From contig OX463780.1 of assembly GCA_949825025.1 (NCBI GenBank), positions 38,730,979-38,794,978 on the forward strand: DNA of 64,000 bases. Direction: 5' to 3'. How positions within the stretch are numbered: the first letter of the stretch is position 1; every line of letters begins with the position of its first letter. The notes under the pieces are model-generated. The model did no database searches and was not told where the DNA came from. It was given only the letters and a program-made list of their open reading frames with translations. Both the position numbers and the translations under genes were made by a program. This DNA is from Siphlonurus alternatus. Lineage: Eukaryota; Arthropoda; Insecta; Ephemeroptera; Siphlonuridae. Of this stretch, positions 1 through 64,000 are shown one piece after another.

Positions 1-116
1 AACAGCTCTGATTATTGAAGACTTCTAATAAAAAAAAAAAAAAGCTATATTAATTAGCAAAGCATACAATGAATGGGGACTTTCTAATAAAGAAAAACCT
101 GCAGTTTTTTACTTTG

Positions 117-398
117 CTTTAAAGGTGCATACCACTTTCACTTGCAAAAGGTACATATACTGTAATTATGTATTATATAATACCATCAATTTTCACTTGT
201 GCTAATTATCTACCCTTGTTTTCATTAAGATAGACATTGGAATTTGACTCTATGACATCCTGATGACGTCATCATGACATCAGAGTCAAATTCAAATATC
301 TATTTTCATAAAAACCAGCACAGTAAAAAATTGCTAGTATCAGCCAAAAGAAAATAATTATATCTTCATTTTTATTGAAAGTTTTATGCACCTTTAAG
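117..398. repeat. MITE-like inverted repeat, TTAAAGGTGCATA ends
   Basis: The ends CTTTAAAGGTGCAT (from 117) and ATGCACCTTTAAG (to 398) are inverted repeats. The middle, about 241-297, is a second palindrome centred on TGATGACGTCATCA. There is no coding sequence. The element lies in the intron downstream of the last visible SerRS exon. Confidence 0.7.
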
Positions 399-464
399 AA
401 TTGAATGTCATGCAGGGTTGTCTAATTGCTATTGGCAAATTAATGAGTAGAAATTGTGACTCAC

Positions 465-3400
465 CAGCTGGCATGAAGGGTTTGAGAACTTCAGGCACCT
501 TCACCCCCGTCTCAGTCTGGTACGTTTCGAGAATGGCGCAGATGACACGAGTGGTGGCACACATTGTGGCGTTCAGCATGTGCACATACTCCGTCTGAGG
601 AAGAACAAGAACATTGGTTTATACAAATTCAGAGTTTATTTTGTATACTATTTGGGACCTCTGATGAAAAGTAGTCTAAAGTTGAACTATATTTAGTTTA
701 TACAGGAAACAAAATTTGATTCTGCTTAAAAATTTAAATTTATTTTAAATGATGATTGATTCATAGAAAGCTACGTAATTGCAGCAGAGTATCAAATACA
801 ACAAGACATCAATGCCTATTAAATATCCAAGTGTGGCAAGATGTATGGGGACAGTCTGTATATATTTCGGATTTAAGAGCTGTCGTCTGCTTTATTAAGT
901 GAGTGCAATTATGAGCTTTATGTTTTACCGATTTACAGCTCATAATTACACTCACCTGATGTAGCAGACAGCTCATTATTGTGGATGATTGTGGTAGGGC
1001 ATGCAGATAGCTCATTATTATGGATGATAGACTGTATGTAGGTTCAAGGCCACAAGGCTGCTTACCGTTGCATTCATCTTCTTGGTCTGGCCAAATCGAA
1101 CCAGCAGACGCCTCGCCTGGTAGTCAAGACAGTTGCTGCATGAGACCAGCTCACGGAATGCACCTGTACAACAAACATGTATACAGTATATGCATGAGAG
1201 GGATGGTCACTAAATAATAAATGGATATGAGCAATGTTTGAATTTATGGATAAATAACACATGTTTTTTTTCTTTATAAATCACAATAATTATTTTTTGT
1301 CAGCCTCCAGCCAGCTTCATTGTAACTACTTCAAGAAATCCTATTCTTTTATCTTTAGATATTCTTTAATCTCACAAATTATAAATGTATTGCACACAAA
1401 AGTACTCTTCAATAAACACACATTGTTATTAAATTTTAATACAAACTGCTGCTGTATGCTCACCTGAGCCAGGGAACCAGGCCTCGAGGTCCAGCTTCTT
1501 GGCCGCTGCATGGTTGAGGGCACCGGACACAATGTTAACGATCCGGTAGGCAATGCCGAGCTCTTTGCAGAAGTCTTCCGCGTTGCTGATCATCTCGTCC
1601 ATCATCTCCCAGGACTTGTTGTCGTGTGGTGATGTGATGCAGAACTGCTCCACCTGCACAAGACTCAACGTCAAGAGAGACCCACCACTCATTCACGAAT
1701 CACAGCAGACATGACGTCTTCTAAATTATTAATGCTCATACGTCAAGACTTGTAAAGGAAAATTGATACAATATATTGACCTGCATGGCAATTTTTTATT
1801 GCAAAAACAAAGAGAGAATACTAAATTATATTACTAACAAAAATAAGAATTATAAGAATTTTTTCGTTTTTTTTTTAGCCCCAGAACTATTTTTAAAAAT
1901 TATATAAGGTTCTGCAAGTTCTGTTGGCTTCACTGGATCCAATAAAAAGAATTGGGCCTCAATGCTTATTAGTACCTCTAGGGGGTGTGGCTGCACTTTC
2001 AATATTTTTTTAAAAATAATTCCTGAATTAAAAAAAAAAAATAAAAAAAATAAATAAATAAGTAAAAAAAAAAATCAGAGTATCATAATTTGGCACCCTC
2101 TATTCATTTCTACAACATAAAAAAAGTCCATTCAAACTTTCAAACAAATACATAAAAAAATTATTCTACAATAGGTAACACATTAATTATTATTTTACAC
2201 ATTAAAGAGCTTGCTTATATAATTAACAGTAAAACATAACAAATTTAAAAGACCACGAATAAATATGAATAAGGTATAAAATGACTAAATAAATATTTTA
2301 CGTAGCTGTCTTTACTTGCTAAAACATAATCCTCAATTTTATTTTATATGATTGTGTTCTTATGAAAAGTGATCAGCTTTGAAAGAAAAAAATAATAATA
2401 ATAATTCGTACAATTTCAACGCTTGCGGTGGCGGTTCCAGGGAAAAAAAATTATGGTAGTCTATTTGGTCTTTTGTCTTTTGGATAATATTAATAGAAAT
2501 TTATTTTTTTTTCTCTCCAGTTTTGTACCCACCTTCTGGAACTGATGCACTCGAAAGATGCCCCTGGTGTCCCGGCCGTGAGAGCCCACCTCTTGACGGA
2601 AGCAGGTGGAGAGGCCGGCATAGCGGATGGGCAGAGAGCTCTCAGGCAGCCACTCCCCGCGGTGGAAGGCAGCGATGGGCTGCTCCGAGGTGGCGATGAG
2701 ATACTTCTCCTCCGTTTCCTTGTCCCCGCTCTTCTCACTGCCCTTGCCAATCACCTGCAAACAGGTAAGGTCAACATCAATACCTCTGTGGTTAAATGTA
2801 TATGGTTTCTTTCAATCTGAGTTATGTTGTTATGATACTTTATCTTTCTGTTGCTAAGAGATGAGACTACAGAGACAAATTCAATCTCAAACAAATTTAT
2901 TGTTCATTCTGTTCAGAGACACAAAACAAAATGACTTCAATTCAGTATACTGTAATATAATGTATATAAAAAAATTCAATATTATTTTTTAGTGATGGGA
3001 AAGATAAATGACAAGTTGTAGGACCACTCTCACATTTGAACAGAAGTACATAACTAATTACCTTGTAGAGTTCGTCATCAAACTGTGAGAGCTGGGCGAC
3101 CTCCTGCATCACCTCCTTCCGCATGAAGAAAGGTGTTGAGAGAGGTGTGTACTTCTTGGCACCAAGCTTACGCATGGCAAGCTGCACCAGGGCCATCTCC
3201 AGGAACACAGCTGCACCCTGTGCATTGGAAGCTGTTTGTTACCAATTCTCAGACTGCATAGACTGACAAGTGATTTAACAGAATGAATAAATAAATACTG
3301 TAAAGTAAATAAATAATAGCCAAATGTTATGATTTAATTGAAATCCTTGATAAAGAGCAATGTGCCTTATTAGTAACAATTACTGACCATGAGGTAGTAG

Positions 3401-6400
3401 CCTCGGCCCCCAGACACGACTGCCCCCCTCTCTCCGTCCATGCCGTCAATCATACAGATCAGGTCCACGTGGGAGTACTTCTTCCGCACTGCACAGTCGC
3501 CAAACGTGCGCTCCACACGGTTCTCATCCTGCAACATGGGCCATCATCAAGTCAGCAAAAGGGAAATCAACGTGGAACAAAGAAATTGAAAATTAGTGAC
3601 AATCAAGTTCTTCACAAGTCTACTGTGCATATTACATGCTAATGCCAGAATTACCTTTCTCTAATCTCATTACTGAAGATTTAAATAAAAACAAAAGCTC
3701 AAACGGCTAAACTTCTTATAAAGACAGAAAAGAATTAAAAATGTAAATTGTATGAATATATTTGGTGAAATATTATACAGTCTAAAGTTTAATAGTGACA
3801 CTACTTTGCACCATCACAAGTATAAGCAACCACTGTATCACCTCATTGTCGCTGATGGGCACGGAGGGGTGGGTGATGTTGCCAATCTCTCTGAGAGCAT
3901 TGTTGCGTCGCTTCTCCGTCTCCAGCAGCTCCAGGTCGTTGGCCACGATGCCCTGGTCGATGAGGACTCGCACTCGCTTGATCTGAGTCACCGTGAGGGC
4001 GCGTACCTGCTCCACCGTCACGTCTACCAGCCCCGCCTCCAGCCCGGGGGGAAGGGTCTCATCAGAGCCAGCAGCCTCCTTCTTCTGCGGACAGACGGTA
4101 CGGTTAGTACGAGGCATTAGCCACCACGTTACGTTTATAGTATTCAATACATTATATTGCACAGTCCTATAGTACAGTAGCTTTGAAAGTTGTAAATTCT
4201 TTCCAACTGTCAAAATTAACTCAGGCCATTTTTTTGTTATTTAAATATATATTTTTTTTAATTTAGTAGTCTAGCAAATACAATTATTAAAAGATATTTT
4301 CAATTTAACTGTTACACTATATGCATGCAGTGAAACATGCAGTGATTCTATACACCAATTTAGAATCCTACGCTAAATTTTTATTATGTACGTGCAGTAG
4401 AATTTTTTTTAAAGTTGATGAGAATTATTATGAGCTAACATATTACTTGCAACAGTAAAATAAATAGTAGGGGATGTGAATCATTCAATGCAGAAAACCA
4501 AGCTCACAACACCCACACAGAAGATGTTAGAAAGAAATAGAGAGAGCACCTGGGAGGGAAAGAGCTTCATCTCGTCACCAAAGCTAGCGATATGTGAGGC
4601 CCACCGAGAAACATTGGGCAAAGCTTGATACGCTAACTTCTGCACAGCCTTCAACACTTGAGTATCTGCCTGGGTTGGCTCAAACCCGTCTACGTAACTG
4701 TTAGAGGCCAAATGTTCGTTGAGACTGGCGAGTCCAGTCTCACTGCAGAACACAGAAATGTCCAGACCCTCTGGGGCCTCAGTCTTTACTTCATCTTGCT
4801 TTGACTTCCTGCTTTTCTGTAACAAATTACAGTGGAAGATTGACAAACACCAAAACAAAGCCACCATGTCATGCGCAAGAGAATTAAAAAGGAAAAAGGA
4901 GAAAGGAAAGGAGATTTTGTATAATTATGTGTGTCTAAAGATTTGTAAAAAAATAAATTAATAAAAATAAAACAGAAGGGGGAAAGTATGTACTTATAGT
5001 TGTACAGTATAAAACTTTAACAGATATAAAATAAAATTTAAAAAAAAAAAATGGAGCCTTATAAATTAAAATTTTCTATGAACATCACTCATGAATACGA
5101 TATTCTATTCTATAAGTCATAGTCATATAAGTCATAACATATGGTATGCATACTGTATCCAGTATCCATATATTGTATGAATGATCTTCACAACACTGTG
5201 TACTGTACATGTCATAATGACACTCTCCTTCTGTAAACATTACCTTCATCTTATCTCCGATTTCTTTGCTGCAAAGGTTTTTCAGCTTGTTCCATGTGTC
5301 AGCTTTGTGTCGAACTGAAACATTTAATTATTGTTTTTATTAGCATACAGTATAGCTTTCACAGAGCTATATGTCATATGCAATAAATACACCATAATAC
5401 CAAATCTTCACTGGCATATTGTTTGACAGCTATACTGTAGTTCCTCCATGCTGAAGTATGTATATAATAAATATTTATTAAAAATTATGTATTCTTATAA
5501 ATATAATTAATATGCAAATGAACTGTATGGGTAATATGTATGCATATGGGTATGATATGCATAAATAATATAGGATATTGATAATTATGATACAGTATGC
5601 GAGCGTGGCGCAGTGCATTGACCGGTTCTCGTTAGATCACCGAAGTCAGGCGTGGTAAATTCGTCTTGCTTTCCACCCAGTGCAGTGACGCACTTGTGTG
5701 TGGTTCCCCAGGCTTTGGACATCGCTTTGGTCCATTGAGAAAAAGTAGAGGTGTCCGTCCTGACTGAGGTTTTCGACGGTTCCCTCAGTCTCACCTCAGC
5801 GAATGCTGGGACGCGTAAGCATGCAGGCCATGGCCACTATCCGTTCCCTATCTTATCCCTACCCAGTACCCCGCTGCGAGCTGTAAGCTCTTAGGGGTGT
5901 ATCCTTGTAAAAAAAAAAAAAATTATGCATACATACAGGTGTATTGGTTTGTACAGTATGTATAATATATATTATAGGGGGTTGATGTAACCAGCAAGTA
6001 TGCATATTATGCAGAACTACATGAAACAAAGGAGACACATCAGCTAGGTCACACAAGTAACTTACACAGGAGTCACATGCAGGAGTGCAGAGGACATGCT
6101 CTGAAACCCTAGCTTTAACCCTACATGTGTGTACAGTATGTACATACTGTATGCATTTATTATGCATATATGCAGTGCATCCTGTACAGGCATACGGGGC
6201 ATACCATACAGTACATACAGTATGTATATTGTACCGCCTGCACACCCTGTGTATGCATACACCACCTGACGAAAACTTGAGACAAGTCTGAAGCTATTGA
6301 CAAGGGCATGAATATATTGGGGCAACTTACGCTGTCTCCACTTCGTGTCCTGCTCAATAACCGTGTCCACGAGGGCCACATTCTTGAACCGCGACCCTTG

Positions 6401-6466
6401 GTTTGCGCGAATCTTCTCAGGGTTGCCTCCCTTCTCGGCACGAAACAAGTCAAGATCCAACACCAT
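465..6466 (-). CDS. SARS1: Seryl-tRNA synthetase, cytosolic, 3'-truncated by window edge
   Basis: Charges tRNA-Ser with serine in the cytosol (class II synthetase). Exons, transcript order: 6331-6466, 5244-5314, 4550-4816, 3842-4084, 3388-3528, 3062-3217, 2533-2754, 1464-1653, 1066-1163, 465-594. All junctions are GT-AG and keep frame, giving 551 codons plus one base. The start [14 protein letters not shown] matches the conserved SerRS N-terminus. The coiled-coil arm follows in exons 1-4. The class II core comes next: motif 1 near [20 protein letters not shown], motif 2 in [25 protein letters not shown] sequence (positions 2533-2754), and motif 3 near [11 protein letters not shown] in the last visible exon. 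The C-terminal tail lies left of base 1. Oddity: exon 3 is an extra 89-codon cassette inserted in the arm (separate entry). Without it the length up to this point is close to animal SerRS. Identity is very secure. Confidence 0.96.
1783..2130. repeat. Degenerate copy of the TTTTTATTGCAGAAATGG palindromic MITE
   Basis: It shares, with many changes, the end block TTTTTTATTGCA, a CTATTTTTAAAAATTAT block, and the mirror end ATCAGAGTATCATAATTTGG then CACCCTCTATTCATTTCTAC. The intact copies lie at 19449, 22826, 41366 and 50896. Located in a SerRS intron (1654-2532). Confidence 0.55.
4550..4816 (-). other. Cassette exon encoding an EF1B/GST-C-like domain inside SerRS
   Basis: This 267-nt exon (89 codons) has a clean acceptor (TTACAG) and donor (CAG|GTGCTC), and both boundaries are phase 0. 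The exons on each side also meet at phase 0, so it can be included or skipped without a frameshift. It starts with a basic linker (KSRKSKQ). The main part, with [20 protein letters not shown], then TQAD, then RWASHI, matches the N-terminal GST-C-like domain of elongation factor 1-beta and the alternative N-terminal domain of cysteinyl-tRNA synthetase in pattern: LN-HL-SY--G--P-QAD----------RW--HI. In those proteins the fold mediates assembly with EF1 subunits or other synthetases. Here it replaces the tip of the tRNA-binding coiled coil, residues about 70-158. The function is inferred; the domain match is seen directly. Confidence 0.87.
5596..5923 (+). mobile_element. SINE with a 5S-rRNA-like head and poly(A) tail
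   Basis: About 325 bp, lying in SerRS intron 1 (opposite orientation to the gene) and ending in a run of A. The head (about 5610-5655) reads CCGGTTCTCGTTAGATCACC then GAAGTC-AGGCGTGGTAAA. This matches the 5S rRNA segment CGGTTCTCGT--GATCACCGAAG and, after a short deletion, its TCGGGCGTGGTTA region. The body has CCCCAGGCTTTGGAC, TCCATTGA, a CCCTCAG stretch and AATGCTGGGACG, then a short tail AGCTCTTAGGGGTGTATCCTTGT and poly(A). A second copy is at 7935 and an older relative at 36943. I infer a SINE3-type (5S-derived) element; transcription and reverse transcription would depend on a partner LINE. Confidence 0.75.
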
Positions 6467-6981
6467 TGTATCTTATAATCTCTTACACATACGGCTCAGA
6501 GCTCTCACCGGCCAAACGCCAACACAGCAACTACACTTTTCACGATCACGATTCTTCTTTACCGGAGTTTTTTAACTTTTTTATTTGCTGATGAAATTTT
6601 GCCAGCAATGCGCCCGTTGCGCCAAGTATCGCTCGAAGACAGGAGAAGACAGTCATTTGTTATTTTTAGTCTCATGCGCGGTAAAATGTTTATATTTTTA
6701 AAAAATGTTAGACTCGACAGAAAAAGTTCGAAAAGTTTCTCATTATATGCAGGGCGAGTTGAATAACTCGAATCTGCATAATATATTATAAACTTATATA
6801 ACAGAGACACTGTTAGTGTTATATAATTATATTTTATTAAAATAGTATAGACGAGGAAAAAGCAATATTTTAGACATGAAATTTGACAGACATTTTTATT
6901 ATATATAATATATATATATATATAATATAAAAATTGCTCCTAAATAATTTACATCATCAGCTAGATATATAAGTCATCAGT

Positions 6982-7113
6982 TCAGACATCTAATGAGAGA
7001 AAGCCGACACAGCTCGTTTGGAGGTCCCTGATCTTGTCGAGGATGACTTGCAGAGAGACGTACAGGCATTCTACTCTGCCACGACAGCCAGTCCAGGTCA
7101 CACCAGGTGGACG
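6982..7113 (-). other. Orphan exon-like open block, 43 codons plus stop
   Basis: On the minus strand a TCTATTTTAG acceptor at 7114 leads into an open frame of 43 codons ending in TGA at 6982-6984. It contains VTWTGCRGRVECLYVSLQ and an amphipathic stretch VILDKIRDLQ. The block is GC-richer than its surroundings. I found no partner exon upstream and do not recognise the protein. It could be a terminal exon of an unrecognised gene, a pseudogene piece, or a chance open frame. Confidence 0.3.
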
Positions 7114-7831
7114 CTAAAATAGAAATATCATAATAATAAGTTTCAAGTTTTGCATTATTTCAATATTTAAATTCATACTGAAACACTTTATGCAGTTAAA
7201 TTTACTTTATATATTACTGCCGCGGTAAAATATAATTAACATAACAAAATAATGAACAAATATATAAAATTTCAAATTTTTGAAACATTTTTTTTTCTAA
7301 CAAAATTTCAAATAAAATTAAGAATAGGAAGGAAAATAAGCTATAGCTAAAGCTTCATTTTCACAACTATAATAAAGCCTGCTTGTATGACAGTTGTCTT
7401 TCTGAATAATTATGCATTATTTGCGATTGTACGATAGTAAAACGTAAAACTTCAGTGTTTCCTGCTCAAGTATGTAGCATGCTCAGCTTGTCAGCAAAGC
7501 ACTTTACATTATTTTTATAATTTTATCTCAGACATTTTACTTAACTTATATAAGACTTTTTCGCTCTTTTTTCTCTCTTTTAAACAAATATAACAATTAG
7601 AATAACCTAGCTAACACTAAAAATAAGAAAAATGAAGTATTTGGACATCAACAAGAATGATCAAGACATAAAATTACAACGCAATACACAATTTTTTTCA
7701 TAATATTCACGATTCATATTTTAATTGTCGTTGCATGTTCATAATTCAACATTAATTACTTTTAAGGTGACTGACTTTCATGATAATTTTTCCAAGAGGT
7801 GTTGAAAATGTTATCACTGTAAAAATTGCAA

Positions 7832-7837
7832 TATAAT

Positions 7838-7932
<95 letters not shown>

Positions 7933-7934
7933 TT
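7832..7934. repeat. (TTTA)n microsatellite
   Basis: About 25 uninterrupted TTTA units directly abutting the 5' end of the truncated SINE copy at 7935. Confidence 0.97.
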
Positions 7935-8182
7935 CGTCTCGCTTTCCACCCAGTGCAGTGATGCAGTTGTGTGTGGTTCCCCAGGCTTTGGACAACACTT
8001 TGGTACATTGATAAAAAGTAGAGGTGTCCGTCCTAGCTGATTGAGGTTTTTCACGGTTCCCTCAGTCTCACCTCAGCAAATGCTGGGACGCGTAACAGGC
8101 CGTAGCCACCATCATTTCCCTACCTTATCCCTACCCATTACCCCGCCGCGAGCTGTAAGCTCATAGGGGTGTATTCTTGTAA
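7935..8182 (+). mobile_element. 5'-truncated SINE copy, same family as 5596
   Basis: It starts inside the element at TTCGTCTCGCTTTCCACCC, so the 5S-like head is missing, and then follows the 5596 copy closely through CCCCAGGCTTTGGACA, the CCCTCAGTCTCACCTCAGC block and the AGCTCATAGGGGTGTATTCTTGT tail. Its A-rich tail has become an AATA microsatellite. Confidence 0.85.
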
Positions 8183-8184
8183 AA

Positions 8185-8269
<85 letters not shown>

Positions 8270-8271
8270 AA
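8183..8271. repeat. (AATA)n microsatellite on the SINE tail
   Basis: About 20 AAAT/AATA units following the SINE tail. It is the reverse complement of the upstream (TTTA)n, so the two arms could fold back around the SINE. Confidence 0.97.
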
Positions 8272-8868
8272 AATAGAGCTTATTTTTTTAAGTTCTGAAT
8301 AATTTTCAAATTGTAAAATCTTTATATCCTTATATTTATTTATTTTATTTGCAGCGTAAAGCCGGAGAAGGATCATCAGTATCTTTTGGCTCTGAAAGAC
8401 CTGAAATAATCAGAATAACGTCAATTTTCAAGTTTTAATTTTTTATAAAACTTTAAAGTTTCATTTCAATCGAGATTGAGATGCTTTTTTATTATTTTTG
8501 TCCAGAGTTTTTTTTTTTTTTTTTTTTACGATTCATTTTTCCCCTTATACAGGAAACTTATCTTCATTTTATGCAAGCAAGTAGAGTTAAAGTTTTCTTT
8601 TTATACGAAAAGTCGTATGCAATAAATAGAAAGAAAAAAATAGTATCGTGTTCAACTGCATGGCTTTAAAATATCCTAAAAAAAAAAAACAAGCAACGTA
8701 CATAATAATAAAATACGCTCTCTAGGGTACATGGAAGCAACATTAAATACAAAAGTAAAATCGTTTCACAAAAATGAAAGTAATTTTTTGCCATTGTGAG
8801 TCAGTATTTTATTATGTTAAACCCTGGCAACGCACATGTTTATTATTTGCATATTATCTCAGAGAGGC

Positions 8869-8965
8869 TGGCTATCTCGGCCCTCGAGCGTTGCCCTGCG
8901 GAGGCCGCCCCCTGACACGCGGCTTATCTGTACGGAAACGACGTCTGATATATGCCAAGGTGCTG
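8869..8965 (+). other. GC-rich block, possible non-coding exon or regulatory element
   Basis: This block stands out from AT-rich surroundings. It is preceded by a splice-acceptor-like TTATCTCAG and followed by AAG|GTGCTG. Two plus-strand frames are open, but neither gives a recognisable protein. It contains CTTATCTG, a GATA-type motif. Confidence 0.25.
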
Positions 8966-10192
8966 CTATATTAATGCGCACCGTTAGGACTCGGGTCATC
9001 TTAGAGTTGAGACTTAATTATATATACAGTCAATGCCTTGTGTTGTGACAGATTTGCATAGTGTGATAGCTCTCAGTGCTAAATTTTCTGTGGGAAAATG
9101 TTCTCAATAAATTTTTAAATACTGCTATAAAAGAAACATACTACTGTTTCTCCAGTTTTAAATTAATCAATGAAAATGAAAATACATTGATTTTTTTTAA
9201 ATTCATGCATAACAGTTTGATTTTAATTAAAATAAAAACAATCTGAAGTTGATTGAACTATTGAATAATTAACCATGTTCAAGGAAGGAGACTGCTTTAC
9301 CATATATACTGTTTTATTCAATTTGTAGTAATTCTTTGAATTATTATTAAAAATTCACAATGTTTTTTTTTTTTTTTTTACTTGAATAATGATTGTAATG
9401 TTTATAATAAATAGTATAAAAGAATATACACTGCTGCACTTTGTTTTAACAAAATAGAATTGTAAAAAAAAAATATTAATTTTAACTCTGGTATAAATAT
9501 TATGCACTCAAGTCGCAACACGTATATAGCTAAGTAGTGCATGTGGACATTGTCATGATATATAGGTTTCATCATTACATTACTTTGGTTTATTAAAAAA
9601 AATCTGTAAACAAACATAATAATTTCTACATGAACACCTCAATCTGGACAGCACAACTTATTTCCTCCTGTCAATGCGTCTTCTGCCTCACATGCTAGAG
9701 CTGCAGCTCCAATAGACATGCAGAGATATGCAGTTTTGTAGCAAAGTAGGAGTAAAATTCATGGTGTTCATATTCCATTATAAGTGTGCTTACTCTGGCG
9801 AGTGAAAGCTTTTTTTATTTACGTTCCATAGACAACATTAACATTTACACCTCGCCGTTGTTGGTGTATAACGGACACTATCTTTAATGATTTATGACAG
9901 CTCTCAATCATTCTCGGCAAGCTAGCCTCATAATTCTTTGCTTCCGGTCTTCAAATTTTCCTCACAATTTGCAATATGATAAAAGTTTGCCAAATTCCAA
10001 GTATAAACAATATAATATTGAGTGTTTGAAACTTTTTACTGTAATAGATAGATAGGGCATATATTATAAGTAAAAGCAAAACAAAAAGTGGTTTAAAAAA
10101 TATTTAAAATTAATATTTTCCATTATGTAAGTGAAAACAAATAAAATAACAATATTTTTTTTACGTTACATACCACGATAATTAATCTTACT

Positions 10193-11343
10193 TGATAAAT
10201 TAATTGCTTTGATCGCTTTCGATAAAAATTATATTTTTTACCGAATCGGAATAGGAGGAAAAAGAAAAAGGGGAGAGAAGCTGATGGACCATTCACGTTC
10301 ATAAATAATGTAATCTACAAGTATAGAAATAATATAATTGTTGAGCATAATTTATGTTTATCAGTATTTTATTTTTGATTTAAAATATAATATGAAATAT
10401 TTTAATGTATAATATTTTTGTATCCGATATACGAAGCAACATTTTTGGATAAATTAGGTAATTTGGTACACAACAAGCTTTACAGGCCGTAGTGCACGAA
10501 AAGTTGCATGAAAGAGATGGTGAATTAAATAATTATTACGTTGTTTTACGGAATATTGCTAAGACTAAATATAATTGAGAGTTCTCTGTTTAACCACCTA
10601 TTATATTATATTCTCCCCTCCCCCCTGAATGTAAAAAATCCCTTATTTGCATTTCAGATGTCTTGTAAATTCAAAACAAATTATTAAAAATACCTTTATT
10701 TTTGTTACACGGTTATTAGAGCAGACATGCAAGTTCCATTTGTGCGTTGAAACTCCCCAAAGTGTAATTTCCAAGGCCTGGCACAGTGAGGTAATTTGTA
10801 TTCGCGACTTCTCTGCTCGGGCCACCGTACTCGCGTGCGGAGAGATAGTGGGTGGACATAAATCAGCAGGGCCCCGACCAGTCTGGCCAGTGTACGCGCA
10901 ATGACCGTCAAGTCCAGTTTGAGCCTCGCAGCAGCAATCCTCGCACTGACTCTGCTCCGAGCAGCACCCGGTAAGAGAGACTGATGTAGTTTCATCAGAG
11001 GGACAGCTTGGGCTGTTGAGTGTTTATAACTATAATATAATAATGTAATTAAGAGGGCAATTAAGTGATAAGTCTGGCCCAGACTGTCTGGCCATTTAAA
11101 TAGACCTTCTTGGTGAATAATAATTGCACTGTATACGAGTACATTGATACCACATCAAAATATAAATGTCATAAATATGAAATACTGATAAGCATAAATT
11201 ATTCTCAACAATTATATATTATTTATAGATTACATTATTTATGAACGTGAATGGTTCATCAGACTCTCCCCTCTTTCTCTTTTTCCTCCGTATTCCGATT
11301 CGGTCAAAAATATAATTATATCGAAAGCAATCAATTTATCTGA
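10193..11343. repeat. Long inverted repeat enclosing lipase A promoter and exon 1
   Basis: The left arm, about 10193-10400 (GATAAATTAATTGCTTTGAT then CGCTTTCGAT), is matched in reverse by the right arm, about 11160-11343 (ATATCGAAAGCAATCAATTT). The match continues through the CCGAATCGGAAT / ATTCCGATTCGG, AGGAGGAAAAAGAAAAAGGG and CATTCACGTTCATAAATAAT blocks. Arms are about 180-200 bp with modest divergence. Between them lie the start region and first coding exon of lipase A. Confidence 0.85.
10856..10900 (+). promoter_or_regulatory. Putative core promoter of lipase A
   Basis: A TATA-like CATAAATC at about 10857 is followed about 20-30 bases later by initiator-like CCAGTCT and CCAGTGT, and the ATG is at 10901. 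The 5' UTR would be very short. This is pattern-based only. Confidence 0.3.
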
Positions 11344-14300
11344 ACACTTTTATATACTGTATATATATTTATATAATATATTATGTTATATTTTCTGTTT
11401 CTAAAGAAGTAGGGATATTTTTGTATTGGTTAGTCTGGTAATTAATATAAAATAGTATGTGTAGATTAGCCAAGTGCATGAAGTAATGTAATTGACCTTT
11501 GCTCCTTGACAGCCGGCTCATTGCCTGCTATGGAGATGATACCACCGGTGCTGCCTCCAGCGGAGGGTAACGAGGTTGACAGCGTGCCTCTTGGTGGCAG
11601 CGAGCAGGACGGCATGCAGTGGATGTTGATGCCCGGCGCCAACGGAGAGGTGCACGTGGCGGTGCTCTCTGCTCAGCCCATGGCGGAGGCCGCGACCCGC
11701 CTCATCAGACCCAGCGACGTAGAGTTCTTCCTCTACACCAGGTAGTTCGTAGAAGATAAAGTCGTCTCCATGTATCTATGGTTTGACGTCACGCGATCCT
11801 CCCTACAGCAAAATTTAAAATGTAGCAGCACCAATTTAATTGACTCTTTTCTTTCCAAGGAGTGTCTAAGAATAATTAAAAATGTGTATACCAGAATAAT
11901 TTTAAATGTGTTTTAGTGTTAGAACGATCTAATTGTATATATTAATCAAATAATCTCTTGTAATTTTCATATTGTACTAATAAGTGACAATTTGAAGTTT
12001 GTGTCTAAATATACAATTTGTTAATAATCTAAGAAGTATTAAAAAAAAAAAAGTTTTGCCATATTATCTCAAATTAATCTAAATCAAACTGACGTTCATT
12101 TAGACCCCGACGCGGTTACGAGTTTTCCAAACTCTTCGGGTGTATTGTAATATTCTATGTTAACCCAGAAATTTAAACAAATGATATCAAAGTTGTAAAT
12201 ATTACATAAATTATCAAATTAAACATAATTCAACATTTTTTCCTCCTAAAGTTTAATGCGCTACGAGACTTTTAATTATACTATTTATTGCATGTAACTT
12301 TCAACTTAAAATTAAAAACAACAAGGCATAAATTAATATATAACAAAAACAGATACGTATACAAGTATATAATAGTGTAAATCATTAACAAATTTATTTC
12401 TTCGTTTATTTATATATAATATATATATATATTATATATGTATATATCAATAAACGAAGAATGTCGGGTGGGGAAGGTTTCCTTATTCGCCTTATTGGAT
12501 CTGCATGCGCCAGGCATAAATTTATATTTGCTGTTATTAATATATTGTGTGGGAACATTCACAAAGCACTGTAACCTATTTTATCTTAGTTTTCTAGGTT
12601 AAATCGAAAACCATATTTAGCCCCTGGTTTATTACCATGTTTATTACCATGTGTTGATTTAACCCGGTATAAAAACCTAGGATAAATTGCTTTGTGAATG
12701 CCCCCTACTGAAAATGAGTTTATTAATTAATGCTAATTGCTTAAAATTTTCTCCATTCTACAGAGAAAATTTGAACCACCCTGAGCGCGGGTTCTACAAG
12801 GAATCCTGCAAGCCCACTTTCAAATACTTCTCCCCCAATAGGCTAACTAAGATGCTGATACATGGGTTCGGAGACGGAATCGAATCGTCTCTCATGTACC
12901 CGCTCCTCATCGAAGGTGAGTCAGTCATCATGTAATCACGGAATAAAATGAATTCAATGGATGTAATTACTGTAAATGTACTGTGTTTCTTATAGAATTC
13001 CGTCTCAGAAGTACAAAAAGGTATACATAATAACTATATGCAATCAATTTATATACTGTAAAAAAAAAATAAAAAAATAAAAAGCGTGAAATTAGAGATA
13101 AAATAAAAAAGTTAGAGTATTGATTATAATGTGTACATGAGGAAATTATTGTCACTATTTTTTTTTTCTTCTTGCCACTGAAATGGTTAGGTTCATGATA
13201 GTCACGGTTATGTGCTATCAACTATCGGTTCAAAAAGGAATATTACGAAATTGAAAACTAAGAAAAATATCAGTAAAAAATTTGCTCAGCTTATCGCTGC
13301 CAAAAATAAAATTGTCACTTCTCGTACGTGAATTTAATTTCATGAATAATATTCACACATAATTTTTCTCTAATAATAAGCTATGTGCTTATTGTGCTTA
13401 TTCAATAAATCCTTCAATTAACACTCCCCTTTTCCCCCACAGTGCATGCGTGTAAAAGTGGTATTAAAATATCCATCAGCATGACCATCAGTAACCTTGC
13501 TCAGCTTATCTTCAATACATTTACCTAATTGAATTTGAATGAAATTTCACCTTAAACCTGACATTAACAATGAAAATTACAGTTACCTCATTTTTCTTTT
13601 ATGCTTGTATAATAATTATATATTAACATATACATATGCATGATGCTAATTCTTTTGTTGATTTTACATGATATAATTATTATCATATCGAAAGAATTCA
13701 GACTTTTTGGCACATTTTATATACATGCAGATATTTTATGTGCCTAGTTTACCTGTAAATAATCATTTATAATTATCAGTCGTAATTTGATATGAATTAT
13801 TAAATTGTTCCCACTATAGGCACTAAAAAATAAATTACACTAAATTAAAAAAAAAAAAAAAAATTATAATCTTACATGAAGACAAGTCAGCATACAAATA
13901 TTGCTCACTGAAAAGCCATTAGATTCATTTCATACAATTTAGCATCCCACAGCATACATTTAATTGCAAGCTAGCAAGTTGCTCCAATACTAACTAGTCG
14001 ATCCCTCTCGCAGCATACCTGCAGCGCGAGGACGTGAACGTGTTTGTGGTGGACTGGTCTCGGCTGGCCGGCACCCCGTGGTACAAAGCGGCGGTGGGCA
14101 ACACGCAGTACGTGGGCACGCGGGCGGCGCACCTGCTGGACCACCTCGTCAACTCGACCGGCGCAGACCTCGCGGACGTCCACGTGGTCGGCTTCAGTCT
14201 GGGCTCACACGTGGCGGGCATCACGGGACAGCGCGTCTCCAGAGGAAGGATCGGCCGCATTACTGGTGAGCTTCTGAATATCGAGGACAAGATGTGACCG

Positions 14301-16191
14301 TTTGTCGTATTATAGGAAGACTTGGTGTAGGAAGTTTGGTTGTGTAAATGCAGTCCAGTGAGTTATTCAATAGCCTTTGAAAGATTTTATTACTTTGTCA
14401 TATTATTTTACAAATAAAACTATAATATTAATTATAGACAACGTATTACAATATATTATATCATATATCACATGAGGATATGAGGATATTTATTACTGCA
14501 TGTATTTATACTGTACAATATATTTTCAAATTATTAATGTTGACTTGGATACAAGTAGTAATCCTTATTAAAAATTGGATACTTTATATATGGCTATCAT
14601 ATTTTTAGAATTACACATAAAAATACTGTCAACACACATAATTATGTTAATTTCAGTCTTATAATGTATTCTATATTATATTATGGTAAATAAAGTTCAA
14701 GTAGACCGGGTAGACGTAAAGAAATTCAAATTTAATTGCAAACTTTTAGAAACCCCATTGAAAGGTACATTTCATGAAACCACGTTTTACATCGAAAGGA
14801 CCTCTGGAACAGTGTGGAACGTCATGCAGGACGTAAATCTAAATCTTGCAGGGCTGGACCCGGCAAGCGTGCTGTACGGCAACGCCCCGCTGGACGAGCG
14901 GCTGGACGGCACGGACGCGGAGTACGTGGAGGTGGTGCACACCTCGGGAGGCTACCTCGGCTACAACGACCCCATCGGACAGGTGGATTTCTTCCCCAAC
15001 GGTGGTACCTGGCCACAGCCGGGCTGCTTCATGGACTTCGTGGGTAAGGTCGTGAAGGACTATGAAAGAGCCTTATCACTTTAATAGCAATTAATGCAAA
15101 TCATTATGAGATTAGGAAATTAGGAAGCAAGTAATATTGTACTATACATTAATATATATAAGATATTTTTATCTTATTAGAATTGTTTTTTGAGAGGAGT
15201 GCGTCATATTATACTTCAGCCTATTAAACTCATTAACTGAATGCCAGTAATGTTACACTATTTGGGATCATCAGGTACAGTTAGTAGTGTATAACGTCAC
15301 TTATGATCAACTGAAGACATGAGTGGCAAATGACGTCACGTTTCAGCGGTGTGCAGCCACCGGCGGGCCTACTACTACTTTGCGGAGGCGCTGCACGGCG
15401 AGGCCGGGTTTCGGGCCGTGTCGTGCAGCAGCTTCAGTGACTTCCAGCAGGGCCAGTGCGGCAAGGCGAGGCAGCTTTTCCTGGGCAGCGACGAACTGCC
15501 CGACCTCAACAGGTGGGTGTAAGGGTGCTAATTATTGGAGTCGTGGAGATGAGAGCAACATCTCATTTATGTTATTATTTAGACGGTAAAATTATTTATT
15601 ATTAAAATGTGAAATAATGTTGCAAGTCAAGATCAGGGCTATATGTCATGTATATTTTCACCCTCGTACATATTGCCTTGAGTACTGATGAGCGCGTACA
15701 ATTGAGAGCCTAATGATCAAACGAGGATAAAAGCTATATTCACTCTATGCAGGTTGTTATCAGTGAAATGAGATCAAAATCCAATTTTTATACACCTGTA
15801 ATTGCTTTTATCCTAAGCTACCCCAATTGATCGCCAGATCTTCAACTATCAAAGGTCAAATCAAGAAAAGGTGTCTAATCATCTTATAATACATTTAACT
15901 TAATCTAAAACAATGGACATACATGATTTTCTATACATCCCATTTATTTATACATTAAATACATCCTATTTTTAATATTGTGGTGTGGTGGAAAGAGCTG
16001 TGATGAAATTTACTTGCAAACATAATTGAAGGGTTTGCTTGGTTTTTATATAAACGTTTCAGCAACAATGATCACCTAATGTATTGTTATAAATTTTATA
16101 CACTTGTTTCAGTGCGCGAGGGACTTATTTCCTAGAGACGAACTCCGATGAACCTTATGCGAGAACAGACAGCAGAGCGCGCGAGGAGTGA
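10901..16191 (+). CDS. Lipase A: secreted pancreatic-lipase-family / phospholipase A1-like enzyme
   Basis: Exons 10901-10970, 11513-11741, 12764-12915, 14014-14265, 14852-15043, 15347-15512, 16113-16191. All are GT-AG and sum to 1140 nt, 379 residues. The first exon is a hydrophobic signal peptide (MTVKSSLSLAAAILALTLL). The alpha/beta-hydrolase core has MLIHGFGDG (oxyanion loop), the nucleophile elbow GFSLGSH (Ser about 212), GLDPA (Asp about 237) and CSHRRAYYYFAEA (His about 303), so the triad is complete. The lid between the two cysteines (PGC ... VCSH) is only about 7 residues, as in short-lid phospholipase A1s rather than the roughly 23-residue lid of true pancreatic lipase. I infer phospholipid or galactolipid hydrolysis outside the cell. 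First gene of a three-gene tandem array. AATAAA at 16497. Confidence 0.92.
11742..12763 (+). other. Lipase A intron 2, including a short MITE
   Basis: AT-rich intron without coding sequence. It contains a TATATA palindrome near 12410-12440 and the GGGCATTCACAAAGC-type element at 12551-12703. Confidence 0.7.
12551..12703. repeat. Short MITE, GGGNACATTCACAAAGC ends
   Basis: About 150 bp with inverted ends GGGAACATTCACAAAGCA and TGCTTTGTGAATGCCCC-like sequence; inner blocks (AACCTA...TTCTAGGTTAAATC / GATTTAACCCGG...AAACCTAGG) also mirror. Relatives are at 28535 and, as one end only, near 46850-46915. Confidence 0.75.
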
Positions 16192-16496
16192 CGAGCTGCT
16201 CCAAATAAATCACGTCACCTCATCCTCCATCTCACATTTCTGGGAAGAATCTTCTCGGACATGAAACTTAACTTGTCAAAACAGTCATCTCAAACTTTCT
16301 ATTTAACTTACTATTAAGATAGCATTTTGCTTACAAATTACTCATCTTGTCACCCAATTGTAAAGAACACATCGTCATACTATTTTGATTATTATATTTA
16401 GTGTTAAACAAAACTGTATTTGGCTAATTTATAGAATTTTGTTAATTGTTGACCACATGTTATTGTTACACGGTAATTTTGTTTTCAAAATATTGA

Positions 16497-16502
16497 AATA
16501 AA
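16497..16502 (+). terminator. Polyadenylation signal of lipase A
   Basis: AATAAA about 305 bases past the stop. A second one lies about 30 bases further (TAATAAACC). Confidence 0.6.
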
Positions 16503-17668
16503 TGATAAATCTCCAACCCTGTTTATGATTTAATAAACCTTGTTCGTTATTCAATAATGTTCATGATATACTTCATATTTGTGTTAAATTACTTATGTAT
16601 GTTTTTATAGTTATAGAATTATGAACATTTTAACTGTATTTTATTATTAAGTATTAAATAATATTGAGTAAATAGTAATTATGTGTACAAATTAATGGAC
16701 AAAATTTATATTTTGTAAATTTTGAGATGATTTCATTATGCTCTCAAAAATATAATCAGAACAAATATGTATAGTACGAATAAAAAAATCTTCAAATTAA
16801 TACAATATTTTTACTAAAATAGATAATTTTGTGCTTTTTTTTTTTGTATCTATTAATTCTAATTAATAATATGATATATATATTATTATATATGTAATTT
16901 TTTTCTTTTTCTTTTTTTTTTTTTTTTTAATATCACAAAAACTTCTTTCAATCTTCAAGCTCGTGTCAGCAAGGCTCAATTTTACAAAGTTTTGGCAAAA
17001 AATTCCGACAGTCCTTAATATTCATTATTCAAATACATATTTCATAATTTTATAATACATAAAAGTATGTATAAAGAAGCTGTTTTTTTTTTTTTTTTGT
17101 TTTTTGTTTTTCGTTTTTTGTTTTTTGTTTGTTTTTTTTTTTTTTTTCTTTTTTAAATTTTGGATATCAAATTTGAATTGAGAGAAATAATAAGCTGTTA
17201 AGTGATGATAGGAAAAGAATGCTTTCAGACATCATGATTGAAATTAGTAAATAATTTTTTAGGGGAATGCATAAGATTAATTTTTCTGCTTTATTAAAGT
17301 AAAATTGTCATAATAAATTATTATAGTTCCTATAGCACTGTTGCGTAACTACTAAAGCCAAATATTAGGTCTCAACTCTCAAACCATGGAATAATGAAAC
17401 AACAAGCCTATAGAAAAATTAAATTGATCCAAAACCATGCATGGTTTTACAGAAATAGTATTGATATATAATATACCAATGATAAAAAAAAATAGTCATA
17501 GATACCACTGCTATTGCTCAAAATATACATCTTTCTTACTTTACATTTCTTTGAAAAGCAGAATATTTTATTGTATTTGTTTTTTGCTTCTCAATCTTCA
17601 TTGAATATGTTATATATTACTAATATTAAATTATAGCAAATATATGTTTAAAAATTCCACCAGTTCAC

Positions 17669-17715
<47 letters not shown>

Positions 17716-18823
17716 AAATTTTACTTTGTATGGACTTTCCACACTGAACTTTATCACTGAACTATAGGCATATTATTGTAAGGGAATTTCTTGCATACAA
17801 ATTTCAGAACAAGATAAAATTTCATTATTAAAAAAAGTTGTGTAAAACGTACCGGCTATTTATTATTTACATTAATTGTTTTGGGAAGCAATGATTTTTT
17901 TTTTTTTTTAATTTTTTGTTTTATTATATTTCCCTTGTGGATACAATAACACAGAGGCAGAGAAGATTAAAAAACAGTCTAAAAAGAAATTTCACCTCCT
18001 GAAAGTTGTGTAGTGAGTGAATCCTAACTTGTGAAGACAATACAATATATTGAATATATAAATGAATTATGAACACACAATAAATGTTATGTTTAATTTG
18101 TTTATTTGTTTAATTTGTTTTGTTTGAGAGGAATTCCTCAACGTTATTTTGATTACCAATGCGCTTACGCAGCTTGAAATTTTGTTTTAAATATAATATA
18201 AAATTCCTCTCGGTACCAATAATTATGTAGACATCTTTAAACAAAAGACTTTTTTTTAGATATTGTGATATTTCAAGTGCACTTCGAGATATTTTGAACA
18301 ATATAACTGCATCCCCAAGAGACATGGAGATGTTTGATCTTGAATTTTGGGAGAATTAGCGGGTCCAGCCATGTTCTCAAAAAGTTGATCTTGTCTCCAG
18401 ATTGGTTTTGTCATGCAGTACGTGTGAGTTGTATACTTAGAGCCAGACGAACTTTACTCACTGGAGCTGCGTCTCCGAGAGAGAAATATACTTGCTTTTA
18501 CAATTTTAAGAGAGGTAGGAATAGACTCTAGATTCTATAGTCATTTCAGAAAGATTCAATTCCACCACACTTTCATAGACAGAATGGCAATGCCCTCAAA
18601 CGGAGTAAAGTTCATGCTGTCCATGGCAAAGTGTACATACATTATGTATGTAGAGTAGTGTAGCACTCAGTACAGCATGTTCTTATCATAATACAGGTTT
18701 GATTGACACTTGGTTTTTTCGTTTGGTTATCTAACACACTCTGCATACTTGCACGCCTGCAGCTGGTCCTGCTGAGGTCCGCGACTCCCCCAGCAGTCGA
18801 GCGCCACACTCTCGTCAGTCCAG
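16503..18823. other. Intergenic region, lipase A to B
   Basis: AT-rich with several long poly(T) tracts (about 16912-16930, 17083-17155, 17671-17711, 17894-17909). A short minus-strand open frame at 18110-18325 has no recognisable homology and is probably chance. No gene is supported. Confidence 0.6.
17671..17711. repeat. Poly(T) tract, about 41 bases
   Basis: Uninterrupted T run. It may be the tail of a minus-strand retroposon, but no body is recognisable. Confidence 0.9.
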
Positions 18824-21800
18824 ATGGCGCACCCCACGCAACGTCACGGCACCCTGCTTGTGCTGATGCTGCTCAGCTCTGTTGCAATTCCTCAAGGTGA
18901 GCAATATTATCTACCTGTTGTAAATCATAGCTCTATTGAGTGTCGTATCGGCTTGTTGATGGATTTATGATGTGTTGCAATTAATGATTGCAATAATGCA
19001 ATGTAAATTTGAGATAGAAATTTTCTGATTTTGAACTACGCACTTTAGTACAGCTTTCATATTTATAACTATATATAGTTATTACTTATTACTTAAGAAA
19101 AAATCTCACGCGTACGTACATTTATTGTCTGAAAAACTAAAGAACAACAAAATAGTTTTTTAGCTATAGATACTGTAGAAAGTATATATATTATATCAGT
19201 GACAAAAAATTGCTATGGGAATATGCATTTTTTTTAAAGTGTTATTTTAGTAAAATATCTTCTATTTTGAAATATAGATGATTATTGTTGACATCTATTG
19301 TTGAATTGCAAGTTGTATATAAAACATAAGTTATAAATTTTTATTGTAATAATGCATTGAACAAATAAAAGTGTAAATGTACAAAAACTACAGAAATATA
19401 TTATAAAACACTGTAAATTTCATGCTAATTTTTAAAAATGAATTGCATTGGACAATTTGCATGACATTTTTTTATTGCAGAAATGGGTAGAGGGTACCAA
19501 ATTATGCTACTCTGAATTTTTTCAGTTTTTTTTTTGAGAGCGGGAACTATTTTTAAAAAATTATTGAAAATCAGTTTTATGACGTCACGAGCATTTAGCG
19601 CCTATCCTTTTCTTAAGGACAGACTCCTCGTGACGTCATAAAATCGGCTTTCAATAATTTTTTAAAAATTGTTCCCGGTCTCTAAAAAATCTGAAAAAAT
19701 TCAGGGTGGCATAACTTTGCACCCTCTATCCATTTCTGCAATAAAAAAATGTTATGCAAATTGTCCATTTTCCAAGTCATAATAGAACAATATTGTTAGA
19801 TTGCAACCAGCAACATGGATCTATATAACTATTAATCGAAATCGAGCATTCACCATATCAATTGAGATTCGCACGTTTGCATGGCTTCATAAATGTGCAT
19901 TAACTGTGTAAATATTATAGTGTGACCTGACACGAAACATTACATTCTTCTGCTGAGTTTGTATTTTTTGATGATTTTCAAATCATCGAATTATACTGAC
20001 CCAGAAAATGACAATTGACAAGCGGAGACTCCATGAAAGAAATTGAACGTTTTGGCACCCACCCCGTATTAATATTAATCTGATGTATACATTGCATGTG
20101 GATTGTATAACATAAATATTTAACATCATAATTATTTTGTATGATCAGAAATCATTATTAAAACAAAAACAAAAAAACAAAACAAAAAAAACAAAAAAAC
20201 AAACAATAACAATAATAAAATGAGATGAAAATAACAGAAAACCCAAAACATATAATATTTACATTTTTTATCATAGCTCTATTACGGCTCTAAGGTGGTC
20301 GAACTCTTCTTATCCAAAGTTCAAAAACCTGTACAAAATATATTCAAGATCTACCCATGACTTGCAAATTAATATCCAAAATTTGATATGTAAATTAAAA
20401 CAAAGGCACGGACTCTAAAATTAGACGCGATTATCTTCGGAATAGTAAACAACACGATTGCAGATACAGTACTGTACTGTACATTACATATAAGACAGAT
20501 AACTCAAATAATTAAAAAAATAATAGGTTAGATAGTTTCGTTTGCCATATAAATTATTAAATTTAATACCATTGAGTTCATAACATTAACTTCACCATTA
20601 ACCACAACCAATAAGAACCAATAGATCAATTCACTAAAAATTACAACGTCTATATGATTTTTGATTTAATTTTTTTTTACTATAATAATTAAATTATTAT
20701 CACTAAAAAAAGAAAAATTAATTAATTATAAATTATCCATTGTACCGTTATTAAATGGAAAAAACGTTCATACAAAGCCAGGTGTTATCTGCTGAGATGG
20801 CGGGGAATGTTGTGTAAATTATCTGGCGTCTATTCTGACACTACGCCATGTACCGCCTTCCGCTCGGCCGCGCTTCTGTGTCGCATTTTACACTCGCAAG
20901 TACAGGTAGAGGGTGGCGTATCACCTGCACGCTCATTCATAACACAACAGCGCGCCAAGTCGTACCTGAATGAAATTGATATGAAATAAAATAAAAATAA
21001 TATAGTATTAAGTACTGTATAAATATGGACCTCTATATTGATGTTTGTCTATAATACAGGCTGTTACTGAGAATCACTCAATCAACTGCGGTGATCACTT
21101 TATGCTAATTTGTGTAGAAGATTGTGTATCTTGATCTCAAATTTGTATACATTAGACGCCATGTAGTTTTCTCTACCGCAGTTTTGGCTGAAAAAGAAAA
21201 GAAAAATATTATTAATAATGCTATAATACATAAAATTTTATTTCTTTTGAGCTTATTTTCTTAGTAAAAATAGTAAAACTTTCAAATCTAAATTATATTA
21301 TTTCCTATTAATACACTTTTTTTTTCTGAATTAAATTTGTATGATCTAAAGAGTTTATGTGCTCTATGTATTCCTTTACATAGTAAAACTGCATCGAGAA
21401 CCATATTGTGGAACCAAATAAATATTAATTCAATTGAATTTTATTTTATTGTAATTTTTATGTTATCTATAGTTTATACTTTATACAGTATAATAAATAA
21501 GGTATGTGAATTGTCACGACAGAGACAGCACCTGGTGCCCTGCCCGAGGGACCGAACCTTCCTGAGGAGGTACCCACGGAAATACCTGAGACCCTGAACC
21601 TGATGTCGTGCTTCACGCCGCCCATTAGCTGCCCCAACGAGAATGTCACCTTCTACCTGTACACCAGGTAACGCCGTCAGACGTTATTCGCGGTTTGGTT
21701 TTTAAAATCCTGTAAAGTATGCAGCTTTACATACTAGCACGGAAAACTTTTCGACAATCAATACTGTTTTATAATTATAAACGTTTTATGCATTATATGT

Positions 21801-24800
21801 TCATAATTTTATGCTAAAATATTAATATGAATGCCTCGAATTGACTTCCTTTATTCCTTACAAACGCTGTTATCGTAATTATTTGCAACTATAATATATA
21901 CTCGTATGGTCGCAGGGCCATTGAGAACTCGCCATACCTGCTGGACCTTAGCAACGAGCAGTCCTTAAAGGACGCACCCTTCGTGGAGGGTCGACCGGTG
22001 AAGCTGCTCATCCACGGCTACACGGGCCACCGTGACTTCTCACCGAACACTGAGATACGACCTGGTAGGCTGTGAGACGAGCTAATGGACCGTAGAACGT
22101 TGCTGAATTGTACAATGCCTTTCATATATTATGCCAGATTTCACTGACATGTTTTGAAATGATAAAACTTATCTATAGAGCATATAATTATGATGTATCA
22201 AAAGTTTAGTCTCCAATCATTGACACAATAATTAAAATTAAACCCATGCAATGATGCACAAGCACATGTAGGATTCACTTTTCATCCTTGAGAGCATCTC
22301 GTAAAAAATTAATAATAATCTATTTTAAATCTTCAAGGTACAGAAAATGTATATACCTGCCACTCCCACCCTCCCTCACAAAGGGCCCGATCACCCCCCA
22401 GTCACGTGGTTATTGCAGCGCTGCTGGCGCACGATGAGTACAACGTCATCTCGGTGGACTGGGGCCGCCTCGCCGCGCCACCCTGCTACATCCAGGCCAC
22501 CAGCAACGTGCAGCTGGCCGGCACGTGCACCGCGCAGCTCGTCGACACGCTCGTGAACACACGTGGATTCAAATTACGCAATATTCACGTCATCGGCTTC
22601 AGTCTTGGGGCCCAGGTGGCGGGACAGCTCGCGAGGTTTCTGACAGTGGGGAAGTTGCGTAGGATCACAGGTGGGTTGATAAACAATCGACTGAAAAATA
22701 TTCTATTGTTAAATTAAAAAGTTTATGTATTTTTCAGCTTGTAACAATGATTGATTTAATAACAACTATATTTTTGACTTATATTTATTAAACTTCTTTA
22801 TTATATAAGCATAAATATAAAAATAGAGTATCGACCTCATTTTTTTTATTACAGAAATGGATAGAGCGTGCAAAGTTATGCTACCCTGAAATTTTTCAGA
22901 TTTTTTAGAGCCCGGAAACTATTTTTAAAAAATTATTGAAAGTTCTTTTTGTGACGTCACGAGACGCCGCTCATTAACAAAAAAATATATGACTTGCCGC
23001 CTCGTGACGTAACAAAAAGGACTATCAATAATTTTTTAAAAATAGTTCCCGGTCTCAAAAAAAATCTGAAAAAAATCAGGGTAGCATAACTTTGCACGCT
23101 CTATCCATTTCTGCAATAAAAAAAAAAATGAGTTCGATACTCCATTTATAAATTCATATATAACGCATTTTTATTGTAATTGCAGCAGCAATTTCATTGA
23201 ATGTACAGTTGCACAATTAAATATATTGTATAAGTAGCTGAAGATAAAAAAAAAATGTACCTACCCACTTTTCACTGCAGTTCCGTATCGCTTATTATCT
23301 ATACTATTAAATCAGGCAGTTCCAGTCATAAATAACATGCAAGTTGCTTTACCACGCACAAGGACACTTTTAACTTTCAAAGAGTGTGTCACTGTGGCAG
23401 GCCTGGACCCCGCCATGCCGCTGTTCGCGTCCCTGTCCCGCTCCTCCGTGCTGGACCGCAGCGACGCGGCCTTCGTGGACGTGATGCACACCAACGCCGG
23501 CAACAAAGGCACGTTGACAATTTGAGATCTTTATGCTAGTAGTTTTCTCGAACGTGATTAATTGGATAAGCATAATAATACGTCATGGTATAAATTAATT
23601 AATGAAACGTTTATACGTACACAACAACATAGCAAATTATAATTATATATATACGGTTATATTATATATACTTTGCATTCGTTGAGATCTCCATCAGGCT
23701 CCAGTCCTTACAATTTTAGTTGTTATTTTTTTTACGCAGATGAACGAAATTTTTTGTTACTTATGTTGTGTATAATTATATTTTACTATGTAATACGGAT
23801 TAATATACGAGTATATTTTATTCAATAATATCATTGTAAAAAATGGTGTAATTTAAGTGTATAAATATATAATGTTTCTCAAAAATTATAAATGTATTGC
23901 AGATATATAAGTAAATAAGTATATTTAACAACAATTCTTTAAATTATATAGATGTGTATAAAATGTTAAATCTCAATTCTGATAATCTGCTTTTAAGCAA
24001 GATAATTATACTGTATATTAAATAGGCGTGTTTTTGTTTTGTACAGGCAAGTACGGGCCCAACGGCCACGTGGATTTCTACGTGAATGGCGGTGCTCACC
24101 AGCCGGGCTGCTCGGGTCCGGAGGTCTACGGTACGTGGTGAACATGAAATAAATAGTTACATTGAATTACTCATACTTATGTTATGAATATGTTTTTTTG
24201 TACACATCCACGTGATTTTCTGTTTGCAGACTCGGCGAGCTGCTCGCACGGCCGCGCCCCCATGTACTATGCCGAGTCCATCTCCAGTCCAAGTGGCTTT
24301 TGGGGAAGAGAGTGCAGCAGCTGGATGAGCTACAGAACGGGACTGTGCAGCTGGACCGGCGCCAGACTCGCCATTATGGGGGAGAATGCTGACCCGAAGT
24401 GAGAACGACACACGAAGAAAGCATATTTCAATTGTTTAAAGAATCTCATGAAAGATTAAGAAGTTGAAATATTTCTTTTAATAAATGATAATGAGTTAGG
24501 AAATTATGAGAAAAGAAAAAGTTCATATTGTTCATAAATTTTAAATCATAATATATAATATTATGTAATAGCAGGAGCTTTAAAGAAGTAAATTTGTGAC
24601 GTAATATAATATGCAGCTCTATAATATTATATACAAAGATAAGCAGAAATTCTATATTTATAACGAATATAATTATATTAATATTGGTATACTTTTAATT
24701 TCTGCGTAAAGCCAGCGCCAGGCGTGGATCCAGGGGGGGGGGGAAGCTGGGGGGCTGCAACCTCCACTCCTCCCTGAAATGTTGTATTTAACATGGGCAA

Positions 24801-25101
24801 TATAGGCATTTCCCCCGGCCACTCTAATTTTTTTTAACATTGGCCTTATGGGGCCGCTCTTTCCCCCCCCCCCCATCCCCCGGGTCAACTTTAAAACATT
24901 TCCTTAGGGTGGAGAACGAACGCTAACTGTGGACTTTGCAGGGTGCAAGGCTCGTTCTTCCTGGACACTAACCCGGACCCGCCGTTCGCACTCGGGGTGT
25001 TGGGCAGCGCGGGCACCATCGACCGACCGCCAGGTCAGCAGTCCCGCGTCGTCAGCAAGCAGACCGAGTGTGGCAGTTCTCTCAACCCGGGGCAGCAATA
25101 A
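18824..25101 (+). CDS. Lipase B: secreted pancreatic-lipase-family / phospholipase A1-like enzyme
   Basis: Exons 18824-18896, 21523-21667, 21916-22064, 22419-22670, 23401-23508, 24047-24130, 24230-24398, 24942-25101; 1140 nt, 379 residues, by coincidence the same length as lipase A. Exon 1 encodes a signal peptide with core TLLVLMLLSSVAIP. Motifs: LLIHGYTGH, GFSLGAQ (Ser about 184), GLDPA (Asp about 209), SCSHGRAPMYYAES (His about 277), so the triad is intact. The lid between cysteines (PGC ... SCSH) is about 10 residues. Exon 4 is exactly 252 nt, as in A and C, and intron phases agree. It has one more intron than its paralogues, splitting the region after VDVMHTNAGNK; the frame requires a GC donor there. 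The tail is longer and hydrophilic. Second gene of the array. Confidence 0.9.
18897..21522 (+). other. Lipase B intron 1
   Basis: 2.6 kb intron holding one palindromic MITE (19449-19767), an A/C-rich AACAAAAA low-complexity stretch (about 20158-20215) and a GC-richer block (about 20790-20960) with no convincing exon. Confidence 0.6.
19449..19767. repeat. Palindromic MITE with TGACGTCA motifs (copy 1, TGGACAATTTGCATGACA ends)
   Basis: The element is a near-mirror of itself: TGGACAATTTGCATGACATT, ATTGCAGAAATGGGTAGAGG, GCTACTCTGAATTTTTTCAG, ACTATTTTTAAAAAATTATT then TATGACGTCACGAG, and the same blocks inverted on the right. Each arm holds a TGACGTCA. No open frame. I infer a non-autonomous DNA transposon. 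Confidence 0.9.
22826..23142. repeat. Palindromic MITE with TGACGTCA motifs (copy 2, GAGTATCGACCTCATT ends)
   Basis: Same body as the 19449 copy, but the outer arms are GAGTATCGACCTCATTTT and the inverted AATGAGTTCGATACTC. Located in lipase B intron 4. The left arm carries GTGACGTCACGAG; the right arm has GTGACGTAAC. Confidence 0.9.
23509..24046 (+). other. GC-AG intron unique to lipase B
   Basis: The frame only continues if exon 23401-23508 is cut at AACAAAG|GCACGT and rejoined at TTGTACAG|GCAAGTACGG. The nearby GT at 23513 would break the frame. Lipases A and C have no intron at this place. Confidence 0.75.
24725..24890. repeat. Repeat with GGATCCACGCCTG-type end (copy 1)
   Basis: Starts CAGGCGTGGATCCAGGGGGG and continues with AACATGGGCAATATAGGCAT then TTCCC, and AACATTGGCCTTATGG, ending in a run of C. 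Related copies are at 54571 and 56131. The ends resemble hAT-type MITE termini. Sits in lipase B intron 7. Confidence 0.75.
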
Positions 25102-25205
25102 AACGTTGAATGGAAAATATAAGGGTCTCATTTCATATCCCAGTCCCAACATATCATAGTTATAATATAAGTGTGACATTTTTGGTGTCGATCGAGTCAT
25201 TGTTG

Positions 25206-25211
25206 AATAAA
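25206..25211 (+). terminator. Polyadenylation signal of lipase B
   Basis: AATAAA about 105 bases after the stop. Another AATAAA (25097-25102) overlaps the stop codon itself and is less likely to be used. Confidence 0.55.
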
Positions 25212-28200
25212 AACGTCATTCAGCAAATCATTAGAAAGAACTGAAAGCTAAAATTATATTTTTTATTTGAGAATCTTTTAAATTTACTTTTCTTTTCGAA
25301 ATTAGAATACAATTATATGTGTCATTAATGACTATAATTTATGTTCATTGCAGGGTGAGGGTAGTCAGGCAGGAGCTATCTGAATTAATTCATAATTAGT
25401 CAAAGTAACTCGCTTCTTAACATTCATAAACAATTAATTTAATGTAAAATACGTGAAAAATACACAATTAGTAAGCCAGTTCTCCACTATATGATACTAT
25501 GTAATCTGGATAACATGCACTCTTGCTTGGCGCATGCGCAGTTCTCTACAAAACATCTCGCTGATTGACCCACTTCTCGTCACGCTCTTGCACGGTGTCA
25601 TAGAGCTCGTCGCAAGGACGCAAGGTGCATGCAAGGTGCAACATTAGCGTGTAAAATTGTTCGTGAGAAACTGGAGAGGTGATGGAGTGTCAATGTCACT
25701 GCCGAAGTCGTAGATAGTAAATTAAATTAGGATCGCATTGTTTAACTTAATATTGAATTGAAATTATATCTCAACCTTTAACTATATATAGGATATAAAA
25801 AATATATATAATATGTATGGTCCACATGCATGCATTAACCATGGTACTTTGTACTACTTACATGATTTTACATGAAATGCAAATAATTTTGAAGAATGAT
25901 GAACTCATTGTTAATTTATAATTCCTATAACCACATTAAGAATATTCAGTAAAAAACTATAATTTATTTTGCTTGTCTATATAAATATAGTATATAGTGA
26001 ACTAGAAGCTATTGAAATGTGTTTATATATTATATGTCAGAAATAAGGAGCAACCGCGTGCTCGGACGTGGAATGAAAAATTAATGAAATATTAATTGTT
26101 AAATCTTGGGTGGATCTCTAATTTGCAATTAAAATAGTTTGCGATTTGTTCAATTAATAAACATTACAAGTATTCATATTGGATATTTAATAGTTAATGA
26201 TTTGTTTGTGTTTGTTAACGTCACCTCTTAGATTATTTTAAGCAGCGCCCTTTATCATTTCACTGTACCTTATGCATAAATACTCACATTAATTAACTAT
26301 ATAGTATACTCACAAAATATTCAAACAAAATCATTTTTGACTTGACGTTCTAAACATTTAATTAATATAATATATATACGAAACAATGATATACAGAATA
26401 TGAATTATTTGATTGATTATTGAGATTATGCACTAAATGTTAATATTACAACTTTTACAACTGTCATGATATACAATATAAAAATCATATACTATTCTCC
26501 TTTCAAGTATGTTTTTTAGCTGGTGTTTACTACAGTTTCTTTTACAATACATATAATATACTTTCAAATAAACATCAAGAGTAACATCCTCTCATTGTAA
26601 AAACATAGCTCTCTCTTAATCGACTAATAAACGTGCATGTATGCACCGAACTGAAGCAGCGTGACTTTCCTCGCTTATTTACGTTAAATTGAAACGTATC
26701 ATTACCCTCAGGAGCAGGTGAAAATATACATTTTGCGTAATTCAGAAGTTTTTTGTGTATATATCGATATCAGGTCTCGATGTCTGGTTTCCGTACTTTT
26801 ATTTACAACTAATTTAAGATTTCTATATAGCATAGAGCAATTTTTTTTTTTTTAGCAAGAGTGAGTGTATTATATAGTTACCAATATATTTCATTCGTAG
26901 TGTAATTTATATCATACTATATTAATATTTTGGTCTCAAAAGTTTGAAAAATATAATATGTTTAAAAAAGATTACAAATAAAAATCAGCTGATTTTATCC
27001 ATATTTTAACAATCTATAATACAAAAGTAATATTAAATTAATACAGGAATAATACAGGATAATTTTACGTGCAGCATATTGTATGAATAAAATCGTAGTC
27101 CAAAATGAGTGTGGACAGCTTATATGCTTGATAAGTACTAATCGCTCTATCCCTTTCTCGACTCGTATAATATATTATAATATCTATTGTTGATATTTTA
27201 TTTTTTTTATCATCAATAAAATACTTCCTGCATTAGAAATTCATGCATGGAACGGTTTTAACTTTCTTTACTGTCGTGTTTATTAATTTCAATAATTTCT
27301 TAATTTGCACGTTTGAGAAAATATAATATTCCCTAGGAAAAAATAATTTTACTAACCTATACATACACTAAGGTTAGTGTTAGTGAATAATGATCATTGT
27401 AATAGCTAATTAGCAGCTAATAGCAAACGTCAGCATTTGGTTATATTATCCACAAACTGCATAAATCCTCACGGGCAATCAAGTATATTATATTATATCA
27501 AATATTTTATTTTTTTTATTAGTCTTTAAAGAAGGTATTTATAATAAAAATAACTTTACAAATTACTACTATACTTATATCCTAATATTTCAAAAAATAA
27601 ATGGATCACCAATTTGCATTGGTATATTTTTAATAAATAAATAAATAAATTATAAATTAAAATTAGTTTAATCAAAATACAAGAAGTATAAGTTTATTGC
27701 TCCTTTTTATATATTGTCTCTATCTCAATGATAGACTTCATTATAAAAATAGTAATTAACATCAATAAAAAATAAACGTTACAAGGCTTGCTATTTGCTC
27801 TGTCTTCGTAGGTATAAATACTATAAATCTGAGAGATGATATTACTCATAGATGCATGGAATTAAACTGCTCCCTGCTATAAGCGCACGTGGTGAGTTGC
27901 TGAGGTTTTCCCTGCACGCTGGAAACTCCAGAGCGTCCAGTTTCTCCGCTCCCTCTTCCTGACTTGCTTGCTGGAGAGGAGGACGCAGACGCTCGCTCTA
28001 CTCGAGAGCACTTTCTTCCACTTTCCCAGAGGCGAGCCGCCGAGGAGGTCGCAACAGCAGCGAGAGAGCGCCGCAGAAAGTGCTCCATCACGAAATCATA
28101 GAGCGAATGCAGTCATTTGCAGGAGTAACAGTTCTAAAAGCTTAATCATATTAGTGACATTAGGAACGTAAAACAGTGTAAGTTTGCTTCGATCGAGTGA

Positions 28201-28310
28201 CTCAAGATTTGTGAATGACTGCAGAACGTTCAGTGAAAACTTGTAGGAGAGACTTGAACGCGTGCGACAATTTAAAGTTTTGGTGACAAGTGTTTTTGTG
28301 GACAGTCAAG
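25212..28310. other. Intergenic region, lipase B to C, with lipase C 5' leader
   Basis: AT-rich, no gene seen. A GC-richer stretch (about 27880-28090) begins after a TATA-like CTATAAGC (about 27877) and probably marks the promoter and long 5' UTR of lipase C. A TCAGTG initiator-like motif is at about 28229. Confidence 0.45.
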
Positions 28311-31300
28311 ATGAAACCAAACTATGACATTTTGAGGACGGGGGTGTGTTACCTTGCAGCCCTAGCTGTCATAACCCTGCTTCTCCCACAGTGTAAGTTA
28401 ATAGTTTAAACTTCTGTTGTAGTCAATTTTATTACAGTTTTTAAGACAGAGAGTGTAACGTTACAACTACAGTGAAAGGGGGAAAAAAATAGTTGTAACA
28501 AGTATTTCTTTTCGAATGGGCTTTGTTGTATAGAAGGGGCATTCACAAAGTCTTAAGGCCACATTTAAGGCTAGATAATTTAAAGCTTGATTTTAGACTT
28601 GTTTTTTAGACCCAAAATTTCTGGTCTTAAATTATTGAGCCTTAAATGTGGCCTTAAGGCTTTGTGAATGTCCCTTTATATAATTTATTTATTTGTTTAT
28701 TTCACCAACATATTTTACAATTACAATAATTATCAGGTGGAAATAGGACATTTTACAAGCCACTATTGATCACCAGGACACAAAGTGGTAAAATATATTT
28801 TTATTTAGTTCAATCCTATAAATCCTATGGATTAAATCCTGTTTTTTTACAACATTCCATTTATTCAAAATTGAACTAAACTGGTAGAGAGTAGATTAGA
28901 CGTGTAGATTGTCGAGAGTTTCCGCAAACTTAAAACAAAAAATGGCACACTTATCCTGATGATAAGAAAAAGGCATCATAATTTAACTTCAACTTGGGAA
29001 AAAATACAGCATCCTATCGTTTTTTACTTATCATGAGAAGGGTATAAATTATATTATATTATATAATATATAAGCTTTTGTGCGAGGTCATATTTTTAAA
29101 ACTCAATAAATAATATCTAAAAGTAATACAAATTGTGATAATTCATTCAACATTATTATCATCATCTTAACTATAAAACACATCAAGAGTCGACTTTCTA
29201 GATAATATACATTCAATTAAAATTACTAATGTTTATTTAAACTCGTACTAAAATACGACCGTCCTTACGACTAAAATATATGACTAAAATATTTGACCGT
29301 CCTTGTGGCTTACGGTAGGTCAAGGTTCAGTGGTCTCCGGGCAACAAACGTACGTGATTGATAAAACGGATTTCCTTCCAGTTTGGAGCCTGTGATTAAC
29401 CTCTCGTCGTCTTATTGAAAAACAAAAGTAAGCTCTCGAGTCGACGTTCGCGAGAAGTGAAACTGCATGACACACTTGCGTACATACATGGACGAACGTC
29501 ATATGTGAGCAAACCCAGCACTTTTTTGTGTTTTTTCAGACTATTACAGTTAGGTGTCACCCGGTTCCGAACTGTTTGCTTCCTTAAATTTGTCAATATT
29601 GCAGCATATAACGTGAAATAATCATATTACTATAACAACAACAACAAAAAATTATGCAGGATAAAAATAGAAGGGAAATCGAACAAATCGTCATAATATA
29701 ACAAGTTTCTATTATGCAAAACATGGCAAGTAAATTTAAAAAATGATGACTTCAATGGTGTTACAGCAGGCTATCCTGACTAAATATTATAAATACATTT
29801 TTATTAAAAAAAAAATAATAAAACTCTTTAACATAAGATTTGCACCTCATAACTTTATTATTATACTATTAATGAAACGATATTTATCAACTGTACTGTC
29901 AGATGCAGTATTATAGGATAGGTTCACACTATACACTTAGTAATATTGAAATATTTTATTTCTGTAACAATTTAATTGAACTACCATAAAATTATGATTT
30001 TTGCAAGTTCTGCACAAATTGATACAGATTAAAAGTTTAAGTCTATTTTAGAATTATTCATTTAATTACTTTTTATGAATATGTAGCTAGAAGACTTAAT
30101 TATTAATGCTGGAGAATGGACAACGTATTTAAGGTTAAGTGTATATAAATTACAATTAAACACCAAAGTATTAGACACAGTATGAAGCTGTGCATATTTA
30201 TGTTGCTGTAGGTCACGTGAGTCCTTCACGGATGGTGACCACGCCCCTTTATCAGAGCGTGACTTCAACCGACTGGAGGTTGGGAAGTGATCTTTGCAGT
30301 CACTCAGTAAAAAAATGTACTCTTTAACATCAAAGATTGGTAATTATGAAGTGTCCTTGATGAATAATTATATCCTGGAGTCGTAGTAATTAAATTCGTA
30401 CGTTGTAGTCGAACAACTTTTATATACATGTGTCATTTAATTGTAAATAATATTTTTAATTGTTATAAAATTCAGTATTAACTAAGGATGTATTTTTATA
30501 GTAAAGTATTTATTTTTTACATGAATTTTATTATGAGCAATATATTATGAATTATATAGTAAAATTGTGATTATGTTTCGTCAAAAACTTTATAACTGTG
30601 GAAGATATTTGCTACAGTTTTTAGCATTGCTTCGTAAGTACTTTCATTTATTAACAGCTTTCAACTGAAATACGAAATAGATTGCCTTGAAAAATATCTT
30701 TCACTGCAACCTCCGCAAGGCTTGTTGAGGAAACTGGAAATACTTATTTGCGTGATAAATTAAAGCTATATTCTACATACCCATGCACCCAAGCTCGTGT
30801 TTTACAGTACAGGATCTCATTTAAATTAGCATTATTTTTAATTTAATAAATTGTTTCCAGATATATAGAGTATTTTAATTAAAACAAAATAAATGATGAT
30901 GTGAACAACTTTTGTTATTGTCATGTCATTAATTAAAATCAATATATAGGTTGAAATGTCAAGATTATAATTTTTTATTGCTCACTCTACACAACACACT
31001 ATATAAAACGGAATCTTATACGGAATGTAGTTTTGTTACGAAACGTGAATTATGAAATTTATTTATCCATAAACAGCGCTGTAATCCTGTAATATATTAA
31101 TTATATAAATATTGGAACTGTTGCAAAATCCATTAATGAAAATAATATTCTACTTGATACTTTTAAAATCAAATCAATATACATGGAATTTTTTTATTGC
31201 AGAAATGGATAGAGGGTACCAATAACTACCAAATTATGTTACGTATACCTCCTTTCCTTTCTTTTTTATATTTTTTAAAGGCCACCAGGAAGTATTGTTA

Positions 31301-31421
31301 TAAAAAAATATTTAAAATTCTGGTTTGAACACGCCTTTTTTAGGTCCTATATCCTTGTATTAATAAAATATTACGCCTATTGACGTACTTTTAATAATTT
31401 TTTAAAAATAGTTCCCGCGAC

Positions 31422-31456
<35 letters not shown>

Positions 31457-34400
31457 GAGTAGCAATTTGGTACCCTTTTTCATATTAATTAACGATTAAA
31501 AAGTTGTTATGCAATTTTATATTATGTTAATGTAACTGCAAAAATAAGAATATTTAGCTCAAAACCTTTGGCAATTTTTTTTTTTTGCACTTCTACTGCA
31601 GTAAACATATTATAGCTGCAGAACTCTCCGTATCTGCCACTCCTTCTTGTATTACGACATAGTATACGTATACATCTTGTTCCTATACCCCTTCCTCCCC
31701 GCTGTCACTGCATATTGGAGCTCTAGTGAACAACAAGTGATCTGCGAGTGAAAGGAATGTTTCTGCTCCAGCTGCAAGCAGACACACTTAATCTCAAGTG
31801 GCTGAATATCCCCAAGGGTTTTCAACATTCACAATTTTTTCCCGGGATCAAAAAAGTTATTTAAAAAAAAAAAAAACATTATTCCAAAATAAACAAAATT
31901 ATTTACATAAAATTAAAACAAGCGATTAGATTTTTTTTTTCGAACTAGACATTGGAGGGTTAAGAGCCCTATATAATCTATATATAATTATATATGTATA
32001 TAACGTAAATTTAAGCTATTCATACAAAATATAAATTTTTAAACAGAGGACGATATTCTATACAATGTATGGACATTGATGCTTGAATAATAATTTAAAA
32101 TACTGTACATAACTACATATATTATATAAACTATGTATACAGTGTAGTAATATTATTGTACCTATATTATACTGCAGTATATATCCCAAACTCTTTTTGG
32201 GGGAAAAAAAAAAGAAAAAAAAACTTAAACTTGTTTACATAACACGACGAAAAAAGAAATGTCATATTTTTATATTAAATACTTTATACCGTTATAATTT
32301 AATTTTACTTCTTATTAGCAATCTGCACGATGAGTGTTGATTTGAATGTGTTCAATTTTTGCTTGTCAAAAATGAGGAAGCGATTAAGAATTGAGTGAAA
32401 ACTGAAAAGTGTATAATAACTATAAACTAAAAATTAAGAAAATCAACAAAACCTCAGTAGCACGCACGATTCGCTCGGTAATTTTACTTTCATTTCAATG
32501 TGTGAAGCAGTAATATATAATAATATGTTTTTAACTTTTTTCTTTCTTTTACAATCATGTGTAATCATGTGTATTACAAATCACGAAGAAAACAATATTT
32601 TTATTTTTTTTTCTCTTCAAATATCTACACGTACGTCTTTAATTTAATGTCAAATTTGAGTCTTCTTACACTTTACTGTAAGATGTAGACAAAAAAAAAA
32701 AAAAAAAAAAATCCAAACGTTTTTAATATCAAGATATTAAAATTATTAAATTAAAATAAAATTATAATTTAATCAATTCATGAGCATGACAGTAACTCAA
32801 AAACAATTTTTACTAAAACGCATATTTAGAATAAGAGAAATTGGAAAGCATAAACATAACAAACAATGAATATATGCAGCGTAAAATTTATTATAACAAT
32901 GCTACGTACATAAAACCTTCTTCTTTTAAATGTAAAACACGTTAGATTTTCCTCTCTCGATTCCAATTTCACTTCATTTTCATTTTTCTTTTGTGACCTT
33001 TTTTGACTTAATTTTTATTATACGAGTGTCAAAGGTTTTCATAAAGCAAACATTTTTAATACATTTTTATGTGAGAATACCGTGCAGAAAAATTAAATAA
33101 AGGAAAGTTACAAAGCCCCAGGTAAAATATTACAAATTCATTTCTCAGATCTTTGCCGAATTGTTCCGCATTGTTGTTCTATTTTGCTTGTCTTATATGA
33201 ACGAATATAATGATATATGCTATCATTAAGAACATACTAGAAACTAGAACTATTGTTGTAAAACTACTTTATTATATTTTTATGGAGCTTCATACAATTA
33301 TTAAAGCCTTGAAGATAAATATGCAATAAAGCAAACCAAAAACCAACTGAACTTCATTTCACAATGTAAATTTGATGAAAATTATATGATATAATTATAC
33401 CTCGCTGCAATGTATAATCTAAAATATATTTTTGATTTACATACTTAATATAATAGAAAATAATAGACATAATTATTCGAGATATAAAGTTTCAGCAGGA
33501 TACATACATAAAATTTAATGTACATAATTATTGAATAATAAATTTATTAATTACATATTATTTAATTACTATATACACTGTGTATATTTATTTTAGAGAG
33601 AAACAAAAAATAAAATGTATAATTATAACTGCAGTGATTTTGTGTATTCTTTAAGAGTATAATAGCTGTATTATTATTCCTGCATAAAAATTACTTTCTT
33701 CCATTCAAGAAAAACAAAAGCATGCAGTCAAAGACTTGTACTTTACTCTGGAAGTCTTTGCATTCAGTATTTTAGAAGTGCAAATTGAGAGGAAGCGATG
33801 TTATATAATATACGACTTGAAAGTATCATTATGTTTAGTTGTACTCTTACTTTGACCTCTATTTGGAGAGCAGGAGCTATAGGGATCGAGGACTTAAGTT
33901 TAAGTTCATGAAAGCACAAAATTTATTCTCGTAATCGAAAAACCAGGTCAATTTAGCCATGCCTATACATTGGTGCTCATGCAGAATGAGTGCTGTTCAT
34001 TTTTTCACTAAGGACGTTTAATATATTGACGTTTAGCTGAGAAATTAAAACAGAAATATAAAAAAGATTCATAATTCGCTACCTTTTAAAAAAAAATTAA
34101 TTAAAGAGTTTGTTCATTTAAAACATTTAAAATCTAGAGTCCATGTGAGTGTGCTCAGTAGATAATACGATAATACTATAAAATCATACACACAAAAAAG
34201 AGAACTTAGACTATGTAGTACAGATATTATAATATAGGACTAATTAAATAATATATACAATTTATTTTCTGTTAGTAATAATTAAAATGTATAATTTTTT
34301 TAATATGTTTTATCTTCTCTTTTACATATAGTTCAGTGATTTTTATGCTATATTGTGATTAGAATATAGAATAATATCTTTATTTAGGCGATATTAATTA

Positions 34401-37400
34401 TTTATTTATTTGATTTATTAGTGTTAATTTTATTACTGTGCACTTTATTCAAGTGATTTAATAATATGCATTTTGTTTAATATTTGTAATGATCTGAATA
34501 CAAGTGAAAAATTATGTAAGCGTAAATCAGAGCACACATGCATGACATGCACTTTTTTCTATTGCTTCAACTGCATGCATATAAACAAGACTTGTTTGTA
34601 CACTTGTAGTGATTGATTTATTCTAACAAGTTCACTTAATATACGATCAAGTTGTTGTGTACCACAACCCTGACTCCACGGCACAGTAGGGCACAATTGG
34701 GCACAGTTAAGGTTCACAGTTAGGTAAGCTGTAATGCCCATGAGTATCCAGTAGGGCACAGTGTTTATATTAGGTACCCCAGAGCATCCTAGCTTTCTAA
34801 ACTTGGCGTAACTTGGCACATTGAATACACTCTTTGAAGTTGTATCGACTATGAACTAGAAGGGGCTTAAATGATGCTTTAATTGATATATATAATATCC
34901 AACTGATATTTTTTTTCATTAAATAAACTACATTGGCAATATATCTAATTATTATCAAATTTACTTATTAATTTTGGACTTTGAAAAAATTTATACCCGG
35001 ATGGTAGCGCCATCTGTTTCTAAAAAATTGAAGTAAGAAAAAAAAAAGCAACATACAACATATGATATGGGTGTCATTGTCAACAAAAACAGAGATGCTG
35101 TCTCTTTTTTATTGGAAAAGTCTGCTTTGCAGTCTTTAAAGAAGGTAAGAAATATATTAAAAAGTATATTGAAATAGCAAAGTTCTTTTTTTTCTAATAA
35201 ATTGCTTCTTTTTTACAGTGATTATTACAAATTCTAACATCATGAGAGGCCCTATCATAGCTTTTCTTTCTCCAGCCCAGCCCGCCCCCTTGAATTCTCT
35301 CTTTTCTTTCAACACTGAGGAAGTTATGCCCAGGCTAGCTACTTATGTGGTGAGTTAAATATTTACAAAATCTTTTCATATGTGTGTTATAATCTCATTT
35401 TCATAATTTTACAGGCAATGAATTCAACTCTGCTGCATGAAATGCTGATTAGTGGATTCTATCACCAGACATCATGGCCGCCAATATGCGGGATAGAGAC
35501 AAAAGAGTTGCAGCTGCTAGCATCAATGTTTTAATTTTTTATGCTAGAGTACTCTGTTAATTACCATGATAAAATAAAAATATTTAAAAAACTACATTTT
35601 TTTAGTAATACGTTAACTTAATTAGCTTTAATGAAATGAAAAAATAAAAAATTAATAAGGAGAAGGGGCGGGGGAGAGCTACCAAGTCTAAACCATTGGT
35701 CGAACTGTGATTTTCACAGTTCGGCCATTTTGTGAGAATCACAGTTCAGCCAAGTGTCTTTGACTAGGTACCTCTGTGAATTTCACAATTGCGCCGAAGC
35801 ACAAGGGGATTAACAACCGGGCTGCCAAGTTCAAATTACAATGTTAATAGAACACAAGATTGAACTTGGCACCTAACTGTGCCCAACTGTGCCGTGGAGT
35901 CAGGGAAGGCATGAACAATCGCTGTACCGCCTTGCGTAAGCCGCTGCAGCCGTGGGGAATGTTAATGCTATAGAGTGATGCAGTGATCGACTGGTTGTTG
36001 GTCATGCATCGATGCACGCCAAGGTTCTCCGTCCGGTCTTACTTTCCCTCGGCCGTGAATTAAACGGCTGGCTCTTCTCTTTCACGAGATCTCCACGGAT
36101 AACAATGTTGTGGAGGCAGTGTTAGTGATATATAGAACACTCTAGCAATTAACCCGAGAAAGACCTTCTATTGTGAATTTATTTTCAGTTAATATTTTAG
36201 ACTTTTTACAAAAATAAACTATTTCAGTTAATTTTTTTATATTTTTATTGAATAAAAAATTATATATTTGAATATTGGTATAGAATAAAAAATGTAAACA
36301 AACAAAAAAAATGAAATAATACAGAATTTTAACCTGCATTGATTTGTTTATCATATTATTCGACAATGAAAATTAAAGGGGACAAAATAAATTAAATGAC
36401 TTTTAACGCCTACATCAAAAATAAAACTATTTAGTTTTGAAAGTTTTACTGACTGTCTACACACTCTATACAGGTAAAATAATGTTCAGTGTTTTCTCCC
36501 GGCTTGACGTGTGTTGCGGGTTGCAGGGGGCGCGGCGCAGCAGGGAGCGGCCAAGCGGCCCACGCGACAGCAGCAGGAACCGCCCCGCAAGAAGCCGACC
36601 ACGGTGACTGACCTGTTCGTCACCGACTCGTGCCTAGACAAGCCCTACGTGTGTCCTCACCCTCGCATCCAGTTCTACCTATACACAAGGTGGGCGCATA
36701 ATTGAAGTTCTTTTTTAATGTGCTTTTGATGTGCTTTTAATCGAATAGAGTATATTTATATACCTGCAGTTAAGTTCGAAGTAATAAATGATAATGAAAT
36801 CCTCACCCACAGTTTGAGTCTTCATCATATGTTATCACTGCCTCCAATTAATCAACAACATCAATTCACATGACGTAGTCACAAATTTTGAAACTCAAAT
36901 TTTATATAAAATACTATTAATAGTTAACTATATATAGCCCTGGCTTTGGACCATTGCACTTCCGGTTCATTGACAAAAGCTGTAGCGCCCATCCTGGCTG
37001 AGGTTTCCACGTTTCCCTCAGCCGCAGGCAAATGCCGGGATGGATTTGCAAGGCCGTGGCCGCCCCCGTTCCGGAAGAGCCCGCGAAACGCTCAAGTTAG
37101 GGTTTCGGAAGGTTCGGGGTTTCAAAGTAGTATGTAATTAGTAAATAGAAGTACCCAATAGGGTTTGATTAAAAATAAAAAAATAAATAAAAATAAAAAT
37201 ATATAGTTTAGTACATAAATTGATAAAACTTGTATCAACTCTTTCATTATAATCTACATTTTCTCGATCTGGAAAATGTTTATAACACTGAAGTCTCAAA
37301 TAAATATTATAATATTATGCATGAAATAGACGAAAAAATATCATTTCAATGGATGAATTTATCATTTGGTCCCTATATATGTAGGACGCTAGTACATACA

Positions 37401-40217
37401 TTACTCCGAAACTTGATGATATGAACGGGCTCTTAATATGGTCTGTAATCTCTAACTCCACGTACATGCTTCTCAGGGAGACGCAAGAAGAGCCGGAGCT
37501 GCTGGACGTGACGGACCCTCTGTCGCTGATCGCCTCGCAGTTCAACGTGTCACAGAAAACCAAGGTGGTCATCCACGGCTTCGGAGGCGGCCGCGACCTC
37601 TCACCCAGCCCCGACATGCGCGAAGGTGAATATCAGATATTGAATAATCATCGCTACAAGGCATGCAGTTAGGCCAAGGGATAATGACAATGCCAACTTT
37701 TTATTTCACTGCATTCCATGCTCTTCTCTGAAAACTAAACAATATTTAAAATATCAAAATACTTAAAGATATAAATTGTTTGATTAACCAACTAACGTTC
37801 TCCTGCAATATTGCAGCGTACTTCACGCGTGGCGAATATAACATCATCATCGTTGACTACGGCACCCTGGTGAAAGAGCCTTGCCTCAGCCAGGTCGGCT
37901 GGGGACCAAGGTTCTGCGCACGGTGCATTGCGCAGCTCGTGCAATACCTGAACCGCGTGAGCGGCACGCCACCTTCTTCCTTACACCTCATTGGATACAG
38001 CGTGGGTGCCCACATCGCAGGACTCGTCGCTAACTATATGCACGAGGGCAAACTCGGCAGGATTACAGGTAATTAATAAAACGTGGAATGGTGTTATTTT
38101 AATAATACCTTCAAAATTAAAAATAATACAAAATTTAAAAACAAAAAATCTATTGATTTTTTTTAACTTAAATATTTAATATTTAAATATTGCAGCCTTA
38201 AAATGGGATTTATATTATTTTTTAAGATATACCACTGGTAAATCACTGAGAATGCAATGTAAATCGTTTTTCTCAAAAATATTTAAGGACTTTAATAACC
38301 TTAAAAAAAATTAATTACAATAATTATCAGCACATTACGTGATAACAGATTCATTTGTATCGAATTTATCGTATATTATAGTGATTGCTGAATTATGTGA
38401 TTGTTCACATAATTCATCAACTTGCTCCACTGTTATCGCGGCAGGTCTGGACCCGTCCGTGGTGTTTTACCAAGGCTCCAATAGCTCCCGCGACCTCGAC
38501 CTGAGCGACGCACACTTTGTAGATATCATCCACACGGGCGCTGGCGTACTGGGACAGTGGGGGCCAAATGGACACGCTGACTTCTATGTTAACGGCGGTA
38601 CCTCCCAGCCAGGCTGTTCAGGAACCATCTTTCGTGAGTGCAAACTGCAACTTGTTTTGTTTAATAAAAGTTCATTTCTAAATTTTATATACTAAATAAG
38701 TATCAAAATTTTGAAAGATTGTTGAAATATGAATAATTCCCGTTTTTTTCTCCAAATAAAAATTAATTTCGACGAATAGGATAATTAATAAGTTTAAGTA
38801 TAATATAATGATAAATAATTTAATGTGTTGCTTAAAAAATTAAAAAAAAAAAAAAAATCCTAGCCTGTTATGCAACCTCTTCAGCATGCATGTATTGCAG
38901 GTTGCATAAACATTCTAGGAAAATTCTTTAATTTTATTTTTTTTTGCAATGTGAACTACAGACAATAAATTGCAATACTTAAATAATTCAGGCATGATTA
39001 AAACTCAAAAATTCTTATTTGTTGGTTCCAGAGACATTGTCATGTGACCACACTAAAGTGACACCATACTTCATTGAGTCCATTACAACAAAGAAGGGGT
39101 TCTGGGCTGCTCCCTGTGCCAGCTTCTTCAACTACATGTTAGGCTGGTGCAGTCCCAAGGAGGAGGAGTATGTTCTCATGGGAGAGGACACACCTCACAC
39201 GTAAGAAATTATGAGACTTAAATTTGGGTCATGGTATACTGTTACATATGCAGCGTGAAAGGAGGGGAAGAGAAGTGGTGATAAAGGTGATTTTCCCCCT
39301 GCCCATTACAGCTGCCCAAAATAACCTCTCTCCTTTCTATGCTTCTAAAGAAGTATAAAATTTAATACCATATAGGATGACACTCGGGGGGGGGGGGGGT
39401 AATGGGGGTATATCTCTCTTCCTCATCTCTTCCAAAAGTTAAGAGCTGACAGGCATGGATCCGGAACCAAATCTTAAGGAAGGAAAGGGGCTCCCCCAGC
39501 CATCCCCTGGATTCATGCCTGACAGCTGAATCTAGCTATCTATAGCTTGAATAGATTTATTCCTTTCACATATATAACAGAACAAAGAGAGAATGAATAA
39601 TTTAATTAATTTGTAATTTAAAATAGAATTTTTGCAGTGCGTCATTAAATTGTTATTAAATTAAATAAAATTGTCATTAAATTGTTATTATGTTAATTTA
39701 GAAATGTAGATGATGCACTAATGTTTTCATGACTTTCAATCTAAATCAGCGCTGCAAACTGGGTAATATAATGTGAGCGATTCGAGCTCCATTGGGTAAA
39801 AGCTGCAAGGCAGCTAGCCTTTGTTTCAAGTATCATCATGAAAGTCATGACAACTGCATTCATTGATCCTTATAATGTGTATGTTTTATATATACATAAA
39901 CTGATAGTCTTAAATGCTTAATTGAACATGACTTATGTTTCAGAGCAAGAGGTGAATATTATCTAACAACTAATGCAAACAAGCCATATGCAAAGGGTTT
40001 CCCCTTGGTCAAGAAAGAGCCTCAGCGACAGCCCCAGCAGAAGCGACAGCAGCCGCAACGACCACAACAAAAGAGGCAGCCTCAGCAAGGTCAGCAACAG
40101 CCACAGCAGAGCCAGCGACAGCAACAACAAATTCTGAGACAGCAGCAGCTGAGGCAACGGCAACAACAGCAACAAAGCCAACAACAGAGACAGAAGCGAT
40201 GGCCACAGAACTATTAA
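28311..40217 (+). CDS. Lipase C: secreted pancreatic-lipase-family enzyme with Gln/Arg-rich tail
   Basis: Exons 28311-28392, 36527-36689, 37477-37625, 37817-38068, 38445-38633, 39032-39200, 39944-40217; 1278 nt, 425 residues. N-terminal hydrophobic segment (YLAALAVITLLLPQ) is a likely signal peptide. A basic, Gln-containing stretch follows (QQGAAKRPTRQQQEPPRKKP). Motifs: VVIHGFGGG, GYSVGAH (Ser about 193), GLDPS (Asp about 218), SCDHTKVTPYF (His about 285); triad intact, lid about 9 residues. Exon 4 is 252 nt, as in A and B. The last about 68 residues, from about 357, are nearly all Gln, Arg, Lys and Pro in irregular QQQ/RQ/KRQ runs, absent from A and B. Intron 1 is 8.1 kb. Third gene of the array; AATAAA at 40756. 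Confidence 0.92.
28535..28676. repeat. Short MITE, GGGGCATTCACAAAG ends
   Basis: About 140 bp: left AAGGGGCATTCACAAAGTCT and TAAGGCCACATTTAAGGCT; right AGCCTTAAATGTGGCCTTAA and GGCTTTGTGAATGTCCCTTT. Nearly the full length is a hairpin. Same family as 12551-12703. Confidence 0.88.
31185..31495. repeat. Degenerate palindromic MITE copy
   Basis: The left end TTTTTTATTGCAGAAATGGA then TAGAGGGTACCAA and the right-hand blocks ATAATTTTTTAAAAATAGTT then CCCGC and ATCAGAGTAGCAATTTGGTA are retained; the middle has diverged and a long A run is inserted (about 31427-31453). Confidence 0.7.
34668..35904. mobile_element. 1.24-kb terminal-inverted-repeat element with possible spliced mini-ORF
   Basis: The left end CCCTGACTCCACGGCACAGT (then AGGGCAC) is matched inverted at the right end (GTGCCCAACTGTGCCGTGGA then GTCAGGG). 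The interior holds exon-like pieces on the plus strand: an open block ending at AAAGAAG|GTAAGA (about 35147), a block about 35220-35350 entered at TTTTTTACAG and ending GTG|GTGAGT (includes MRGPIIAFLSPAQPAP), and a final block from about 35416 ending in TAA near 35534. The joined frame is continuous but not a protein I recognise. Another inner palindrome (CGAACTGTGATTTTCACAGT then TCGG) is near 35700. It could be a non-autonomous transposon carrying captured host sequence. Confidence 0.6.
36943..37110 (+). mobile_element. Diverged SINE-core relic
   Basis: Shares the body of the 5596 SINE: GGCTTTGGACCATTG, TTCATTGACAAAAG, CATCCTGGCTGAGGTTTCCA, CCCTCAGCC and AAATGCCGGGATGG. Neither the 5S-like head nor the same tail is present. 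Located in lipase C intron 2. Confidence 0.65.
39385..39535. repeat. Inverted repeat with CAGGCATGGATCC ends, next to a poly(G) run
   Basis: GACAGGCATGGATCCGG (about 39449) and CCCTGGATTCATGCCTGACA (about 39506) are inverted copies about 75 bp apart. A 14-base G run lies at about 39388. Probably a remnant of the GGATCCACGCCTG repeat family. Located in lipase C intron 6. Confidence 0.5.
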
Positions 40218-42262
40218 TGACTAAAAAACTTAAAGATACTAATAATTTTTAAAAGGACAATTTTGCAAATATTAATTTGAGAGAATTAAAATGTTAAACT
40301 GCTATTTCATATCAGAGAGAAAAAAATATTTATTCTTGAGTAAATTTCAAATTGGACAAATATTGTCTCTATATTCTTGCAAAAGCACAAACTTCTGTGT
40401 GATTCTACTTTAGTTTTTATCTACTAAAACAAGGTTATTTAATATTGAGTACTTTAATTAAATGCTTGATACAAGAATGTTGCCAAGATAAAAATATATG
40501 AAATGAAAGTAAATAGTAAAAGCTCAGAGCCTGTCGTAAAACTTACACTGTACTGTCTATTCATAATTTATGTAACATAAATAAGTTTATATTAATATAT
40601 TGAAAATTATAGGTTGTTTTTACATAAGTGTAGGAATATGTATTTTATCAATGATCACTGTGTGATTTCACTGTATTATAATTTTTATTGTTATATATAA
40701 TTTTTACATAAAAAAAATATAATGCAAATGACATTTTCATGTAATGAGCATTAAAAATAAACTGTTAACAGGTTAACCCATACATTTATTTCAACCACAA
40801 AAAATATGAATAGAAAATGGAATGATATACGTAAGGAGGATAAACAAAAATGCATTATACAGAAATGTAGCAATTTGATGATGTAAGAAAAAAATATATT
40901 AATAATTAAAATACAGATAATGTCAATAATTACATCTTATTATTTTATAGGTGAAATAAAAATTATGATACAACAAAGAAAGTTGAAAAAAACAACACAC
41001 ATTATTTATATATATGAAGCCATAGAGGCTGCAAGTTTAGTGTTTTCCAGAGGGAAAAATTTCCTCATAGCCATCAAGTTATGTTTTTATTTTCCAGTAA
41101 TTACTTAATTACAGTAAATATTTAATTTATCAATCTGGCAACATTTCCCTACCCCCTTTTTAATAAAGGGGGGACAAGGGTCTTTTCATTTTGAATCCAG
41201 AACTTATATTCCTCTAAAACTTTGCATCAAATGGTAAAATATAGGCATATGTATTTGTGTTGTTTATAAAAAGCACATGTGAGTTTTATTTCATCATTTT
41301 GTAAAAAATAGACTGCCTAACTTTCTCACATGATTACAGTTAGTCTTAAAGCAAAAAGAAAGCAATGGACAATTTGCATGACATTTTTTTATTGTAGAAA
41401 TGGATAGAGGGTACCAAATTATGCTACTCTAAATTTTTTCCGATTTTTTTGAGAGCGGGAACTATTTTTAAAAAATTATTGAAAGTCAGTTTTATGACGT
41501 CACGGGCGTTTAGCGCCAATCCTTTTCTTAAGGACAGACTCCTCGTGACGCCATAAAATCGACTTTCAATAATTTTTTAAAAATAGTTTCCGGTCTCTAA
41601 AAAATCTGAAAAAATTCAGAGTAGCATAACTTTGCACCCTCTATCCATTTCTGCAATAAAAAAATGTCATACAAATTGTCCATTATTTCATTTACTACAA
41701 TCATAACTCGATATATTGATTACAAGTCTACAACTAAATTTTATATACTGAGAATATGTTATAATAGCAAAATAAATCAAACCAAATGCGTTATCTTCTA
41801 AACATTTACTGATATACTGTAGTAAAAATATTTTAAGTTAAAATGTGTATATAGAATATATACTGCATTTTTTGTATATTAATATGAGAAAATCAGAATA
41901 ATTTTCAAAGAGAACTTAAAAATCCTTGTTATGTGTGTGTTTTACCTGTCAACATTATATGCAAAAATATGTTTAGAATTATAACTTGCAATTCAGGTGT
42001 AAACACAAGCAAATCTCTCTAGTACACATGCTAAAACAGAGGTGACAGACAACTCTTTCACTGATACATAGAATTTTGAAGTCTCTGATTACAAGAAATT
42101 ATTTAATTTGTACTGTAAGCTATATACATATAAATTATAGTTCTTATTTTTAGACCTTAAAGAACCAAACATAAATCCAGTAAGATTACATCACTTCTAT
42201 AAATATGACACACACATATATTTAACTTACTGATTGCTCTGTATATAAATCAAGCAGTTGTC
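40218..42262. other. Intergenic region, lipase C to MEA1 (convergent ends)
   Basis: Holds the lipase C 3' UTR with AATAAA at 40756-40761, AT-rich sequence, and one palindromic MITE (41366-41682). No gene seen. Confidence 0.65.
41366..41682. repeat. Palindromic MITE with TGACGTCA motifs (copy 3, TGGACAATTTGCATGACA ends)
   Basis: Very similar to the 19449 copy end to end, including the outer arms and the loop CCTTTTCTTAAGGACAGACT. The left arm has TGACGTCACGGG; the right arm is mutated to GTGACGCCAT. Confidence 0.92.
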
Positions 42263-43760
42263 TCAGTGTTTACCCGCATTGACCTCTTGGTCATCCTGTC
42301 CTTTCATGGCCTGCAGTCTCTCGTCCAGGCGAGCTCTCCACTGGTCCTCCGGCACAGCACTGGCCCAGGCAGGCACCGCGGAGCTGGGCAGCGAAAAGCC
42401 TGCCATGGCTTGCAGCACCTGCTGAGTGCGTGTTTCATCCATGGGTACGATATCTCGGCCTCCCGGGCCAGCCCAGAGCTGCAGTCGCTCCTCACGCTCT
42501 GCCTTCTATAACATATAATACCATACAATTCATTAATATAACAAGGAATTTAAGATGTTTATGTATCTCTTTATAAAGAAAAGTATAGGTATAGATATAG
42601 AGAAGAGTTGTGCAAAATTTAAAGCCAAAACATACACTGATGGCAGTAATATTCATTTTAAACTAAATCCAGGATACAGTAATCTACAAGGTTCGTCAGA
42701 TCAAAGCTTTTGTCTTGTGGGTTTCCAGAGACCATTTATGTATTTTAGTTACCTTAGCCAAAATTAAAGGCACTACAGTCTGTTCACAAAAGTTGTGCTA
42801 TGGGCTGCAGTTTAGGATTCATAATTATACTATGCTGATAAAAATTGGAACATTAAAGTACTGTACAGTATGTATTATGCTTTTTATTTATTATGCTGAT
42901 GTATATTTTGAGCTAAGACTCACCGTTGAGTCTGGTTCATCAATCAGCTCTGAGCTATTGTCTGCTTCAGCTTCACTAGTGATGGACGACTCTGGAAGTC
43001 CATTATGTGTGTTCAAGGCTGGTGTGTCCTGCTATGAAAGAGAGAGAGAAAAAAACAAAAAAAATAGACAAAGTTTCAAAATGATGCCAATGGTAAAAAT
43101 ACAAAAAACAAAAGATTTGAAACATAAAATGACATATCTACCATGTAATATTCGAGACTTAAGAGCATATAGATTGTGAATTCTTGGTCTATAAGAAATA
43201 TTTACTGGAGGATGCCCTAGGGCGGCTTCTCTGTGTGGTGACATGCATCACAGATTCTACTTACAAGTTAGTGAATAGCACTGGTCTAAATCAGAGGCAT
43301 TGACAATTGGGCTTACTAATCAAATATGCTTATTTTGAAGTCGACCTGGTGAAGTCGCATGGTGCTGGTGGCTAAAGTGACCTCCGCATTGAAAGTATAG
43401 CATCCTCCCATGCAGTGAATATGCATAATTCTTGTATCATGGTGATACATAATATTCACACCAAGGGTGTGGCTTACAGTAGACAAGTTGCATAAGTATG
43501 CATATATATTTATACTGTATGCATTACAAGCATGTGTTAAATATGTGTGAGATATGACTGGTATGATATTTGCTCACCCCACTGATGGCAGTGGCATCAT
43601 CATCTTCTACTTGTTGTGAGAGAAGCTCATAGCCCTCATGCGACATCAGTTGCTCGTCTTCACTGTCAGAGCTTGTGGTTTGTTGGCCTTCAATCGGAGG
43701 AATCTCACAAGGTGCTCCATTATGCCTTGGAGGCTCTGGGGATGGAGAACACTCCACCAT
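42263..43760 (-). CDS. MEA1: Male-enhanced antigen 1 homologue
   Basis: Exons in transcript order: 43578-43760, 42924-43028, 42263-42505; all phase 0, 531 nt, 176 residues, close to the usual length. The conserved C-terminal block is clear: IVPMDETRTQQVLQAMAGFS, then SLPSSAVPAWA and QWRARLDERLQAMKG. This matches the IPMD-----V---MAG-SLP---VPAWA------W------LQA pattern of animal MEA1. The N-terminal GYELLSQ also matches the GY-YQPL/LL segment. The rest is acidic and low in complexity. Its molecular role is poorly known; mammalian MEA1 is linked to spermatogenesis. The ATG at 43760 is in frame with no upstream coding exon found; a 5' UTR splice at an ACACAG near 43795 is possible. Head to head with the SR-protein gene. 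Confidence 0.85.
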
Positions 43761-44220
43761 CCTATCGGCCTTGGATGACAGAATGTTGTCTGTGTACGTA
43801 TGTTACAGTATGTATGTATACAGTTCAGTAGTTCAACTAGATCTGTAAATTGAATATAAATACTTCACTATACCATAAGAAATATTCAATAGAGTTTATA
43901 ATAGCACAGACTTTAGATTACAAGATCCGCAATTCATTGCTGCTGGTGATGCTGGTCTGCTGCTTTTCACCGAGCTCTTTTAATTTTTAAAAACTGCGCT
44001 CAATAGTCAGCTGCTTGCGACGGAAATTGCCGAATGATTTCTACGGAGCTACACGAAGTAACACGAAACAAGAACGACGAATGACGAACGACAAGAAACA
44101 AAGCCGCCATTTTTAGGTTATTCGTTGAGTGTTGAGTCGTTGTCGTTTTCCATTTTGTTGTTTGTGTTTACTCGGAGATATTTCTTCAAATATATTGTTT
44201 CTAACAACGTAAAGAAACTA
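43761..44220. promoter_or_regulatory. Shared divergent promoter region, MEA1 (-) / SR protein (+)
   Basis: Only about 560 bp separate the two start codons. The region holds a CCGCCATTTT motif (about 44104, YY1-like), ACGA-rich direct repeats (about 44060-44100) and a plus-strand non-coding leader that ends at the AAACTA|GTAAGT donor (44220). A bidirectional promoter is inferred. Confidence 0.5.
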
Positions 44221-44319
44221 GTAAGTAGTATTACTTGCATTATTATTATAAATTTTACTTATAAATGTTATTTTAGTGGTTTCCAATAATCATTATTTTG
44301 TTTGTCAGAGGGCAAAACC

Positions 44320-46518
44320 ATGTCGCGATACGGCCGAGATTCTGGCTCAGACTGCAAAATTTACGTTGGTGACCTTGGTATGTATATAATTTAATATGCA
44401 TATAATTATTATGAGTTTATAGATAATTGTATTGATAATGATGGTGAATTTTCGTTGTTTTTAGGTTCGAATGCCTCTAAGCAGGAGCTCGAGGAATCCT
44501 TTTCATATTATGGTCCTCTCCGCAATGTTTGGGTGGCTAGGAACCCTCCTGGTTTTGCATTCGTCGAATTTGAAGAACCTCGAGATGCCGAGGATGCTGT
44601 GCGTGGTCTAGATGGACGGTAAGTTCTGCATATGTATATTTATGCATACTTCTTGAAAGTTACAGCACAATTTCATTTGGGGCTTTTGTTGTCATGTGTG
44701 CATGCGCAGCAGCGCAGCGGGTGCTAATTGTGTCATATTCTGCAGCACCATTTGTGGTCGCCGCGTGCGTGTGGAGATGTCCACTGGCATGAGCAAGTCT
44801 CGCATGCGTGACAGTGGACCTCCTAGTCGCAGAGGCGCAGGTGGACGTCCATTCCACCCTGAGGACAAGTGCTACGAGTGCGGGGAACGTGGCCACTACG
44901 CCCGGGATTGCTCCCGCTACAGTCGAGGGGGAGGAGGAGGTCGCCGGGGCAGGTACGCCCTTCACTCTCTTCTATGTCCTATGGGAATGGGTGACCTTGT
45001 CTTAAATCCTCCACTGTTCAACTGGAACTGTTTTTGTTTTTTAGACATCTGTTGTCCATAGGGAAATAACTATTATTTACAGTACAGAATTTTATATTAC
45101 TGTCGCATTGTGCATTGTATGTAAATAATTTCTGTATGGATAACTTGCGTTTTAAAACTGAGGTGTACTATTGAACAGAACGGTGTTTTTTGGCAATGTT
45201 ATCACACTGGTAAATTAAGGTTTGGACTAATTTACAATTACTGTACCGTTTTCAGTTTTTGTGTGTAGCCCTCTTGTTTCTGTAAGTGAGAAATTAGTTT
45301 TCATTTATTTAAAAAAAAATACACTCATTTTTAAATTCATTGTTGATAATATAATTCCTATTACGTTTTTGTAGGCAGCACGGCTGAGTGTATGAACTTC
45401 ACACAAAATATACACACGCCAAATGAATCTTCGTAGTAAAAAGAAATGAGAGAGAAATCACTCCTATTTACAATGAATGAACTTCAATGAGGAGAGTCGT
45501 CTTCGAGAGATTGAGTCACACACACGAGTCCTTCTATCTATGAGTCTCCGTGGGCTTCGTAGAGATTTTAACTTCGTAGACCGTCACGTCTACTTGCTAC
45601 TTACTTCTTCTACAAGTTTGATCCCCTCCTACTTCCGAGTGGTGTTTCGGCCAGCGTCATTGGCACAGCACCTACTGATCCGAGACAACGTAGTCGATTG
45701 AATTTCATGACTTGTCCATCTGAGACTGCTGCCAATAACAACGGTAGAACTCGCTTGAGAACTTTCACACCATGATAAATGCAGGTCACTTATAGGGGGG
45801 ATAGATTTTTTTTTTTTTTCACTCATGAACCCAAGTTTAAAAAATAATCATAAATAGAAAACAAAAAGCTTTGACCATTTTGTTTGACTTGGTTGCCAAA
45901 GATAGCTCTTGTATCCTGATTAAAATAACATTTAAAATTGATAAATAAACAAGCAGCCATTTCCATATTTACTGATGATCTTTCTATTTTTTTTTTTTTT
46001 TTTTTTTTTTTGGGTGGGGGTTAATTTTTATTTCAGTTCTATTTTCCTCTAAATTTAACATTTTTTTCCTTGTATTAAATATTACCAAGCGTTGTAGGGG
46101 TAATTTTAGTTCCCTTTGATAGTTAAAAAGCGGTGAGATTTGAAAGAATAGAAAATTGAATATTTTTATAATACATTATTATAATTATTGCAATGCTTCT
46201 ATAATGTGTGACTTAGAACTTTATACTGTCAAATTACAGTAAAAATAATTAAGTTGCTTGCATTCTATGGGTAATCCTTCAAGTGTGAATATAGTGTGTA
46301 AACGTCTATGTGGTTTCCAGGCAGTGTGTTTGTGTGCTTGGCTGACTAGTGTGTTTCCTTGCAGGTCGTACTCGCGCTCCCGCAGCCGTGACCGCCGCAC
46401 ACGCTCCCGCTCTGACTCTCGCTCCCGTTCGAGGTCTCGCTCCCTGCGCCGCTCTCCCCCTCGTGGAGGACGAGGTTCCCGGGACAGCCGCTCACGCTCT
46501 CCCTCCCGCAGTCGCTGA
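44320..46518 (+). CDS. SR splicing factor, SRSF7/9G8-like (RRM, CCHC knuckle, RS domain)
   Basis: Coding exons 44320-44377, 44465-44618, 44746-44952, 46365-46518; 573 nt, 190 residues. A non-coding first exon ends at 44220 and rejoins at 44309. The RRM (residues about 12-85) has RNP2 KIYVGDLG and RNP1 GFAFVEFE. A zinc knuckle of the form C-X2-C-X4-H-X4-C follows (C113, C116, H121, C126), then a Gly/Arg linker and an RS domain (about 140-190) ending SRSPSRSR. One RRM plus one knuckle is the signature of SRSF7 (9G8) and the insect Rsf1/x16-type proteins. It binds exonic enhancers in pre-mRNA and helps 3' processing and export in the nucleus. The long third coding intron (44953-46364) carries a likely poison exon, and there is an intron in the 3' UTR. 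AATAAA at 47405 and 47491. Confidence 0.95.
45375..45784 (+). promoter_or_regulatory. Candidate poison exon in the SR-protein gene
   Basis: An acceptor TTTTTGTAG at 45366-45374 precedes a block that, if spliced to the zinc-knuckle exon, reads four codons and then TGA (45385-45387). Donor-like sites are at ACG|GTAGAA (45743) and GCAG|GTCACT (45784). The block is GC-richer than the rest of the intron and packed with CTTC-type motifs (ACTTCAC, TCTTCGTAG, ACTTCAATG, TCTTCGAGA, GCTTCGTAG, ACTTCGTAG), the kind of site SRSF3/SRSF7 bind. The exact 3' boundary is uncertain. Confidence 0.55.
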
Positions 46519-46552
46519 GCCCCCCGAGCCAGCACCACAACCCCTCCCTCAG

Positions 46553-47031
46553 GTAACAGCCAAAAATTCTGTCAAATGCTTTTTGCTAAATCATAGTGTT
46601 TCACCAAAATATTAGTTAATCCCGAAAAAGGCTTAAATGTCCATATAACCTGAGATTTGCCTCGTAATAAACCAATTTCTTTGTTTCTGGATATTTATTT
46701 TTAATCTGCTTTTCTACATCATCGTCTGTGGTAAAACTCTTAAATTAGTCAAAGAATAAAAAGCCAGAATTAAATTGGAGAAGAATCTTTTAATATAAGA
46801 TTCATACTTGCAACACTGAAGCTAAGATTTGGAGACAGAAATATATTCAGAATTACGGCTTATCATTAGAAGTTAAGGCTTAAATGTAGTCTTACAGTTT
46901 TGTGAATGCCTCCCTAAAAGGACTAAGATTGAATCATCCTTATCTAATATTAATATTGTAACATTATTGTTAATTAATAATTACTGATAGTGATTTATTA
47001 CACGTCACCACATAATTTTGTTCTGTTACAG
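46553..47031 (+). other. Intron in the 3' UTR of the SR-protein gene
   Basis: Donor CCCTCAG|GTAACA lies 34 nt after the stop; acceptor CTGTTACAG leads into GAGGCTCGAGG. Because the junction is less than about 50 nt from the stop, normal transcripts should escape nonsense-mediated decay. Confidence 0.6.
46845..46918. repeat. One end of the CATTCACAAAG MITE family
   Basis: GGCTTAAATGTAGTCTTACA then GTTTTGTGAATGCCTCCCT matches the right half of the element at 28535-28676; the left half is degraded. Confidence 0.6.
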
Positions 47032-47621
47032 GAGGCTCGAGGAGAGGCGGTGCCATCATTAATTAGCTCAGTGTTCGTGTGTCTCCCAACACCCAGCTTT
47101 CCCTCACTTACCATATCTTCTTCACACTCCAAAGCATTCCATTTGCAGATTTATTAATTTGTTTTCAATGACATGCATGTTATGCGTGATTGCTTAAATT
47201 TGAAACAAATCAAATGAGGAAAAAAGTAGATCATTTGTTTTCTTTCTTCTTTGAGAAAATTTTATATTATTTGAAATTGTAATATTTAATTTGCTGCAAA
47301 TTCTCTTAATTCTCTTTTGCATGTAATTTTAAATTAGTATTAATTTTAGCATTTATAGTTATTTTTAATTTTGTCAGTGTAATTTTGACTCAAAGCTATT
47401 CAAGAATAAATAATCAAATTGTTCATCAATATTTTAATCATGTGTATTTTAGAGCTTACTTAATGTACCAGCATTTCAGTTCAAATTTCAAATAAAAGCA
47501 TGCAAGGTAAAACTTGCGAATTTGTGCAAAAAAAATATATGTATATGTATTTTTCTTACATTAAATTAGAAAACCTATACTTCAGTTACTCTAGTTTTTC
47601 TAGCCAGAATAGCTAAAAAGA

Positions 47622-48765
47622 ATTAAGGGTAAGGTAACGCCACCAATGTTAAATTTTCCACTCTCATTTGTTCCTCCGAAAATATTTTAAAATATTCTCC
47701 TCTATGTTGTTCATTAGCTCTTAAAATATCGTCAATACAAATACGATCTAGTTTCCGAGTTACGTGTATTGAAACTAAACCCAATTTATTGAACAAGCAT
47801 ACGCTGCATTTCAGTGACATTAGAAAAATTCTATAATCCAATCGTCCGATTTTTTAAAAAAACTAGAAACAAACTTAATGCACTAGGACAAACCTTCACA
47901 GCAAAAAAAAAAAGACAATTATGAGAGTGGGAGCGACGTAAATTGATAATAACTGCACGATTTTTGACACTCGCACGTCTCACACACCCCTTTTTGGTCG
48001 GCCATTGAACAACTGGCGAATGAAACAGGCTGACTAATGAACCAAAACAACGCTTATAATCCACTCACCTAAAGTAAAAACTTTCCAAAATTGTTTTATA
48101 GTAATGAAAAAAAAGTTTTATAAATAAAACAACCATAACAGTTATTATTTAACTCATTATTTATAAATAAATTGAATATAAAACTGCCGTGACTTGCGTA
48201 GTATCTTTAGAGTGGGACAATTTGAATATTGATATAGAGGCGCTGCGATCGCGGCGCAACTCTGGCGTTCCCTTTCCCTTAATAGATATTTCACTTTATA
48301 AGACCACAAGTTTTTGTAGGACATGAGTTTTACCCAACCCGTTATTAGCATTAATTCAGTGGTATAAGAAAAATAGGCTTTTTAGATGGTACACCACTCT
48401 GAAAATTCCAGAAAACCTTCCCGACACCATGAAACTACTTTATTTTCTATGGGGAAAAAAACACAATCAGTGAGATTTTTTAGATGTTCTCCTCTACATC
48501 CCCTATCAGTAGCTAAAATATAAGATGTACAAATTCGGTCTAGTTATTAAGTTTAAAAGTAGACTAATGTAACATATGGAGGTTCCATCTCCATGCTAAA
48601 GTAGTCATGTTTAAAAATTAATAACTTAAAAACTAGATCGAATTTGTATACCTGATATTATTTTTTAGCTACAATAGGGGATTTAGAGAAGAAAATTTTA
48701 AGATATGTTTCATAATTTTCATGTGGGAATTTTTTTAACATTGGCGTGTTATCTTACCCTTCATT
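47622..48765. repeat. 1.14-kb inverted-repeat element with an extra internal copy
   Basis: The left end AAGGGTAAGGTAACGCCACC then AATGTTAAATTTTCCA is mirrored at the right by TGGGAATTTTTTTAACATTG then GCGTGTTATCTTACCCTT. The mirror continues inward: TTAAAATATTCTCCTCTATG and ACAAATACGATCTAGTTT on the left against AAACTAGATCGAATTTGTAT and AGAAGAAAATTTTAAGATAT on the right. A further copy of the inner block, in the left-arm orientation, lies at about 48478-48560. No transposase is visible. Confidence 0.8.
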
Positions 48766-49377
48766 AATCTAGTCAAAATTATTTATCTTTTTAGAGGTTA
48801 AAGATGCGGATGGATTTGACTATAATGGATAAAGGTGGATAACAAATTACATTCTTTAATATATGCTAAAACAAAGGTGAATATATTATTGTATATTTAT
48901 TGCATATTAATTACATTCCCCCCCACCCCACCCTGCCTTCCTGTAATAATTTATGTACAGAATTAATTAAGGTTTGCTAAATTTATAAATTTTTAGTGAT
49001 TTACCATTCTATATTAGAACTAAAAAAAAAAAAAAAGAACACTGAGATACTGTATATTAACCTAAAGGCTGCACACAACAAAAAATTGTAAAAGTAAAAT
49101 ACAGATTTGATAATTTTTAATAATTAAAAAGTTTCAGAGATTCAAAGAAAATTCAAAAAAAGTTAATAATAATAATAGAAAATTGTACAATTAAAGATGA
49201 AAACTTGTTATTCACGTACATAGCAACTGTAGTCTCTTTGGTATTACAGTATTATATTGAAACTTAAAAATATAATTGTTTAATTTATACATGCAGTTAA
49301 ACAGCTAGCTGCAACATATATATATATATTTTTTTTTACATTTTGGGATAATATAATATACATTATTTATACATATC

Positions 49378-49584
49378 AATGGTGCTGCGGCTAATCTGAC
49401 CAACAGCGAATGATACATGCGAAGTGGCAAAACGGACTAAAAGAAATTGCCACGCAGTGGCTAAAGTATAAAATATGTGCAATGTTGAAATAGCCGTTAG
49501 TCATTTTAGCCACCATGTGGTATTACTTTGTTTTGCCACTTCCGAGTCATTCTCTTTTTTTTAAATTAATAGCAGCAGCACCAT
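49378..49584. repeat. Inverted-repeat element, ATGGTGCTGC ends
   Basis: TCAATGGTGCTGCGGCTAAT at the left and TAATAGCAGCAGCACCATCA at the right; inside, GAAGTGGCAAAACGGACT mirrors GTTTTGCCACTTCCGAGTCA, and GCCACGCAGTGGCTAAA mirrors TTTTAGCCACCATGTGG. Confidence 0.8.
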
Positions 49585-49591
49585 CAATCAA

Positions 49592-49733
49592 TATGAGACC
49601 ATTATAATAAATTAGCTTCAAAAGCGTCTCTTAATTTGCACTTTTTGATTCCTTATCACAACACCTGAAAAGTAGACTCTATCAGAAAGTGCAAAGAGCC
49701 GGTTTTGAAGCTGACAGTCTCATATATATATAC
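49592..49733. repeat. Inverted-repeat element, TATGAGAC ends
   Basis: The left TATGAGACCATTATAATAAA, TTAGCTTCAAAAGC and TTGCACTTT blocks are mirrored by AAAGTGCAAAGAGCC, GGTTTTGAAGCTGACAGTCT and CATA on the right. It abuts the preceding element. Confidence 0.75.
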
Positions 49734-50818
49734 ACTATTATACCTTCTGGGGGAACAAATTTTTAAATAAAGAACATCCAAATTTAAATTATGAGGCTTA
49801 TTAAAATATCACAAATTTAACTTTACTTTTTGCTGCCAGAAAATTCAAAAGAAATAAAAACACAAATCAAAAAAAATAATGGTGAAAAATAAAAATAAAT
49901 AAATAAAATATTTCCTTGCTCAAATTTGTTGAAGTGCATAATATATTATTATATAGTCATGCGCAGGATGGCATATGAAAAGGGCACGTACATATATGTC
50001 AAGCATTGCAGTAATCCAATTATATAGTTGAATATGTGACAAAATGTGTTTGACTGGTCAGATTGGTATATAATCTTGTGAGATATTACACAAGTCAATT
50101 AAGCATTGTCAATTAAGCTAGAGAGTATGATGGCTGCATGACTACTTTGACAATAATCCTGATGCTCCCAGTACTGTTACCGAGTACTGAGCATGTGTGT
50201 ATTATAGAAGTTATGTCCCTCTTAGTTTGGAACCACTTCCTGCAAAAAAAAATTAAAAAAAAAAAAAAAAATCTGTGTCCAAATGGAACTGCCTCCTTCG
50301 CAAGCAAAAATGCAGAGATCAAATTGCTCTAAGGACAATAGCTGCGCCTTATTGTTTTCATGCAATATATGTCTCCTTGAAATATATAAGTTGATGCACA
50401 TTTTAATTAATATTTAATTAGACTTGCTATTAAAAATAAGCAAAAAAAAAAAAAAGCTCATTCAAAGCAGATTGAAGCAAATTTTAGACATTTACTAGCT
50501 TTTATTAATTTGTTTTAGATCTTGTTTGGTAGAAATGACATATATGGCTATTAAATTAATTCTACCTATTAGCTCTGAATGGATAAAAAAACAAAAACAT
50601 TAACATAAAAAAAAAGTTAAATAGTAAAATATACAAAGGTTTTGGTTAGAACAAATTTTATGATCTAACTTGTTAGTTGCCCATAGACGACATGCCCCTT
50701 TCATGACACTATACAAATAATATAACTGAGAATAATCAACTTTGGTATATTTTTTATGAAACATAACAACAGATTATAATTATTATTACTTCATAAAGAA
50801 ACAAATGTACACTCCTTG

Positions 50819-51249
50819 TCTCTGAAAATTTCCCTTCTGCAGCCTTGTTACTCACCGTGCCCTGTGTTATCCTTATAGGACATGGTGATTAACAATGGAG
50901 TATTGTCCTCAATTTTTTTATTGCAGAAATGGATAGAGGGTGCAAAGTTATGCTACCCTGATTTTTTTTCAGATTTTTTAGAGCCCGGGAAGTATTTTTA
51001 AAAAATTATTGAAAGTCCTTTTTGTGACGTCACGCGGCGACAAGTCCTATCTTTTTCTTAAAGAGCGGCGTCTTGTGACGTCACAAAAATAACTTCCAAT
51101 AATTTTTTAAAAATAGTTCCCGGGCTCTAAAAAATCTGAAAAAAATCAGGGTAGCATAACTTTGCACGCTCTAACCATTTCTGCAATAAAAAAAATTGAA
51201 GACAATACTCCATTAAGCATAAGGCTGCAGAAGGGAACTTTTCAGAGTC
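50819..51249. repeat. Palindromic MITE (copy 4) inside a longer mirror repeat
   Basis: The core (50896-51212) is the TGACGTCA MITE with TGGAGTATTGTCCTCAA outer arms, similar to copy 2. Beyond it the flanks mirror again: TCTGAAAATTTCCCTTCTGC then AGCCTT on the left and AAGGCTGCAGAAGGGAACTT then TTCAGA on the right. Both arms carry intact GTGACGTCAC. Confidence 0.85.
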
Positions 51250-52021
51250 TAGCAGTGTACAAGTACGGTACACACAGTACTAAATATTTTATATATTTGC
51301 AGCTTTAATAGTATTTACATACCATAATTATAACTACGTACATATTTATAACATTTAAAATATAAAAGTATACACATAGTCCACATTGTTTTCAGGCTTT
51401 TGGCATAAATAATTTGCCTACTAAATATTTCCTACTCAATACTGATTAGGAAACTGGTTTGACTATCACAAAAAAAAAAAAAAAATTACATTGTTCTCTT
51501 ATTATATATAATTATATATTATTTTTTTTAACCACATAGAATATTAATTACATAATAATAATATTATATACTGGCAACTTATTTTAGGCAATTATACACA
51601 TACGGGCATTTTTTGGTTTCTTTTATATACATGTAGCGTCTTTAAAACTGATAATGTATAATATTTTATTACTTAGTGTTTATATTATAAATATTTGTAT
51701 TATATCTATGTTGAAATAACAACAGCCCACATTTAACATCACAGACAACCCGTAGTGCATTTGTCAGCAAAAATAAAGCTAAAAACTTTGCAATGTATGT
51801 GAATATGACTTCCACTACAAATAATTATTTTGTAGATCGTATAAGTTTTAGTTTCAAGGCTTCGATGTATAATTTTATGTGCCATACTCCTACATATTAA
51901 TATTACTTTATAAAAATTGCAAGCAAACCTTATTTATTATTTAATTTTTTGTAAGTTTTAAAATTTTGAGCATTTCCCTATAGGTTAGACCTAATAGACC
52001 GGACTACATTTTAGCACATTT

Positions 52022-52039
52022 CCCCCCCCCCCCCCCCCC
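52022..52039. repeat. Poly(C) run
   Basis: About 18 consecutive C in otherwise AT-rich intergenic DNA. Confidence 0.9.
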
Positions 52040-53258
52040 TCTTATGAAATAAGAAAGTGTATAAGGTACCCAGTCTACCCACCAAAAACATACAGTAATT
52101 TATAAACAAGATAAATTTAATAAATTCATAAAAAAAAAGATATTATTAATTAGGCCCTTTTTAAAATTAATTTATCAGTTAAAATTTTTCATATTAAATA
52201 AATCGATATATTACTATAAGGCACTGTGGTGCAAACAAGCGTATATAAACCATCATTACTACAGGTTGTTATAGTAAAAGCAATATAAAAAGCTAGGAGG
52301 ATCGAATACCATCATTTAATAATAAAAAATGCTTATGTAATTCATGTGTAAATTAAGCGTAGTAAAAAAATTCTTTTTGAACATACTCCTGAACTAAACT
52401 TGAAATAATTAATAAGCCTGTTGGCACCACAACACCACATTCTTATTTGTATGGTTTACGAAGGGAAACTGATGGAGTGTATATACACAGTCCTTATGGG
52501 CCTCATGGGTGACGCCATGAATATTTATTTTGTCATCAAGGTAGGAGTGATAAGAAGAGGCAGCATTGACTGAACTTCACTCCACATTGTTACCATTTTA
52601 ATGTAAACAACAAGACACTTCTTAGTTTCCCTTGGTTACATATTACGTTGTTAAAAAAAAAAAATAAAAAAAAATATATAAAGAATAATAGAAAAAATAA
52701 AATACATGACTGAAAATAGTTTTAAAACCACAATCAATCGGAAAACGCAAAAAAAATGTGTGCAAAATTTTTGCAATGACATACCAGTTTGCAGAGGACC
52801 AGGTCCTATGATTTAAGGGATGAGCAGAGGCAATGCACAACATTGACTTAACAAAGAGTAATGGGGAAGGAGTTTTTTTTTTATGTGTTTGGATGAAGAA
52901 GATAACTTTTCTAATACATCCCTGCATGCCCTTAATTCTACCCATTCATACCAGTTAAAGCTACTACTGTATAGCAATTTGCAAGCCATGGAGTGAAAAA
53001 AAAAAAAAAAAAGTACATGCATACATACAAAAATAAGAAAATATATAAACTTAATTTAAGTTTTTTTTTTTTTTAAATTTGTTGTAATATAATAAACATT
53101 GCATATTGTAATTTCAAAGGTGTGCGTAGATAGTAAATTACAGTAAAAACAGAAATAAATACAAGAAAATGAGAAAAAAAAATGAGCATCTGAGAAAACT
53201 TTCTTTTTTATATAATGCACACTGTATTTTAAAAAAATGGGGAGAATTTCAGTCACTT

Positions 53259-53264
53259 TTTATT
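53259..53264 (-). terminator. Polyadenylation signal of the FRS2-like gene
   Basis: AATAAA on the minus strand only about 22 nt past the stop codon. This would give a very short 3' UTR unless a later signal is used. Confidence 0.4.
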
Positions 53265-53286
53265 TGAAAAAAATAATATAAAAGAG

Positions 53287-55287
53287 TTAATCACTTATTG
53301 AAGAACTATTTTGTTTAACTGGTAATCCTTTTATCGTTGAATTATGTCTCGTTTTACGAGAACCTTCAGTATCAAGATCTAATTTTGGGTTAACTGAATG
53401 AGATAGAGCTGCAGTTTTATCAAAGTCAATCGTTGCATATCCAAGAGAAGTTTGAGTTGTTGCTCTCGGAGATTCGACAGGTGCCGCTGAACAAATAGAG
53501 CCAACGGGAGAAAGGGGAGTGGTTTGCAAACTGGGAACAGTATCTGTTCCTCGATCTAGGTCCAGAACAATGTAATTAACTTGTCGTATTGCTGCTCTGT
53601 GTTCTGCTGGGGGTGTTTCCATATTTGAAATCGGAGTAGGAGTAGGATGAGAAACAAGAACTGCTCGAGGCTTTAGCGGAATATCAAGTTCACCAGGACC
53701 TAAACCTAAATTAGCATAACAGTGTCCTTCATAATCTATATTACTTTGTGTTGTTGCTGGTAAATCTAATTCTTCTTTATCTCTACTATTTTCTGGTTCA
53801 ACATTCATATATAAATGTAATTGTTCTGATTTTAATAATGCATCTAATCTTGCATAATTAGTTTCAGAATCATATGCTTGATACGGAGAAGTTGGACTTG
53901 TTGGACTTGTAAGATTCATATAAGCAATTGGACTTGTAGGGGTTCCTGGAGTAGTTAAAACAGCTGCACCATTATTCACAAGATCACCACTTGACTGTGA
54001 CATCGTCACAGTTGTACAACTGTCAATATTTGATGTAGCAGCAACACAAGTTCTTACATTATTATTAATTAAAGATTCTGCATCTAATGAAGCTAAAACT
54101 ATATCATTAGCATAGTAGACACTATTGGATGCTGGGGAGGGTAGAATTGAGATGGGGGATGGTGTTTGTGGACTAAGAGGTCCACTTGAGAGTCGTGAGC
54201 CACCGTTATTTTGTCTCAGGGTAATGCTGCGACTGGTACGGACTGGCTCCAGGTAGTTGGGCTCCAGTGGACTGTCGACCAGAGTACTTGACGAGGCGAG
54301 GCTTCCACGAGGCATGCTCGACGACATGATGGAGGGAGGAGCAGAGGTGGGCGTGGCAGCGGGGAACTCCCGTGAAATGGCATCGTCACCACTCGACCTG
54401 CTCTGTTGGATATGTGCCTGTGAATTATAATTTGTATAAGGAAAAGGCGTGGTAAAATTACATATATACAGTAGCTAATAAATTGCAAGTTGACTGATTG
54501 ATGTGGTAACATGAAAATATATGGACACCACGAACTTTCATCTGCTTTGTTGGTACGCATTACCATCAGGCGTGGATCCAGTAGGGGGGGGGGGGATGCC
54601 GAAATGTTAGATTTCACATGGACAATATAGGCATTTCCCTCACTCCAAATTTCTTTTTTAACATTGGCCTTATTATGGAAGCATCCCCCCCCCCTCCAAT
54701 TTTCATTTTGTTCTGCATCACACTGTAACTCCTGATGCTGCAAACGGGATGGCGAGTACAAGGGAGAGTGGTAACACCTTCGATGTACATATTTGGGAAC
54801 AGCCTTTTAGGGGGAGGGTGATCACCCTATCATAAATCCAAGTATAGTGGGTATAATACAGTATCATATTCTGTATGCCTCTTCACCTTTGTATCAACGA
54901 CTGTGGCAATCTCCAGACTATATATTTGTTTTTGTTTCTGTCACCAATTTATGCACTGAATTATTATTAATAAAGATCTATATACTTTACCTGCAGCAAG
55001 TTGAACAGATGTTCCGCTCGAGAACATCTGAATGCATAGATGCCGGGACCAGTTGGACATCTCCGCCCAGACTCAAAACTGAAAACTTCAGCATCAAAGC
55101 CATAGCGACGCAGACATCGTAGTGGCCACCTCACAGGTGATTTGCCTCTTTGATGAAGTATAAGGTCAGTTTCAGTGACCTCTAGTTGTCCCTGGCTGAG
55201 CACTTGTCCAGCATCATCCACATTCATAACATTGAATAAATTAGGGTGTAGGTCGTTGATATCGGTTTTGCTTGAGATACAGCCCAT
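53287..55287 (-). CDS. FRS2: FRS2-type FGF-receptor substrate / docking adaptor
   Basis: Exons 54991-55287 and 53287-54417, joined at phase 0; 1428 nt, 475 residues (vertebrate FRS2 is about 500). The start MGCISSK is an N-myristoylation signal for membrane anchoring. An IRS-type PTB domain follows, with FNVMNVDDAG, CLRRYGFDAEVFSFESGRRC and IYAFRCSRAEHLFNLLQ, all strongly FRS2-like. The long disordered tail has tyrosine motifs: YMNL, YMNV and YANL (YxN, GRB2 type) and YIVLDLD and YATIDF (SHP2/ITIM type). It should link an activated FGF receptor to Ras/MAPK signalling under the plasma membrane. The 5' UTR is spliced: acceptor ATATTACAG at about 55311 and a donor near 55515. The ATG choice is fixed by the myristoylation motif. 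Confidence 0.9.
54571..54712. repeat. Repeat with GGATCCACGCCTG-type end (copy 2)
   Basis: CAGGCGTGGATCCAGTAGGG, then ACATGGACAATATAGGCATT and AACATTGGCCTTATTATGGA with a C run. Same family as 24725 and 56131. Inside the FRS2-like intron. Confidence 0.75.
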
Positions 55288-55640
55288 ACTGGTAACATCA
55301 ATCTGTAATATTAAACAATATTTAGCAAAAATAAATAGTATGTATACGTATTAATAGTAAATATACATCTAAAACATTGAAGTTAAAATCATTCGTGGTG
55401 ATAATACAAGCTCAGCTGATTTGGAGTGACAGCAATAAAATAATTTTCTGTTCGTTCAAACTACGTAGTTTATATTGCGTTATAAGCACTTAACGACACT
55501 TAATTCATACTAACCATTATCTGCATAGCCAATCCATGTTGACAGAGTTGTAGATCAGCAAAAGGACGAAAGACGACTTTGTTCAAGGTGTTGCATGCAA
55601 GATGGCAGCATTCCGCGCTTCCGCGACTCTCCTTTTCCTC
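55288..55640 (-). promoter_or_regulatory. 5' UTR and promoter region of the FRS2-like gene
   Basis: The minus strand shows a 5' UTR acceptor (about 55311), an intron to a donor GGTTAGTATG near 55515, and a non-coding leader up to about 55600. GC- and CT-rich DNA from 55600 to 55860 is probably the promoter; it contains GCCATCTTGCATG (YY1-like). Confidence 0.45.
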
Positions 55641-56380
55641 AATTTCCTCCCCGTGTTTTCCTCTCCTCTTCACTTGCAAGTTTTCGTTGTTTTTTTACTA
55701 TCGTTTGTCCCTCAGCTCGACCCCTCCCTCCTGCCCAGCGATTGTCCCCTTCCTCTCCCCCGCCTGCTCACTTGCTCTTGCTCGCAAACGCGCAGCCTCA
55801 GCATCGAAAGCACGGAAAGCATTGGAGCGCATCTCCCATACGCCCGCGCGCCAACTTGCTCACAGGCTTTGAACTTCAAACTTTATACATGAGATTAATG
55901 TCATGCCATGAGCTCATGAGATGATATTTGATGATCATGAATCATGGTGATATGAGAATTATGAGAGATCAGTAGGAAGACTATTTGCTATAATAAGCTG
56001 TGAATGCTGTGGGTATATGTTTCAACACGAAAATGTATATAATTACTTAATTAAGTAAATTTAAAAATGGTAATTAGCTGTTTCAGTCAACATATTATAT
56101 ATATGGCATGCATGCACTCCATGCAGCACAGGCGCGGATCCTCCCCCCCCCCCCCTGAAATTTTAACATGGGCAATATATATATATATATATCTATAGGC
56201 ATTTCCCCCAATCCAATTTTTTTTATTAATATTGGCCTTATGGAGCCCCCCCCCCCCCAAACCCAAAAAATATTTTTTCTGGGTCTGCTCCTATATAGCT
56301 GCTTCGTCAGCATGCATGCATATATATTTATATAGTAAATAACTTTTTCGTGCAAAGGGTTATTCATATAATTGAATGTA
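55641..56380. other. Intergenic region right of the FRS2-like promoter
   Basis: CT-rich stretch to about 55860, short ATCATGAT/CATGAG repeats (about 55890-55970), then the repeat at 56131-56285. No gene seen. Confidence 0.55.
56131..56285. repeat. Repeat with GGATCC-type end (copy 3), with inserted (AT)n
   Basis: CAGGCGCGGATCC followed by a C run, TTTTAACATGGGCAATATAT, GGCATTTCCCCCAA, ATATTGGCCTTATGGAGCC and another C run. A short AT microsatellite sits inside the conserved CAATATAGGC segment. Confidence 0.75.
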
Positions 56381-57052
<672 letters not shown>

Positions 57053-58154
57053 TATGCATATATTATATGTATCAGCTTTACATTTCAACTTTTTTTGTTA
57101 ATTTATAATTAATTAAACTATTACATTTTTTATGCAAGTTATTATATAGTATACATTTAGGTTAATTTAATATTTTGAATTTTATATATAACTACTACTA
57201 AATTAATTAACTAAAATATTAAATATAAATATATGTTAAAAAACATAAATAGATAAAATATATTACATATATTATATAATGCACACTATGTACAGTACGT
57301 CAAGCCGACGTCAAGTACACGTGTATCATGATAGTAAGTATAGTAACGGTAACTAAATTGTATAATTTAAATAATAATTATAAAAAATTATGTAAATGTT
57401 TATTGCTAATTATAAAATATTATATTATTATATTTTCGAAGGATGAGGATAAAACAAAAAGTATAACTTTCTTTAATTAACAACAAAATCAATGAAACAC
57501 AAAAGTAAATTTAAAAAATTGGTTTTATTTTTATTTATTTTTGTTTATACATGCAAAAAATACATAAATAATGTTTATATTTTGAACCCAGAGCACATTT
57601 CAAATAATTATTTATTTTCTTCAATCTTCCTCTTTTGTCAATAAAGCAATATATGAAACCTATATATAATTAAGCAGGGCAAATTAGCTGCATTAATTAA
57701 AAATGAACTCTTATTTTATATAATATACATGCATAATATTGAGCTTCATTATATTTTTTAATTCTGATTAAAAATAAATGTAATAAATTAATAAAGTAAA
57801 GACTTTTAATACAGTACTTTTACCTATATAAATACATAAATTCATAGCATTATATCAAAATATTATTCTCCATGTTTATTTAGTTTACATAAGTTAATTG
57901 TAATATTTTGCAGCAATAATAAATTTCACTACTTGCATGCAGTTATGCAGTTCAAAATTAATATATATAATTATGCAGCTCAAAATGTTATATAGGTCTA
58001 TAATATATATAGATATTATACTAATTGACATGATTGTATTTTGTACAGACTGCATGTATCATACAGATATTGTATTCTCAGCGGATAGTATATAGAATTT
58101 CAATCAAGATTGTCATAAATAACAATGGTGTGTATCACAAATGGTGTAAGTCTC
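57053..58154. other. Intergenic, 3' flank of the FAS1 gene
   Basis: Very AT-rich and featureless apart from candidate minus-strand AATAAA signals, the best at 57875-57880, about 275 nt past the stop. Confidence 0.55.
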
Positions 58155-61100
58155 TCACAGGCCGAACAGCTGCACGTTGACGTTGGGGTTCTGTGGTGAC
58201 CGCACCGAGACACTGCCTCGTCGGCTTACCCCGCCCGCAGCGCGTACCTGCAACCATATGTAATAGTTATTTATTAAAGTTATTTACTTGAACTGATTTC
58301 CTGGTTGAAAGGCTGAATAAGTATAAAACATATCTATATATCATGCTTCAATTAAATTAAATTGAAAATTTCATGGAGAACATGCCCGAAGAACACCAAA
58401 TTGATATCTATAATAATTTAATTATATATGTTCTTTTCTCACAGTTTTTATAGAATTAATTAATGAGATTGTGTTAAAGGCCTTCTGAACCTTTTCACAG
58501 TATTAAGTACACGGTTAGCTTTGCTTCAGTGTGATTCGGTTGCATATTTTTTTTTTTTTTTTCAGTAGCACAAATATCAGAGATAATAGCCAATGAAGAA
58601 GCACCTGTGACGTCACTCACGCTCATTCAGCGGCGACAATATAGGGAAATCCCTGCAAAAGATAGGTTCACTCCCGCTGCAACCACGGCCACAATTTTAC
58701 TTCTGGAATTTTGAAACTTTACCAGGGCAGTCTTGGTAATATTTGTCAAATAAACTGAAAGAATTTTATTGGTGGCGTGTGTACAGACTGAGTTATTGCG
58801 GTAGCAAGATAAGCTAAAAATTTAACATTGTTTTCCTATACAACATTTTCGCTCCTCTTTCTACCGCAATAACTCGGTTTGTATGAATGTCATAAAAAAA
58901 AAATCTTTCAGACTATTTGACAAATACTATCAAGACTGCCCTGGTAAAGTTTCAAAATTTCAGAAGTAAAATTGTGGCCGTGGTTGCAGCGGGAGTGAAC
59001 CTATCTTTTGCAGGGATTTCCCTATATTGTCGCCGCTGAATGAGCGTGAGTGACGTCACAGGTTCCTTTTCATCGGGTATTATCTCTGATATTTGCGCTG
59101 CTGAAACAAAAAAAAATTATGCAGCCGAATCACACTGAAGCAAAGCTTACCGTGTGCTTAATATTGTACAAAGGTTCATGAGGCCTTTAATATTAAATAT
59201 TATTATTTATTATTCATCTAGAAAAATCAGAAGTAAAAAATATATACCTACAAAAACTTGATTAAATATTATATTTAAATTTAATTGTTTGGGTGCATTG
59301 AATTATTCTTACCGTGTCGACAGCATGTATGACGCCGTTGGTGGCCATGATGTCACAAGTCCTGAGAACGAGTGGCCCCACGAGGAGCTCTCCACCTGGT
59401 CCCCTACGCAGGGGCAGCCTCGTGCCGTAGTCCGTACCTACGTGGTGTGTGAACGGCCAGTTGGGAGTAGCCACGGCGTCGCAGCACAACACGTCTGCAA
59501 TTCAGTCGAGCAACATCGTCAGTATATATTACAGTGACTGTGCATCACACAGTTATGACTTACCGGTGAGCACGTGCTTAGAAATGACGTGTTCTCTCAG
59601 ATCCTTGCTAGCTCGCATTTTCTCCAGATGCTCGGCGGGTATGCTCTCAAAGGCCTCGTCAGTTGGTGCCAATAACGAGAGTGGCGTCTCCTGCTGCTTC
59701 AGTCGCTCTTCGTAACGCGTGCCCTGCCGAATACGTCAGTTGTATGTACATATATAGGGAAACTCAGTATCACTTAATTGACCGCACTACAGAAAGATAC
59801 GGCATAGGGCACCAACGGCACAGTTAAACCTTGAGATTGTTATTATTTTTTCAGTGAAAAACATTCTAAATATATAAAATAACAAAAAATAACCTTAGGC
59901 GCTTATGTAAATTCACTAAAATGAGAATTTCTTGCTATTGCGTAAATGGCGTCAGTAGATACTACAGTTCAAGACTGATTTTTTTAAAAGTAATATTTTT
60001 TTCTGTAACATGTAATAATTCTGTTGACTCATATGTTGCTATTTTTTTATGTTTACATACATAAAAAAATAGCAACATATGAGTCAACAGAATTATTACA
60101 TGTTACAGAAAAAAATATTACTTTTAAAAAAATCAGTCTTGAACTGTAGTATCTACTGACGCCATTTACACAATTTATAGCAAGAAATTCTCATTTTAGT
60201 GAATTTACATAAGCGCCTAAGGTTATTTTTTGTTATTTTATATATTTAGAATGTTTTTCACTGAAAAAATAATAACAATTTCAAGGTTTAACTGTGCCGT
60301 TGGTGCCCTATGCCGTATCTTTCTGTAGTGACCGCATGCATAACTATAATATAATTAATACATTGAAGCAATGTTAAATTATATACTGCAGTTTCAAAGA
60401 TCAAAGAGCTTTACATTTTTGTATAAGACAATATGCTAACCTTGATCAATTCGAGCAGTATGGAGAAGCCTCCCTTCTTCTCGAGGACTGCGATCAGGTC
60501 TCCGGCGGGTGGTGTCATCACGCGGTCCAGCTCGTGCACCACAGCGCCGCAAGCAAGCTCGTCCACGTTGATAACACGTGCACACTGCACCGTGGCGCGT
60601 ACGGGACCAACGCCGAATGTGGGCATCTGAAAAGGCAAGATTAGTCAGAGCGTTTACTATTTTTTTATAATCCTCTTGCCAATGATTCAATTAATAATTA
60701 TATTCAGATCGATCACCTTAAATTTATAGTAAAATTATTTTAGATATATTATAGATAGACATGAAGAGCAATAAATTATTGTTGAATGTAAAACTTAAGA
60801 AATTGTGTTATAGCTTTCGTGTTCGTTAGTACGTAATGACTGTTAAGGTAATAAAAGTAATAATATATGATACCGGCGTTATTTCATTATTTCACTACTA
60901 TTTTTTAATCCCAATTTAGTAAAAAAATCCATTTTATTTAATTCAGATTTAGCCTGACACTCGAAGACAAATAACCAAACATGCATGATGAAAAAAATTA
61001 TTATGCAGAGGGTTTACACTCACCGTCTGGAAGAGGTTGAGACGTAAAGTTGCGTCCTGCAGCTGTGACTTGAGCACCAGATTGTTCTCGAAGTCGCACG

Positions 61101-62522
61101 AGCCGACCTCCGAGTGCACCACGTGGTACAGTAGAGTGTCTCGGCTCGGGTCCTCCTCACCCTTCTTCATGGCTGCTTCGGAGGGCGCGAACACCGTCAC
61201 GTTGCGCAGCGTGTCCAGCTCCTCCAGCATGCCTCGAGCTCCGAGGGCGCGCACCAGAGACTCCAGGCCACGGTCAGCGAGCGTCTGACTCACCGAACGA
61301 GCTGCAAATACGAATCTTAATTGTTACGGGTGTCTATAAATATATAATTATATGCATTGTTCAATACAGGAGAGCTGCATGCAATAAATAGCAATAAGCC
61401 AATAAGCACAACATAACAGTAAAGGCTATAAAATTATATTTCATGTGCATTATTTAAAATGGAAAACAAATATGACATGGTGGTGAACAGAAAATAATTT
61501 TGCTATAAATTACATTTCATCGACTTTGTTTGAGAGTTTTGTTAAAATATCGTGAAAAAATATATACAAGTATTACAAAACCCAGGTACTTTTTGTGGAA
61601 TTATTTTTATTGTCAAACAAGTTAGAATATGATATACTTGTTCATCTCTTTTGAAAACTCATACATAATTGGAATATAATTTGGCAGTCAATTTCTCACC
61701 TGACTGTGGCATCAACACGGCGTCTAGTAGGTGCAGAACTCCATTGGTGGCCGTGACGTCACTCTTGGTCATGACGGCGCCCTCGACGCGCACCTCGCCT
61801 TCGCTGCCCTCCACCTGACCTTGACCCTGACCTCGGGACATGCGCAGCGTCTCTCCCGCCAGGCTGTTGGTGCTCACTTCCCCGCGCACGCACGCCGAAC
61901 ACAACGTATGGTCCGCGATGTGGTGCCGTGCAACGTCTGCAAAAAGCACCAGCACGTCAGTCACATAGGTTCTCGAGAGAGACAATGTTTCTTAAGTTCA
62001 TATTATTGAATTACTTTAGAATTATTGCTTATTTAAGTTGCATTAAAAATATAAGCTTTTTTTTTTACAGCAAAGCAATTTAATTTTTTTTCTTTTTTTT
62101 TTTTTTACTGTTACTTGATATTTGTTTTTAATATGCAGATAAGAATTCCCTTGAAATTATAGAAAACAAAGATATGAACCTTACCCCTCTGCACTACAAT
62201 GTTTGTAAAGCTATAAATAAAATATAGCATCGGTTGGACGACACTCACTGTCCAAGCAGGCCTCTCCCTCCAGCAGACGACTCAACATCCCGGCGGGCAG
62301 TCGCTCGAACGCCGCGTCCGTGGGAGCGAACGCCGTCCAGTGTCCGGCCTCTTCGAGCTTTTCCCACAAACCAGATTTCTCCAACACTGCAAGACAACGA
62401 CGAGGGCACGTGATAAAGCCAAATGTGGGTCTTCGAATTGAACAAAGTTGTAAGTTGTTGATAAGTATAAAATCTGCGTAATATATTTTAGTAAATTAAA
62501 GTGCAATAAATGAAGACTGGGA

Positions 62523-62590
<68 letters not shown>

Positions 62591-63685
62591 ATGGTAAATT
62601 TTATGTACACATACAAAGATTTTGACAATTTCCAAATGAAAAAGTTATAATTGAACTATTATTGCTTGGGAAAATTATATGTAAGCAAAATTATATGGTA
62701 TAGTGTGCCCGATTCAATTGGTGCTATTTTCCTATATATATAGTATAATACATTTCGCAGCCAACGTCGCTGACTCACACTTCTTGAAGGTGCTCAGCTG
62801 AGGGTTGTCCTCAATGAGGGTGGCCAGGGTCCTGGTCACTGGCACCAACACGCGATCCATCATCACCACGGCACCGTTCTCCGCCGCAGCCTCCGCACGC
62901 ACCGGTACGCAGTTGGCGGTCACCAATGGGGTCTCCCCCGGGAACACGTTGATACGAATGGTGCTGTTGTGTTCGTTCTCGGTGTACAGAATCTATGAAG
63001 CATAGTCACACCGACTTTCAGAGTCAGTCGAGTGGTTCGAGAACATCTGCAGTTTTCGTTCTGCTTCGCTATTTTAAAGAATATAGTTAACGATGTTAAC
63101 CTTTACCTAAACTTTATGAATTTAAATACTTATAATAGCATATAAATAAAAATACATAGTTCAAATTTTCACCTTTATTTTATATAATATTTATATATTA
63201 ACTCGGTGGTATATATTAATATAATATGTATATAAGGTTATATATAAGCCAATTAAGAATGCAATATTATATAACAACTCTAATTGTAATTATAAAAACT
63301 GAACTTCATTTTTGTCAATTGCAGTCATTAATAATTATTAAAAAATAAAACAAAGATTTGTGTAGTAGTTACAGCACCGTTAGCTTTTGAAATACATAGT
63401 TAAGCTTTAAGTTAATTGTTATGATAAGAAACTATATAGATTGTCTTGTTTTGAGTGTCGTATTAAAACACTTAACTAGCACTAGATATTTACCTGCTCG
63501 TTGACGGCTTCCCTGAGGTCAATTAGGCCGGGCACCAGATGAGAGAGCACCATATCCTTGAGGCTGTTCATCATCACAGGCACCACATTGTTGTCCTCCT
63601 CTTCCTCTATGGAATCGACGCCTTCCAGCTCGACCTCAGGGGCGGCACGACGAGACAGCTCGTGCATGTAAACCTCCACCTCGTT
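58155..63685 (-). CDS. Multi-FAS1 (fasciclin) extracellular protein, TGFBI/periostin-like; 5' end beyond window
   Basis: Exons in transcript order: 63494-63685, 62779-62992, 62249-62386, 61700-61936, 61024-61301, 60441-60626, 59564-59723, 59313-59494, 58155-58247; frame continuous over about 560 codons, stop at 58155-58157. At least four FAS1 repeats can be followed. Each has an H1 box (FAPTDAAFERLP, VFAPSEAAM, LLAPTDEAFESIP) and an H2 region (VTATNGVLHLLDAVLMP, CGAVVHELDRVMTPP, DIMATNGVIHAVDTV, GAVVMMDRVLVP). The first repeat is incomplete here. Pairs of exons correspond to single repeats. FAS1 repeats mediate cell adhesion and matrix binding outside the cell. The short C-terminal tail (VRAAGGVSRRGSVSVRSP) has no visible membrane anchor, favouring a secreted TGFBI/periostin-type protein over GPI-anchored fasciclin 1. 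The signal peptide lies to the right of the window. Confidence 0.9.
58474..59190. repeat. 717-bp inverted-repeat element in a FAS1-gene intron
   Basis: Ends TTAAAGGCCTTCTGAACCTT and AAAGGTTCATGAGGCCTTTA then A. The arms, about 300 bp each, mirror through CACACTGAAGCAAAGC, AGTGACGTCACAGG, GGGATTTCCCTATATTGTCG and GTTGCAGCGGGAGTGAACCT. Both arms contain GTGACGTCAC. No coding sequence. Confidence 0.88.
59785..60330. repeat. Near-perfect 546-bp foldback in a FAS1-gene intron
   Basis: The left arm, from CACTACAGAAAGATACGGCA, is repeated in inverse almost without change, ending TGCCGTATCTTTCTGTAGTG. The arms are about 270 bases and the loop is only a few bases (around TATGTTTACATACATA, 60048-60063). 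I noticed only a few mismatches, for example GCGTAAATGGCGTC against GACGCCATTTACAC. Confidence 0.93.
62527..62586. repeat. (TA)n microsatellite
   Basis: About 29 TA units in a FAS1-gene intron. Confidence 0.97.
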
Positions 63686-64000
63686 CTGTCACGAAATTGC
63701 ACAATTACAGTCGATTTTCGTGATTTAAATAGAATCGTGTTAGTTTTTATAAAACGATGTAATATATAATTTGAGATAAGTACCCCGAAATTAATATAAA
63801 ATCTATGGCATCAAGCAGTTGAGTTACTTGAAATACGTATTTATAAATGCTTAAATTTTTATATCTTGACCTAGCTGAGACGAGATTTGAATGATGTCGA
63901 CACTTTATGCTCGTTTCAGTGTACAGAATACGTCTATACAAGCTATTTATAAAAATACATTGCAAAATTAATGAACCTCGATAGTAAACTTTTATTATGG
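63686..64000 (-). other. Intron of the FAS1 gene running off the window
   Basis: Starts at the acceptor of exon 63494-63685 (CGTGACAG). AT-rich; no exon seen to the window end. Confidence 0.6.

Follow-up and report, generated by a model that had tools for sequence, protein, structure and literature searches.

A mayfly gene for seryl-tRNA synthetase (SerRS) raises two questions: what is the domain that one of its exons inserts into the enzyme, and does that insertion stand alone? Whether synthetases channel aminoacyl-tRNA to the elongation factor has long been asked, mostly for ValRS and the multi-synthetase complex (MSC), and Kim reportedly described in 2000 (NAR 28:2866) a form of human CARS1 in which splicing adds an 'elongation factor-associating domain'. 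Here, we analyse a stretch of 64,000 nucleotides from Siphlonurus alternatus ('the window'; contig OX463780.1, positions 38,730,979 to 38,794,978), for which a preliminary description had claimed an optional, EF1B-like cassette exon in the SerRS gene.

The SerRS gene and its cassette exon

The minus-strand gene encodes cytosolic SerRS. Compared with Neocloeon SerRS, 60/69 residues before the cassette and 340/393 after it are identical, and the ten exons that lie in the window share a single continuous frame (Table 1). All their borders conform to GT-AG, except the unsettled donor border of the exon at 594-466; a C-terminal exon was found outside the window (L010:9288-9395).

Table 1. Exons of the SerRS gene in the window and EF1-like modules at other synthetase loci of the genome
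Feature	Location	Strand	Remarks
SerRS exon 1	6331..6466	minus	coding part from ATG
SerRS exon 2	5244..5314	minus	cassette's upstream neighbour; ends ...DKMK in phase 0
Cassette exon	4550..4816	minus	89 residues, EF1-beta-N/GST-C-like domain; phase 0-0
SerRS exon after cassette	3842..4084	minus	starts KKEAAG in phase 0
SerRS exon	3388..3528	minus	
SerRS exon	3062..3217	minus	
SerRS exon	2533..2754	minus	
SerRS exon	1464..1653	minus	
SerRS exon	1066..1163	minus	
SerRS exon	466..594	minus	last in window; GT one base beyond donor border
EF1-beta-like exons in or before GlyRS, TyrRS, ThrRS, HisRS genes	L006, L007, L008, L009	minus	
AlaRS with putative C-terminal EF1-gamma-like GST	L026 (G000:C3:10120800-10130700)	minus	DHHA1, linker, GST_C, stop

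The cassette measures 267 nt, is of phase 0-0 and has the borders TGTTACAG/AAAAG ... CCCAG/GTGCTC (slashes mark the exon ends). Its two neighbours join in phase 0 whether it is included or skipped, and both products are stop-free in the reading frame. These exon joins bear out the coordinates, strand and phases claimed for the cassette and its flanking exons, as well as its symmetry, skipping being a change that keeps the SerRS frame. The claim of good splice sites held in part: acceptor and donor are placed as described, but the donor CAG/GTGCTC is the weakest of 16, with a score of -0.02 (next lowest, 0.1) on an approximate matrix. From the phase, this weak donor and the isoform names mentioned below, we infer that inclusion is optional. 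A chance open frame was ruled out by conservation and by homology to EF1-beta. A scan of the window turned up no further copy of the domain.

Other features of the window were noted by eye. Plus-strand open frames at 14665-15084, 22319-22717 and 38324-38695 resemble lipase exons, perhaps of one family; minus-strand frames resemble an FRS2-type adaptor (53287-55350) and fasciclin (FAS1) domains (60949-61991). Tandem arrays of ATTT, AAAT and AT occupy 7836-7934, 8188-8275 and 56424-56602, and a similar interspersed repeat lies near 5640-5900 and 7930-8160.

Domain identity and occurrence in other insects

The assignment to the EF1B N-terminal, GST-C-like type proved right. The encoded residues matched human EF1-beta (PDB 5dqs_D) at E 1.2e-8, the only match at E<=1 among 177,635 distinct PDB sequences, and a profile of the cassettes of four species matched the same chain at E 2.5e-17; the EF1B signature residues are invariant among these species, whose alignment has 21 invariant columns. 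The structure prediction that the preliminary description called for gave a GST-C-like helical fold with human EF1-beta (5dqs_D) as the top structural match; a Foldseek search with the predicted structure returned no match at E<=0.001. Because EF1-beta ranked above every GST among the matches listed, we rejected an ordinary GST as the nearest relative of the domain. Against Pfam PF21972 (Arc1p_N_like), the cassette reached E 6.2e-6 and 26.9 bits, 0.1 bit under the curated cut-off of 27 bits, and thus fails family membership by that cut-off.

In human SerRS numbering, the insertion site falls approximately between residues 69 and 70, a short way ahead of insertion I (G75-N97), an element described in one study as communicating with the active site (PMC10817482). 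In a full-length model of Cloeon SerRS, which is mediocre (pLDDT 68.9, pTM 0.52), a helix at 31-79 precedes the domain helices within 86-144 and another at 187-224 follows them; this arrangement would place the domain at the tip of the tRNA-binding arm. The same model agrees with the proposed location of the cassette in that arm, placing it after the outgoing arm helix.

When proteins were searched with the cassette region, 30 candidates yielded a single match, the SerRS of Ephemera danica (E 8.3e-24), whose gene model lacks the first exons and whose protein begins within the cassette; searching with the Ephemera version returned nothing but itself among 116 candidates. With the SerRS arm region, 77 proteins were retrieved at E<=0.001 among 406 candidates, each row being a 90% cluster. 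Two of the 77 carry inserts at the same SerRS residue, namely Cloeon dipterum isoform X1 (86 aa) and Diploptera punctata L9F63_016260 (92 aa), and contig protein P0078 contains the cassette in another frame (score 361, where 30 shuffles reached at most 174). The arthropod search suggested earlier has yielded further SerRS carriers in two orders: the mayflies Ephemera and Cloeon (Ephemeroptera) and the cockroach Diploptera (Blattodea).

The insert is absent in 73/77 representatives, Neocloeon isoform X2 and the other Diploptera SerRS being two of them, from which it follows that insects in general do not need it. Little weight can be put on a protein's absence here, since 90% clusters can hide isoforms and even the search with the cassette failed to retrieve Cloeon. 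The ‘isoform X1’ with the insert (Cloeon) and the ‘isoform X2’ without it (Neocloeon) belong to two different species. Diploptera punctata has two annotated SerRS on two contigs of different length (P0075 and P0005); only one of them has the domain, so that gene duplication may offer the same choice in this species. Among the open-licence papers listed by our searches, no title or abstract links a GST or EF1B domain to SerRS.

Identity to the window's cassette is 55/88 in Ephemera, 43/86 in Cloeon and 33/87 in Diploptera, and that of the rest of the enzyme 352/393, 338/393 and 300/393, respectively; by these alignments, the cassette is changing faster than the SerRS core. A domain tree, in which one inner branch of six is well supported, unites the three SerRS domains of mayflies (99/98). 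The cockroach domain does not group with them, and its score with human EF1-beta (33/70 identical) exceeds those with the mayfly SerRS domains. The data agree equally with a single old insertion that was lost many times and changed faster in mayflies, and with two separate insertions at one site.

Related modules in other synthetase genes

The cassette was searched against its own genome (455.7 Mb, 102 contigs), with seven candidates scored. Five matches had E<=0.001, and the four outside the SerRS exon all lie within or upstream of the GlyRS, TyrRS, ThrRS and HisRS genes, on the same strand as these and each with a phase-0 donor at its end. The insertion is thus no SerRS-only oddity, similar exons being present in or beside four more synthetase genes, while the domain type stands as claimed; this wider set is a stronger result than the SerRS cassette alone.

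The exons differ in how they are built in. That of GlyRS (273 nt, phase 0-0) is internal and splits the protein at approximately residues 281-283 of 4qei_A; like the SerRS cassette, it has the property of a CARS1-type exon that skipping leaves a frame-keeping form. The HisRS exon (294 nt) is also of phase 0-0 and requires an upstream coding exon, for which no human HARS match at E<=1 appeared in the next 9.9 kb upstream. The ThrRS and TyrRS exons have their own ATG and run in frame into the first core exon, as N-terminal modules. The TyrRS acceptor is ambiguous between two in-frame options, and an in-frame stop before the ATG means that this exon can only be a start exon. At L007, on the minus strand, a 742-codon open frame upstream of the TyrRS exon looks reverse-transcriptase-like by eye. 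The exon sets were established at the DNA level from joined predicted exons, and the joined constructs matched both a synthetase and 5dqs_D (GlyRS, 4.3e-36 and 2.3e-12; TyrRS, 8.1e-58 and 7.9e-12; ThrRS, 3.4e-7 and 5.8e-12; HisRS, 3.1e-65 and 1.7e-12). Recent copying between the genes was considered and rejected: around the exons there are just short or weak matches, the longest 104 bp at 71% and on opposite strands, so the spread of the module looks old.

Searching the genome with PF21972 gave eight places at E<=10. The exons of His and Tyr (29.9 and 28.4 bits) alone exceed the cut-off; those below it include the Ser exon and the last exon of AlaRS, and matches under the cut-off also occur in 3/14 control genomes. 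Four further places we take, by eye, to be EF1-gamma, EPRS, an AIMP3-like gene and a metaxin-like gene. The Gly and Thr exons (20.0 and 20.2 bits) were missed, so the six synthetases are a lower bound; the genome's own EF1-beta gene was not located either by a search that missed these exons too. The last AlaRS exon passes the GST_C cut-off, and a construct joined by hand matched human AlaRS (4.2e-29) and human EF1-gamma (3.9e-6). The AlaRS C-terminus is accordingly predicted to carry an EF1-gamma-type GST domain.

Proposed role and relation to known systems

The reading that we favour, and regard as fairly probable, is that the SerRS cassette is an optional EF1-beta-type module that tethers the enzyme and is one of a set with the Gly, His, Thr, Tyr and Ala modules. 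EF1-beta pairs with the GST-like domain of EF1-gamma, and the modules would do likewise, their partner being EF1-gamma itself or the similar domain on AlaRS. Synthetases outside the classical MSC could in this way be tethered to the EF1 complex and hand charged tRNA to EF1A, with skipping or inclusion of the cassette switching SerRS between free and tethered forms and leaving the catalytic core unchanged. A more ambitious version, which we offer tentatively and with clearly less conviction, is that the lineage has a second multi-synthetase assembly, for enzymes outside the classical MSC, in which the Ser, Gly, Tyr, Thr and His modules pair with EF1-gamma or with AlaRS, the latter as a hub, and splicing sets the tethered share. 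In humans, the synthetases outside the MSC include those for Ala, Gly, His, Ser, Thr and Tyr (PMC9166799); all six module carriers are thus non-MSC in the human scheme. Five random synthetases of 20 would all be non-MSC with probability 0.051, and this bias is only suggestive.

GST-type domains also occur in the classical MSC (AIMP2, AIMP3, EPRS, MetRS), and the modules might dock their enzymes there rather than to EF1. We think this unlikely, as the domains of all five carriers are closest to EF1-beta in the PDB, and 5dqs_D stands above every MSC chain in the structure and profile comparisons of the cassette. Slightly less likely again is a role particular to the arm, in which the cassette mainly tunes binding of tRNA-Ser or tRNA-Sec or serves some other, non-translational end. 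Its site beside insertion I, the reported communicator with the active site (PMC10817482), would suit such a role, which does not account for the module's recurrence in four other synthetases at unrelated positions. That the cassette is a rarely used or decaying relic, devoid of present function, seems very improbable: the weak donor (on the approximate matrix) and the absence from most insect SerRS point that way, against which stand the open frame, the identities with Ephemera and Cloeon, the invariant EF1B signature residues and a Cloeon protein model that includes the cassette.

If EF1 tethering is true, six free synthetases would bear EF1-type pairing domains, which in two or more cases sit on frame-keeping exons, and would constitute a natural experiment of tether versus none. 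The sequences thus hint at an undescribed tethering of synthetases to the protein-making machinery, through one module spread over synthetase genes.

A close parallel is the human CARS1 splice form, which is stated to inhibit EEF1G (PMC9166799). As described there, it is likewise a non-MSC synthetase to which alternative splicing adds a GST-type stretch, and it is connected to EEF1G; enzyme and insertion site are different, EF1-beta-type exons occur here in five synthetase genes of one genome, and the two are likened by description. With the N-terminal domain of human EF1-beta (5dqs_D), the modules share sequence signature, length and predicted fold, whereas here the domain is a single exon within synthetase genes and lacks an exchange-factor domain. 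The N-terminal GST domain of ValRS attaches that enzyme to EF1, an arrangement suggested to occur in Deuterostomia only (PMC4394549). The likeness is a synthetase tethered to EF1 through a GST-type domain (as proposed here); the mayfly case, by contrast, involves an arthropod, different synthetases and, for the most part, half-GST modules. Finally, WHEP domains are dispersed over TrpRS, HisRS, EPRS, MetRS and GlyRS (PMC4394549), a different domain by description, but similarly one small module present across several synthetase genes.
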